50,488 bases of DNA from Verrucomicrobiota bacterium (GTDB lineage: Bacteria > Verrucomicrobiota > Verrucomicrobiia > Limisphaerales > UBA9464). The translations under genes and the position numbers were made by a program. Positions 1 to 50,488 of this stretch are shown piece by piece. Numbering within the stretch: position 1 is the stretch's first letter; each line of letters begins with the position of its first letter. The notes under the pieces are model-generated. The model saw nothing but the letters and a program-made list of their open reading frames with translations. It was not told the DNA's origin and made no database searches. The stretch covers positions 1-50,488 of the forward strand of contig JAFLEF010000053.1 in assembly GCA_017309115.1 (NCBI GenBank), in the 5' to 3' direction.

Positions 1-124
1 CTCGAGCCGAGCGCTCCAGTCCCGCCACCTGCGGGTGACTCACCAACTGGAGAGCCGGATGCGGGAGATCCGCACGTCCGGTTCGGAGGGAGGGGTGGGG
101 TCAATCCCCCATTCCTACCTCTAT
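1..124 (+). mobile_element. 3' end of a group II intron (domains V and VI)
   Basis: Bases 52-84 fold as a group II intron domain V. GAGCCGG (52-58) pairs with CCGGTTC (78-84) and contains the catalytic AGC triad at 53-55. A two-base AC bulge lies at 74-75, and GCGG/CCGC forms the upper stem around a GAGAT loop. Bases 85-124 fold as domain VI, with a G-rich strand pairing to a C/T-rich strand. An unpaired A at 117 would be the branch point, 8 bases from a 3' end reading CTAT at 124. Bases 1-51 would be the end of domain IV. The reverse transcriptase/maturase gene and the 5' domains lie left of the window, so class and mobility cannot be judged. The exact splice point is inferred from the branch-point distance and the AY ending. 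Confidence 0.85.
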
Positions 125-1618
125 GATCCCGCTGACCGACTGTCCGTCGCGCGGGGGGCGCAGTTGGCCCGGACCTATTGCGTGACCTGTCATTTGTTCC
201 CCGAACCCGACGCAGTCGATCGGAAGACGTGGTTCGAGCAGATTCTTCCGCGGATGAAGTATCGGTTGGGATTCTCCACGCCAGAGTTGGAACAGAGTCC
301 CAACATTCGACTGCTCCGAGAGAATCACCGGATTCCGCTGCAGCCGGTGATCACCGAACAACAGTGGCTGGATCTGAGCGCCTATTACCTCGCCAACGCT
401 CCAGAAGCGCCGCTGCCCCAGGTGGCTCCGCCCGCCATCGGCGTGGGAGTTCCGGGCTTTCGGGCGATTCCACTGCCTGTCCGTTCGCCTCAGCCGGCGG
501 TGACGGCCGTGAAGGTGTTGCCAGAGGGTGGCGCAGTTATGGCTGACGACCTCGGCAAGGCATTGGTGTGGATCCGGCCTGATGGTCAGCCGGCGGGCGC
601 GCTAGTGGTCAGTAACGCCGTCAGTTCCCTGCGCTGGGGAACGAACGGGATTCTGGCCGCGGGTCTGGGCAGTTTTCTGCCCTCGGATGAACGTCAGGGT
701 AGTGTGTTCTGGTTGCGTCCCACCAATGGCGGGCCGCGGACGGAGCCGGTGCTGAAGGATCTGCCGCGCACCACGGATGCGCAATCGGCGGACCTGAATG
801 GGGACGGCCGGGCGGATCTGGTGGTCAGCAGTTTTGGCAACAACGTGGGACGTCTCTCGTGGTGGGAGGCCCTTCCGGAGGGCGGCTATCGGGAACATGA
901 ATTGTTACCGCTGCCGGGAACGTTGCGGACCGAGGTGGCGGATTTCGACGGCGACGGTCATCTGGACATTGCGGCCTTGGTGGCGCAGGAGACTGAGGCG
1001 TTGTTCCTCTTCCAAGGCGATGGACGCGGCGGTTTTTCCCGAAAGACTGTGTTTCAGAAGCCGCCGTATTGGGGACACAGCCATTTCACCACTGCGGACG
1101 TCAACCGGGACGGGCGTTTGGATTTCGTGGTGACGAATGGAGATAACGGCGAGTTCTCGTCTCCTTCGAAACGAGTCCACGGGGTGCGACTCTATAATTC
1201 CCAACCGGGAGGCACTTGGAAGGAGGAGGCCTTCATCCCGTTGTATGGGGCGTATCAGACCGTGGCGCGGGACTTTGATCGGGATGGCGATCTGGACCTC
1301 GCCACGATTTCATTCTTTCCGGAGTTCCAAAAGGTGCCGCGGGGAAGCTTTGTGTATCTGCAGAATCAAGGGACGAACCAGTTCACCGCCTCGACCTTTG
1401 CCGAGAGTGCAACCGGACGGTGGCTGTCGCTGGATGCTGGGGACTTTGATCGGGATGGCGACGAGGATTTGGTATTGGGTTCCTACATTCGCGGGCCGAC
1501 GCCGATGCCGAAGGCTCTGGTGGACGAATGGAGCCGGGGTCAGCGGCCGCTGATCCTGCTGCAGAACCAGGCTGTTCCAGGACCGGAAAGGCCCCCATCG
1601 CCCGCGCCGAAACTGTGA
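125..1618 (+). CDS. Cytochrome c / FG-GAP (VCBS) repeat protein, 3' exon of an intron-split gene
   Basis: This reading frame (497 codons) continues without a stop from the predicted intron end. A c-type heme site, CVTCH, lies 19-23 residues into the exon. Five FG-GAP/VCBS calcium-binding repeats follow, with D-x-(D/N)-x-D-G cores such as DLNGDGRADL, DFDGDGHLDI and DFDRDGDLDL, expected to form a beta-propeller. Such proteins are exported and are common in Verrucomicrobiota and Planctomycetota. The missing start and signal peptide should lie upstream of the intron. The frame stays open into the intron, but that part translates domain V (MREIRTSGSEGG) and is not protein. Expression requires splicing, or the gene is disrupted. 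The biological role is unknown; it could be redox-linked or polysaccharide-binding. Confidence 0.8.
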   Translation, partial: DPADRLSVARGAQLARTYCVTCHLFPEPDAVDRKTWFEQILPRMKYRLGFSTPELEQSPNIRLLRENHRIPLQPVITEQQWLDLSAYYLANAPEAPLPQVAPPAIGVGVPGFRAIPLPVRSPQPAVTAVKVLPEGGAVMADDLGKALVWIRPDGQPAGALVVSNAVSSLRWGTNGILAAGLGSFLPSDERQGSVFWLRPTNGGPRTEPVLKDLPRTTDAQSADLNGDGRADLVVSSFGNNVGRLSWWEALPEGGYREHELLPLPGTLRTEVADFDGDGHLDIAALVAQETEALFLFQGDGRGGFSRKTVFQKPPYWGHSHFTTADVNRDGRLDFVVTNGDNGEFSSPSKRVHGVRLYNSQPGGTWKEEAFIPLYGAYQTVARDFDRDGDLDLATISFFPEFQKVPRGSFVYLQNQGTNQFTASTFAESATGRWLSLDAGDFDRDGDEDLVLGSYIRGPTPMPKALVDEWSRGQRPLILLQNQAVPGPERPPSPAPKL

Positions 1619-1751
1619 CCGGTAGAGGATGTTTCCCGCGGAGGACGCGGAGGGGAAATGGGATTAATTTGGAACACCGGAAAACAGGAAAAAGACGGGG
1701 AGTGGGGACCAGGAGATCTTGCTGATTCTCTCTTTGATTATTAGTTGAGCC

Positions 1752-2216
1752 ATGAGTGGTCTGACCCCCGAAGAGTCGACGATTCGGTACTACCGCCATC
1801 CCGGGAGTGTGGGGGGTTGGGGCGCTCTCGCTGCTTTCGTGGCCGTGATTGGTGGGGGCTCCTCCCTCTCGGCCAAATCCTTCGCGCTGACATTCTGTTT
1901 TCTATTGGGAGTGATTGCAGTCTGGTGGTTGGGATATTGGGCGTTGTCGAAGAGTTGTTATTTCATTTCCACCGCTGGCGCTGGATTCCGGGATTTGTTT
2001 CGAGCGCGGGAAGTTCGATTCGATGAGGTTCGCTCGGTGACGCGTCGTGCCAGAAAGCATTCGAGCACTCTGGTTTTTCAGTGCGCTACCCGCACGGTGG
2101 AGATGCCGTGGGATCCATTCGATGAGACTTGGTTCTTGGCGCTGGAAGCCGAACTCGCGCGCCGGGGGATTCCGGTTTTGTTCGAAGCCTTTGGGTTCCC
2201 CGTGAAACGAGAGTGA
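1752..2216 (+). CDS. Small membrane protein with cytosolic PH-like tail
   Basis: This is a 154-residue protein with two hydrophobic segments at about residues 22-45 and 47-66, separated by a very short turn. A basic, beta-rich C-terminal half of about 85 residues follows, including R-x-R-E-V-R-F-D-E-V. The layout (helical hairpin, then a small beta domain with tryptophan and aromatic residues) resembles short bacterial PH-domain membrane proteins, but I do not recognise a named family. The ATG at 1752 is preferred because the overlapping frame from 1745 gives no sensible protein. The gene stands alone, with 133 bases to the previous gene and a convergent gene downstream. Function unknown. Confidence 0.6.
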   Translation: MSGLTPEESTIRYYRHPGSVGGWGALAAFVAVIGGGSSLSAKSFALTFCFLLGVIAVWWLGYWALSKSCYFISTAGAGFRDLFRAREVRFDEVRSVTRRARKHSSTLVFQCATRTVEMPWDPFDETWFLALEAELARRGIPVLFEAFGFPVKRE

Positions 2217-2412
2217 CCTTGAGGTTGATCCGCAGAAGGGCGCAGATTTCTGCAGATTGGAGGAAGAACGGGTTATCTAAGGCTATTGGACACCACGGAC
2301 GATTCACCTCATTCGAGTCAGAGATAAGTACGCCGTTTAAGCTCTAAATCGCGAATGGCGGGCGAAGGACCGCGCCGCCGTAGTCGGAGGTGCGGCTCTG
2401 CGGAGCGTCGAC
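2217..2412. repeat. Intergenic stretch with degenerate CAGAT repeats and a short hairpin
   Basis: Bases 2228-2262 contain ATCCGCAG, GCAGATTT and GCAGATTG in quick succession, the same word as in the 22.5 and 50.26 kb gaps. At 2389-2413 a hairpin GGT..GCTC-TGCG-GAGC..ACC sits directly at the stop codon of the minus-strand gene. It has no T-run, so it is not a standard intrinsic terminator. The hairpin core (GCTCTGCGGAGC) resembles the one at 22431-22444 (GGCTCTGCCGAGCC). Confidence 0.4.
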
Positions 2413-4764
2413 CTATTGCTTGGGGGAGGGGGCGGGCTGGGTGAGCTGTTGGCGGGCTCGGTCCAGATAGGACTGGGCGACTGCGTTGGTGGGTTGGAGA
2501 CGGAGCGCCGCTTCAAATTGGGGAATGGCCTCCTGGAAACGGCCGCGTTGGGCCAGGGCCACCCCGAGGTCCAAATGAGCCGAAACGAAGTTGGGATCCA
2601 CCTGCAGCGCCCGATTGAAGGCCGCTTCGGCTTCGGTCAACCGGTTGGCCCGACTCAACTCAATGGCTTGCCGATGGGGCAGGGCGGCGTTGTTGGGTTC
2701 GCGCGCGGCGGCTTCGGCATAGGCTTCGGCCGCCCGACTGAATTCCTTTTGCGAGGACAATACCTCGGCCATTCGGACCAAGGGGAGAATGCTGCTCGGA
2801 TTGTCTTGTGCAGCGAGGCGAAGGTCGGCCAGCCCTTGGTCCGGCTTGCCCGAAACGATTTGCAACAGGCCGCGATTGACTCGGGCCTGGAGGTGCTTGG
2901 GGGATTGCCGCAGTGCTTCATCTATTTCCTGCAGCGCCCGCTCCCGTTGACCGGATTCAGCGAGGGCCAAGCCCAGGCCAAGTCGGGCTTCCACGAAGTC
3001 AGGCCGGATCTCCAATGCCTGTTCGTAGGCGCGAATGGCAGCGGGTCGATCGCCCGCCTGGGTCAGTGATTCGCCCAATTGGTACCAACCCACAACATAC
3101 CCTGGAGCTAGGTCGACGATCTGGCGCCACTGAACCGCGGCGTTGGAGCCCTGCCTACCGAGCTGCAACAGTCGGGCGTACTGTTCCCGCAACTGCCAGT
3201 CGGATGGATGCTGGTTCACCACGGTTTGAAGCGTCTGAGCAGTGGAGGCCAGACCCTGACGGCGCGCAGCACCATTGGCCTCGACGAGGCGGTCATCCAA
3301 ATACCGTTCCCGCAAGGCCCCGTTGCTCTGGTGGGAGAATGGAGGCCGCTGGGTGAGTGCCCGGGTTTGCGACCACAGGCGGGCTTCGGCGAAGGGATTC
3401 CAGCCCAGACGTGCCAGGCAGGCATTCAGATCCAGCCATGTTCCGCCGGCGGGGGAACCCAGGCTGCGCACGATTGGTTCGGCCAGCAGGCGGGCTAGGA
3501 AATAGTTTCCCTCCGGGCGAAGGTGGACGTGTTCCAGGAACAGATTCATTCCGGGTGGCTGATTGGTTTCCAATCCCCGGAGGTCCCGGGCGGCATCGAC
3601 AAACAACAGTCGGGCCGACGCCAGATTACGGGCGACTTGGCGGGTAACCTCGTTGATTCGGGAATCGGCGCGGAACCGGAGGGTATCCAGGTCTCGGGCG
3701 CGCTCGAAGTCGGCCCAGGCTGCCGCGGAATCCCCGGTGTTCATTCGGGCTTGGCCTAAGCGGTAGAAAGTCTCGGCGTGATCGGAGCGTGCCGCGGCGG
3801 CGTTTTCCCAGGCCTGGAGCGCTTCCGTGATGTCGCCGCGTTCGTCGGCCTGGCGAGCTGACTCAAAGGCGGCGTGCCAGCGGGGATAGGCCGGGTCGTT
3901 GGTGGTGAGGTCTGCCGAAGCGAACGGGGCACTGTCCGCGAGGTTGACCGCCATGGTGCTCAAGACCACCCGGGCTCCGGAATCCAGCCCAAGTTCGACC
4001 AGATCGGTCAGATTTCGCGCGAAGAAATTGGTGACCGTGACCAGTCGCGGATCGGAGAACGCCACCGGCCGGTCGAGAAACAGTTCCAATCCTGCCCATC
4101 GTTGGGTCAGGGACAAGCCATCGGCTTTCAGCGCCCGCTGTTCGGCGAGCCATTGACCAAGGGCTGTTTCGCCGGCTCGCAGGACCGTTCGGATGGTCGT
4201 GAGACTCGGCTGGGGACCATCGGAATTGGCTGGACCGTAGGGCCCGACCACTTCGTTGTTGCCGGCGTAGATGACCCAGAAATCGGCCTGAAGACGTCGA
4301 GAGTCGCGGGCCGCTGCCAGGATCGCGTGGGAATTGAGCGCAGTGATAGCGGTGTTGATGACCTCGACAGGGCGACCCGGCAGGCGGGCTTCGAGTAAGG
4401 CTTGCAAACAACGACCCACGCCGAATGCGGGCTCGGGATCACCCAGAGCGGCGGACTCACCGAAGACAATGATTCGAAGGGTTTCCGCCGGGGCGGACTC
4501 CGTGACGCGAATTGAGCGGGGCAGGCGGGCGAAGGAAGGTCCGACGAACCGGCTGGCGAATTGAGAGTTGGGAACCAGCTCTCCTGAAACTCGGGAAGGC
4601 AGCCAGAACTCTGTGGGACGATGATGTCCCAGGAGTCGGAGGGAGACTTCGGCGAGGGCCACCAGGGCGAAGGGCGCGAGAATGGCAATCAACCGGAAGG
4701 CCAGACGTCTCCGGGAACTCACTCCGGGCGAGTGGGCGGGTGACAACGGGGACTCAGGGGCCAT
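2413..4764 (-). CDS. Membrane-anchored SGNH-hydrolase-like protein with TPR repeats
   Basis: 783 residues. A basic N-terminus and one membrane segment (about 21-45) anchor it, with the rest probably outside the cytoplasm. Residues about 95-425 look like an SGNH/GDSL-type hydrolase: F-G-E-S with the candidate nucleophile Ser104, G-N-N at 168-170, and a C-terminal H-V-H-L around 412-415. A pair of TPR units (about 295-365) is inserted inside this domain. From about 500 to 775 there is a run of TPR units with typical A-x-x-x-Y/F-x-x-A-L-x-x-x-P spacing. SGNH domains of this kind often act on acyl groups of polysaccharides, but the substrate here is unknown. The start is the ATG at 4764. The tail is proline- and glutamine-rich. 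No operon partner is visible. Confidence 0.75.
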   Translation of the reverse strand: MAPESPLSPAHSPGVSSRRRLAFRLIAILAPFALVALAEVSLRLLGHHRPTEFWLPSRVSGELVPNSQFASRFVGPSFARLPRSIRVTESAPAETLRIIVFGESAALGDPEPAFGVGRCLQALLEARLPGRPVEVINTAITALNSHAILAAARDSRRLQADFWVIYAGNNEVVGPYGPANSDGPQPSLTTIRTVLRAGETALGQWLAEQRALKADGLSLTQRWAGLELFLDRPVAFSDPRLVTVTNFFARNLTDLVELGLDSGARVVLSTMAVNLADSAPFASADLTTNDPAYPRWHAAFESARQADERGDITEALQAWENAAAARSDHAETFYRLGQARMNTGDSAAAWADFERARDLDTLRFRADSRINEVTRQVARNLASARLLFVDAARDLRGLETNQPPGMNLFLEHVHLRPEGNYFLARLLAEPIVRSLGSPAGGTWLDLNACLARLGWNPFAEARLWSQTRALTQRPPFSHQSNGALRERYLDDRLVEANGAARRQGLASTAQTLQTVVNQHPSDWQLREQYARLLQLGRQGSNAAVQWRQIVDLAPGYVVGWYQLGESLTQAGDRPAAIRAYEQALEIRPDFVEARLGLGLALAESGQRERALQEIDEALRQSPKHLQARVNRGLLQIVSGKPDQGLADLRLAAQDNPSSILPLVRMAEVLSSQKEFSRAAEAYAEAAAREPNNAALPHRQAIELSRANRLTEAEAAFNRALQVDPNFVSAHLDLGVALAQRGRFQEAIPQFEAALRLQPTNAVAQSYLDRARQQLTQPAPSPKQ

Positions 4765-5330
4765 CGGCGAACGCTACAGGCGAGCGAAACGGCCTCGCAA
4801 GGGTCCGTTGGACCGAAGACAACTTTACTTGGCAAATAACCCTTCGGTCGCCCTCCGAAAGAAAGTTTGAATTTTTTTTGAGCATTCCGCGGGCCGACGA
4901 AAGAAAGCGCTCGGACTTATCAAGATGGCTCTCGGGAAAAAAACTCATTCCCGCAGCGCGTTTGCAACATCCTAGCAGGCAGTTTCTTGGAATTGATTAG
5001 CGGAAAATTGGGTGGGGGCTGATTGGGGAGGATTTGGCCGCTGGCTGGGATTGGATTGCCGCCTTTCTGGTACCAAGGGTCCTAGAATTTGAGCCCATTT
5101 TTCTTGAGCACGTCCCACCACGTCTGTAGGTCTTTCCCAAGCTCTCCCGTGATTACTCCTTGGCCCACCATTGGGTACGCGGGTGGACGAGAACTAGTGG
5201 TACCAATTAAGCACCTATGAATGTCGCTCTCCCCCAGCAGCTTGCGAGGCATCCCCGCCTCGTGTGCGGCTCCCCACGGGCGGAGGGTGTCGCTTAGCGT
5301 TCTAAGTTCCCCAGCTATTCACGCAGTCCT
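4765..5330. other. 566-base gap between divergent genes; presumed promoters, no gene seen
   Basis: The gap should contain the promoters of the minus-strand TPR/SGNH gene and of the large plus-strand secreted protein. I see no convincing sigma-70 -35/-10 pair. Visible items are an A/T tract (about 4868-4879), two copies of GGTACCAA at 5069-5076 and 5199-5206, and a hairpin with 6-bp stem CGAGGC/GCCTCG around 5250-5270. A 26-codon open frame from ATG 5218 has no ribosome-binding site or recognisable product and is not called a gene. Confidence 0.35.
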
Positions 5331-8300
5331 ATGCATAACAAAAACCTCCGGAAAATGTCGTACCTCGCGGGTATCTCTGCGGCGGCGGCACTTATCGGGC
5401 TCACGTCTGTCCAAGCAGGCGACGTGACCTACGACTTCTCGACGGATCCGTCGGGAGTACTCACCATCGCTGGTAACAATGATGCCCCGTGGGTCAGTAC
5501 GGGCGGAAATCCTGGTGGATTTCTGGCGCTGACCTACCCGCAGAATTCCCAGTACGCGGCCGTGGTCTTCCCCAACCTCGACCCGGGCAAAATCGTCACT
5601 GGCTTCACCTTCACCTGCGATCTCCGTGTCGGTAACAGCACGGGCGACCGCGCTGCTGACGGCTTCAGCATCAGCTTCGCGCGGGATGGCGACGCGGTCC
5701 TGGTGGATCCCGCTGTTGACACTGGGTTCGCCGGCAACTGCTGCGCGGAAATGGGTACGAAGACCGGTATCGCGGTGTCCTTTGACACCTGGTCCGGAAA
5801 CACCTTCGCCTCCGATCCGGCTGATACCAGCGACATCGAAGGCATCATCGTCCGCGTCGACAACGCGACGGTGCGTAAGGTGGCGTTGCCGACCCGCCAT
5901 GGTGCGGCCGACGACATCACCAGTCTCCAGACTGGGCCGCGGGATGCGGCTTATTGGACCGGCGGCGGCGATCCGCGGGCCCCAGAGTCCTGGGCTACCC
6001 TGGCGTGGCGTCCGTTCTCCATCACCATGACCACGGATGCCAAGCTGACCGTGTCCTGGAAGGGCAACAAGATCGTCGACAATCTGCAGACGACCTTCTT
6101 CCCCTCCGCGGGCCAGCTGGTGTTCGCCGGTCGTACTGGTGGCGCCAATGAGCACACCCACGTCGACAACATCCGGCTGACGACCATCGCGGAAGCGGTG
6201 ACCGCGCTGCCGGGCGCTCCTGGAAACTTCCAGGCGTCGTCGATCGGTGCGAACCAAGTCGCCCTGTCCTGGACTCCTGCCGTAGTGGCGGGTGATCCGA
6301 ACGCCCGTATCGCCTATGATGTGTTGCGTGGTGACACCGTGATCGCTTCGACTCTGACCTCGACTAACTTCGTGGATCGCGGAGTGCGGCCCGGTCAGTC
6401 CTACAGCTACAAGGTCCGGGGCAAGAACATCGCCGGCAACGCCGGTCCGGATGCCAACCTGACCGTGCAGACGGTCAACACGGTTCCGGGAGTGGCCTTC
6501 ACCCGGGCTGACATCTGGTTCAATATCGGAACGGTCGATCCGCTCAACGGCATCTCCGATCCGCATTTTGCTGATCCCCCGGATGCCACTCGTTACCTGA
6601 ACGGTTTCTCCTTCGGTCTCAACGAAGGTGCGATCTTCGGCAACAGCCCGCAGTTCGGTGACAACTTCATCACGGTCATCTCCGGTGTCTTCACCGCTCC
6701 GAAATCCGGTAACTTCCGGTTCTTCGGTCGCGCCGACGACGGCGTGGCGATCTACCTGAACACCTCCGGTCCGGCGATTCCCAACGTGGCGACGGCCTCG
6801 GCGATTCAAATCACCGACGGTTCGGCGTGCTGCAAAGCGTTCCAGGATATCGTGGACGGCATCACTCCTCCCGAAACCAGCGAGCCCGTGGCTCTGACCG
6901 CCGGTCAGCAGTACGGTATTGCGCTTGTGGTGAAGGAAGGCGGCGGCGGCGACTGGGGCCAGATGGCCATCCGCGAGGAAGGCGATCCGACTCCCGCTGG
7001 CAGCCTCCTGCCGTTGCGCGGCGCGGTTGTCTCCGGCCCGGTGGATGCCGTGGGAGCCAGCGTCTCCATCACGACTCAGCCGGCCAGTGTCACGGTGGGT
7101 GCGAACTCCCCGGTGACCTTCACTGCGGCGGCCACCGGTACTTCTCCCTACGGTGCGGACTACGGCAACGTGGTGTCTTACCAATGGTACAAGAACGGCG
7201 TGGCCATCCTCGGCGCGAACAACCCGACCTACACCATCCCGGTGACTCCGAAGTCGGATAACAACGCGAAGATCAAGGTTGTGGCGGCGGTTGCTGGCGC
7301 CAACGTGAGCAGCACGGAAGCGACGCTGACGGTCAACGACGACACCACGCCTCCGACGGTGACCCGCGTGAGCGGCTCCGACACGTTCAACTCCATCACC
7401 TTCGTCTTCAGCGAACCGGTGACGGATTCGGCGTTGACGGTGGGCAACTACACCGTGACGGGCCTGACCCTCAGCGCTCCTGAGCGCCTGAGCGATCGTT
7501 CGGTTCGCTTCACCACCTCCACGCAGGCGGAGAAGACGGTTTATCCGGTCACCGTCAACGGTGTCCGCGACAACGCGAACCTCGCCTCGGCCTACACGGG
7601 CACGTTCAGCTCCTTCGAGTTCAAGTCGGGCATCGTCCAGTTCAGCATCTGGAACGACCAGACCGGCGCCTTCGACACCTTCGCCAATGTGGGTGCTCCG
7701 AGCTCCGTTCGGATCGTGACCGAGTACTTCACGGGCTCGGGATTGTTCGAGAACTACTTCGGTCAGCTCAAGGGCTTCTTCATCCCGGCAGTCACGGGTG
7801 ACTATGTGTTCTTCGGCGCTTCGGATGACCACGGTGAACTGTACCTGAGCACCGATGCCAATCCGGCGAACAAGAAGAAGATCTTGGAAGAGCCGAGCTG
7901 GAGCGATCCTCGCCTCTGGAACGGTGACGGCTCTGGCGCGAACACCGGAACTCGCGGTGAAGTGGGTTCCCGCGCCAATCGGTCGGATGAATATACCGGC
8001 ACCGAATGGTCCACGGGTCCCGGTGGCAAGATCACCCTCACGGCGGGTCAACGGTACTACCTCGAGTTCCTCTACAAAGAGGGCGGCGGCGGTGACCACG
8101 GTGCGGTGGCTGTCAAGTTGGCTTCGGAAGCCGATCCGGGTAACGGCGCCAACGCGCTGGGCGGCAATCGCGTCGGCTACTTCGTCGATCCGACCACGCT
8201 GCCCCCAATCATCACCAAGCGTCCCGCGGGCGTGAAGTTCGCCAAGGGTGGTGCGGTGAGCTTCTCGGTGGAAGCGACCTCCGCTCTCCCGATGACCTAT

Positions 8301-9317
8301 CAATGGTTCCGCAACAAGAAGGCCATCGTCGGTGCCACGAGCCCGACCTACTCGGTGGCGAGCGCCGGTGCGGCTGATATCGGCGACTACTACGTGGAAG
8401 TCACTAACTCCAATGGCACGGCCACTTCGTTCCCTGACAATGATGTCCGCGCGGTCATGACCGGCGCGTTCGTGATCGAAGCGGAAGACTACAACTACGA
8501 CGGTGGCAAGAACGTGCCTGAAGCGAGCACCATGCCGCTGGCGGCGAATCTGTACCGCGGCAAGGATGGTCTGCCCGGTATCGACTTCCACCTCGAAAAC
8601 CAATCCACGGCCGACGGCGCTGCCAACGGCAACAACTATCGTCAAGGTTGGACGGAGGTTCCTGATTATCCGACGGCACCCGAGGAAATCGGTAATGCCG
8701 ACGTGGTTGCTGATGACGGAAACGGCAACACCGAGCGTCCGGACTTCGTCCTCGCCAACAACTACAAGATTGGTTGGGGCAACACCGGCGAATGGTATCA
8801 ATACACCCGTAACTTCACCCCTGGTAAGTACAACGTGGTGGTTGGTTACTCCCGCGATGGTCGGGATGCCGACAACTTCGGCCTGGCGCTGGAGATCGTG
8901 ACCGGAGACATCACCAAAGTCGGTGCGGCCACCACGGTCGTCGGCCAGGTGACGCTGAGCGGCACTGGCGGATGGAGCTCGAACGACCTCGTTCCGTTCC
9001 TCGCCCCGAACTCGACCTCGCTGGCCGAAGTGGACCTCGGTGCCAACAGCACCGTTCGCTTGCGCCTGTCGCAGAATGATCCTGACATCGACTTCCTCCT
9101 GTTCTATCCGGCCTCGGCGACCACCACTCCGGTGATCACGGGCGTGGTGCAGAACCCGAATGGTTCGGTCACGATCACTTGGACGGGTGGCGGTCAGTTG
9201 GAAGCGGCCACGAGCCTCAATGGCACGTACGCTGCGGTTCCAGGAGCCACGGGCGGCACGTTCACCTGGACTCCGGGTGCGGCTGATTCGATCCTGTTCG
9301 CTCGCGTGCGTAACTGA
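5331..9317 (+). CDS. Giant secreted lectin / FN3 / PA14 / Ig / CBM6-like multidomain protein
   Basis: 1,328 residues with an N-terminal signal peptide (hydrophobic residues about 10-27 ending S-V-Q-A-G; M9 is an alternative start). Domain order by eye: a legume-lectin-like beta-sandwich (about 30-290), a fibronectin type III domain (about 295-385), a PA14-like module (about 395-565), an Ig-like domain (580-670), an SbsA/Big-type Ig domain (672-765), a second PA14-like module (about 770-955), an Ig-like domain with Y-Q-W-F (960-1045), and a CBM6-like module starting V-I-E-A-E-D-Y (about 1050-1270). It ends with a short beta domain common at the C-termini of verrucomicrobial secreted proteins. 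No catalytic domain is visible, so adhesion or glycan binding is likely. The first 1,157 codons contain no TTA, CTA or TCA, pointing to strong codon selection and perhaps high expression. A strong terminator follows. Confidence 0.8.
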   Translation: MHNKNLRKMSYLAGISAAAALIGLTSVQAGDVTYDFSTDPSGVLTIAGNNDAPWVSTGGNPGGFLALTYPQNSQYAAVVFPNLDPGKIVTGFTFTCDLRVGNSTGDRAADGFSISFARDGDAVLVDPAVDTGFAGNCCAEMGTKTGIAVSFDTWSGNTFASDPADTSDIEGIIVRVDNATVRKVALPTRHGAADDITSLQTGPRDAAYWTGGGDPRAPESWATLAWRPFSITMTTDAKLTVSWKGNKIVDNLQTTFFPSAGQLVFAGRTGGANEHTHVDNIRLTTIAEAVTALPGAPGNFQASSIGANQVALSWTPAVVAGDPNARIAYDVLRGDTVIASTLTSTNFVDRGVRPGQSYSYKVRGKNIAGNAGPDANLTVQTVNTVPGVAFTRADIWFNIGTVDPLNGISDPHFADPPDATRYLNGFSFGLNEGAIFGNSPQFGDNFITVISGVFTAPKSGNFRFFGRADDGVAIYLNTSGPAIPNVATASAIQITDGSACCKAFQDIVDGITPPETSEPVALTAGQQYGIALVVKEGGGGDWGQMAIREEGDPTPAGSLLPLRGAVVSGPVDAVGASVSITTQPASVTVGANSPVTFTAAATGTSPYGADYGNVVSYQWYKNGVAILGANNPTYTIPVTPKSDNNAKIKVVAAVAGANVSSTEATLTVNDDTTPPTVTRVSGSDTFNSITFVFSEPVTDSALTVGNYTVTGLTLSAPERLSDRSVRFTTSTQAEKTVYPVTVNGVRDNANLASAYTGTFSSFEFKSGIVQFSIWNDQTGAFDTFANVGAPSSVRIVTEYFTGSGLFENYFGQLKGFFIPAVTGDYVFFGASDDHGELYLSTDANPANKKKILEEPSWSDPRLWNGDGSGANTGTRGEVGSRANRSDEYTGTEWSTGPGGKITLTAGQRYYLEFLYKEGGGGDHGAVAVKLASEADPGNGANALGGNRVGYFVDPTTLPPIITKRPAGVKFAKGGAVSFSVEATSALPMTYQWFRNKKAIVGATSPTYSVASAGAADIGDYYVEVTNSNGTATSFPDNDVRAVMTGAFVIEAEDYNYDGGKNVPEASTMPLAANLYRGKDGLPGIDFHLENQSTADGAANGNNYRQGWTEVPDYPTAPEEIGNADVVADDGNGNTERPDFVLANNYKIGWGNTGEWYQYTRNFTPGKYNVVVGYSRDGRDADNFGLALEIVTGDITKVGAATTVVGQVTLSGTGGWSSNDLVPFLAPNSTSLAEVDLGANSTVRLRLSQNDPDIDFLLFYPASATTTPVITGVVQNPNGSVTITWTGGGQLEAATSLNGTYAAVPGATGGTFTWTPGAADSILFARVRN

Positions 9318-9338
9318 TCACAGCTGATTCAAATCACA

Positions 9339-9369
9339 CGGGGCTGGAGGTCACTCCAGCCCCGTTTTT
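9339..9369 (+). terminator. Intrinsic terminator after the giant secreted protein
   Basis: A perfect 11-bp stem, CGGGGCTGGAG (9339-9349) with CTCCAGCCCCG (9354-9364), encloses a GTCA loop and is followed by five T (9365-9369). It begins 21 bases after the stop codon at 9317. This is a textbook rho-independent terminator and the strongest in the window. Confidence 0.93.
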
Positions 9370-9434
9370 CTTTCGGATTTGGGTTTGAGCCAGCTGACCC
9401 TGGGATCAGGATACGCCCTAGATCTCCCCTTACC

Positions 9435-12400
9435 GTGAACCTTCAACCGGTCTCATTGGGATTCCCGCCCGCGACTGCGGCTTACACGTTATCAGTAGTT
9501 CTCTCCGCTCTCCGCTCTCCGCTCTCCGCTTTTCGAGGGGTACTCCTTGGTTTTGTCGGAATGGCCCTCTCGGCAGTCGCTGCCGATCCAGGATTCCGTT
9601 TGCTTTCATCGGAGGAGACCGGTCTTCAATTTCAACACGCCATCCCGACGCAGCGGCATTTGACGAATCAAATGCTGCTCGATGGATCAGGCGTGGCGCT
9701 GGGGGATGTCGATGGGGATGGCAACGTGGATGTGTTCCTGGGCGGGAGTGGCGGTCAGAGCCAACTGTGGCGAAATCTCGGAGGGTGGAAGTTCGAAAAC
9801 TTCACCGCGAAGGCCTTTGCCAACAGTACCCCGGCCTTGGCCAGTGATGTCACGGGCGTGGCCTTGGTGGATGTCACGGGGGATGGTGCCTTGGATTTGT
9901 TGCTTAATACCCACGCTGACGGCGTGCGGTTCCTGACCAACGACGGTCAGGGTCGATTTCGTTCCCAGCCGTTCCCGGTCTCGCGCCATCGCGGGGGCCA
10001 TTCGCTGGCGTTGGCGGATGTCGATGGGGACGGATGGGTGGATCTGTACGTGTGCAACTACCGGCGCCGTGCCTTGATGGATATGCCGAGTGCTCGTGCC
10101 ACGTTTCAGGGTTCGGGGTTGGAGCGGCGGGTAGCCACCTTGGACGGACGGCCGACGACGGATCCAGATCTGACCAATCGCTTTGTGGTGAATGCCGCAG
10201 GGGGCTTGGAGGAACTGGGCGAACCGGATGTTTTCTACCGAAACCTCGGCGGAACCAACTTTGTCGAAGTCAGCTGGCAGGATGGCGCCTTCCTCACGGA
10301 GGAGGGGAAGCCGCTCGTGGATCCTCCGCGGGATTGGGGTCTCGCGGCCCAGTTCTGCGACGTCAACGGCGACGGCCGGCCCGATCTCTATGTTTGCAAC
10401 GACTTTCAATCGCCGGACCGGATGTGGCTGAATGAGAGTTCTCCCGGGAAGGTGCGGCTGCGCTTGGTACCGGCGGATTGGTTGCGCCAAACGAGCCTTT
10501 TCTCCATGGGTGTCGATTTCGGAGACATTAATCGGGATGCCCGACCCGACTTCGTGGTGGTGGACATGTTGAGCCCGGATCCAGTGCGGCGCATGACGAT
10601 GTTGGATGGAACGCCGTCGGTCACCGTGGATCCGGAGGATCCCCGATCCCGGCCGCAGGTAGATGCCAACACCCTCTTCCTTCAGCGACCTGATGGGTCG
10701 TTTGCGCAGATGGCCAACGTCGCGGGCGTGATGGCGACGGACTGGTCGTGGACGCCGGCCTTTCTCGATGTGGACTTGGACGGCTGGTTGGATCTGCTGG
10801 TCACAGCCGGGCAGGAGCGGGGATCGCGTGATCTGGATATTGCCGAACACATGAAGGTGTTTCGGCGGGGAGGACTGAGGACTGACGCTCAGATCTTTCG
10901 GGAACGCCTGAAGTTCCCTCCGCAGCACGCTCCGCTAAAGGCCTTCCGGAATGCGGGCGGATCCATCCCGGTCTTCGAGGATCGGAGTCGGGAGTGGGCG
11001 TTTGATCAGGTTGGCGTCAGCCACGGGATGGCGCTGGGGGACTTGGATGGCGATGGGGATCAGGATGTCGTGATCAATCGCTTGAACGCGCCCGCAGCGG
11101 TCTTTCGCAACGAAGCCTCCGCGCCTCGATTGGCGGTTCGATTGAAGGGGCAGGCGCCTAATCGACAGGCACTGGGAGCGCGGTTGGGCTTTCGATGGCG
11201 GTCGGACTCGCAGCCGACGGCACCGTCTCAGTTTGCTCAGCTCTTTGCCGGCGGCCGCTATCTGTCGAGTGATGCCTTCACGAAGACTTTTGCATGCCCG
11301 GGACCGGGAACGGGTGAACTGGACGTCCTGTGGCCCTCGGGACGCCAGTCGCGGCTGACCGGGCTGGCGCCAGGGCGGATTGTGGAAATGGAGGAACCGA
11401 AGGAATCGACACCGTTGGTAAAGCCCGAACCTGTGAAGGGTCCTCCGCTTCGGTTCCAGGAAGTCCCCTCGGGAATCTCCGGACCGCCGGTCTCCGGACC
11501 GGACTGGACCGGTCAGCCGCTCCTACCGCGACGGCAGAACACTCGGTTACCGGGGTTGGCGTGGAGCACGGCGGAGTCGGCTCTGTGGGTGGCGCTGGGA
11601 CCGGGGTCCGCAGTGCGGCCGTACTCGTGGTCAGCCACGGGATTTCAACCTGGTCCTTCCCGCGAATCCGCCGCGCTCGCGGTCGCGGTGGCGGGTCCGG
11701 ATGTGTGGTGGCTGCAGCCGGCGAAAGCCGCGGGATTGGTGCTGCATTCCGGGGGATCGGGGGCTGCCTCCCCTCCGGTCGTCGCCTCTCAGGTCGCTGC
11801 GGCGTCGGGCATGTGGGCAACGCCCCTGGTGGGAGGTGAAGAATCGCTGGTCTGGATCGCGGGTGGAGTCGTGCCAGGGCGGTATCCGGAAAGTGCAAAC
11901 AGCGAGTTGTTCCGAGGGACTGCTCAAGGAATGCGTTCCGTGGCGGTTACGAATCTCGGGTTGGTCACGAGCGCCGTGTGGGTGGATTTGGACGGAGATT
12001 CCCGGAACGAATTGGTCACGGTCAGTGAATGGGGAACACCCCGCGGATTCCGCATCACCGATTCGGGATTGGAAGGGATGCCGCTCTCCGTGGTCTTTCC
12101 GGACGGTACGACGAAGAGTTGGGACGACTTCACCGGTTGGTGGCAGTCGGTGGTGGCGGGTGACTTTGATGGGGATGGGCGATCGGATCTCGTGCTGGGG
12201 AACTGGGGTTTGAATTCGCCTCAGGCCCTGTTCACCGGCCCGGTGGGAGCCCAGGGAGCAGGGCGGTCGCTGCACCTGTGGTCAGGCGAGGCTCTGGAAG
12301 CAGGTCCTGGCGGATGCCTGGAAGGATACACTGACGCGCAGGGGAAATTCCGAACGTCCCGAAGTCTGAGTGATTTGGAGACGCGCATTCCCTGGTTGCG

Positions 12401-12878
12401 GTCCCGCTTCACCACCCATCGATCGTTCGCGGAAGCGACGGTGCCGGAGATCCTCGGAGCGCGGTTGACCACCCTGCGGCATCTGGAGGCACGGTGGCTG
12501 AGTTCGTGGGTGCTGTGGAATCGGGGTGCCCAGTTTGAGGCGCGCTTGTTGCCCGCAGAGGCCCAACTTGGTCCTTGGATGGCGGCGGTTACCGGAGACT
12601 TCGACGGCGATGGTCGTCTTGATGTGTATGGCGCCCAGGGATTCTTCGGACACAATTTCGGAGCGGGTCGAGAGGATGCCGGGGAAGGAGTGTTCCTGCT
12701 CAGCCGAGCCGGGGGTAACTGGGAAGCGATTCCTACCGCAGCAACGGCGATTCGAATTCTGGGTCAGCAGCGGTCCGCCGTGGCGCCGGACCTCAATGGC
12801 GATAGGCGGGCCGATTTGATTGTGGGGGAATGGGGCGGTCCGGTGCGGGTGTTTCTGAGCGAGCCGCCGAAGCCCTAA
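9435..12878 (+). CDS. CRTAC1-type FG-GAP/VCBS propeller protein with ASPIC/UnbV domain
   Basis: Up to 1,147 residues. An N-terminal hydrophobic stretch ending M-A-L-S-A-V-A-A-D looks like a signal peptide. Many FG-GAP/VCBS repeats follow, with D-V-D-G-D-G, D-V-N-G-D-G, D-L-D-G-D-G-D and D-F-D-G-D-G-R cores spread from about residue 85 to the end. An ASPIC/UnbV-like segment lies at about 595-650 (LWPSGRQSRL). The arrangement is that of CRTAC1 family proteins, presumed exported calcium-binding propellers. The start is uncertain: the GTG at 9435 lies upstream of a 7-bp tandem repeat, a TTG at 9456 is in frame, and the first ATG (9561) would leave too short a signal peptide. It is separated from the upstream gene by a terminator, so it should have its own promoter. 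The role is unknown. Confidence 0.8.
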   Translation: MNLQPVSLGFPPATAAYTLSVVLSALRSPLSAFRGVLLGFVGMALSAVAADPGFRLLSSEETGLQFQHAIPTQRHLTNQMLLDGSGVALGDVDGDGNVDVFLGGSGGQSQLWRNLGGWKFENFTAKAFANSTPALASDVTGVALVDVTGDGALDLLLNTHADGVRFLTNDGQGRFRSQPFPVSRHRGGHSLALADVDGDGWVDLYVCNYRRRALMDMPSARATFQGSGLERRVATLDGRPTTDPDLTNRFVVNAAGGLEELGEPDVFYRNLGGTNFVEVSWQDGAFLTEEGKPLVDPPRDWGLAAQFCDVNGDGRPDLYVCNDFQSPDRMWLNESSPGKVRLRLVPADWLRQTSLFSMGVDFGDINRDARPDFVVVDMLSPDPVRRMTMLDGTPSVTVDPEDPRSRPQVDANTLFLQRPDGSFAQMANVAGVMATDWSWTPAFLDVDLDGWLDLLVTAGQERGSRDLDIAEHMKVFRRGGLRTDAQIFRERLKFPPQHAPLKAFRNAGGSIPVFEDRSREWAFDQVGVSHGMALGDLDGDGDQDVVINRLNAPAAVFRNEASAPRLAVRLKGQAPNRQALGARLGFRWRSDSQPTAPSQFAQLFAGGRYLSSDAFTKTFACPGPGTGELDVLWPSGRQSRLTGLAPGRIVEMEEPKESTPLVKPEPVKGPPLRFQEVPSGISGPPVSGPDWTGQPLLPRRQNTRLPGLAWSTAESALWVALGPGSAVRPYSWSATGFQPGPSRESAALAVAVAGPDVWWLQPAKAAGLVLHSGGSGAASPPVVASQVAAASGMWATPLVGGEESLVWIAGGVVPGRYPESANSELFRGTAQGMRSVAVTNLGLVTSAVWVDLDGDSRNELVTVSEWGTPRGFRITDSGLEGMPLSVVFPDGTTKSWDDFTGWWQSVVAGDFDGDGRSDLVLGNWGLNSPQALFTGPVGAQGAGRSLHLWSGEALEAGPGGCLEGYTDAQGKFRTSRSLSDLETRIPWLRSRFTTHRSFAEATVPEILGARLTTLRHLEARWLSSWVLWNRGAQFEARLLPAEAQLGPWMAAVTGDFDGDGRLDVYGAQGFFGHNFGAGREDAGEGVFLLSRAGGNWEAIPTAATAIRILGQQRSAVAPDLNGDRRADLIVGEWGGPVRVFLSEPPKP
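9501..9528 (+). repeat. Four tandem copies of a 7-bp unit (CTCTCCG) in a leader-coding region
   Basis: CTCTCCG is repeated four times without error, then CT. It lies between the assigned GTG start and the hydrophobic part of the signal peptide. Seven is not a multiple of three, so gain or loss of a unit would shift the frame, if translation really begins upstream. Confidence 0.85.
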
Positions 12879-12917
12879 ATCTGCGGACAAAGTCAGCCTC
12901 TGCGCGTCTCAGCTGAA

Positions 12918-13340
12918 TCACGCTTCGCCGATAACATGCAGGGCGACGCGGCGGCGATGCGGGGAGGTTCGATGTTCCCACAGGTAGATGCCTTGCCAGG
13001 TGCCGAGGGTGAGTTCTCCGTTCACGACAGGAATGTGCAGGTGGACACCCATCAGGGCCGACCGGATATGGGCCGGCATGTCGTCGTCCCCTTCGGCGGT
13101 GTGGATAAAGCTGCTATTGCCATCCGGGACCAGTTCGCCGAAGTAAGTTTCAAAATCCCGGCGGACATCCGGATCCGCGTTCTCTTGAATCACCAGTGAC
13201 GCTGACGTGTGTCGGAGAAAGAGGGTGCAGAGTCCGGTCCGGATTCCCGTTTTCCGAACCCAGGCCACCACCTCGGAAGTCACTTCCAAAAACCCCCGCC
13301 CGCGGGTGGCGAAAACCATTTCGGTGACGTGCTGGTTCAT
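12918..13340 (-). CDS. yjbQ: YjbQ family protein (UPF0047, secondary thiamine-phosphate synthase type)
   Basis: 140 residues, the usual family length. Recognisable family signatures are L-R-H-T-S-A-S-L, H-T-A-E-G-D-D-D-M-P-A-H and G-T-W-Q-G-I-Y-L-W-E-H. The family forms compact trimers. E. coli YjbQ has weak thiamine-phosphate synthase activity, but the true role is not settled. The ATG at 13340 starts 18 bases after the glycosidase stop codon, so it is likely the last gene of the operon phosphatase - glycosidase - yjbQ. It converges with the CRTAC1-type gene across 39 bases, in which I see no good terminator. Confidence 0.92.
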   Translation of the reverse strand: MNQHVTEMVFATRGRGFLEVTSEVVAWVRKTGIRTGLCTLFLRHTSASLVIQENADPDVRRDFETYFGELVPDGNSSFIHTAEGDDDMPAHIRSALMGVHLHIPVVNGELTLGTWQGIYLWEHRTSPHRRRVALHVIGEA

Positions 13341-13358
13341 ACGCGAACCGCGGCAGCG

Positions 13359-16300
13359 TCAGGGATTCAGAACCTGAAGTCGATACATCCGGCTGCGATT
13401 GGGCAGTGGATTCGGATCGCTGGCCAACATCGGGCCGTCGGTTTCGGCGAAAACGGCGGTCCAGCCGGGCACGGGATAGAACTCGGGGTCTTCGCCGCCG
13501 AGTTGATCCGTGAACAGGAGCGTGTAGTAGCGTCCGGCACGCGCGGTCCACTTGACCGTGGGTTGTCCAATCTCATTCGGGGCGGCCGCTTCGAGTCGAA
13601 AGGTGTCCGTCCCGGAATTCGGATCGGTGCCGGCGATCACTTCATCCCCGTCGTTCAAACCGTCACCATCGGAGTCTGGCCGATCTGGAGAGGTCCCAGT
13701 TTGCGTGGGCGAGCCGTAGTGACCGGAACCGTCCTCCACGACATCGGCCAGGCCGTCGCTGTCGCGATCTGTTCCTGGTGCCGAGGAATCGTTGGCGCTG
13801 GAGTAGGTGGCGAGCAGATCCCCGGGCAGGCCCAGGATCTCGGGTCCGTCCCAGCGGAGATTATCCACGGACACTTCGTACACCACCCCGGTCTCCTTCA
13901 TTTCGAAGTTCAGCACCAGAGCCAGCACTCGGGTGGGGTCAAAAGGGGCGTGGAATTGTTCCTGCCGAAACTGATCCAGCGTGGCGGTGATTGTCTGCCA
14001 GCCGCCGTCGGCGGCGGTATAGGGCTGGACGAACTGCCGAACATGCACGGTTCCCGGCGGTTCTCCGGGATCGGTCGGACTCTTGATTTGGAGTGCCACA
14101 TTGAGGGCGTGACCGTTGCGTTCCCGAACGTCCACGGAAAACGAGTAGAGCGCCCAGCCGAACGGGAAGGGGGGCAGCGACCACGTCTCGGGAAACTCGC
14201 GAATCATTCCAAAGCCCGAGAACGACCCTACGGTGACGGGGTTGGTGTACACGAGGAACGCCGACTGACTCCCGTGACTCGCTTCCAAGCGGGTGCCGGT
14301 GTTGAAGTAGAGGCTCGGTCCAGAAAGATTCTCGCCGTAATGATAAGGTAGCCAGGGAGCGAAGCGTGGCGGCGATTGTGGCGGGATATCCGGTTTTTCG
14401 GGATCGAAGTCCGCGCCCAGACTGCGGCCTTCGAAACTGTCGAAGATGTCAGAGGACGCACCCGGAGCCGTCCGTGCGGAGACTGTCCAAGTGAAGGGCC
14501 CAGCCACGCCTTGAGGGACAGGAATGGAGAAGACCTGTTCGCCAGTCGCGCGGCGGGTGATCATTTCCCGGCGAGCGATGGAAGTGTCGCCGGCCTTCAA
14601 GTCCACGGTCAGGCTGTAGAATTGTTTCCCGGCGGCGGCGGAATCCCAGAAGTCCGCCCGGTCCACGGCCGTGGGAAATTCCTCGGGCAGATAACCAGGC
14701 AATTCTTCCCAGATCACCGGCACAGAGACGGTCTGGCCCGGTTTTACTTCCGGCAAAAATTTCGGTTGGGCCGCCCACAGCGCCCGGACTGGCACTTTCA
14801 CCTGGGCCGGGTTCAGTCCGAGCCCGGTGGCGGTGGCCTGCCACGTGTAGGTCCCCCCGTCCCGGGAACTGCGCAGCTCGGGATTCCCAAGATCTCCATC
14901 AGGCAACGTCACCATCAGGTTGGTCACCCCCTGACCGCTGATCCTTACCGGCAGTGTCTGAGCCAGCGTCTGGGGTGCGCGTCCGGTGGACCTTAGTTGG
15001 AGATCCAATTCCAGCGTGGCGCCCTGGGTGTCGAATCCCACCTGCACGGCGGCCGGATTCCCACCCCACCAGACGGAGTTCGGAGCCGCTTCGAACCACA
15101 ATTTGACCGGACTCGGATTGAGGAGGGATTGCCCGGGAGCGGTGGTGGCATAGAGCAGCACGTATTGATCACCTTGCAGGGTCAATTCGAGGGAACCGTT
15201 GGAATTGGTGGTCAGCACGCCGCCACTGGTAAGGTCTTCAATCCAGCGGCCGGCCAACAGCGACGGCGCCTGCACGCGGACGGTCGCGGCGTTGGTGTGG
15301 CCATTCAGCAGGCCCAGGAGCACCGACCCGTTCCGGGTCACGCGGAAGTCGGGGTAGATCCATTCCGCGCCCGGCCCCGTGAGGTCCACGGGCGGAACGA
15401 GACCGAAGTGGGTCCGGTAGATGGCCCGGAACCACTGATAGCGCAGCTGCCAGTTGTGCGGGGACGGTGACTCCGCAGCATCCACGACATCGCCGAGCGC
15501 GAGTGGCGTCAGCGCGGTGCGGGCGGAGCCCACGGTGTTCAGATGCAGCGCTGGTTGATTTCCGGAATGCCGAACGATGGTGGTTCCGGCTTTCACCGTT
15601 AGGCCCTGCCAGTATTTCCAGGTGCCCAGCGTGGAGCGGTAGTTGGCCGGCAGGGGATCAAACGCGGAAGTGCCGCTGAAGGGGATAAATCGATAGTCGG
15701 TGAAGAGAGCGCCGGATTCGTAGCCAGGTTGGGCGTTGCTGACGTCGATGCCGAACAGGGTTCGCATGTGCTCCGCCCAGCGTGGGTTGGGAACCTGATA
15801 GGCGTTGAATTGGCCCGGGAGATCGATGGCGGCGTGCAGGTGAATTCCACTGGCTGGCACTTGGGTGGCCAGAGTGTCCAGATGCGCGGGGTCCAGTTGC
15901 GTGGATCGCGAGACGTGCAGCGCCTTGGCCGACTGCCAGGCACCGGCGTTGAATTCCTCGTCGCGCAGGATTCCGGGCTGATAGCCCAGTCGCTTCAAGG
16001 TGTTCCAGACCCGGTTCAATTCCTGATTCGCCCGCGGCCAGAACAGGTCCGTGCTCTGACTCCAGAAGATCTGGATGTCGGCTTCCGGATCCCGGGAACC
16101 TGCGAGCAACTGGGCGATGTCGAGTTCCGCCATGCATTGGAAGACGGCGCTGACATTCCGGAACACGGGGTCCTTGGGCAGGCGGTTTTGACCCACGATG
16201 CCGAAGCCTTCCTCGCGCGGGAAATAATCTCCGGAGAAGAAGTCACGATCGTTCCAGGTGAAGATGTGCACGCCCATGGAACCGGAGAGAACGGCCTCCC

Positions 16301-17462
16301 AGAGTTGCGTGGGCAAGGCGGCCGCCTGACGCCAATCGGCATTGACGTGAAGGTTCTCGGTGGAGGTATGGCCGGTCTCGGAGAGGAGCACGGGAAGACC
16401 GGTGTCGAGTTGGTGCTTGGCGATGCCGTAGTCACCGGCGCGCAGTTCCGTACCGAGCGCAGCGATCGCGTAGTTGTTGATCGCCCAGAAGTCGAGAGGT
16501 ACGCCGGCCTGGCGGCAAGTTTGTACGATGGTCCGGCCATCTTCACAGGTGTAGAACGCATCGGCTTCGCCAAACAGACCGCCGATCATGGAGTACGTGA
16601 GCAGGTGATTGGGGTCGGCCTGGCGGGCAGCTCGGGCACCCACGGCCACGTAGTCGGCGATGCTTTGCTTGCGCCACTGGATCAGATCCTGGAACAGGGG
16701 TTGATCGTGGTTCTCAGGATACTTCCGCGGCATCTCGACGGCCTCGAAGGAGGGAAACTGTGTTCGCCAAACGGCATTGGCCCGGGCGAGGTCGCCCGCG
16801 TAGTGCTGGCGAAGAAACTCGCGGAAGCTGGCGAGCGAATAGGGATCGTATCCGAGGTAACGTCGGGCCGGCTCCCACAGGTCGAAGTAGGCGTACTCGT
16901 TGCCCAGAATCCAGGCGCCGATCGCCCGGCTATTCCGGTAGCGGGAGGTGACCTGTGCGATGTAGTTGGAATAGGCCCGACGGGCTTCCGGGTGTTCGTA
17001 GTTGAGGACGAACGAGCGGGTGTTTTCCGAATTGAGCGCCTTCCATTCCTCGGGAAACCAGTCGGGAGCGTACTGAAAGCCGATTAAGATAAAGAGTTTT
17101 AGTCCCAGCTTTTCTGCCTGCGCCACGAGGTAGTCGGGCTTGGTCCAGTCAAACTCACCCGGCCGGCGCTCAACGACGTTCCACACCATTTCCGACCGGA
17201 CCGAGTTGGCGTGCATCTTTTTGAACTCCACCAGATCCGAGCCGACTTGCTCGAGCGACTGATTGGCTCCGACGGGCGGATTCCATGACTGATAGGCGAG
17301 GCCGTGGGGGAAGAAGAAGCGCGCCGTGGTGGGATCCCAGAAGTAGCCCTGGCGCACCTCGAGCGATCCGTTGCCCGCTTGGACCACGCCGACGACTCCC
17401 GCCAACGCCAGGCCCAGCCATCCGAGTGATCTGAAAAGCTTCTGAAGGACGGTGAAAATCAC
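13359..17462 (-). CDS. Secreted GH42-like beta-galactosidase-type glycosidase
   Basis: About 1,367 residues from the GTG at 17462. The frame is open to 17912, but that extension covers the phosphatase gene and lacks protein-like sequence. A signal peptide (about 1-30, ending V-V-Q-A-G) precedes a TIM-barrel resembling clan GH-A / family 42. The acid/base candidate Glu189 is in I-L-G-N-E-Y and the nucleophile candidate Glu362 is in L-L-S-E-T-G-H. A beta-galactosidase trimerisation-like region and several beta-sandwich domains follow. Near the C-terminus are thrombospondin type-3-like calcium repeats (DRDSDGLADV, DSDGDGLNDG) and a short closing domain typical of verrucomicrobial secreted proteins. 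Probably acts outside the cytoplasm on a galactoside or related plant or algal glycan; the exact substrate cannot be read from the sequence. Confidence 0.75.
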   Translation of the reverse strand: MIFTVLQKLFRSLGWLGLALAGVVGVVQAGNGSLEVRQGYFWDPTTARFFFPHGLAYQSWNPPVGANQSLEQVGSDLVEFKKMHANSVRSEMVWNVVERRPGEFDWTKPDYLVAQAEKLGLKLFILIGFQYAPDWFPEEWKALNSENTRSFVLNYEHPEARRAYSNYIAQVTSRYRNSRAIGAWILGNEYAYFDLWEPARRYLGYDPYSLASFREFLRQHYAGDLARANAVWRTQFPSFEAVEMPRKYPENHDQPLFQDLIQWRKQSIADYVAVGARAARQADPNHLLTYSMIGGLFGEADAFYTCEDGRTIVQTCRQAGVPLDFWAINNYAIAALGTELRAGDYGIAKHQLDTGLPVLLSETGHTSTENLHVNADWRQAAALPTQLWEAVLSGSMGVHIFTWNDRDFFSGDYFPREEGFGIVGQNRLPKDPVFRNVSAVFQCMAELDIAQLLAGSRDPEADIQIFWSQSTDLFWPRANQELNRVWNTLKRLGYQPGILRDEEFNAGAWQSAKALHVSRSTQLDPAHLDTLATQVPASGIHLHAAIDLPGQFNAYQVPNPRWAEHMRTLFGIDVSNAQPGYESGALFTDYRFIPFSGTSAFDPLPANYRSTLGTWKYWQGLTVKAGTTIVRHSGNQPALHLNTVGSARTALTPLALGDVVDAAESPSPHNWQLRYQWFRAIYRTHFGLVPPVDLTGPGAEWIYPDFRVTRNGSVLLGLLNGHTNAATVRVQAPSLLAGRWIEDLTSGGVLTTNSNGSLELTLQGDQYVLLYATTAPGQSLLNPSPVKLWFEAAPNSVWWGGNPAAVQVGFDTQGATLELDLQLRSTGRAPQTLAQTLPVRISGQGVTNLMVTLPDGDLGNPELRSSRDGGTYTWQATATGLGLNPAQVKVPVRALWAAQPKFLPEVKPGQTVSVPVIWEELPGYLPEEFPTAVDRADFWDSAAAGKQFYSLTVDLKAGDTSIARREMITRRATGEQVFSIPVPQGVAGPFTWTVSARTAPGASSDIFDSFEGRSLGADFDPEKPDIPPQSPPRFAPWLPYHYGENLSGPSLYFNTGTRLEASHGSQSAFLVYTNPVTVGSFSGFGMIREFPETWSLPPFPFGWALYSFSVDVRERNGHALNVALQIKSPTDPGEPPGTVHVRQFVQPYTAADGGWQTITATLDQFRQEQFHAPFDPTRVLALVLNFEMKETGVVYEVSVDNLRWDGPEILGLPGDLLATYSSANDSSAPGTDRDSDGLADVVEDGSGHYGSPTQTGTSPDRPDSDGDGLNDGDEVIAGTDPNSGTDTFRLEAAAPNEIGQPTVKWTARAGRYYTLLFTDQLGGEDPEFYPVPGWTAVFAETDGPMLASDPNPLPNRSRMYRLQVLNP

Positions 17463-17521
17463 TCGGGCTAACCTGCCCAATAGACGTTCTAAAGCACGGT
17501 CTTTTTTCGGGCTGTCCGGGA

Positions 17522-17857
17522 TCAATCGCGCCAACCAGGTAGGTGGGGCGCCAACCGGGACTCCAGTTCTTCGATCAAGGCCTCCTCCATGTACTCGTAC
17601 TCGTCGGGCAGGTGGAGGCAAATGAGGGAACGCCCGGCAAGTTCTTCCGGGAACCGTTCCCGCAAGCGGCGTTCGTGGGATCGTTCCATGACGAAAATCA
17701 GGTCGGCCCAGCCCAAGAGTCCGGGCGTGACGCGGACTCGAGCTTGCTCCTGCGTGCCGGCCGACCGGGCTTGATACCCCGGTGTCCCAGCCAGGATTCG
17801 TTCGGCGGTGAGACTGCGGATCTCGTTCCGACTGCACACGAAAAGAACTTTGGTCAT
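17522..17857 (-). CDS. Small low-molecular-weight protein-tyrosine-phosphatase-like protein
   Basis: 111 residues. The N-terminus carries the phosphatase P-loop C-x5-R-S (Cys8 to Arg14-Ser15, CSRNEIRS) after a short beta strand. A C-terminal L-P-D-E-Y-E-Y-M supplies the likely general acid. This matches the short predicted tyrosine phosphatases (COG4551 type) of about 105-110 residues, not the 150-residue Wzb/Etp enzymes. The ATG at 17857 is chosen because the frame upstream (to 18142) has no family features. The gene lies 59 bases upstream of the glycosidase on the same strand and may share its transcript. The substrate is unknown. Confidence 0.85.
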   Translation of the reverse strand: MTKVLFVCSRNEIRSLTAERILAGTPGYQARSAGTQEQARVRVTPGLLGWADLIFVMERSHERRLRERFPEELAGRSLICLHLPDEYEYMEEALIEELESRLAPHLPGWRD

Positions 17858-18081
17858 GCGGGAAGTAGCGAGGAGGCAAAACCAGCGAAACGGAACAACC
17901 TTTTGCCGCCAATCTACTGGCAATTCCAACTGGCTAGATTCCAAAATTCTCTCAACCGACAAAACCAGCGGAGAGCTGAGCGGTGAGACCCAGCAATCAC
18001 CTCTATTTTCAGTGCTTTGGCACCTCTCATCTCGGGCAAAGCCAATGGACTGAGGGTAGATTTGCGACCTTCGACACCCCT
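17858..18081. other. 224-base gap; likely promoter region of the phosphatase-glycosidase operon
   Basis: It separates two minus-strand genes. A copy of GGAGAGCTGAGCGG at about 17970 resembles the GAGAGCTGAG word beside the repeat element at 50 kb. I see no terminator for the nuclease gene's upstream neighbour and no confident promoter. Confidence 0.3.
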
Positions 18082-19107
18082 CTAATCCAGAGGCGCGGAG
18101 GCCACGGCCAGATCGGGTGCGGCCACCGCCTGCCGTAGCCAACGCCGCAACTGGCCGAGGTCCCGACAGGTTTCCAGTCGAAGATTGACTTCGGAAGGAA
18201 CTTGATTGAATCGGGTGGTCAGCACCTCTCGAATGGCGTCTTTGAGCGCCTCGATTTGGCCCATTTGCTGGCCTTCCTGGCGCCCTTCCTGGCGCCCTTC
18301 TTGACGGCCTTCTTGACGGCCTTGCTGGTGGCCCAGTTGTAGGCCTTCCTGGAGTGCTTCCTTGCGGGCGGAGCGTTCAAAGCTAGTGACGAAGTGCATG
18401 ATTTTCTCCGGATGTAATTCCTGCAGTTCCTGACGAAAGGAGTGTTCCTGGGCGGTCGACAACGGCAAGAACCAATCCAGGAGGCGCAATAGCTGATATA
18501 CAGTTTCGCGATCGAAACTGTCCCGGTCGAGATGCCACAGCAACTCCAGTTTCCCCCGCCGCCGATGCGGGGAATCCCGCCGCCAGCGGAGGGCGATTAG
18601 ATGGGCCCGGATCACTTGCGCGATGGGATTTCCCGGCTGGACCAGTTGTCCCTCGGAGAATTCCAGAAGTTTGCAGGTCGCAAACTCAAAGAGGATTCGG
18701 GTTCCGAGATACCTCTCCTCGAACGTCCCGGATCGGAATTGGGGATCGCCGTCGGCCAACACAGCCAAGCTGACCACTGGGCGCCCGTGGATTTGTTTCA
18801 GCCGGTGATGGTACTGGTACATCCGTTCGGCTAGTCGGGTATCCGGCTGGGACTGGACTTCGACGTGGACCAAGATCCACGCCTCGCCACCGGTGCGTCG
18901 GAAGACCCGGACGAGTTTATCCACATACTGGCGTCCGGCGTCTGCGTCGTGCTCGAGCGCTTGGAGTTCCTTGTCGAGGAAGACCGGCTCCTGAGACCAG
19001 TCGATCTGCTCGGCCACCGCCGGGAAGCACAGGGTCAGAAACGGACGCAGGAATTTCTCCAGCGCCTCTTTCCAGGGGCTGTCGAAGTCATTGCGTTCGT
19101 CGCTCAC
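18082..19107 (-). CDS. Rpn/YhgA-like PD-(D/E)XK nuclease-family protein
   Basis: 341 residues from a GTG at 19107. The N-terminal half resembles the Rpn/YhgA-like transposase-related nuclease fold: F-L-D-K-E-L-Q-A followed by L-V-H-V-E-V-Q-S-Q carries the acidic residue and E-x-Q of the PD-(D/E)XK core, and a helical region follows. A charged stretch of five near-identical units (GRQE) occurs at about residues 259-278 and probably forms a coiled or polar linker; such repeats are typical of this family. Proteins of this group are encoded in many paralogous copies and Rpn enzymes promote RecA-independent recombination. Whether this one is active is unknown. No toxin, antitoxin or inverted repeats were seen beside it. 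Confidence 0.75.
   Translation of the reverse strand: MSDERNDFDSPWKEALEKFLRPFLTLCFPAVAEQIDWSQEPVFLDKELQALEHDADAGRQYVDKLVRVFRRTGGEAWILVHVEVQSQPDTRLAERMYQYHHRLKQIHGRPVVSLAVLADGDPQFRSGTFEERYLGTRILFEFATCKLLEFSEGQLVQPGNPIAQVIRAHLIALRWRRDSPHRRRGKLELLWHLDRDSFDRETVYQLLRLLDWFLPLSTAQEHSFRQELQELHPEKIMHFVTSFERSARKEALQEGLQLGHQQGRQEGRQEGRQEGRQEGQQMGQIEALKDAIREVLTTRFNQVPSEVNLRLETCRDLGQLRRWLRQAVAAPDLAVASAPLD
18272..18331 (-). repeat. Five 12-bp tandem units inside the nuclease gene
   Basis: The units read on the plus strand CCTTCCTGGCGC twice, CCTTCTTGACGG twice, then CCTTGCTGGTGG. They encode the G-R-Q-E units of the Rpn-like protein. The period is in frame, so copy-number change would lengthen the linker without breaking the gene. 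Confidence 0.9.
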
Positions 19108-19238
19108 CTGACTAGCTCAGCAAGAACGCCCTGCCCCCGCCATCGCCAGATTTAGCCAGCGCCCCAGGCTTGCGGGGAGAGGGTTCCCGGGGGGACGCGG
19201 ACGGGGGAGGCTCCGACTGGCTTCGATCAGGGAGTTGT

Positions 19239-19274
19239 AAAAACAGCCTGACAACCGGTTCCCCGGTTTGGGCT
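19239..19274 (-). terminator. Possible terminator of the queE-aminotransferase-rsmA operon
   Basis: Read on the minus strand, AGCC pairs with GGCT outside an inner AACCGG/CCGGTT stem, and five T follow. It lies 27 bases after the rsmA stop codon. The outer and inner stems are separated by unpaired bases, so the structure is imperfect. Confidence 0.45.
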
Positions 19275-19301
19275 TCCCTGAACTGGATCTCTTTCGGCCT
19301 C

Positions 19302-20141
19302 TCAGATCTGTGCGGGCGGGCCAGCCAGGTGTCGGGTCAGTGCCGCCCAAGTGGGAATGGGCACCGTTTCCGCGCGGGCAGTTTCGGCAATGCCACAGGC
19401 GGCCAGGGCGGCGGTCAGGCGATCCTCCGGCCATTGGGTTCGCAGGAGTTTGCGCAGCATTTTTCGCCGCTGACTGAAGGCGGTTTTGACAATCTGCGCG
19501 CCGATAGGCACCAGCGCCGGGGGCAGCAGAGGCTGGGCACGGCGCACCAGGGTCACACAGGCGGAGTCGACATCGGGTGCCGGGAAAAAGCAGTCCCGGG
19601 CGATCTTGAAATGGCCGGTGGCATCGAACTGAAGTCCGACCAGAACTGTGAGAACTCCGTAGGCCGAGGTGTCGGGCGCGGCTAGCAGACGCTGCACGAC
19701 CTCCAATTGCAGAGTGGCCACAATAGCGCGCGGCGGAGTGGGGTTGAGGGCCAGTTCCACCAGGATGGGGGAACCCACCGAATACGGTAGATTGGCGACC
19801 AACTTCCACGAACTCCAATCGGCGGGGTTCTGTTGCAGCCAACGGAGGGCGTCGGTCTGGATGAGTTCGAGGTTCGGCGACTGGGCGAACCGCTCCCGTA
19901 GGACCTCGCACAATCGGGCGTCGAGTTCGAGGGCTCGAACGGGGCGGCCAGTGGCCAACAGCAGTTCGGTCAGCGGACCCAGACCGGGTCCGATCTCGAG
20001 AATCCGGTCGTCGTCCTGGAAGGCGGCGGCAGCCACAATGCGGCGCAGTTGATTGCCATCGTGGAGAAAATTCTGACCCAGCGACTTGGTCAGTTGGAGT
20101 CCGCGTTGGTCAATCCAACGCCGCATTTCGGAAAGGGTCAT
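19302..20141 (-). CDS. rsmA: 16S rRNA (adenine1518-N6/adenine1519-N6)-dimethyltransferase RsmA (KsgA)
   Basis: 279 residues, a normal length. The enzyme dimethylates two adjacent adenines near the 3' end of 16S rRNA during small-subunit maturation. The sequence shows L-G-Q-N-F-L at 21-26, the SAM-binding motif E-I-G-P-G-L-G-P-L-T at 49-58, Glu72 in L-E-L-D for ribose binding, an acidic Asp97, and the catalytic N-L-P-Y at 117-120. It starts at ATG 20141, 21 bases after the aminotransferase stop codon, and is the last gene of the minus-strand group queE - aminotransferase - rsmA. Confidence 0.96.
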   Translation of the reverse strand: MTLSEMRRWIDQRGLQLTKSLGQNFLHDGNQLRRIVAAAAFQDDDRILEIGPGLGPLTELLLATGRPVRALELDARLCEVLRERFAQSPNLELIQTDALRWLQQNPADWSSWKLVANLPYSVGSPILVELALNPTPPRAIVATLQLEVVQRLLAAPDTSAYGVLTVLVGLQFDATGHFKIARDCFFPAPDVDSACVTLVRRAQPLLPPALVPIGAQIVKTAFSQRRKMLRKLLRTQWPEDRLTAALAACGIAETARAETVPIPTWAALTRHLAGPPAQI

Positions 20142-20162
20142 GGGTGGGCGGGGGGCGAAGGT

Positions 20163-21545
20163 TCAACGAGCCAGGGTTCGGGAGGAACGGCGGCGGGGAG
20201 GGCGCGCCACGGTGCGGAGGGCAGCCTCCACCGCGCAGACGGTTTGCTCGAGCTGACGCGCCGTAATGGTCAGCGGTGGAGTGAACCCAATCACTTCCGC
20301 AAACTCTCCTTCCGGCAGGACAATGTAGCCTTCGTTCAGCAGGAGTTTCACCGCGGCTAGGGACGCTTCCGTGGCGGGTTGGCCGTTTTGACGCAGCTCC
20401 AGACCAACCATCAGGCCCAGTCCGCGGCTGCGCAGTTCCAGGGAACCGATCCGACGCGGCAGGCCGGCGAGTTGTTGCAGGAATAGGCGACCTAGACGGG
20501 CACTGCGTTCCGGAAGCCGGCGTCGTTGGAGTTCCTCAATTTGCGCCAACGCCATCGCGCACCCCACCGGATGTCCCAGGAAGGTGCTGGTGTGAATGGC
20601 TTCGCCGTGGCTGGGCGGCCAGGCGTCCATGAGATCCGCGCGACCCACACAGGCCGAAAGGGGGAATCCCCCGGTCAACGCTTTGCCCAGGCAGATGAGA
20701 TCCGGAACGACCCCGACGTGTTCGGTGGCGAACCAGCGACCGGTCCGGCCGAATCCGGTGTAGATTTCGTCAAGAATCAGCAGGGCGCCGTGGCGGGTGG
20801 CAGCGGCGCGCAGTCGGGGCAGGAAGTCGGGCGAGGGAATCCGAATGCCGCCGCGGGCTTGCAGCGGTTCTACGAGAATGGCGCCGATGGTTCCCCGAGA
20901 GAGATGCTGTTCCAACTGGGCCTCGAGCGACGCGAGTCCCTGGCAGTTGGTATTGGGGCACGCGCAGTCCCAGGAACCGCACGCTGGCCAGTCGAGAAAG
21001 GTGCCGAACTCCCGCAGTTGATCCCGGAAGGGATCGCGAAAATGGGCGCGCTGAGTAACGTTGAGGGCGCCGTACCCTAGCCCGTGATACCCACCTCGGA
21101 ACGCGAGTACTCCGGTCCGGCCGGTGGCGAGCCGGGCGGTTTTGAGCGCGGCTTCCACGGCTTCGAATCCGGAGCTGCCGAAGATCACCTTTCCCTGCTG
21201 GCGTAACTCGGGTGCCCGGTCCGAGGTCCACCGTTCGAAGGTCAGTTCGCTCAGCACTTGCGCCAGTTGCCCCTTGAGGGCGTGCGGATGAACATCGCCC
21301 ATGGCGTGCAGGAGTCGGCCCATCTGAAGTTGACCGGCTCGGACCACAGCGGGATTGGCGTGACCTGCTGCGGTGACGCCAAAGGCTGCGGTCAGATCCA
21401 GGTAGCGCCGGCCGTCCTCAGTCCATACCGAACATCCCCTCGCGCGGTCCCAAACGATGGGCCAATGTCCGTCAGGATCGAGGAAGGTAACGTTACGGGA
21501 TTCGAATCGGGCGAGCTGTTCCCGGACGTCGGCGGTGGAGGGCAT
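20163..21545 (-). CDS. Class III PLP-dependent aminotransferase with a cysteine cluster
   Basis: 460 residues, fold-type I aminotransferase of class III (relatives include GabT, ArgD and other omega-aminotransferases). The PLP lysine is Lys288 in C-L-G-K-A-L-T-G-G and Asp259 in L-I-L-D-E-I-Y-T-G-F-G-R-T-G contacts the pyridine nitrogen. G-S-S-G at 123-126 binds phosphate. An unusual stretch around 189-201 holds four cysteines (C-x4-C-x-C-x4-C), which could bind metal; it is not part of the common core. The substrate is not evident. ATG 21545 lies 12 bases after the queE stop codon and rsmA follows by 21 bases, so the three are probably co-transcribed. Confidence 0.85.
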   Translation of the reverse strand: MPSTADVREQLARFESRNVTFLDPDGHWPIVWDRARGCSVWTEDGRRYLDLTAAFGVTAAGHANPAVVRAGQLQMGRLLHAMGDVHPHALKGQLAQVLSELTFERWTSDRAPELRQQGKVIFGSSGFEAVEAALKTARLATGRTGVLAFRGGYHGLGYGALNVTQRAHFRDPFRDQLREFGTFLDWPACGSWDCACPNTNCQGLASLEAQLEQHLSRGTIGAILVEPLQARGGIRIPSPDFLPRLRAAATRHGALLILDEIYTGFGRTGRWFATEHVGVVPDLICLGKALTGGFPLSACVGRADLMDAWPPSHGEAIHTSTFLGHPVGCAMALAQIEELQRRRLPERSARLGRLFLQQLAGLPRRIGSLELRSRGLGLMVGLELRQNGQPATEASLAAVKLLLNEGYIVLPEGEFAEVIGFTPPLTITARQLEQTVCAVEAALRTVARPPRRRSSRTLAR

Positions 21546-21557
21546 TCCAGGAAGGGT

Positions 21558-22295
21558 TCAGACGCCCCGCTGATCCGGGGGCCAGACGAACTTGTGCATC
21601 TGGAGTTGGAAGCGCACCGGCAGATGATCAGCAATGATGGCTTCGGCCAGCTCGGTTCGGCTCAGCGGAGTATGGCCGGCGGGTACTGGCTTCAGGGATT
21701 TGTCCTGCTGCTGCGGCGCCAGGGGAGCGACCCAGGAAAACAGCAGCGGACAGCGATCCGCGAGGGAGTGCTGCTGAATGATGTCTTTGGCCCACGTGTA
21801 ATCCTCGCGGGTGCCGAGGACGAACTTCACTTCATCGGTCGGTTTGAGCAGAGGGATGTTCTCCCACCGGTTGCGCCCCACTTCGCCGCTGCTGGGAGCC
21901 TTGAGATCCATGATTCGCCGGATGCGAGGGTCCAGAACTCCGAGGTCATGGGCTCCACTGGTTTCGACCAGTACGGTGAAGCCGTCGTCGCAGAACTCGC
22001 GCATCAGTTCGGCCGCCCCGGGCTGGAGCAGGGGTTCCCCGCCGGTGAACTCCACCAGCGGCAAGTTGTGACCGGACACCAGGAGATCGGCATAGGGTTC
22101 GGCCAGTCGATGGACCTCGTCCCGAATCTCGGAGAAGGGGCGTCGCCGACCTTCGGTGAAGGCGTAGGCTGTGTCACAGTAGGAACAGCGCAGAGAGCAG
22201 CCGGTCAACCGGACGAAAATGCAAGGCAACCCAGCAAAGGTGCTTTCCCCCTGCAGGCTCAGATAGACTTCATTGACGACCAGACTGCCGTTCAC
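21558..22295 (-). CDS. queE: 7-carboxy-7-deazaguanine synthase QueE
   Basis: 245 residues, radical-SAM enzyme that converts 6-carboxytetrahydropterin to 7-carboxy-7-deazaguanine, an early step to queuosine and other deazaguanines. The cluster-binding cysteines are Cys33, Cys37 and Cys40 (C-x3-C-x2-C), preceded by S-L-Q-G-E-S-T-F-A-G, the typical QueE start. The SAM-binding E-F-T-G-G-E-P-L follows at about 102-109. It starts at a GTG (22295), which gives the standard N-terminus. It is the first gene of the minus-strand group with the aminotransferase and rsmA. No queC, queD or queF is visible in the window. Confidence 0.95.
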   Translation of the reverse strand: MNGSLVVNEVYLSLQGESTFAGLPCIFVRLTGCSLRCSYCDTAYAFTEGRRRPFSEIRDEVHRLAEPYADLLVSGHNLPLVEFTGGEPLLQPGAAELMREFCDDGFTVLVETSGAHDLGVLDPRIRRIMDLKAPSSGEVGRNRWENIPLLKPTDEVKFVLGTREDYTWAKDIIQQHSLADRCPLLFSWVAPLAPQQQDKSLKPVPAGHTPLSRTELAEAIIADHLPVRFQLQMHKFVWPPDQRGV

Positions 22296-22361
22296 CCGGG
22301 CACCGTAGGGTATTCCGCGCAGCGTGGACAGTCAGGAGGTCGGGTTGGCGGCTGGGCCGAG

Positions 22362-22523
22362 GTTGAGAGTTGACGGGAAAAGGCGGGTAAGGGGTAAGCG
22401 GCAAGGGCGAAGGAAAGGCAGGTAAGGCGAGGCTCTGCCGAGCCGTTCGCGTCCCGGCAGAATGCGCGTCACCACTCCACGCGTGTAGCTCCGCCGGTCG
22501 TTGCCCTGCGTTCAACTCTCAAC
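22362..22523. repeat. 162-base mosaic element with 12-base inverted ends and G/A-rich leader
   Basis: The ends GTTGAGAGTTGA (22362-22373) and TCAACTCTCAAC (22512-22523) are exact inverted copies. Inside, CGGGTAAGGGGTAAGCGG (from 22384) and the following A/G-rich bases match the leaders of the repeats at 26.5 kb (minus strand) and 50.08 kb. The second half differs: it carries a hairpin GGCTC-TGCC-GAGCC at 22431-22444. No protein is encoded. It looks like a small non-autonomous element. Confidence 0.6.
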
Positions 22524-22541
22524 TGGTTTGTGGGGGGAAGT

Positions 22542-22666
22542 TTATCCGCAGATTTCTGGGGGGCTTAGCGGCGTGAACACGGGGGGCGGATCTGTTTCCG
22601 TGCATCTTGGTCAGGGGTGTCGTTTCCCCCGAAATCGGTGTAAATCTGCCTTGAATCTGCGGATAA
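22542..22666. repeat. 125-base element with perfect 13-base inverted ends
   Basis: TTATCCGCAGATT (22542-22554) and AATCTGCGGATAA (22654-22666) are exact inverted copies. The CCGCAGATT word also occurs at 2.2 kb and 50.26 kb, and in reverse (ATCTGCGGA) at 12.88 kb. Nothing in between resembles a gene. It occupies the promoter-proximal part of the gap before the PQQ-propeller gene. Confidence 0.6.
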
Positions 22667-22764
22667 CCCTCCCCGCTCTCCGCGAGCGGGAAGCGGTTCG
22701 CCGCACGATTTGAATTTGCTCCCACTTGCATAGTCGAACGACGCGTCGGAATCTTCTTCACACC

Positions 22765-24063
22765 ATGACGCTCAAGACGCTGCTGGCTGCGTTGGTCTGG
22801 ACCGCCCCGTTCTGGATCACAGCCGATTCCAACTGGTCCCAATGGCGGGGACCGAACTTCAACGGTTCCTCGCCCGCTCAAGGGTTACCCGAGACTTTTA
22901 CCAAAGCCGGCGCTACGTGGGCCACCCCCCTCCCGGGTCATGCAGGGTCGACCCCGGTGGTCTGGGGTGATCGAATCTTCCTAACCTCTCCGGACGAAGC
23001 CAAGAATCTTAATCTGCTGTGTCTGGACGCTCAAACCGGGGCGGTGAAATGGAGCCGGACTGTGGCTGTGGGCGACAAGGAGAAGGGCAAGAACAACATG
23101 GCCGCCCCCTCTCCGGTCACGGACGGAAAGCGAGTCATCGTTCTCTTTGGAACCGGAGATTTGGCGGCGTTTGATTTTGACGGCAACGAGCTGTGGAAAC
23201 GGCCGTTGTACAAGGATTACGGACGGTTCGCCATCATGTGGATTTACGGGGCGAGTCCGCTGTTGCTGGACGGGCAGTTGATCATTCCGGTGCTGCAGCG
23301 GGATCAGATGCCGGCGGATTATCCGTTGGCAGACGGTCAACCTGAGCGGGAGTCGTTTGTCTTGTCGTTGGATCCGGCGACGGGCAAGACGCTGTGGAAG
23401 GTTAAGCGCGCGACCGATTCTACGATGGAGAGCCATGAGAGTTACGCCACTCCAGTGCCGCATCAGGGACCCAACGGAATGGAAATCCTGATCGTCGGTG
23501 GGGATCATGTGAGTGGGCACAATCCCAAGGATGGCACGGAACTCTGGCGGGCCCGATTGTATGAGCGGCGCGACGACTGGTATCGCATTGTGACCTCTCC
23601 GGTTTCGGGTCCGGGTCTGGTGTATGCCAGTGGACCCAAGGGGCAGCCGGTGGTGGCTTTCAAGGAGGGCGGCCAGGGCGACGTCACCGGCACTCACAAG
23701 GTCTGGCAGTTCTCCGAAGCTCCGACGGATTGGGCGACACCACTCTTCTACGACGGAAAGTTGTTCATTCTGGATGGAGGTAAACGAGTGCTGTCCCGAG
23801 TCGATCCGAAAACCGGTGCCAAGATTTGGTCCGGCAAACTAGACGTGTCGGACACCATCTGGAGTTCGCCCACGGGCGCCGACGGCAAGATTTTTCTACT
23901 GAGTGAGAGTGGCACGGTCGTCGTGGCGTCGGCGGGAGATGAATTCAAGGTGCTGGCTCGGGTTCCCCTGGAGGAATCCCCCTCGCGGTCCTCGGTTGTT
24001 CCATTGAACGGCGCCATTCTGGTGCGAACGGCGAATCATTTGTACCGCTTTGATCGCAAGTGA
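22765..24063 (+). CDS. Exported PQQ-type beta-propeller protein
   Basis: 432 residues from ATG 22765; an upstream TTG (22726) would add 13 residues but spoil the signal peptide. A signal peptide (about 1-21) is followed by W-x-Q-W-R-G-P, the hallmark opening of PQQ-like outer-membrane or periplasmic propellers of Planctomycetota and Verrucomicrobiota. Repeats with A-x-D-x-x-T-G-x-x-x-W recur (LDAQTGAVKW, LDPATGKTLW, VDPKTGAKIW), giving seven or eight blades. No dehydrogenase active-site residues were recognised, so it may be a binding protein or scaffold. The amidase gene follows after 52 bases and may be co-transcribed. Confidence 0.82.
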   Translation: MTLKTLLAALVWTAPFWITADSNWSQWRGPNFNGSSPAQGLPETFTKAGATWATPLPGHAGSTPVVWGDRIFLTSPDEAKNLNLLCLDAQTGAVKWSRTVAVGDKEKGKNNMAAPSPVTDGKRVIVLFGTGDLAAFDFDGNELWKRPLYKDYGRFAIMWIYGASPLLLDGQLIIPVLQRDQMPADYPLADGQPERESFVLSLDPATGKTLWKVKRATDSTMESHESYATPVPHQGPNGMEILIVGGDHVSGHNPKDGTELWRARLYERRDDWYRIVTSPVSGPGLVYASGPKGQPVVAFKEGGQGDVTGTHKVWQFSEAPTDWATPLFYDGKLFILDGGKRVLSRVDPKTGAKIWSGKLDVSDTIWSSPTGADGKIFLLSESGTVVVASAGDEFKVLARVPLEESPSRSSVVPLNGAILVRTANHLYRFDRK

Positions 24064-24115
24064 CGGTCTTGCCCGCTTGCCGTCCGCCGCCTCTGAGCCC
24101 CACTGTCTCGTCCCG

Positions 24116-25105
24116 ATGCTTTTCCGCAGTCTCGGATGGCTGTGGGCCCTCCTCTGGTGCGGGCTGTCCGTGATTCCCGGTCAAGCCCAGTCCTCGCGCG
24201 GCGACCTAGTGCTCATTAACGGCCGGCTCTACGCCGACCTCGCCCTTTGGGGAGCGCGCCAAGGATTGCGCAGTCGTTGGAATGCGACGGCCGGGGAACT
24301 GAAGCTGACCAATCGTTGGGCCAACCTGGCCTTCAAAGCGGACACCGCTCGGGTAGAGTTCGATGGCACCATGGTCTGGCTGGAGTATCCGATCGCCGTG
24401 GAACGGGGTCGGCCGATGATTGCCCAGCGTGATCTGGATCTGACGCTGATGCCCCTGCTCAAGCCGGCCAAGTATCCCGCTGGCCGCAAGGTTCGGCGGA
24501 TCGCGCTCAGTGCGGGACATGGGGGCAAGGATCCGGGGAATACCGAAGGCAGCCGGCAGGAGAAGACCTACACGCTAAAGCTGGCGCGGGAGTTGGCGGC
24601 GCGACTTAAGGCGGCCGGATTCGAAGTCATCCAGGTTCGCGACCAAGACGAGTTCATTGCTCTGGACGATCGCCCGGAAGAAGCCAATCGGCGTCGTGCG
24701 GACCTCTACTTGTCTCTGCACTTCAACGGCGCGGGAGGCCGGGGCAGTGCCACTGCGAAGGGGGCGGAAACGTTCGCGCTCACCCTGCCCAATGGTCGAT
24801 CCACTCACGGTGGAAGCTCTTCCGGAAGTCAGCCGGGCAATCGCTTCGACCGAGAGAATTTGCTCCTGGCGTACCAGGTGCACCGGGCACTGATCGGATC
24901 GGTCAACATAGCCGATCGGGGCGTAAAACGGGCGAATTTCGCCGAACTGCGCGGCGCCCGCATGCCGGCGATCCTGATTGAGGGCGGCTTCATGGATCAT
25001 CCGGAAGACATCCGCCGAATCATGAGCGACCGGGAGCGAGGAAAGATGGCCGATGCGATTGTGGATGGTGTCCAGGCCTACAAGCGCCTGGTGGAACGGG
25101 AGTGA
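24116..25105 (+). CDS. N-acetylmuramoyl-L-alanine amidase (Amidase_3) with N-terminal beta domain
   Basis: 329 residues from ATG 24116, which gives a clean signal peptide (about 1-25, ending G-Q-A-Q). Residues about 30-115 form a beta-rich domain. The catalytic domain is a zinc Amidase_3 that cleaves the bond between muramic acid and the stem peptide. Zinc ligands are His135 (A-G-H-G-G-K-D-P), Glu149 and His202 (S-L-H-F-N); the catalytic Glu is in I-L-I-E-G-G-F. The frame is open further upstream from 24050, but that overlaps the propeller gene and adds no sensible sequence. Likely periplasmic, acting in wall turnover or cell separation. Confidence 0.9.
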   Translation: MLFRSLGWLWALLWCGLSVIPGQAQSSRGDLVLINGRLYADLALWGARQGLRSRWNATAGELKLTNRWANLAFKADTARVEFDGTMVWLEYPIAVERGRPMIAQRDLDLTLMPLLKPAKYPAGRKVRRIALSAGHGGKDPGNTEGSRQEKTYTLKLARELAARLKAAGFEVIQVRDQDEFIALDDRPEEANRRRADLYLSLHFNGAGGRGSATAKGAETFALTLPNGRSTHGGSSSGSQPGNRFDRENLLLAYQVHRALIGSVNIADRGVKRANFAELRGARMPAILIEGGFMDHPEDIRRIMSDRERGKMADAIVDGVQAYKRLVERE

Positions 25106-25135
25106 ACCGGTCGGGGTCGGTTTGAACGGGGTCTT

Positions 25136-25831
25136 TCAGCGGAAAGACATGCCCACCGAAAGGTTCCCGAAGATCGAATAGGGAAGGTTCTCCGTCTGAC
25201 TCAGTAACCACCACTCCACGCCCGCCACAGCCTTGAGGAACACACGATTGGTGATGTCTACGCGCAAGCCACCGCCCACATTCCAGGTGAAGGCGGCTTC
25301 GGTCTGAGTCGACTCGTAGCAGACGTAGCCCCACCAATAATCCGGATAGCACTCTACCGATTGGTACGGATCATTGACGGTGAGGGTGACGAACCCAATG
25401 CCAGCGCTCACCAGCGGCGTGACCCGGCTGGGAAGGATGTTCCAATCGAGGTTCAGCTTGCCGTTGCCTTGATAAACGGTGTCAGAACGGGTGCCGGGCA
25501 AACCGGGAGCGGTCACATGGAAATCGGGGGCTCCGAAGACCATCTCGAAGTTGACGTTCCAGAACTGATTCAAGTTGTAGCCGACTCCAACGCCGCCTTG
25601 AACGTGGGTGTCAATGGACACGGAGGTATCGAGACCGGAGACGTCGATATCCTGGTAGTTCAGGCCCTGGGGTGAGGCGCCGCCAAGGACCACATAACCA
25701 TCCCATTTGCCGGCGCGATCACCGCCCCCGGGGGCGAAGTAGTTGGGGAATTGTGCGTAAGCGGGCAGGAGCCCACTGAGGCTGGCGGCCCAGAGCATGA
25801 CAGAGCGACGTGAGAAGCGGTTGGTCTTCAT
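25136..25831 (-). CDS. Outer-membrane beta-barrel protein (OmpW/OmpA-barrel-like)
   Basis: 231 residues from ATG 25831. A signal peptide with twin basic residues near its start ends P-A-Y-A-Q. The remainder has alternating hydrophobic and polar residues, many glycines and aromatics (G-V-G-Y-N-L-N-Q-F-W-N-V-N-F-E) and ends in S-V-G-M-S-F-R, close to the aromatic C-terminus needed for barrel assembly. It is most like eight-stranded OmpW/Opr-type barrels. A loop with two cysteines (E-C-Y-P-D-Y-W-W-G-Y-V-C-Y-E) is unusual. Convergent with the amidase gene across 30 bases. Function unknown. Confidence 0.72.
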   Translation of the reverse strand: MKTNRFSRRSVMLWAASLSGLLPAYAQFPNYFAPGGGDRAGKWDGYVVLGGASPQGLNYQDIDVSGLDTSVSIDTHVQGGVGVGYNLNQFWNVNFEMVFGAPDFHVTAPGLPGTRSDTVYQGNGKLNLDWNILPSRVTPLVSAGIGFVTLTVNDPYQSVECYPDYWWGYVCYESTQTEAAFTWNVGGGLRVDITNRVFLKAVAGVEWWLLSQTENLPYSIFGNLSVGMSFR

Positions 25832-26054
25832 GAACGAAACCCGCTTTAGGCCAATCGCGCGGGGACACAATGCCAAACTTCGGGCATCTGAACGCAGCGT
25901 GTCCCGGTGAACGTAGACGTGCGAATAGCCCTAGGTCAGGCGTCCACCCTCTGGAACCAAAGTGCCATTGAGAATTCAGCATGCGGGAACGATGAGGAAA
26001 TGCGCTGGCGCACTCACCCAGGCTGTCCGGGTTGCAGGGCGCCAGCCCTTACCT
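25832..26054. other. 223-base gap between divergent genes; nothing confident
   Basis: It should hold the promoter of the barrel gene and the old promoter of the pseudogene. Near its right end (about 26036-26050) the short hairpin AGGGC-GCCA-GCCCT is visible. No gene or clear promoter was recognised. Confidence 0.3.
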
Positions 26055-26344
26055 ATGAAACGACTCATTCTGATCGCCCTCCTCGGTTGGACGGGACTCA
26101 AGGCAGCTTCCAATCCGGATCGCTTGCCGGGACCAGTCTTCGAAGAACTGGGGACCCTACGCTTTCCGGTGACCACCCGCTCTGCCCAGGCGCAGCGCTA
26201 CCTTGATCAGGGCATGGCATTCCTGTGGGGTTGCAGGAGAGCCTGCGGCAGCAGAACAGATCGGAATCCGCCGAGCTGGTGCGTCAGCAATTTGAAGAGG
26301 CTTGGCGACGATCGGATGTGGTGCTGAATCTGGAGTGGTTCTAA
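26055..26344 (+). pseudogene. Remnant of a secreted TPR-type protein, internally deleted and frameshifted
   Basis: From ATG 26055 there is a good signal peptide and about 40 residues of mature N-terminus, ending Y-L-D-Q-G-M-A-F-L-W-G, which matches the beginning of a known type of verrucomicrobial TPR protein in which that helix normally continues. At 26231 the frame changes by +2, and the following bases encode a sensible C-terminus (L-Q-E-S-L-R-Q-Q..., V-R-Q-Q-F-E-E-A-W-R-R-S-D-V) that ends at TAA 26342-26344. The central part, probably many hundreds of codons, is missing. A repeat element begins 13 bases later. Homology is recalled from family knowledge, not searched. Confidence 0.65.
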
Positions 26345-26357
26345 GCCGGACAGTAAG

Positions 26358-26554
26358 GCGCGAAGCGTTTGGACTGCGCCAGCCCTCTGGCGCTTTGGGG
26401 CGGTAGGTGGCAGTTGAGGCTTATGGAGACTCAGATGCGTCAGCAGTCGTGACGAAAAGCGGTACGCTGCACTCGCGACCGCAGTCCAAGACGCTTCGCG
26501 CGCTCCTAAACGATTCTCCTTACCGCTTACCCCTTGCCTGTTTTCTAACCGCTC
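26358..26554 (-). repeat. Dispersed hairpin element, copy A (minus orientation)
   Basis: The two arms GCGCGAAGCGTTTGGACTGC (26358-26377) and GCAGTCCAAGACGCTTCGCG (26481-26500) are inverted copies with one base missing. The left arm leads into a hairpin GCGCCAG-CCCT-CTGGCGC at 26376-26393. Beyond the right arm is a G/A-rich leader (26504-26554, minus strand). Bases 26478-26554 reversed align with 50072-50155 at about 69 of 77 positions, with a single 7-base gap. Bases between the arms contain GACGAAAAGCGGT, also nearly conserved in copy B. No protein is encoded. Confidence 0.75.
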
Positions 26555-26575
26555 AGATCTCCGCTCAGCCGATCC

Positions 26576-28987
26576 TTAAGGCTGGCCGGGAGGATTGGAC
26601 GGATACTTCTCCGGGGCGGGTTCGACCACGGAGCGGCGTCCCGAATTTAACTCCTCCTGGTCCTCTGCCATGTGGCGCTCAGCCTTTCTGTTCAAGCGAT
26701 CGCGCTCCTTGCGGAAGTCTTCTTCCAGCATGCGAATCTGCGGCGAATCCTGCTGATAGTCCTTGGTCAGCTCGGCGGCATCCTGGGGTGTCGGGAGCAC
26801 GGTGGGCCGCATTAGAATCATGAGTTCGGTCCGCGCCTTATCGATGGTGGTGCTGCGGAAGAGATAGCCCAGCAGAGGGATGTCTTTCAGCACCGGCACG
26901 CCCGAGTTGGAATTGGCTTTGGAGGCTCGGATGTATCCGCCCAGCAGGACGGACTCGCCGCTGCGCACGGAAATCATGGAATTGGCCGAGCGCTTGTTGG
27001 TGACCGGCGCGTTGGCGGTGGTTTGGACTCCGTCGTTGTTCGGCGCGATCTCCTCGATTTGCTGCGAGACTTCCATGACCACCAGACCGTCTTTGGTGAT
27101 GTAAGGCACGACATCCAGTTCGACGCCGACGTCCTGACGTTCGAAGTACGTGCTGCCCACACTGGTGCCGGCCCCGAAGAAACTGCCTTGGACGAAGGGA
27201 ATCGTGGAGCCGGCGAAGAACCGGGCTTCCACGGCGTGCGAGGTGATGATGCGGGGGCGTTGGAGCACGTTGACATTTGCATCGGAGGCCAAGGCTGAGA
27301 CCAGGATGTTGTAGTTCGAACTGATCTGCATCGCGTAGGTCAGACCGCCTCCGGTGGGAATGGTCGGAAACAGGTTGGTCAGGATGTTCCCGCCGGTGTT
27401 GTTAATCGCGCCGCCCGTTTTGAGATTGTTGCCATAGGACGTGGGGGATTGGGCGGCACTGACACCCAAGCTGAAGCCTGAGGTCAAGCCGACTTCCATG
27501 ATAACGCCTTCGATGAGCACCTGGGCCAGCAAGGTGTCGACCTTCTCAATGATCTTCTTGAGCTGGGCCATGTCCTTTTTGCTGGCGTAGATGATCAGTG
27601 AATTGGAGCGGGGATCAGGAGTGATGCTGGGTTCGCCGGAAACCGGGAGATTTTGACCCTGACCCATGCCTGCCCGGTTCACGGAGTTAAAGCGTTGTTG
27701 GAATGAGTTGGCACCCCCGACCGCTGGAGTGGTGGTGCGCGGGGCAGCCACCTGCTGCGGGAGAAGTGGCTCCATGCCATCGGCGAGCGGTTCCATACCC
27801 TGCGATTGGCCGTAAAAGTTGCCGCCCTGATTGTACTGGGACCGGCTGCTGCCACCGAACGTGCTGGAAGACCCTCCGAACCGGTTACCCGTCCCGGTGC
27901 CCCCTATTCCTCGGTTGCCCTGGCCCCCGGTGCGGACTCCGGTTCCGAGGGTGGCCCCGCCGCCGCCGCCGCCGATCACACTGCTCAAGGTCTGGTAGAG
28001 TTCCTCCACCTTGCCGAACTTGATGGGGATGACTTCAAACACGTATTCCTGCTCCACCTCGACATCGATCTTCCGGAGGACCTCCAACATGCGTTTCACA
28101 TTGATGGCGTAATCGCGGAGGATGAGCGTCTTGGTTGATTCCAAGGCGAGCAGGCCGTTCGGATTCTTGGCGAACTGCTTCAAGGTCTCGGCGGCCTCGA
28201 GCACATTGACGTGTTCGACCTTGACCACGTGAGTCACGAACTGGCTGGCCTCGGCGTAGTCTTCCAGCTTGTTGTTCGAGAACGCCGCACCTTCCTGCAA
28301 GGCTTGCTGGGAGGGAACTGCCAGGACGGCCTTCTCGCCGGTCGGGATCATGGTGATGCCATTCAGCGCGAGAATGGTGTCGTACATCTGCAGTCGTTCC
28401 TCCGGGGTCAGTGCACTGGCGGGACGGAAGTTGACTTGCGCGGTGAGCGGCAGGTTGGCCGCGCGGAGCACGGTGCGGCGGGCGATGGTGGCGTACTCGT
28501 CCAGAAACTGGTCGAGCGGCATATTTTTGAAATTGATGATGTCCGTGGATTCGCCTTCCGGGGTCACGACCGTGTTGGTGATAATGGTCGGCGCGGTGGC
28601 GGTTCCGGGTGCGCCCGGGGCGCCGGGGGTCCCGGGAGCGCCTGGGGCGCCGGGAGTAGTGCTAGGACCGGCGGGTCGAATCGCCGGCAAGGTAGAGGGA
28701 CGTCCGGGGAAATTGGTGGAACCGAGCGGGCGGGGGAAGGTGCGCGGTTGAACGGTCGGCGTCGGAATTCGGGGCACCGGCGCCTGGTTGGTGACCAAGA
28801 CCGGGGGCGGCAATGTCGCCGGGCGTTCCGGGGGGATGGCGTCGGTGTCCACCGGAGCGGGATCATCGGCCGGCGCAGGCTCAGCCGGAGTCGGCTGCGG
28901 ATTGGGAGCCTGATCCTGAGCGCCGACGGGCACCATCAGAAGCGACGCCAGAAGTCCGGCGAGGAAGAGGGAGGAGAGGATTTTCAC
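26576..28987 (-). CDS. gspD: Type II secretion / type IV pilus secretin (GspD-like)
   Basis: 803 residues from a GTG at 28987, forming the outer-membrane pore of a secretion or pilus machine. A signal peptide (about 1-23) is followed by a long Pro/Ala-rich segment with collagen-like G-A-P and G-T-P triplets (about 115-135), N-domain modules (about 148-345), a Gly/Ser/Asn-rich insertion (about 345-420), a further N-domain, and the C-terminal secretin domain (about 500-750). The secretin domain has V-E-L-D-V-V-P-Y, S-V-L-L-G-G-Y and V-P-V-L-K-D-I-P-L-L-G-Y-L-F, hallmark secretin motifs. A basic, charged tail ends the protein. It is last in the operon gspE - gspL/pilN-like - pilO-like - gspD, with a 6-base gap. 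No lipobox was seen. Confidence 0.92.
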   Translation of the reverse strand: MKILSSLFLAGLLASLLMVPVGAQDQAPNPQPTPAEPAPADDPAPVDTDAIPPERPATLPPPVLVTNQAPVPRIPTPTVQPRTFPRPLGSTNFPGRPSTLPAIRPAGPSTTPGAPGAPGTPGAPGAPGTATAPTIITNTVVTPEGESTDIINFKNMPLDQFLDEYATIARRTVLRAANLPLTAQVNFRPASALTPEERLQMYDTILALNGITMIPTGEKAVLAVPSQQALQEGAAFSNNKLEDYAEASQFVTHVVKVEHVNVLEAAETLKQFAKNPNGLLALESTKTLILRDYAINVKRMLEVLRKIDVEVEQEYVFEVIPIKFGKVEELYQTLSSVIGGGGGGATLGTGVRTGGQGNRGIGGTGTGNRFGGSSSTFGGSSRSQYNQGGNFYGQSQGMEPLADGMEPLLPQQVAAPRTTTPAVGGANSFQQRFNSVNRAGMGQGQNLPVSGEPSITPDPRSNSLIIYASKKDMAQLKKIIEKVDTLLAQVLIEGVIMEVGLTSGFSLGVSAAQSPTSYGNNLKTGGAINNTGGNILTNLFPTIPTGGGLTYAMQISSNYNILVSALASDANVNVLQRPRIITSHAVEARFFAGSTIPFVQGSFFGAGTSVGSTYFERQDVGVELDVVPYITKDGLVVMEVSQQIEEIAPNNDGVQTTANAPVTNKRSANSMISVRSGESVLLGGYIRASKANSNSGVPVLKDIPLLGYLFRSTTIDKARTELMILMRPTVLPTPQDAAELTKDYQQDSPQIRMLEEDFRKERDRLNRKAERHMAEDQEELNSGRRSVVEPAPEKYPSNPPGQP

Positions 28988-28993
28988 GACCGT

Positions 28994-29650
28994 CTAGCTT
29001 TTGGGAGGCAGCGCGCGGGAATTCGTTCCCGGAGTGGCCTTGGGTTGAACGGCGCCCGCCGTCGAAGGTTTCGCCGCGGGCGTGGTTTTCGGTTTTTTCT
29101 GGAAGCTGGCGACGACCGTAATCTGCGCCGCAAGGCGAGTTTGACTGGGATCCAGCCGCAGTCGGTTCATATCCCGGACCCTGATCATCGAGTCCCCGGC
29201 GCCCAGGGCGTAGAGGAAGCTGACCAACTCGGGTTCCGTGGCATTGATGTCGAAGGTCATCTGCTGCTCGTCGAAAAAGGCGTTGGTCTGGCCGGCCACC
29301 CGGGCGGACGTTACCAGTGGGCGGAAGTTGCTGGCTTGAACTCCGGTCGAAGTGGCCTGGGTGATCAGGGTGCTTTGCAATCGGTTGGCCTGATCCTCCT
29401 GAATGACCTCGGCTCCGACTTTTTGGAGGTCCTTCAGCTTGGTTTCGTAGGCGGCCTTTTTGCCAATCTCACTGAAGTAGCGTCGGCGACTCTCCGACAG
29501 CTTCTCCGAGTCGATACTGATTTGCTTCCACTCCCCGAAATACGGCCAAACGAGCCAGTAATTGAGCACCAGCGCCACGACGACGAGGCCTACCAGCAGC
29601 CAGCGCCGCTCGTGGGGTTGCAGGTTCAGTCGATCCAGCCACTGCATCAT
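28994..29650 (-). CDS. PilO/GspM-like inner-membrane assembly protein
   Basis: 218 residues. A short cytosolic start (M-M-Q-W-L-D-R-L) leads into one membrane helix (about 18-36), then a predicted coiled coil (about 40-95) and a ferredoxin-like beta/alpha domain (about 95-185), ending in a Lys/Pro/Thr-rich tail. This is the standard layout of PilO/GspM, which pairs with PilN/GspL under the secretin. The start (ATG 29650) overlaps the stop codon of the upstream gene by four bases (ATGA), indicating translational coupling. Identification relies mainly on topology and context. Confidence 0.75.
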   Translation of the reverse strand: MMQWLDRLNLQPHERRWLLVGLVVVALVLNYWLVWPYFGEWKQISIDSEKLSESRRRYFSEIGKKAAYETKLKDLQKVGAEVIQEDQANRLQSTLITQATSTGVQASNFRPLVTSARVAGQTNAFFDEQQMTFDINATEPELVSFLYALGAGDSMIRVRDMNRLRLDPSQTRLAAQITVVASFQKKPKTTPAAKPSTAGAVQPKATPGTNSRALPPKS

Positions 29651-31029
29651 GGCGCATCACTCCTTTGCAGTTCGGCATCGAACGACCAGGTGGCCGTCGG
29701 GGCGCCGGGACGCGAGCTGATCACGGCCGGCTTGACCTTGGCGAACAGCGGTTGGTTGTTGAGTTTGGCTTTGATCAACTCGGAGTTGAACTTCGTGACC
29801 TCACTGACGGAGTCGGGACTGACGGTTCCGGAGAGCTGCAGGGTTCGACCCTTTTGGAAATCCAACTGGGTCAGGGTGAGTTCTGCCGGCAACACATTCA
29901 CCACCGCTTGCCAAGCATCCAGGGCGGCGTAGCGCAGGGCGACTTGTTCCTCAAGGATGCCCACCTGCGCCTTCAATTGAAGGGTGTTGGTGTAGTTGAT
30001 CCCCATGGCGGCGACCTCGGAGCGCAGGTCATCCAACTGGTACTTGCGGAAGTTCAGCCAGATGAGGAAGCCGAAGAGAAAGATCAGATAGGCCACTCCC
30101 AGGGCGCCGAGGCCATTCAGCCAGAGTCGATCGATGAACTTTTGGCGTTGCAGGGCGGCCCATTCCGCCGGCATCAGTGTGGAACTGGCGCCGTCCCGCA
30201 GGGCCCGGGCGCTGGCGGTTGCCAGAGCAGTGGGTTCGGGTCGGCTGATGGCGAGGACTGGATGTTCCGACCAATCGGTGAGTGGGCCGGTCAGTTCCTG
30301 GGCCTGCGCGAGTGTGGCGGCCAAATGGATCTCGGGAACCACCTTGAGCCAGCCTTCCATTTCTCCGGCCCAAGCCATCTGGCCCAGCTGATTTAGCAGC
30401 AGCGGCACGGCTCCGGGGCCGGCCGGCAGTTGGAGCAGGGTTACGTCCCGCCACACCCCGCCCACATGCCATCCCGCCAATCCCTGCCAGCGATCGCCAT
30501 TTTCCTCCAGCAACAGCCAGATTCCGTCGCCAGTCGGCTTCAGTCCGCTCCACCAGCGCACCAGCGGCAGGTCCAGTTGATCGGCAGTAAACCCAGCGTC
30601 GACCTGGGCATTGAGAAACTCCTCGACGACCGCCCGATTGGCGATGGTGACCAGGGCGGTCTGCTGTTGGCCGTCCGGATGCGGCATCCCCAGGGCGGTC
30701 CAGACGATTTGGTTTACCGGCAGCGGCGAAATCTTCTCAATTTGGAACTCCACCATGGCCGGGAGTTCGGAGGGATCGGCGGCCGGAAGCTGAATCGCCC
30801 GCACGAACACGGAATCCGCCGGCAGCCAGGCGATATTGAGCTGGGGGCTGACGAGCGCTTTCCAGTCGTTGGCGGCGGTGGGTTTGGGCGGGGGCTGGGA
30901 AGCGGGTTGGGTGAGCTCCTGTGCCAGCACGACGTCCTGCTTGCCGACATTGAAGCGCCAGATTCGGCGGCCGGCGGGGGTGACTGCCTGTACTTGGCAG
31001 CCTTGATACCGTTGTTTGCCGGGTTTCAT
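29647..31029 (-). CDS. GspL/PilM-PilN-like cytoplasmic and inner-membrane platform protein
   Basis: 460 residues from ATG 31029. The frame runs upstream to 31404 but that lies inside gspE. An N-terminal cytosolic domain of about 290 residues (actin-like fold expected, as in PilM/GspL; V-E-F-Q-I-E-K is typical) is followed by a single membrane helix (303-326), a coiled coil, and a C-terminal PilN-like domain (about 370-450). PilM and PilN are separate proteins in most pili; here they look fused, as in GspL. The stop overlaps the next gene by 4 bases and the start overlaps the gspE stop by 4. It should couple the ATPase to the periplasmic ring. Confidence 0.75.
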   Translation of the reverse strand: MKPGKQRYQGCQVQAVTPAGRRIWRFNVGKQDVVLAQELTQPASQPPPKPTAANDWKALVSPQLNIAWLPADSVFVRAIQLPAADPSELPAMVEFQIEKISPLPVNQIVWTALGMPHPDGQQQTALVTIANRAVVEEFLNAQVDAGFTADQLDLPLVRWWSGLKPTGDGIWLLLEENGDRWQGLAGWHVGGVWRDVTLLQLPAGPGAVPLLLNQLGQMAWAGEMEGWLKVVPEIHLAATLAQAQELTGPLTDWSEHPVLAISRPEPTALATASARALRDGASSTLMPAEWAALQRQKFIDRLWLNGLGALGVAYLIFLFGFLIWLNFRKYQLDDLRSEVAAMGINYTNTLQLKAQVGILEEQVALRYAALDAWQAVVNVLPAELTLTQLDFQKGRTLQLSGTVSPDSVSEVTKFNSELIKAKLNNQPLFAKVKPAVISSRPGAPTATWSFDAELQRSDAP

Positions 31030-32768
31030 TTGCCGAAGGATTTCTCCTCTGCCACGAGGCTGCGGATGTGTTCCTCGGTTTGGGTAACGCGCAGGACTTC
31101 CTCGATCGTCGTGATTCCGGCCTTTACCTTGCGCCAGCCATCTTCCCGCAGGGTTCGCATGCCGCCCTGTTTGGCCACCTGAGCGATGTGGGAGGCGGGC
31201 GCCCGGTTCATCACCAACGGTCGGATGGATTCGCCGACCACTAGCAACTCGTGAATGCCGGTGCGTCCCTGATATCCCAGTTGCCGGCATTCTTCGCAGC
31301 CCAGACCCTTCAGGAAGGTGGTGGAATCGATTTCCGCCTCCGGGAAGCCCACGCGCAGCAGGTAGTCGCGATCGACCTTCTGCGGCACCCGGCAGTGCGG
31401 GCATATTGTGCGGACCAGACGTTGCGCCATCACGGCTTCCACGGAGGAGGCGACGAGGAAGGGCTCAATGCCCATGTCGATCAAGCGGGTGAAGGCACTG
31501 GGCGCGTCGTTGGTGTGCAGCGTGCTGAATACCAAGTGACCGGTCAGAGAGGCCCGAATGGCGATCTCCGCCGTCTCCAAATCGCGGATTTCACCCACCA
31601 TGATCACGTTGGGATCCTGCCGCAGGATGTGCCGCAAACCGACGGCGAAGGTCAGGCCAATCTCGCCGCGAACGGGAATCTGGTTAATCCCCTTGAGCTC
31701 GTATTCGACGGGTTCCTCAATGGTGATGATCCGTTTCGTGACCGAGTTGATGGTCGAAAGGAACGCGTAGAGCGTGGTGGATTTGCCCGAGCCGGTGGGA
31801 CCGGTGACCAGGAAGATGCCGTGCGGCTTGATGATCATCTCCCGGATGGCGGCGTCTTCGGCAGCGCCGAAACCCAGCTTGTCCAAACCAAAGAAGATCT
31901 TGCCGCGGGTGAGCAACCGCAGGGAGACGGATTCTCCCCAGACCGTGGGTACAGTGGAGACGCGGATGTCGATTTCCTCGCCCTTGATTCGGACGTTGAT
32001 GCGGCCGTCCTGGGGGAGGCGCTTTTCGGCGATGTTCATGCCCGCCATGACCTTGATGCGGGAGATCAGGGCGGCTTGGTAGCGTTTGATCTGGGGGGGC
32101 AGGGGAGTCTGATGGAGAATACCGTCGATGCGGTAACGGATGCGCAGTTCGTCTTCGGAGGGTTCGAAGTGGATGTCGGTGGCGCGTTCTTTGAAGGCTT
32201 CCCAGACGACTTGGTTGACGAACTTGATGACGCTGGCGTCTTGGTCGTCGCCGGTGATTTCCCGGTCGTCGCCGACAATCAGTTCCATCGGCTCGTCCTC
32301 GGCCATTTCGTCCAGCGTCTCGGCGCCGACGCCGTAGTACTTCTTGAGGGCCTTCTCGATGTCCATTTTGGACGCCAGCCCATATTGGACCGGTCCTTTG
32401 GCATCGAACTGGACGGCGGCCTGCATGGCCGGATCGAAGGGGTTGTGGGTGGCGACTTGAAGAACTCCGTCCAGATCCTGAACGGGGAACACGGAGTACT
32501 GGAAGGCGACTTTGGTGGAGATGCGTTTGCGGATCTTGTCTTCGATCGTGTTTTTGCCCAGTTCGACGAAGGGCCAGTCCAGCGCCGCGGCGAGCTTTTG
32601 GAGGAACTGGTCCTCGGTTTGTCCGCCTTCCCGGGCAAAAAAGGCCAGCTGAGTCTCGGTGCTGCCTCCGTCCACGGCCGCCCGCCAAGCGATGTTCCAA
32701 TCACGGAATTGCGCCGGGGTCACGAGACCCGCGCGCTCCAAAATCGACTGTAGTGACCGGTAGGCCAT
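31026..32768 (-). CDS. gspE: GspE/PilB-type secretion ATPase
   Basis: 580 residues from ATG 32768; the frame is open further to 32981 but lacks homologous sequence there. Cytosolic hexameric ATPase powering pseudopilus or pilus assembly. An N-terminal MshE-like domain (about 1-145) precedes the catalytic domain: Walker A G-P-T-G-S-G-K-S-T (323-331), Asp box and E-E-P-V-E-Y-E (351-357), Walker B I-M-V-G-E-I-R-D (389-396), and His box S-T-L-H-T-N (415-420). The tetracysteine zinc motif is Cys456, Cys459, Cys491 and Cys494. First gene of the minus-strand operon. No retraction ATPase (PilT), GspF or pilin gene is visible here. Confidence 0.95.
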   Translation of the reverse strand: MAYRSLQSILERAGLVTPAQFRDWNIAWRAAVDGGSTETQLAFFAREGGQTEDQFLQKLAAALDWPFVELGKNTIEDKIRKRISTKVAFQYSVFPVQDLDGVLQVATHNPFDPAMQAAVQFDAKGPVQYGLASKMDIEKALKKYYGVGAETLDEMAEDEPMELIVGDDREITGDDQDASVIKFVNQVVWEAFKERATDIHFEPSEDELRIRYRIDGILHQTPLPPQIKRYQAALISRIKVMAGMNIAEKRLPQDGRINVRIKGEEIDIRVSTVPTVWGESVSLRLLTRGKIFFGLDKLGFGAAEDAAIREMIIKPHGIFLVTGPTGSGKSTTLYAFLSTINSVTKRIITIEEPVEYELKGINQIPVRGEIGLTFAVGLRHILRQDPNVIMVGEIRDLETAEIAIRASLTGHLVFSTLHTNDAPSAFTRLIDMGIEPFLVASSVEAVMAQRLVRTICPHCRVPQKVDRDYLLRVGFPEAEIDSTTFLKGLGCEECRQLGYQGRTGIHELLVVGESIRPLVMNRAPASHIAQVAKQGGMRTLREDGWRKVKAGITTIEEVLRVTQTEEHIRSLVAEEKSFGK

Positions 32769-32969
32769 GCAAGTTGCAGAATCGGGCAGATTTAACGGCT
32801 GCCCTCCGGAAAAGTTGCGCGCCGAGTAGAGAGAAAGCGCAGTCCGGGCACAAGCATGGGTGCAAATTCCGTTTTTGACCCGGGGATCCTGTGGCGGCCG
32901 TCCGCCCGACGCGTCAGCCTCGGGAAGTTTCCCGGCCGGCTCATACGAAAGAGAAGAGTCTCCGGGTTT

Positions 32970-32996
32970 TGTCCTTTTCAAACGTCTCGGCTCGTC
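32970..32996 (+). promoter_or_regulatory. Predicted ECF-sigma promoter P1 (TGTCCT-17-CGTC) before the DoxX-like gene
   Basis: TGTCCT at 32970-32975 and CGTC at 32993-32996 are separated by exactly 17 bases and lie 17 bases upstream of the ATG at 33014, giving a very short leader. The same two words and spacing occur before the VOC and YciI genes. Matches in form the -35/-10 boxes reported for the ECF42 sigma group (TGTCGA type), which is encoded at the end of this cluster. Start site is not known. Confidence 0.6.
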
Positions 32997-33013
32997 ATCT
33001 CTGTCAGTCCGTC

Positions 33014-33430
33014 ATGAAATACCTACCAGCACTCGCAGGCGCCCTCCTGGGCCTCGTCTTCATCGCTTCCGGCGTTGTGGTCTTGTTTAATGTCGTGACC
33101 ATGCCGGCGCCACCCGCGGGAACACCTCTGGCCTCGTTCATGGACGCTTTTGGCCCCACCGGGTACATGAAATTCGTGAAAGTCTGCGAAATCCTCGGCG
33201 GGCTCCTGGTCGCCATTCCCCGCACCCGCAACTGGGGATTACTGATTCTCGGGCCGATTTTGGTGAACATTCTGGCGTTTCACGTCTTTGTGGGCGGTGG
33301 GGAGGGCTTGAAGGATCCGGTCTTGATCGTCCTCTGCCTGTTGGCGGCCTACTTGCTCTGGGTGGGTCGGGCCGGATTTCTCGGTCTGTTGGGCCAACCT
33401 CGATCCCCATCCGCCACTCCGGCATCTTGA
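33014..33430 (+). CDS. DoxX-like small membrane protein
   Basis: 138 residues from ATG 33014; the frame extends to 32891 but promoter P1 and the signal-like start argue for the ATG. Four hydrophobic helices (about 4-28, 50-70, 75-95, 100-125) and a G-x-x-x-x-x-x-E-I-L-G-G-L-L-V pattern fit the DoxX/DUF4267-type family. Family members are poorly understood and are often linked to oxidative stress. First gene of the ECF42-like cluster. 87 bases separate it from the next gene, which contain promoter P2. Confidence 0.75.
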   Translation: MKYLPALAGALLGLVFIASGVVVLFNVVTMPAPPAGTPLASFMDAFGPTGYMKFVKVCEILGGLLVAIPRTRNWGLLILGPILVNILAFHVFVGGGEGLKDPVLIVLCLLAAYLLWVGRAGFLGLLGQPRSPSATPAS

Positions 33431-33441
33431 ACAGGTTTCTT

Positions 33442-33468
33442 TGTCCTGATCGCTTCGGGTCATTCGTC
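33442..33468 (+). promoter_or_regulatory. Predicted ECF-sigma promoter P2 (TGTCCT-17-CGTC) before the VOC gene
   Basis: TGTCCT at 33442-33447, a spacer of 17 bases and CGTC at 33465-33468, ending 49 bases before the ATG at 33518. The spacer sequence differs from P1 and P3, so the shared words are not simply a recent duplication. Confidence 0.6.
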
Positions 33469-33517
33469 TCAGATTCGAATACTGGATCAACCTCCAGACC
33501 TGCACTGAATCACTCTC

Positions 33518-33943
33518 ATGAACATTCCCGCCTCTTCCGTCGTTTCCCCGTACCTGTTTTTCGAAGGCCACTGTGACGAAGCCTTGGCCTTCTATCAGAA
33601 GGCCCTGGGCGTCCAGGTCCAGTTTCTCATGCGCTACCAGGAGGGGCCTGAACCCGCCTGTAGAGAGGCGATGGGGGACAAGGTCATGCACGCCTCGTTT
33701 CTGATCGGCTCGACGCTGGTCATGGTGTCCGATGGGCGGTGCTCGGGGCAGACCAAGTTCGATGGGGTTTCCCTTTCCCTGACGGTTCCGACACCGGCTG
33801 ATGCTGAGCAGGCCTTTGCCGCGCTGTCCGACGGGGGCACCGTGCAAATGCCGATGTCGGAGACATTCTTTTCCCCGCGTTTTGGGATGGTGGCGGATCG
33901 CTTCGGTGTCTCTTGGATGGTTTATGTGAAGCCGGAAAACTGA
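33518..33943 (+). CDS. VOC-family (PhnB/glyoxalase-like) protein
   Basis: 141 residues, one vicinal-oxygen-chelate fold made of two beta-alpha-beta-beta-beta units. The opening S-P-Y-L-F-F-E-G-H-C-D-E-A-L-A-F-Y and the later M-H-A-S-F and F-G-M-V-A-D-R-F-G-V-S-W are typical of PhnB-like proteins, often annotated as 3-demethylubiquinone-like methyltransferase relatives. Catalytic function is not established for this group. It belongs to the plus-strand cluster led by P2 and followed by P3 nine bases after its stop. Confidence 0.88.
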   Translation: MNIPASSVVSPYLFFEGHCDEALAFYQKALGVQVQFLMRYQEGPEPACREAMGDKVMHASFLIGSTLVMVSDGRCSGQTKFDGVSLSLTVPTPADAEQAFAALSDGGTVQMPMSETFFSPRFGMVADRFGVSWMVYVKPEN

Positions 33944-33951
33944 ACCGGCTT

Positions 33952-33978
33952 TGTCCTCAACCCAGGATTCACTTCGTC
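33952..33978 (+). promoter_or_regulatory. Predicted ECF-sigma promoter P3 (TGTCCT-17-CGTC) before the YciI gene
   Basis: TGTCCT at 33952-33957, a 17-base spacer and CGTC at 33975-33978, 25 bases before ATG 34004. A degenerate, shorter-spaced relative (CTTCCT then TTCACTT) lies before the sigma gene at about 34820-34842. Confidence 0.6.
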
Positions 33979-34003
33979 AAGATTTTGGAACGAACATCTC
34001 AAC

Positions 34004-34420
34004 ATGAACACCAACAAAACTGATTCTGATAACGGATACCTCCTCATCTTTCGCGGGACCGACTGGCACAAGGGACTGTCAGCGGAGGAAATGCAGCACG
34101 TGGTTAGCCGTTGGCGCGAGTGGTTTGACCGCTTGACCGAACAAGGCCAGGTGGCGGGCGGGAATCCGCTGGAGAACACCGGCAAAGTCATCTCCGGTCC
34201 ACAGGGCCGGGTCGTGGCGGATGGTCCGTTCGCCGAAGCCAAGGAAGCGATCGGAGGCTACTTCCTGCTCACGGTGGCCACGGAAGACGAAGCTCTGTCC
34301 ATCGCCCGACAATGTCCGGGACTGCCCTACGGGGCGATTGTCGAAGTGCGACCGATCGCCGAGCGCTGTCCGATGGCAGTGGAGGCTTATGCCGCCGCGG
34401 AATCGTTCGCCGTCGCTTAA
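34004..34420 (+). CDS. YciI/DGPF-domain protein
   Basis: 138 residues with the DGPF signature at Asp73-Phe76 (V-A-D-G-P-F-A-E-A-K-E), which names the YCII-related DGPF family. The ferredoxin-like fold is expected, with a conserved central His/Asp region. DGPF genes are the characteristic neighbours of ECF42 sigma factors, where they are direct targets; their biochemical role is unknown. The gene follows promoter P3 and is separated by 16 bases from the DUF1428 gene, so those two may be co-transcribed. Confidence 0.88.
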   Translation: MNTNKTDSDNGYLLIFRGTDWHKGLSAEEMQHVVSRWREWFDRLTEQGQVAGGNPLENTGKVISGPQGRVVADGPFAEAKEAIGGYFLLTVATEDEALSIARQCPGLPYGAIVEVRPIAERCPMAVEAYAAAESFAVA

Positions 34421-34436
34421 CCTCAAGTCGCTCATC

Positions 34437-34805
34437 ATGGCTCAGTACGTGGATGGTTACTTGCTGCCAATTCCGAAGAAGAATCTGGCGGCCTACCGAA
34501 CTTTGGCCCGCCGCGTGGCGAGAATCTTTCTCGACCATGGAGCGCTCGAGGTTCGGGAATGCGCCGGGGAGGACTTGGAGTCGCGGTGGGGTAAGACCTT
34601 TGGGCAAAATCTGAAACTCAAGTCCGACGAGGTCGCGATCTATTCCTGGATCGTCTTCAGGTCGCGGGCGCAGCGGGATCGAACCAATGAGTTGGTTCAG
34701 GAGGACGCCCGGATGAAAAAGTTGGCCTCCGGAACCATGCTCTTTGACTGCAAACGGATGGTTTACGGTGGATTCACCACCCTGGTTCTGGCCCGCAGGT
34801 CGTGA
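34437..34805 (+). CDS. DUF1428-family protein
   Basis: 122 residues from ATG 34437. It opens Y-V-D-G-Y-L-L-P-I-P-K-K-N-L and has S-W-I-V-F-R-S and K-R-M-V-Y-G-G-F-T, all standard for DUF1428 (YbaA-like, ferredoxin-like dimers). A longer frame from 34221 overlaps the YciI gene and is not used. Function unknown; relatives are commonly placed beside DGPF genes. The gap to the sigma gene is 42 bases. Confidence 0.85.
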   Translation: MAQYVDGYLLPIPKKNLAAYRTLARRVARIFLDHGALEVRECAGEDLESRWGKTFGQNLKLKSDEVAIYSWIVFRSRAQRDRTNELVQEDARMKKLASGTMLFDCKRMVYGGFTTLVLARRS

Positions 34806-34847
34806 CCAATTGGGTGAACTCCTTCCTGAACTGGATTCACTTGGGCT

Positions 34848-36176
34848 GTGACTCCTGTCTCTGATCCCTCTGCGTCCGCCGATGACGTGCCGGGCGTGGT
34901 GGAACATCTCTTCCGCCACGAATCCGGCCGAATGGTGGCCATTCTGACCCGCATCTTTGGCAGCGAACACCTCGGTCTCGCCGAGGACGTGGTTCAGGAC
35001 ACCCTGGGTCGGGCGTTGCAGACCTGGCCGTACCACGGCATTCCAGAGAATCCCGCGGCGTGGATCATGCGCGCTGCGCGGAATCGGGCCCTCGACGTGA
35101 TCCGCCGCGACCGGGTGTTTCAGGACAAGGAGGCCGAAGTCATCCGGCGGATGGAGGATTCCCAGTCCGCCGCAACACGGCCAGACACCGAACCGACCGC
35201 CGTCGCCGATGACCGCTTGAGGCTGATGTTGGTTTGCTGTCATCCGCAGATTCCTGAGGACGCCCAGGCGGCTTTGGCGCTGAGAACCTTGTGCGGCTTC
35301 AGTGTCACCGAAATCAGTCGGGCGTTCCTAACCTCGGAAGCGGCGGTGGCCAAACGCCTCACGCGGGCGCGTCAGAAGATTCGGGAGGCCAGAATTCCGT
35401 TCGAGATTCCCGAAGGAGAGAATCTGCAGGATCGAGTGGAAGGCGTTCGCCGCACCCTCTATCTGTTGTTCAACGAAGGCTACAAAGCTTCCCAAGGAGA
35501 GCGCCTTGTCCGGGAAGAGATCTGTCATGAAGCCATTCGTCTGACCACGTTGTTGGCGGAGCATCCGGTGGGGCGTCAACCGGCGACGGAAGCCTTGCTC
35601 GCGCTAATGCTGCTGAGTGCGGCTCGCTTTCCGGCGCGGTTGGATGCGTCGGGCCGACTGCTGCGTCTGAACGAACAGGACCGGTCGCGCTGGGAGGCAG
35701 CGAAAATTTCCCAGGGCTTGTTCCATTTGATGCGCTCGGCCTCCGGCAACGTGATCTCCGAGTACCATCTACAAGCGGGCATTGCTGCCTGCCACACGGC
35801 AGCTCCGAACTACGACTCCACCGACTGGCGGCAGATTCTATCGTTGTACGATCAGTTGGTGCGGTTGGATCCGTCGCCGGTAGTGGCCCTGAATCGAGCG
35901 GTGGTCGTCGGCAACGTCCACGGCGCGGCGGCGGGTCTGGCGGCGGTTGAGGCGATCCCCCAACGTCGGAAGTTGGACGACTACTACCTTCTGTATGCGG
36001 TGCTGGGCGAGCTCGAGTCCCAGTTGGGGAGGCACGAAGTCGCGGTGCGTCACTTTCGCCGATCCCTCCAATTGGCCGAGCTTCGGTCGGAGCAGACGTT
36101 TCTTCAGCGCCGTCTGGACGATTCCGAGAGTTACCTGGAATCGGCCGACCTCATGGTGCCGCGTCGGACGTCGTAA
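34848..36176 (+). CDS. ECF42-like RNA polymerase sigma factor with TPR C-terminal extension
   Basis: 442 residues from a GTG at 34848. Sigma-2 domain about 18-90 (V-V-Q-D-T-L-G-R-A-L-Q-T-W, A-W-I-M-R-A-A-R-N-R-A-L-D) and sigma-4 about 120-185 (helix-turn-helix F-S-V-T-E-I-S-R-A-F-L). The conserved L-Y-L-L-F-N-E-G-Y and a long helical TPR region (about 190-430) are diagnostic for the ECF42 type, which lacks an anti-sigma factor and is controlled through its TPR tail. No anti-sigma gene is visible. Last in the plus-strand group; convergent with the next gene, 9 bases away. Predicted to drive P1-P3. Confidence 0.9.
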   Translation: MTPVSDPSASADDVPGVVEHLFRHESGRMVAILTRIFGSEHLGLAEDVVQDTLGRALQTWPYHGIPENPAAWIMRAARNRALDVIRRDRVFQDKEAEVIRRMEDSQSAATRPDTEPTAVADDRLRLMLVCCHPQIPEDAQAALALRTLCGFSVTEISRAFLTSEAAVAKRLTRARQKIREARIPFEIPEGENLQDRVEGVRRTLYLLFNEGYKASQGERLVREEICHEAIRLTTLLAEHPVGRQPATEALLALMLLSAARFPARLDASGRLLRLNEQDRSRWEAAKISQGLFHLMRSASGNVISEYHLQAGIAACHTAAPNYDSTDWRQILSLYDQLVRLDPSPVVALNRAVVVGNVHGAAAGLAAVEAIPQRRKLDDYYLLYAVLGELESQLGRHEVAVRHFRRSLQLAELRSEQTFLQRRLDDSESYLESADLMVPRRTS

Positions 36177-36185
36177 TTGATTCCC

Positions 36186-39020
36186 TCACGGTGCCGGCCA
36201 GCGGAGGTGCCGGTGGAGGAAGTCGAAGGTTCCCTTCCCGTGAATGGTGTGGGGACCGACAAAGGTTTCGAGTTCGCAGCGGTCGCCGAGGCCCAAGCGG
36301 GCGGCGTACAGGAAGCGCACTTTGCCGTATTCCCAGAACACGCTTTCGTCGGGAGCCACGCCATCGAAGTGGCCGCGTTCCACCATGAACGGTCGCGGGG
36401 CGATCAACGCGGCCATCTCCGCGTAGTTGAAGGTGCTGCCGAGGTCCCATTCGAAGATCTCGTACTCGCTGCTCCAGGCATAACTGTAACGACCCAAGGT
36501 GCCCGCGGTAGCGGCGTTCTTACCCACCCATTCGTTGAAGTCGGCCGAACAGATCGACAGCACATAGTCCTTCACCAGCGGAGGAATTCGCATGGCTGAC
36601 TTGCCGCCGTAGCTCAGGCCGTAAAAGCCGATGCGGTCGGGATCCACAAAGGGCAGGGTCTGGAGCCAGTCAACGATTTGCTGATGCTGCGGCACGATGG
36701 TGGAGAACAGGGTTTTCTTCAGCGGATAACTCTTTCGCTGCAGCGTGCGGAAGCGGTCGGTGAAGATGTACAGATTCTGCGGCGCGAACGTGATGAAGCC
36801 GTGCTCGGCCAGCTTGGCGGCGAAGTCATGGTAGGCTTCGTGATCTCCGGAAATGATGTCCTGTGGACGCCCTTCGAGTCCGTGCTGACACACCACCACC
36901 GGCCGGCGTTCCCCGGGCTTAAGGTCGCGCGGCACGAGCAGCACGCCGTAGGCAATGACGTCGGGAAAGACATCGAGAACCACTTCGTAACCCACCCACT
37001 TTTCCTCATCATAGGCTTTGCGGGTGCGCGCATTCGCGGGCAACGGAGGAAGGTTGAAGCGGCCGACGACCTCTTCGGCGAAGTAGGTGCGGTACGTTTC
37101 GGCGGTCTGGGCGAAGGCCTCCGGACTCCGGGTGTCGAGCTGCTTCATGAATTCCCGCCGCACTTCCGGGCTATCCACCAACAGACGCTGAGTGTGGCGA
37201 TCCAGTTCCTCCAGTTGACGACGCTGACGTTGAGCGGGGTCTTCCAGGGTGAGGAGAGCCTTGGATGGAGCACCGACGGGTGCCAGGGCGGCAACCGGGC
37301 TCAAGGCCCGCAGAAACGATTTAAGAAATGGCTCGCTGCCGAAGGGGCCGGTGCCATCGCCGCTGACCACCACTTCGAGTGACGGCGCCGAGGCAAGGGG
37401 GCGAACCAGAGACCGCAAACGTTCGGCTTCGGCTTGAACAACGGCGGGATCCGGCGTGGAGATACGTCCCGGAGCCCCACCTCCCTGGCCGGAGATCACC
37501 ACTTCGGGAGCTCGGCTGGCTTCGAGAATCAACGAGCGCGGAGTGATCAGGGAACCGACTTCGGCGTCGCCAAATTGATCAAGTAGGCCGAACACATTCC
37601 GGTCGATCGGCTGATCCCAAAGTGAATTGCGGTTGTCCCAGTAGCCGCTGACGGCTACCGCCTGGAATCGGGAATCAAGGGCGCCAGCGTACAGGGCCAG
37701 CAATCCACCCTCACCCCAGCCGATCACCCCAGTGGGAAGATTTCCTGCGCCTTCCAGTTGGGCTAGCGCGTCGAGTCCGCTGAAGACCTTGTGCAGTTCA
37801 TAGCCGATGATATGCCGGCCGAGTTCGAAGGCGGAACGGAACAGGAACTCCCGGGCGGTGAGCTTCGCCCGGCCGAGATGCGGTCCGTACGAGCGATCGA
37901 TGACCATCGGGATGAGCACCTGACAGCCACTCTCGGCGAGTCGGCGGGCGAATTGGGATTCGAAGGCGACTCCTTCCTGCAATCCCGCCAGTTGTTCCGG
38001 GCTTTGGCTGGCGTCGGGCAGGGCCAGCACCTGGGCCACCGGGGTTCGACCCGTGGGACGCAACAGCAGCCCTTCCCCGTGAACATCGCCAAACGACAAC
38101 CAGCGCACTGCGAGTACGTCATAGCCGGAGCCTCGGCCGACCTGGGCGGGACGTTCGACGGTGGAGATTAGTTCCAGCTGCGGCGACTTCGCTCGGGCAT
38201 CCCGGACGCCCAGGATATGGGCGAGGCGCTGGCGGTTGGTGGCGACCGATGCCAAGTAGGCGGCGGGGGACGAAAAATCCCGGGACCAATGTCGCTGCCG
38301 CTGGGCGACGGATTCCTGGGTTTGCCGCAGAAGGAATCGATCCACCCCGGCCACGAGATTCGAGGCGATGTCGCCGGTCATCGTCAGCGGCGCAGTCCCC
38401 GCGAGGGGAGCGGTATCGAGGGGTTGGCCGAAGCGCGAGCCAGCAGCGGTGGCGAAGGCCCGCGCGAGCAGCAATCGGCTGGCGGGCGTGGAACCTGGAG
38501 GGAGCTGGGCCCACGAGGCGTCATCGCCAGGATGGAAATCCCAGAGCCCGGCCAGCCGCAGGCTTCCGTGGGCGCTGCGGAGTTGGGGAACGACGGCGCC
38601 GAATCCGCCGGCTCCCCCGCCATCCCACACCCGGACCGAGATCAGATTGGCGGCGCCGAAATCGACGAGGTTCGCTGGAACCGGATACCGTCGGACTTCG
38701 CCCGAGGCCGAGCGATACGGCTGGATTGTCCCAGAGCGTCCCACGGGTTGACCGTTGAAGAACGTCTCGTCGCAGTCATCGAGCGAGCCGAGTTCCAGGG
38801 TCAGATCGCTTCCCTTCCAATCCTCGGGCACGACGATCCAGCAGCGGTACCAGGCGAACCCATCCAGCGCGGTCTGAGTGCCGCCGTGGGCCGCCTCCCA
38901 GAATCCAGGGACACGCAGCTTCGCGCTGGCGGGGGTCGAGTCTTCCTGACCGACGCCAATCCCGACTCCGAGGCCGCTCCAAAGAAGAACCCAAGCGAAC
39001 CAACGAACTGTTTGCACCAT
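36186..39020 (-). CDS. Secreted double alpha/beta-hydrolase (acetyl-xylan-esterase-like) protein
   Basis: 944 residues from ATG 39020 (an upstream GTG at 39035 is also in frame). A signal peptide (about 1-25) precedes a jelly-roll sugar-binding domain (about 35-150; G-S-L-D-D-C-D-E-T-F-F-N-G). A first alpha/beta-hydrolase-like domain follows, in which the nucleophile elbow reads G-W-G-E-G-G, with Glu in place of Ser, so it is probably inactive. A second, C-terminal domain (about 690-944) has G-L-S-Y-G-G with Ser803, Asp886 and His927 as a plausible triad. It resembles dienelactone-hydrolase/acetyl-esterase-type enzymes and likely deacylates or hydrolyses sugar esters outside the cell. It is transcribed toward the sigma gene. 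Confidence 0.75.
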   Translation of the reverse strand: MVQTVRWFAWVLLWSGLGVGIGVGQEDSTPASAKLRVPGFWEAAHGGTQTALDGFAWYRCWIVVPEDWKGSDLTLELGSLDDCDETFFNGQPVGRSGTIQPYRSASGEVRRYPVPANLVDFGAANLISVRVWDGGGAGGFGAVVPQLRSAHGSLRLAGLWDFHPGDDASWAQLPPGSTPASRLLLARAFATAAGSRFGQPLDTAPLAGTAPLTMTGDIASNLVAGVDRFLLRQTQESVAQRQRHWSRDFSSPAAYLASVATNRQRLAHILGVRDARAKSPQLELISTVERPAQVGRGSGYDVLAVRWLSFGDVHGEGLLLRPTGRTPVAQVLALPDASQSPEQLAGLQEGVAFESQFARRLAESGCQVLIPMVIDRSYGPHLGRAKLTAREFLFRSAFELGRHIIGYELHKVFSGLDALAQLEGAGNLPTGVIGWGEGGLLALYAGALDSRFQAVAVSGYWDNRNSLWDQPIDRNVFGLLDQFGDAEVGSLITPRSLILEASRAPEVVISGQGGGAPGRISTPDPAVVQAEAERLRSLVRPLASAPSLEVVVSGDGTGPFGSEPFLKSFLRALSPVAALAPVGAPSKALLTLEDPAQRQRRQLEELDRHTQRLLVDSPEVRREFMKQLDTRSPEAFAQTAETYRTYFAEEVVGRFNLPPLPANARTRKAYDEEKWVGYEVVLDVFPDVIAYGVLLVPRDLKPGERRPVVVCQHGLEGRPQDIISGDHEAYHDFAAKLAEHGFITFAPQNLYIFTDRFRTLQRKSYPLKKTLFSTIVPQHQQIVDWLQTLPFVDPDRIGFYGLSYGGKSAMRIPPLVKDYVLSICSADFNEWVGKNAATAGTLGRYSYAWSSEYEIFEWDLGSTFNYAEMAALIAPRPFMVERGHFDGVAPDESVFWEYGKVRFLYAARLGLGDRCELETFVGPHTIHGKGTFDFLHRHLRWPAP

Positions 39021-39172
39021 CAGCCTTGGAGTCACCCGAGAAGCCTCGCTTAGACGAGTTCCCGGGATCGAGCCCGGAATCTCAGTGTCCGCCGATTCCT
39101 GGAAGAGAAACCTAGAGGCTGCGGGGCTTGTGCGTTGACGCTGCCGCGGTAACGGCTTAACCAGCGGGCGTG

Positions 39173-41125
39173 ATGCGTTTTCCCATGTGCCCGATTTGGG
39201 TGCTCGGAGCCCTTTTGTTCCTCGCTGGCTGTGCCCCCCACGGCGTCGAGGCCTTGCGCCAGGGCGACCAGGCGCTGGAACAGGGACGCCCTGAAGAAGC
39301 CGTGCCGCTGTTGGAACAGGCGGTGACGGATCTGCCCAACAATGCCCTGGCTTGGAACCATCTGGGCCTGGCGTATCAGGGCATCGGCCGACCCGAGGAA
39401 GCCCGTAAAGCGTATCTCCGAGCGCTCGAATTCGACCGCAATCTGTTCGACGTCCATTTCAATCTCGGTGCGCTGGAGTTTGAGGCCGGACGTTGGCCCG
39501 AAGCCGAGCGTTCCCTGCGCACGTATCTTGGATTGGAACAGAACCGGACCAATGTCGCGGCTTGGCGGTTGCTCGGTGAAGCCCAACTCGCGACGCAACA
39601 GTTCGACGCCGCCGAACGAACCTTGTCCATCGCGGTCCAGCTCGCTCCGCGGGAAACCAGCCTGCGCAATCGCCTGGGATTGGCCCTGGCCCAAAAGCGG
39701 CGCTGGCGGGATGCCCAGGCTCAATTCACTGAAATCATTCGCCAGGACCCTACCTTTGCCGACGCTCATTTGAACCTCGCGGTAGCCTTGCAGCAGCAGG
39801 GCGATCGACGCGGTTCGCTGGAACGGTATCGGGCCTATCTCGCCTTGAATCCGCCTTCCCCTCAGGCGGAAATCGTTCGTCTGCAAGTTCAGCAATTGGA
39901 TTTGCTGTTGAATCCACCGTCGGTGGTGCTGACCAACGCCACTCTGCCCAAGCCGGCCCCGGTGACCAATGTGGTACGCACCCTGCCGCCGGCGGTGACT
40001 CCTACGAACATCGTTCGAACCGCGCCGACCAATGTCGTTCGCCCGCCTCCAACCAATGTGGTTGTGGCCCCACCCCGGACCACGTCTCCGCCGCCGGTGG
40101 CCCGGATTACCAATGCGGCTCCTCCGGCCGCAGTAGTTCGCGTGGCCACCAATCCTCCCGTGGTTCCGGCGACCAATCCACCGCCGAAGCCGGCGGAACC
40201 GGTTTCACTGCCGCTGGAGGTGGTACGCGTCGAGGAGCCGCTCCAGATTCAAGGCGCCCGGGATGTTTCCCCGGCCGATCGGCGGACGTCTGTTCCGGTC
40301 ACCAACGGGGTCGCTCCTGATCCCGCTGAGGTCGCTGATTCAGCCGAGAAGGCGCCGGCGTCCAATGCGGAGTCCACCACTTCCAGTCGCCGTACCTTCT
40401 GGCAACGAGTCAATCCTGTCGCCTGGGGAAATCCGATGAAGTGGTTCCGCGGCGATGATGACACCAATCGGCCACCTGTCGTTGCGGCCGCACCCGCACC
40501 CACACCCACACCTGCATCGACTCCACTTCGAACTGCGGCTCCCCCACCCGCCACCACGTTGCCGGTACCCGCGCCTACGGCGACGAATGCCGTTGCCGAA
40601 CGTACCCCGGTCCGAACGCCACAACCGAAGCCCGTGGTGGCCCGCTACAAACCTTATCCGATGCCGGCGCTCACCCCGGGTAATCGTGCCGCCGCGGAAG
40701 CCGCTACCCTCCCGGCGACCACCGACCGGCTCACCCAGTGGCAGCGAGCTGTTCAACTCGATCCCTCGTGGTCCGTGGGTTGGCAGCAGTTGGGTCGGCT
40801 GGCCATGGAATCCGGTCGGACCGATCTGGCCCTGATCGCCAGTGAAGCCGCGGTCACGCTGGAACCAAAGTCGGCTCCCGCTCATCAGCTTTTTGCCGCG
40901 GCACTGGCCAAGGCGGGCTATCCGGCGGATGCCGCCGACCAGTTGGAGCAGGCTCTAAGCCTCGCGCCGGGATCGGCTCAGGCCCATCTGGCGCTGGCTG
41001 GAATCTATGCCCGGGACCTGGCGGAACCGGACAAGGCGCGGCCGCACTACGAGCGGGTCCTGATACTGGATCCGCAGCATCCCCAAGCGGCTTCGATCCA
41101 GATCTGGCTGGCATCCCAACCGTGA
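39173..41125 (+). CDS. TPR lipoprotein with a V-T-N-rich linker
   Basis: 650 residues from ATG 39173 (a GTG at 39170 is adjacent). A lipoprotein signal ends L-F-L-A-G-C, placing the acylated Cys about 18-20 residues in. About seven TPR units fill residues 30-235. A low-complexity segment of about 300 residues follows, with P-T-N-V-V-R-x-P-P motifs and Pro/Ala/Thr stretches, and three to four more TPR units close the protein (about 520-645). Expected at the outer membrane as a scaffold; no enzyme domain is visible. It is followed 16 bases later by the next gene, so they may be an operon. Confidence 0.75.
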   Translation: MRFPMCPIWVLGALLFLAGCAPHGVEALRQGDQALEQGRPEEAVPLLEQAVTDLPNNALAWNHLGLAYQGIGRPEEARKAYLRALEFDRNLFDVHFNLGALEFEAGRWPEAERSLRTYLGLEQNRTNVAAWRLLGEAQLATQQFDAAERTLSIAVQLAPRETSLRNRLGLALAQKRRWRDAQAQFTEIIRQDPTFADAHLNLAVALQQQGDRRGSLERYRAYLALNPPSPQAEIVRLQVQQLDLLLNPPSVVLTNATLPKPAPVTNVVRTLPPAVTPTNIVRTAPTNVVRPPPTNVVVAPPRTTSPPPVARITNAAPPAAVVRVATNPPVVPATNPPPKPAEPVSLPLEVVRVEEPLQIQGARDVSPADRRTSVPVTNGVAPDPAEVADSAEKAPASNAESTTSSRRTFWQRVNPVAWGNPMKWFRGDDDTNRPPVVAAAPAPTPTPASTPLRTAAPPPATTLPVPAPTATNAVAERTPVRTPQPKPVVARYKPYPMPALTPGNRAAAEAATLPATTDRLTQWQRAVQLDPSWSVGWQQLGRLAMESGRTDLALIASEAAVTLEPKSAPAHQLFAAALAKAGYPADAADQLEQALSLAPGSAQAHLALAGIYARDLAEPDKARPHYERVLILDPQHPQAASIQIWLASQP

Positions 41126-41141
41126 GTGCGAATAGTTCGAC

Positions 41142-41999
41142 ATGAAGTTCTCGTTCGCCCTCGGCTTGTTCGTCCCGCTGCTGGCATCGGCCCAGGTCTT
41201 GTACGATCCGTCCGCCGGAACTCTGCCGAATGCTCAGAACTGGAGTTATGTTTCCCTTCCCATTGCGGCGTCCCTTTCGGTCACCGAGGGGGCGGCCCAA
41301 CTGAACACCCAGGCACTCTCCGGCATCCTGGCCGGGTTCTCCCGGGTCTCCCCCACGCCGCTGGTGCGTTCCCCGGGCTTCAGTCTTCACTTCGATCTGA
41401 AGGTGCTGGCGGAAGATCACGGCTCCCGGGTCGATCGGGCGGGCGTCTCCGTCACGGTGTTGTCGGCCGATAAGAAGGGGATCGAGCTGGGATTCTGGAC
41501 TGATCGGATCTGGGCCCAATCCGATTCTCCGATGTTCACTCATGCGGAGGAAGCGCTGTGGAACACCGGCGTTACGACCGCCTACGAACTCCGCCTGGTC
41601 GGCGACACTTACACGTTGCTCGCCAATGGGGCCTCGTTGTTGACCGGTGTGGTGCGGGATTACACCTCGTTTGTGGGCACCATCGATCCGTATGAGACGC
41701 CTGACTTCCTATTCTTCGGCGACAACACCACCTCCGCCCGCGGTACATTCGCCTTGGGAACAGTGAAGTTGGTCCCGGTCACCACGCCGCCGCCTACGGT
41801 CAGTATCCGATCCACGGAAGAAGGTCTGGTGATCTCTTGGCCCGCTTCCGAGGTGGTTTGGACGTTGGAGTCCTCGTCCTCGTTGGCTGCGGAAGCAGCC
41901 TGGCAACCTGTTACCGGTTCGGCCGTTTCCAACGGGGTCCGCCAGGAAGTGGCGATCCCCGTTACGGAGTCGCACCAGTTTTTCCGACTGCGACCTTAA
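41142..41999 (+). CDS. Secreted lectin-like beta-sandwich protein with a C-terminal Ig-like domain
   Basis: 285 residues. A short signal peptide (about 1-17, ending A-S-A-Q) is followed by a beta-rich domain (about 20-200). The patterns D-P-S-A-G-T-L-P and S-P-G-F-S-L-H-F-D-L-K-V, with W-T-D-R-I-W and T-A-Y-E-L-R-L-V-G-D, resemble LamG/concanavalin-type choice-of-anchor domains. The final 80 residues carry a W-x-L-E-S-S-S-S-L-x-A-x-x-x-W-x-P-V-T-G motif, the common Ig-like end domain of Verrucomicrobia. No catalytic motif is seen. It closely follows the TPR lipoprotein gene. Function unknown; glycan binding is plausible. Confidence 0.6.
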   Translation: MKFSFALGLFVPLLASAQVLYDPSAGTLPNAQNWSYVSLPIAASLSVTEGAAQLNTQALSGILAGFSRVSPTPLVRSPGFSLHFDLKVLAEDHGSRVDRAGVSVTVLSADKKGIELGFWTDRIWAQSDSPMFTHAEEALWNTGVTTAYELRLVGDTYTLLANGASLLTGVVRDYTSFVGTIDPYETPDFLFFGDNTTSARGTFALGTVKLVPVTTPPPTVSIRSTEEGLVISWPASEVVWTLESSSSLAAEAAWQPVTGSAVSNGVRQEVAIPVTESHQFFRLRP

Positions 42000-42020
42000 C
42001 CGGCGGGCCAGCGGTGCTCC

Positions 42021-43553
42021 TCACGGCACAAACTCCACCCGCCAGTTCACGGTGGGCCATCGTTCATAGCTAACCGGCTGAAACGGTCCGGGTGTGCTGC
42101 GGCCAGCGTCCATCCAGACGAGCAACTGACGCCCCAAGCGCTGCACCACGGCCGGATGTTGGGCAACCACATTGGTCTGTTCCCCGGGATCCACGGCGAG
42201 ATCGTACAATTGGAACTGGTGGAGTGGCGGCTTCGGACCCGGGCTCCACCCGCCGGAATCGGGAGCCAAGAGCAGCTTCCAGGAACCTTCCCGGATCGCA
42301 AACCGACCTTGTATCGAGTGATGCACCAAGCTCCGGGGTCTCCGTTCCTCCCCCAGGAAAGCAGTCAACATGCTGATACTGTCTTCCGCGGCTTCCGGGG
42401 GCAGGGCTACTCCGAGGATCTCAGCGAACGTCGCCAGCAAGTCAACCTGTCCCAGCAACTGGGCGGAGGAACTTCCGGCGGGAATGTGTCCGGGCCAGCG
42501 GGCCAGGAAGGGAACGCGGTGGCCGCCTTCGTAGAGATCGGCTTTGTGTCCGCGAAATCCGGCGCTGGAATCGTGTCCATGGCGACGCAGCGCCGGTAAA
42601 TCCGCCGAAGGCGAGACGCCGTTGTCCGAGGTAAAAATCACCAGAGTGTCCGGAGCCAATCGCTGCCGATCCAGCGCGGCCAGAACGGCTCCTACCGTCG
42701 CGTCCATTTCCGTCACGAAGTCTCCATAGACCCCAACGCCCGTGCGGCCGGCAAACTCTGCTGAGGGTAGAATGGGCGTATGCGGTGAGGCCAACGCCAG
42801 ATACAGGAAGAACGGTTGTCGGGGGTCGGCGCGGCCTTGACGCTCAATAAACTCCACCGCCCGATCCCGGAGTCGGGCTTCGACGTCGCCATGCCGAAAA
42901 TCCGGAGCGAGGGGTCCCGGTCGCCACATGCCCGGACCGGATTGTCCTGCGGTCGAACCGGACGGCGGAGTCTTTACCCGCTGGTTTTCCAGCCACACGT
43001 ACGGCGGCATGTCCAGCGAGGCGCTGAGGCCAAAGAATTCGTCAAATCCATGGTCGGTCGGTCCACCCGACACTGGCAGACTGAAGTCCACATCTTCCTT
43101 GCGTTCGGAACGTTTGGCCCAGGTCAGTCCCAAATGCCATTTGCCGAACATGGCGGTGGTGTATCCCTGTTGCCGAAAGAGTGTGGCCAGCGTCAGTCGC
43201 CCGGGTTCGATCAGCGGTGCATCGTACCCATAGAGCACGTTGTCCTTTAGCCGTCCCCGCCACGAGTAGCGCCCGGTCAGCAAGGCATACCGGCTGGGTG
43301 TGCACACACCCGAAGCCGAGTGGGCATCGGTAAACACCCGGCCTTCCCGCGCCAGACGATCCAGATGGGGTGTCTGCCACGCTGACTGGGGATTCAATGC
43401 GGACACATCGCCGTATCCGAGATCGTCGGCCAGAATCACCACCACGTTGGGACGCTCCGCCGCGGAGATTTCTGGACGCCCGAACGTTCCGGCCAGCAGG
43501 AGTAATCCCAATCGCAACCAACGGAGTCCGAGCGAAGGCGGGGTGAAGGTCAT
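42021..43553 (-). CDS. Formylglycine-dependent sulfatase
   Basis: 510 residues with an N-terminal signal (about 1-32). The catalytic core is an alkaline-phosphatase-fold sulfatase. Asp43-Asp44 of A-D-D-L-G-Y-G-D binds calcium, and Cys84 in C-T-P-S-R is the residue oxidised to formylglycine. L-L-T-G-R-Y follows. D-N-G and G-H-K, in S-D-N-G-V-S-P and G-F-R-G-H-K-A-D-L-Y-E-G-G, supply further metal and substrate contacts. Most similar to arylsulfatase/A-type enzymes acting on sulfated polysaccharides; the sugar is unknown. The formylglycine-generating enzyme is not in the window. The phosphoesterase gene ends 50 bases upstream on the same strand. Confidence 0.93.
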   Translation of the reverse strand: MTFTPPSLGLRWLRLGLLLLAGTFGRPEISAAERPNVVVILADDLGYGDVSALNPQSAWQTPHLDRLAREGRVFTDAHSASGVCTPSRYALLTGRYSWRGRLKDNVLYGYDAPLIEPGRLTLATLFRQQGYTTAMFGKWHLGLTWAKRSERKEDVDFSLPVSGGPTDHGFDEFFGLSASLDMPPYVWLENQRVKTPPSGSTAGQSGPGMWRPGPLAPDFRHGDVEARLRDRAVEFIERQGRADPRQPFFLYLALASPHTPILPSAEFAGRTGVGVYGDFVTEMDATVGAVLAALDRQRLAPDTLVIFTSDNGVSPSADLPALRRHGHDSSAGFRGHKADLYEGGHRVPFLARWPGHIPAGSSSAQLLGQVDLLATFAEILGVALPPEAAEDSISMLTAFLGEERRPRSLVHHSIQGRFAIREGSWKLLLAPDSGGWSPGPKPPLHQFQLYDLAVDPGEQTNVVAQHPAVVQRLGRQLLVWMDAGRSTPGPFQPVSYERWPTVNWRVEFVP

Positions 43554-43603
43554 GGTGAGGAAGAACCGGGTTAGAATCCCGCCGACGCCCGGCTCAGAGC
43601 AAC

Positions 43604-45412
43604 CTACTTCTCGATCACCAACTGGTCGCGCAAACCGCCGTCGCCGTCGTAGGCGCGATAGACCAGTCGGTTGCCGCTGATCTGCAAATCGAGCACCTGG
43701 TACATCGGCACATTGGTGATGCCCACCTCCGTGTAGTTGCGCGGGTCTTGCGGATACGACTTCGTTCCGGACACGGATACCACGTAGACGGTGCCTTCCT
43801 TTGGGGTGGCTACGCGTTGATTCGCCTTGAGCGGAAAGGTTCGCAGGTAAGCGTGGTCATGTCCCTGCAATGCCAAGTCGACATGATGCCGATCGAACAC
43901 GGGCGTCCAGGCTTCGCGCAGAGCCACGTTGTCCCGCTGGGGTACCGACGAATAAGCCGGGTGGTGATAGGTCACAAACTTCCAGGTCGCCTTGCTCTTC
44001 GTCAGCTGTTCCTCCAACCAGGGCGTCTGGGTCGCGGGCTCCAGATTGCTGTCGAGCACGACAAAGAGCGCATTGCTGTACTCGAACGCATAGGCCCGCT
44101 CGGGTTCCAGTCCGGTGGGACCGTTGGTTCGGAGGGTGAGTTGCCGCAGGTACAGGGTCGGGTGGCCGCCTTGGTTCTCGTGATTTCCAATCACCGGCAC
44201 CAACGGACGCCGGTCAAACACGCCGGTGGCATTGTGGAAGAAGCTGTCCCAATCGTCCCGCTGATTCCCGCGGTCCACCAGATCGCCGGCCATCAGGTAG
44301 AACGCGGCATCCGGACGCGTTCGATAGGCCGTGCGGAGCAGGGAACCCCAGCGATCCAATCCGTTCTGGGCATCACCCATGTACACGAAGGCGAAGGGCA
44401 CCACCTGGTCCGGCGCCGTGGTGAATTCGGCGAACTCTGTCCATCCAGCGCGGGATCCATCGCCAACGGCGTAGAGGTAGGTCGTTCCCGGTTCGAGTCC
44501 GGTGAGTGTGGCCGAGAAGCGGTGCACCTCCCGTTGATTCACCAGGTAGGGATCCGAGAAGCGTTCCGGCCCGGTCGCGCGCACTTCGCGCAGGGACACC
44601 GGCCGCGGACGGAAGTACTCGGACTTCTTTGCGTACGCGACCCGGCCCCGCCGCACCGCGGTACTCGTGCGCCACTGGATGGTTTGCGTCCGCTGAGGAT
44701 CGCCCGCCCAGGTCAGCACGATCTGATCCGGCCGGGACGTGGCGGGATGTTCGGTCCAGCGGAACAGATTGACCAAGCGGGCGGCATCTCGGCGCGCTCG
44801 TTCGGTTCGGACCAAAACCTGCCCCGCCAACGCCAGCGGAACCTCTTTGAGCGTTTCGTCCCGATCAACAAAGGGCTTTTCACCCACCTGCAATACGCCG
44901 AGTCGCAACTGTCCCGGATACAAGTGGTCCACGGTCAGGTTCGCGCCCGGAGTCTGGGGTCGCAGCGCCACGAAGTAGTGGTCTCCGCCGCCTTTCAACG
45001 AGTTGACGCCCAAGCCGACTTCACCCGCGGGAAACGACTTTTCCCAAGCGGCGAAGGTCTTGTCGCCAACCTTCACCGACAACCCGTTGGACTGAAATCC
45101 CCGCTCGGTGAACCAGAATGGATCCTGTCCCAGCGCTGGGTCGCGGAGGACAGTCAGGACCACCGGGACATTGACCTCCCAAGTCAGGTGATGGCTGCCG
45201 AGAATGTCCCGTTCCGCCGGGGTCAGGGCGGCTTCCACCTGTGTGACAGTGAGCGTTCGCAGGGCCGCTTCGGGCAGTTGATCCCGGAGACGAAGGGCGA
45301 TGGCGGCTACCGTGTCGTGGACTGAGGCGTGGTTTCCCGAGTGGGCCCAGCCAACGATTCCGGGCGCCACCACGAGCCCCAGGAATCCCCACACCATGAA
45401 TCGGCGCAACAT
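43604..45412 (-). CDS. Secreted metallophosphoesterase with FN3-like domain (purple-acid-phosphatase-like)
   Basis: 602 residues from ATG 45412. Signal peptide (about 1-23), then a unique domain of about 190 residues, an FN3-like domain (about 210-310) and a calcineurin-type phosphoesterase core. Metal-binding motifs in order are G-D-A-Q-N, A-G-D-L-V-D-R-G, G-N-H-E-N, Y-H-H-P-A and G-H-D-H-A-Y. The Tyr ligand that gives true purple acid phosphatases their colour is missing: the second motif reads G-D-L-V-D rather than G-D-L-S-Y. So this is better called a purple-acid-phosphatase-like metallophosphatase. Exported; substrate unknown. It may share a transcript with the sulfatase. Confidence 0.85.
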   Translation of the reverse strand: MLRRFMVWGFLGLVVAPGIVGWAHSGNHASVHDTVAAIALRLRDQLPEAALRTLTVTQVEAALTPAERDILGSHHLTWEVNVPVVLTVLRDPALGQDPFWFTERGFQSNGLSVKVGDKTFAAWEKSFPAGEVGLGVNSLKGGGDHYFVALRPQTPGANLTVDHLYPGQLRLGVLQVGEKPFVDRDETLKEVPLALAGQVLVRTERARRDAARLVNLFRWTEHPATSRPDQIVLTWAGDPQRTQTIQWRTSTAVRRGRVAYAKKSEYFRPRPVSLREVRATGPERFSDPYLVNQREVHRFSATLTGLEPGTTYLYAVGDGSRAGWTEFAEFTTAPDQVVPFAFVYMGDAQNGLDRWGSLLRTAYRTRPDAAFYLMAGDLVDRGNQRDDWDSFFHNATGVFDRRPLVPVIGNHENQGGHPTLYLRQLTLRTNGPTGLEPERAYAFEYSNALFVVLDSNLEPATQTPWLEEQLTKSKATWKFVTYHHPAYSSVPQRDNVALREAWTPVFDRHHVDLALQGHDHAYLRTFPLKANQRVATPKEGTVYVVSVSGTKSYPQDPRNYTEVGITNVPMYQVLDLQISGNRLVYRAYDGDGGLRDQLVIEK

Positions 45413-45628
45413 GCCACTAGCCTGCCTCAAGAGCCGCCCCTTTGGTCAACCGTCGGGGTCAAAGATTTGGTGAACTCTGCGGGGTGTGTTCCGGTTTCCC
45501 GATTTGGAAGCGTCCGAAGCCTTGCAGCCTTCCTCCCTGCTGACGTTCAATGGAGGCCTAACGTGATAAAGACCGTGAAGTCGGGGACGGTTGGCGGCGT
45601 CCGGAGAGCGGGTCCTCGGGATCCGTTC
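45413..45628. other. 216-base gap between divergent genes; presumed promoters
   Basis: It holds the regulatory sequences of the phosphoesterase (minus) and the DUF1549 operon (plus). The upstream frame continues open through most of it, but without homologous sequence before the ATG at 45629. No confident promoter was seen. Confidence 0.3.
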
Positions 45629-47626
45629 ATGGACGTCACGTCATCAATTCCTGGTCTGCGCCGGTTCGCCCTTGCGTGGCTAACGGGGGTTCTGCTCGGC
45701 AATGCCCTAGTGGCCGCGGCGGAAGACGCGTTTTGGACGGCCCACGTGGAGCCGATCCTCCAAGAGCACTGTTCCAAGTGTCACAGCCCGGCCAAATCCA
45801 AGAGCGGTCTCGATCTAAGCTCGCTCGCCACTTTGTTGCGTGGTGGGGACCGAGGCGCAGCCGTTCTGCCCGGACGCCCGGACGACAGTTTGCTGATTCT
45901 TTCTTTGGCGGCGGGGGCGGATCCCCACATGCCTCCCAAGGGCCAATTGACCGAGGAACAGGTGGGTCTGCTGAAGACGTGGGTCAGCCGTCTGGGCACC
46001 AACACCGCGCCGGCGTCGGTCGAGACCGCCGTGGCTCCGGTTCCCCAAGCGCCGCGAGCGCCGAGTTGGATCCCGCCCAAGTCGTGGACGCCGGTCCAGG
46101 TGATCAACCGCTGGATCGAACTCGGCTGGAAGGAGCGCGAGGTCCAACCGGCCCGACTCGCATCCGACGCCACCTTCGTGCGCCGGATTTATTTGGATTT
46201 GGCCGGTCGAGTTCCCACGACGGGTGAACTGGAACGATTCGAGAAGGACCGGCGATCCGAAAAGCGGGAGCGCTTGGTCGACGAGTTGTTGGCCGGGCCG
46301 GAGTATCCGCGGCATTTCGCCGAGGTGATGGATACTGTTCTGATGGGTCGGCGCGGGCCCGAGTGGGAAGGGAAGCGGAAGAAGAATCAGTGGTTCTCCT
46401 ATCTCGAACGGGCGTTCCGGGAGAATCGTCCCTGGGATCAGTTGGTGCGCGAACTCATTCTCGCCCGTCCGCCGAGTCCCGAGGAACTGGGCTCTGTCTG
46501 GTATCTCTACGAGCGAAAGAGCAATCCCCAGGCGATGGCCGAGGCCGTGGCGCCAGTAGTCTTCGGCTTGCAGATCAAGTGTGCCCAATGCCACGACCAT
46601 TTGGTGGCTCGCGAGATCAAGCAGGCCCATTACTGGGGTCTCGTCGCTGCCTTCAATCGGAGCAAGTCCGTGGAGACGCCCGCCGGACCGGGCGTTGCCG
46701 AATCGGCCATTGGCGGATTTGTGTCCTTCGCCAATCTGAAGAAGGAATCGCAACCCGCCCGGTTGGTCTTGTTTCACGGCGCCACCATTGACGAAGCCTG
46801 GCCCCAGGACGGCGAGAAAGAGGTGGACGCGCCCGAAAAGTACCTCGTGCCGCCGCCCGCGGAGAAGCAATCCGTCCAAGCCCCGGCAGTTCCCAAGTTT
46901 TCGCGCCGCGCTGCCCTGGCCGACGCCGTCACGCGTGACAATCCATTGCTGGCCCGGGCGCTGGTGAATCGGGTCTGGGCACTGATGCTCGGCCGCGGCT
47001 TGGTGCATCCGGTGGATCTCATGGATTCCAAGCATCCGCCCAGTCATCCGGAGTTGCTCGACTGGTTGGCGGAGGATTTTGCCCGGAGTGGTTATGACGT
47101 GAAACGATTGGTGCGGACTCTGGCGCTCACTCGGGCGTATCAGCTGGATTCCCGGCCGCACCGCGGTCGAACGGTTCCGCCGGAGTCCTTCGCCCGGGCG
47201 TTGGAGAAGCCGCTTTCGGCCGAGCAATATTTCCGTTCGTTCGTCGAGGTGCTTGGTCCGCCGGAGGCAACCGCCGCCCTGGCCAACCCGCGGGAGAAAG
47301 TGCGTCAGGCGTTTCTCCGGCAGTTCCCGGATCTCTTCGCCGCCGAGTACAACGCCACGTTGCAACAGGCGCTGTTCCTTTCGAATTCGCCGCTGGTGGA
47401 CGGGTTGCTGGAACCCGAGGACGGGAATCTGACCGCGCAGTTGAGTCAGATCGAAGCGCCCCGCGAGCGCGCCCGGGCGGCGATCCGCTCCGTGCTCGGC
47501 CGGGATCCGGAGCGTGATGAACTCGCCGAAGCCACGGCCTATTTGGCCTTCCGTCCCGCGGAAGCCGGCACCAAACAATTGCTCTGGGCCTTGCTCACCA
47601 GCGCGGAGTTCCAGACCAACCACTGA
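45629..47626 (+). CDS. DUF1549/DUF1553 protein with N-terminal cytochrome c (PSCyt1)
   Basis: 665 residues from ATG 45629. A signal peptide (about 1-34) is followed by a PSCyt1-type cytochrome c domain with C-S-K-C-H and the later H-M-P-P-K-G-Q-L heme ligand, then DUF1549 (about 155-375), which contains a second C-A-Q-C-H motif, and DUF1553 (about 420-650). This protein class is abundant in Planctomycetota and Verrucomicrobiota and is probably exported. It is thought to be tied to degradation of complex carbohydrates, but its reaction is not known. It starts the operon with the DUF1501 and WD40 genes; the next gene begins 6 bases after its stop. Confidence 0.92.
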   Translation: MDVTSSIPGLRRFALAWLTGVLLGNALVAAAEDAFWTAHVEPILQEHCSKCHSPAKSKSGLDLSSLATLLRGGDRGAAVLPGRPDDSLLILSLAAGADPHMPPKGQLTEEQVGLLKTWVSRLGTNTAPASVETAVAPVPQAPRAPSWIPPKSWTPVQVINRWIELGWKEREVQPARLASDATFVRRIYLDLAGRVPTTGELERFEKDRRSEKRERLVDELLAGPEYPRHFAEVMDTVLMGRRGPEWEGKRKKNQWFSYLERAFRENRPWDQLVRELILARPPSPEELGSVWYLYERKSNPQAMAEAVAPVVFGLQIKCAQCHDHLVAREIKQAHYWGLVAAFNRSKSVETPAGPGVAESAIGGFVSFANLKKESQPARLVLFHGATIDEAWPQDGEKEVDAPEKYLVPPPAEKQSVQAPAVPKFSRRAALADAVTRDNPLLARALVNRVWALMLGRGLVHPVDLMDSKHPPSHPELLDWLAEDFARSGYDVKRLVRTLALTRAYQLDSRPHRGRTVPPESFARALEKPLSAEQYFRSFVEVLGPPEATAALANPREKVRQAFLRQFPDLFAAEYNATLQQALFLSNSPLVDGLLEPEDGNLTAQLSQIEAPRERARAAIRSVLGRDPERDELAEATAYLAFRPAEAGTKQLLWALLTSAEFQTNH

Positions 47627-47632
47627 CGCTTG

Positions 47633-48973
47633 ATGATGCCCCCGGAAACGGCGAACTCCCAGCACGGCTCCCTCTGCGGACAGCCGGATCATCAGATTCA
47701 TCGGCGCAAGTTTCTCACCGGCTTGTCCGCGGCCGGGGCAGTCTCGGTGGCGAGTTGGGCGGGTCTCTTTTCGGTGCCGGCCTTCGCGCAGTCGGTGAAG
47801 AAGCGGGCCAAGCACTGCATTCTGCTCTGGTTGTGTGGAGCGCCCAGTCAGTTCGAAACCTGGGATCCCAAACCCGGCCGAATTTCCGGCGGACCCTTTC
47901 GGGCGATTCCCACGAAACTGCCCGGGGTGCAGTTCGGGGAATTGATGCCGCGCATGGCGGGCATGGCCGATCAGATCGCCGTGGTGCGGTCGATGAAGAC
48001 CAACCAGAGCGAGCACCTCCAGGGTATCGACCTATTGAATCGGGGCGCCGCTCCCCGACCACCCTTTGTTCGTCCCACGCTGGGCGCTGTGCTGGCCCAG
48101 CAGTTGGGACAACTCGACAGCCCGATTCCCAATTTCATTCTGCTGGATCCGTGTCCGGAGGGGAACGAGTTCAAGGAATTCAAGGCCGGCAATTGGGCCG
48201 GCTGGCTGGGTGCCCAGTACGGTCCGGTCCGAGTCGGCGGGGACTACAAAATCGAGGATGTCCAACGTCTCGCGGACCTGACCGCCGACGATCAGGAGGC
48301 CCGCAATGCCCTGCGCCGGTTCTTTAATCGGAAGTTCGAAAACGAACGGAAGTCCGCCGCCGCCGCGTCGCAGAATGCCGTGTTCGAACGGGTCAAGGGC
48401 CTGATGAGCTGCGCCCATCTCTTCGACCTCGAGAAGCTGCCGGCATCCGATCGGGAGAAGTACGGTCCGGGAGCCTTCGGTCTGCACGCCCTGCAGGCAC
48501 GACATCTGGTCGAGAACGGGGCTCCCTTCGTGATGGTCGCCAATGGCATGCCCTGGGACAGCCACGTGTTCCACAACGAGATTTACCAGATGCTCGTGCC
48601 GGAATTGGACCGGGTGATTTTTCATCTGCTGAACGATCTGCGGGAGCGCGGACTTCTCGACGACACCCTGGTGGTGATGATGGGTGAATTTGGCCGAACG
48701 CCGTGGATGAATCAGGCGCGCGGTCGCGACCACTATCCCAACGCTTGGTCCCTCGCCCTGGCCGGATGCGGTATTCGGCGCGGCGTGGTGGTCGGCGAAA
48801 CCGATGCTGATGGCGTGGACGTTGTGGGCACGGCTTTCAACGAGAAGAACCTCTTCGCGACCTTGTTCTCTGCGTTGGGACTCGATCCCTACGCGGAATA
48901 CGATTTGCCCGAGTTGCCCTCCTTCCACCGGGTGGAGGATCGGGCTGAACCCATTCGCGCCGTTCTGGCCTGA
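47633..48973 (+). CDS. DUF1501 protein (Tat-exported, alkaline-phosphatase-fold-like)
   Basis: 446 residues from ATG 47633. The N-terminus has a twin-arginine signal R-R-K-F-L-T-G at about 25-31 followed by a hydrophobic stretch, so it is exported folded. D-x-W-D-P and the late G-E-F-G-R-T-P-W-M-N-x-x-x-G-R-D-H-Y-P (metal-binding type pattern) identify DUF1501, related to the sulfatase/phosphatase superfamily. DUF1501 is nearly always beside DUF1549/DUF1553, as here. Enzyme activity has not been shown for the family. It ends 4 bases before the WD40 gene. Confidence 0.92.
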   Translation: MMPPETANSQHGSLCGQPDHQIHRRKFLTGLSAAGAVSVASWAGLFSVPAFAQSVKKRAKHCILLWLCGAPSQFETWDPKPGRISGGPFRAIPTKLPGVQFGELMPRMAGMADQIAVVRSMKTNQSEHLQGIDLLNRGAAPRPPFVRPTLGAVLAQQLGQLDSPIPNFILLDPCPEGNEFKEFKAGNWAGWLGAQYGPVRVGGDYKIEDVQRLADLTADDQEARNALRRFFNRKFENERKSAAAASQNAVFERVKGLMSCAHLFDLEKLPASDREKYGPGAFGLHALQARHLVENGAPFVMVANGMPWDSHVFHNEIYQMLVPELDRVIFHLLNDLRERGLLDDTLVVMMGEFGRTPWMNQARGRDHYPNAWSLALAGCGIRRGVVVGETDADGVDVVGTAFNEKNLFATLFSALGLDPYAEYDLPELPSFHRVEDRAEPIRAVLA

Positions 48974-48977
48974 TCCG

Positions 48978-50066
48978 ATGGCTGACCCTACTCCCACACC
49001 CGCGCCGGCTGCCGGACCGAAGCTGACCCGCCTGAAGGAATTCAAACTGGCCACGCCGGTTTTGGCGCTCGAAGTGTCAGTCGATGGCCAGACTCTGTTC
49101 GCTGCCTGTCAGGACGGAAGTATCCTGCACATTCGCGACGGGGGAGAGATCTCGCCGCTCGAACGTCACGACAGTTACGCCAGTGGACTCGCCCTGTTGC
49201 CGGATCAGAAGACGCTGATTTCCGGGGGCTATGACGGTCAATTGATCTGGCACGACCTCACCACCGGGAAGGTGATTCGCCGGGTGAAGGCGCATGACTT
49301 TTGGTCGTGGGATATGGCGGTATCGCGCGACGGCACGCGGGTCGCCTCGGTCACCGGTCGCTACGAAGTTGGCGGCTACAAGTACGAACCCGCTCCGGAG
49401 CAGGAACCCTCAGTGAAGGTGTTCGACACCGCCACCGGCGAATTGCAGCGCTCGTTTCCCCACGTTCCGCCGACGCAGGCCGTCGGATTTTCTCCGGATG
49501 GCCGTTATCTGGCGGCGGGAAATCTGATGGGCGAAGTCCGGGTGTGGGATCTGACCACGGGCACCCAAGTCTCCACGTGGACGAACGCCGATCTCACCAG
49601 TTGGGGCGTCATCAAGAGTCACCACTATCTCGGAGGCATTTTCGCCCTGACCTTCAGTCCGGACGGTCAGGAACTCTACGTGTGCGGCATGGGACCAATG
49701 GTGGATCCCATGGCCGGTAACGGCGTTCAGCGCTGGCAGCGGTTCAACTGGCGGACCGGGGAACGTCTCGACCAAACGCATGAGGGCGAGAGTGGTCAGG
49801 GACTGATGGAGACCCTGGAGTTCCATCCGCAGGGCGCGTTGTTTGCGATGGGGGGAAGGCTCTTCCAGGGCACGTGGAATCTGGCGCTCTTCGAGACTAA
49901 GAGCGGGAAGAACCTCTTCTCCGTGGACGCCAAGCATCGAATCACCCAGCTCTGCTTCTCCGCCGACGGCACCCGGCTCTTCCTCGCCAAGGCCAAGGGA
50001 CAGGACAAGCCCAAGGACGGCCGCTGGTCGGAGGCTGGGTTGGTGGAGATTCATGAAATTAGCTGA
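48978..50066 (+). CDS. WD40 repeat protein of the DUF1501 operon
   Basis: 362 residues from ATG 48978. Six to seven WD40-like blades: G-H-x/D-x-x-W/D endings and V-x-V-W-D-L-T-T-G and V-x-V-F-D-T-A-T-G. There is no signal peptide at this start, so it may be cytosolic, or exported by another route. A longer frame upstream to 48804 overlaps DUF1501 and is not used. Third gene of a tightly spaced operon; WD40 partners are commonly found with DUF1549/DUF1501 pairs and are presumed scaffolds. Confidence 0.85.
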   Translation: MADPTPTPAPAAGPKLTRLKEFKLATPVLALEVSVDGQTLFAACQDGSILHIRDGGEISPLERHDSYASGLALLPDQKTLISGGYDGQLIWHDLTTGKVIRRVKAHDFWSWDMAVSRDGTRVASVTGRYEVGGYKYEPAPEQEPSVKVFDTATGELQRSFPHVPPTQAVGFSPDGRYLAAGNLMGEVRVWDLTTGTQVSTWTNADLTSWGVIKSHHYLGGIFALTFSPDGQELYVCGMGPMVDPMAGNGVQRWQRFNWRTGERLDQTHEGESGQGLMETLEFHPQGALFAMGGRLFQGTWNLALFETKSGKNLFSVDAKHRITQLCFSADGTRLFLAKAKGQDKPKDGRWSEAGLVEIHEIS

Positions 50067-50071
50067 GAGCT

Positions 50072-50250
50072 GAGAGGTTGGAAAACGGGTAAGGGGTAAG
50101 CGGTAAGGGGTAAGGAAAATCGGCTAGGAACGCGCGAAGCGTCTTGGACTGCGGTAGCCCTCTACCGCTTTGGGCCGCGTGAAGGGCAGATAGAGGTGTG
50201 GACTCACTCGACGCGTCACCCGCTGAGTCGAAAAGCGGTCGACTCAGAGG
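50072..50250 (+). repeat. Dispersed hairpin element, copy B
   Basis: It begins 6 bases after the WD40 stop. A G/A-rich leader with CGGGTAAGGGGTAAGCGG leads to an arm GCGCGAAGCGTCTTGGACTG (50132-50151), then hairpin GCGGTAG-CCCT-CTACCGC (50151-50168). Further on CTGAGTCGA (50223-50231) pairs with TCGACTCAG (50239-50247), a perfect 9-bp stem with loop AAAGCGG. The second inverted arm present in copy A is not recognisable. Compared with copy A the leader has one extra 7-base unit. Confidence 0.75.
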
Positions 50251-50488
50251 GGATGGTTCATCCGCAGATTGAACACAGATTAACGGGTATGTGGTTTGTC
50301 AATTGGCGCGTGAGAAAACCGGAGGGAAAATCGTCTGCAGGCCCGTTGTGTTGACTGCAAAAGGGTGTGGAAAACGGGCGCCAGCCCCAAGGTTTGGAAA
50401 GGAGAGAACGGTAAGGTTGATCCTCGACCGTCCTCCCCTCTCCGTTTCTTGGGGGGCGAATTCTTTCCGCCGAAGGCGGCTCTTTTCA
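50251..50488. other. Final 238 bases: repeat debris, no gene seen
   Basis: Contains ATCCGCAGATT at 50260-50270 then ACAGATTAACGGG, the same words as the 22.54 kb element. A short hairpin CCGCC-GAA-GGCGG (50467-50479) followed by CTCTTTT at the edge could be a weak terminator of a gene transcribed from the left. No coding region is supported. Confidence 0.35.

Follow-up and report, generated by a model that had tools for sequence, protein, structure and literature searches.

A Lys-type ECF42-like sigma factor with a putative TGTCC −35 promoter element in a Verrucomicrobiota gene cluster

The window, by which we mean the whole stretch of 50,488 nucleotides that was analysed, very probably encodes an ECF42-like sigma factor that belongs to a specificity-switched, Lys-type subgroup, with promoters of the form TGTCC(T)-N17-CGTC and a parallel regulon. 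We observed the motif, its spacing and gene context, an association between one residue of the sigma factor and the fifth −35 base, and the recurrence of this association in three lineages. Together with RNA polymerase, the sigma factor would read TGTCC(T)-N17-CGTC directly, and promoters predicted for its relatives usually carry TT before the CGT(C/T) −10. With somewhat less confidence, we propose that a single helix residue acts as the ECF42 switch (Gln with G, Lys with C and, in one background, Ala/Val with A), that the Gln/Lys change occurred at least three times, and that bacteria thereby run parallel regulons, insulated from each other within one cell, that cover the same gene families.

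Three promoter-like sites and their genes

A scan of the whole window found three exact copies of TGTCCT-N17-CGTC, all on the + strand, and no further copy. The expected number was 0.15 (s.d. 0.41), and none of 100 dinucleotide shuffles contained three or more. Each copy lies in a gap preceding a gene: site 1 (32970-32996) ends 17 bases 5′ of the ATG of the DoxX-like gene, site 2 lies between the stop of that gene and the VOC start, and site 3 between the VOC stop and the YCII start. The preliminary description had taken these sites upstream of the DoxX-like, VOC and YCII genes for ECF-type promoters with the same two words, differing spacers and a variant −35; the exact matches, the dissimilar spacers and the TGTCCT at all three sites bear this out. 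One TGTCGG-N17-CGTT match also falls within the window, in the interior of the VOC gene.

32970..32996, + strand: putative promoter 1, TGTCCT-N17-CGTC, predicted start near 33005-33006
33014..33430, + strand: small DoxX-like membrane protein, 138 aa (weak label)
33442..33468, + strand: putative promoter 2, TGTCCT-N17-CGTC, predicted start 33477
33518..33943, + strand: VOC/YjdN-like protein, 141 aa (PF06983 2.9e-11, PF00903 4.4e-10)
33952..33978, + strand: putative promoter 3, TGTCCT-N17-CGTC, predicted start 33987
34004..34420, + strand: YCII-domain protein, 138 aa (PF03795 9e-11; DGPFAEAKE motif read in the translation)
34437..34805, + strand: DUF1428 protein (PF07237 1.9e-30)
34848..36176, + strand: ECF42-like sigma factor, 442 aa, GTG start (PF04542, PF08281, PF20239; structure model)
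35337..35390, + strand: sigma-4 recognition helix, residues 164-181 (helix H164-181 in the model, aligned with 2h27)
35352..35354, + strand: Lys169 codon, proposed −35 specificity residue (script index 172)
35433..36173, + strand: C-terminal extension, DUF6596 plus TPR-like helices (Pfam, structural matches)

The sigma factor has PF04542 and PF08281 above the cut-off, with sigma-70 regions 2 and 4 only, as expected of an ECF type. Its tail of ∼200 residues matched DUF6596 (2.9e-33) and no TPR family in Pfam at 0.001; the structure model (mean pLDDT 82) shows a helical tail, for which the top Foldseek matches were designed TPR superhelices (best E 4.5e-4, TM-score 0.30 by query). Together with the neighbouring DGPF-motif YCII gene (34004-34420), the N17 spacing and the CGTC −10, these domains and the predicted TPR-like tail agree with the earlier assignment as an ECF42-like sigma factor. 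As all three sites carry TGTCCT in place of a TGTCG-type −35, we file the sigma factor as a variant subgroup, not as a canonical ECF42.

The DoxX-like label is weak, as this product had no Pfam match at 0.001 and only MauE at E=2.2. The DUF1428 gene had no TGTC-N17-CGTC site of its own in the site listing, and promoter 3 precedes the YCII-DUF1428-sigma unit, so the sigma factor would be autoregulatory. Pfam identified no anti-sigma gene among the four other cluster genes, although the small membrane protein had no family assigned to it. A signal acting through the sigma factor, and a role for the YCII protein, may be presumed.

Residue 169 and the fifth −35 base

At 62 loci with 63 sigma genes, TGTC/CGTC pairs peaked at N17 only (43 sense versus 7 antisense), with 2-17 sense pairs at other spacings. 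We surveyed residue and base in 96 ECF42-like sigma factors, using N17 sites with an open frame downstream. The fifth −35 base was C 67, G 3, A 3 and T 4 times for the 49 Lys sigmas (TGTCC in 67/77), and G 43, C 6, T 3 and A 3 times for the 44 Gln sigmas (TGTCG in 43/55); the last −35 base was variable among relatives. Other spacings also split (N13, Lys C42 G11; N20, Lys C15 G2 and Gln G10 C2), mostly through overlap: without the TGTC words that have an N17 partner, N13 gave C12 G11, and N20 gave C6 G2 versus G8 C2. The variant −35 of the preliminary description is real but was drawn more narrowly than the facts, being the rule for the Lys169, not the Gln, subgroup of sigma factors. Lys169 stands where Gln is commoner, and this replacement goes together with C rather than G as the fifth −35 base.

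With TGTC fixed beforehand in site labelling, residue 169 gave the right C or G for 70 of 73 labelled sigmas and the next best column for 64. A tie, no site or a different base came up for 8 of the 49 Lys and 15 of the 44 Gln sigmas. Among the concordant labels some are poor, that of L063 being a single site 2.5 kb downstream. By the labelling rule, the Lys-type L068, L077 and L093 had no TGTC-N17 site with an open frame downstream. No TGTC-N17 site was present for the R-type L147, L195, L197 and L198, which had other words only, or TGTC at spacing 18. L146, whose helix could not be recovered, was left out of the set for that reason. Within a single helix background, Ala/Val occurred with TGTCAA (3/3) and Gln with an upstream TGTCGA (5/7), yet L196 and L152 have Ala at this position and TGTCGA, so context matters.

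On a quick sigma tree with long branches, the Lys/Gln difference required three changes, forced by the starred branches, and the base label itself five. The base differed along with Lys/Gln in all three lineages; of three independent pairs, an average of 2.9 showed the base moving in the same direction, and having only three contrasts limits a sign test to p of at least 0.25. A Nonomuraea Lys sigma has TGTCCT-N17-CGTG, and an Embleya Gln sigma 84% identical to it has TGTCGA-N17-CGTC. Alternatively, the ECF42 promoters could be real and residue 169 a mere lineage marker, with other sigma-4 residues causing the TGTCC preference. Other columns also split the groups (64, 62, 62 and 61 of 73), T172 and E164 (175 and 167 in the script numbering) are further differences, and Ala at position 169 changes the base only sometimes. 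However, only residue 169, of the first 230 columns, swaps the same letters in all three chosen contrasts, the 84%-identical pair included, and it sits within the recognition helix, which makes this alternative unlikely. Position 169 aligns without gaps with a serine in region 4 of E. coli sigma-E (2h27), which we take to be Ser172. Against position 169, the available part of a C. glutamicum modelling study pairs the fifth −35 base with the neighbouring residue, its position matched by our alignment (PMC11588781).

A specificity switch at residue 169 would also bear on a Gln-type paralog in the same genome (L101, C22:17343-18560). This is of the same family and likewise has a YCII gene directly upstream, but it is 32% identical to the window sigma factor and its YCII promoter is TGTCGA-N17-CGTC. 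A genome scan with TGTCGRAA-N15-CGTC gave 5 matches versus 1 in the control, the YCII promoter among them. Lys169/TGTCC would separate the window promoters from this TGTCGA promoter, and the residue and base change may keep the window sigma factor from cross-talk with its sister. Among multi-copy genomes, 15 of 16 had both Lys and Gln types. A one-residue, one-base rule of promoter choice would be testable across a family of sigma factors that is widespread, points to a way for paralogous ECF42 copies to avoid cross-talk, and would allow sequence-based target prediction for uncharacterised copies. Todor and colleagues reportedly described a general ECF recognition code in PNAS in 2020; the present rule is thus a case of such a code, not a new principle.

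Another regulator of the cluster might bind the repeated words, which would then not be −35/−10 elements; this is very improbable. Three near-identical sites could be operators, and sites of some relatives show GTTC...GAAC symmetry. Against this, the fixed N17 and CGTC match the mapped S. meliloti ECF42 promoters in the portion of the source available, 43 of 49 Lys-clade sites have a purine nine bases past CGTY, the distance of the mapped start, and the sites associate with the sigma factor's own helix residue.

Genome-wide scans and distal targets

A whole-genome scan for TGTCCT-N16-18-CGTC, proposed earlier for defining the regulon, gave 54 matches versus 43 for the reversed control; the bare motif is therefore mostly background, and we rejected it as a regulon finder. 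Spacing 17 occurred in nine of the 54, three of them inside 1 kb at the cluster. The looser TGTCC-N18-CGTY was too weak (107 versus 81 in the control). We scored all 100 listed of these 107 sites with a refined motif trained on relatives (an earlier run used 33 hand-picked sites). Among the 100 listed, the VOC promoter ranked first with this relatives-only motif and the promoter of a distant AHSA1-family gene second, with promoters 1 and 3 sixth and seventh. Chance matches in GC-rich DNA are a negligible explanation of the three sites: genome-wide, enrichment of the bare motif is not clear, and some in-frame sites score at least as well as promoters 1 and 3, but no shuffle reached three and relatives carry the same motif near the same kinds of gene.

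TGTCC-N16-TTCGTY had 13 genome matches versus 1 in the control. Outside the window, all 11 overlap an open frame of at least 60 codons; C58:8859 is the only one we regarded as a promoter, on the ground that an in-frame ATG downstream of it precedes the AHSA1 domain. At C44:66905, a 152-codon frame starts 187 bases downstream. Genes behind Lys-type sites (48 scanned) were YCII (17), glyoxalase (7), DUF899 (5), AHSA1 (4) and DUF1428 (4). Predicted targets of the window sigma factor would be the DoxX-like gene, the VOC gene, the YCII-DUF1428-sigma unit and the distant AHSA1-family gene. As this distal gene has a strong site, the stress module proposed earlier is probably not self-contained; its 'stress' role would follow from the gene families.

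Comparison with known sigma factors

E. coli sigma-E reads a GGAAC-type element, and the ECF42 −35 of S. venezuelae is TGTCGA. In region 4 of sigma-E with its −35 element (2h27), the recognition helix aligns ungapped with that of the window sigma factor. Among the literature entries listed, searched by titles and abstract openings, a scope outside which the main ECF42 and classification papers lie, we found no description of a TGTCC −35 variant. ECF41 (S. meliloti RpoE9) is similar in its TGTC-type −35, CGTC −10 and fused C-terminal extension (PMC6180224, in part), and differs in its TGTCACA −35 and SnoaL_2 tail (PMC8103513, in part).

According to excerpts of PMC6180224 and PMC8999054, ECF42 proteins (S. 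meliloti RpoE10, S. venezuelae Sven_0747 and others, P. putida ECF-10) combine sigma-2, sigma-4 and a TPR-type tail of ∼200 residues, neighbour YCII, have targets with glyoxalase-like and hydrophobic-ligand-binding domains, and use promoters with a CGTC −10 and, by our count, N17 spacing. The S. meliloti −35 is TGTCGG, and its doubly mapped start lies nine bases 3′ of CGTC (PMC6180224, Table 1, in the part available). The S. meliloti YCII-sigma operon does not respond to its ECF42, which counts against autoregulation. As far as these excerpts extend, the window sigma factor resembles known ECF42 in domain layout, tail, YCII neighbour, N17 and CGTC −10, but differs in having C, not G, as the fifth −35 base, Lys, not Gln, in the recognition helix, and DUF1428 between YCII and the sigma gene.

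A cluster with three promoter sites

TGTCCT-N17-CGTC occurs as three exact matches in the whole window, all on the + strand and upstream of the genes of a sigma factor cluster:

32970, + strand: start of promoter 1
33014-33430: gene for a small DoxX-like membrane protein, downstream of site 32970
33442, + strand: start of promoter 2
33518-33943: gene for a YjdN-like VOC protein, downstream of site 33442
33952, + strand: start of promoter 3
34004-34420: YCII protein gene, downstream of site 33952
34437-34805: DUF1428 gene, 3' of the YCII gene
34848-36176: sigma gene, 3' of the YCII and DUF1428 genes

That the three sites are chance matches is very improbable: 0.15 are expected in the window and none of 100 shuffles reached three. 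The preliminary description had placed such sites before DoxX-like, VOC and YciI genes; the sites were confirmed, but the DoxX label is weak, as the protein had no Pfam match at 0.001 and only a MauE match at E=2.2. Because the DUF1428 and sigma genes, both downstream of YCII, have no further TGTC-N17-CGTC site, promoter 3 probably serves YCII-DUF1428-sigma as one unit.

Residue 169 and the fifth -35 base

The part worth following is a recurrent pairing of a single helix residue with a single promoter base. A search of 387 genomes sampled from the phylum gave 57 matches at 1e-30, spread over 36 genomes; the flanks of these matches plus six further loci gave 63 sigma genes at 62 loci, window included. 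TGTC/CGTC pairs across this set had their sole peak at N17 (43 sense versus 7 antisense; other spacings, 2 to 17 sense). The fifth -35 base was C for 30 of the 36 sigmas more than 50% identical to the window sigma (tie 3, none 2, T 1), and G for 17 of the remaining 27 (C 3, tie 3, none 3, T 1). In the helix alignment, residue 169, counted from the GTG start and a recognition-helix position of sigma-4, was Lys in all 36 and Gln in 25 of the 27.

Adding plasmid-collection and Hydrogenedentota loci gave 96 sigmas with a readable helix (L146 left out), the plasmid loci being 26 hand-chosen ones from match lists of about 250 records, some selected for apparent closeness to the Lys type. With a downstream open reading frame required, N17 sites had C67 G3 A3 T4 for Lys sigmas (n=49) and G43 C6 T3 A3 for Gln sigmas (n=44); where a genome also encodes a Lys sigma, some of the C sites adjoining its Gln sigma may belong to that Lys sigma. 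Spacings 13 and 20 leaned in the same direction as N17 before overlap filtering; after TGTC words with an additional N17 partner were dropped, the split was absent at N13 (Lys C12 G11, Gln C8 G8) and small at N20 (Lys C6 G2, Gln G8 C2). Labelled per sigma, the base was C in 41/49 Lys sigmas (4 tie, 3 none, 1 T) and G in 29/44 Gln sigmas (7 tie, 5 none, 2 C, 1 T). Of 73 labelled sigmas, 70 had the base predicted from residue 169 (next-best columns: 64, 62 and 62). Some labels are of poor quality, for example that of L063, based on a single site 2.5 kb downstream, and the window also carries a TGTCGG-N17-CGTT match within the VOC gene. The L063 sigma (64% identical) had no TGTC-N16-18-CGTC site in the phylum-scan range, where two or three are present for its closest relatives.

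When the helix columns were excluded from the sigma tree, the Lys/Gln difference needed three changes, forced by starred branches, and the base label five. Across three independent pairs the base shifted in the same direction in 2.9 of 3 on average, too few pairs for significance (p 0.25). The Lys lineages were a Verrucomicrobiota/Hydrogenedentota clade, Paraburkholderia/Caballeronia and Nonomuraea, the last giving the sharpest contrast: TGTCCT-N17-CGTG for Nonomuraea (Lys) versus TGTCGA-N17-CGTC for an 84%-identical Embleya sigma (Gln). In a fourth group with a common helix background, Ala/Val was paired with TGTCAA in 3/3 (L156, L193, L204). Of the seven Gln members, five had TGTCGA upstream (L194, L199, L200, L205, L206); of the other two, L191 had TGTCGA downstream only and L203 had none within the scanned range. 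Ala in two other backgrounds was paired with TGTCGA (L196; L152, at spacing 18), which counts against a simple code. L156 and L193 carry TGTCAA on both strands upstream of the sigma gene, as though a divergent gene pair uses the same sigma.

The sigma-4 region aligned without gaps to region 4 of E. coli sigma-E (2h27) in phmmer; counting along this alignment, residue 169 lies opposite Ser172 of sigma-E in native numbering. In the structure model it sits within helix 164-181. Lys169 may come within reach of the guanine that pairs with the new C. In C. glutamicum, the corresponding stretch of the helix was mutated to alter -35 preference, though simulations assigned the fifth base to the residue next to the 169 equivalent (PMC11588781).

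Coexisting sigmas, candidate targets and starts

A family search found two DUF6596 genes in the genome. The second, an ECF42-type paralog on contig 22, directly follows a YCII-like gene, itself preceded by TGTCGA-N17-CGTC; a single TGTC-N19-CGTC match there is not rare by chance (27/200 shuffles), yet the site has the canonical sequence in the customary place. One genome thus appears to contain a pair of related sigmas that differ in their -35 words. Among the 36 matching genomes, 16 had more than one such sigma, with Lys and Gln types together in 15 of these; Lys types alone occurred in 16/36 and Gln types alone in 5/36. Such coexistence would fit duplication followed by promoter divergence.

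Genome sites were ranked with a motif trained on relatives only. Among the 100 sites listed and scored, of 107 in all, the VOC promoter came first and a site at 8859 on contig 58 second, ending 33 bases 5' of the ATG of an AHSA1-family gene. Promoters 1 and 3 ranked sixth and seventh; three sites that lie inside other frames or where these begin outscored them, and they are therefore not set apart by sequence alone. Behind Lys-type sites, 48 of 49 distinct proteins were scanned (one long frame omitted), matching YCII (17), glyoxalase (7), DUF899 (5), AHSA1 (4), DUF1428 (4), DUF1579 (3) and DoxX (2), in overlapping categories. L064 has a tandem pair of TGTCC-type sites, at -1238 and -1175 from the sigma start (63 bases apart). 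Where the -10 is CGAC, a single site can match as promoter on both strands, TGTCG and CGACA being reverse-complementary; such sites lie near -400 (L176), -510 (L102) and -480 (L152) from the sigma start.

Among the 49 TTCGTY sites of the Lys clade, 38 had T as eighth base after CGTY, and 43 had a purine as ninth (G in 36). TGAA is frequent at bases 8-11, the inferred start, which exceeds the need for a plain initiator purine. In S. meliloti (PMC6180224), the start that two mapping methods agree on likewise lies nine bases past CGTC; by analogy, starts would be expected at 33477 (promoter 2) and 33987 (promoter 3). As the ninth base of promoter 1 is C, its start may be 33005 or 33006.

Comparison with ECF42

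The proposed ECF42-like identity of the sigma factor was borne out: Pfam assigned sigma regions 2 and 4 and DUF6596, and the structure model, built from seven sequences (mean pLDDT 82.1, pTM 0.68), has a TPR-like helical tail; its best hits in the PDB were designed TPR superhelices, with low TM-scores. This is the anatomy of ECF42, with sigma regions 2/4 and a TPR-type tail, as given in PMC8999054 and PMC6180224. Overall, the component parts are ordinary, and there is good support for reading the cluster as a variant ECF42 module. The suggested -35 variation likewise holds up beside Table 1 of PMC6180224, on which we counted S. meliloti ECF42 promoters as TGTCGG-N17-CGTC: spacing and -10 are alike, whereas the -35 has C here and G there.
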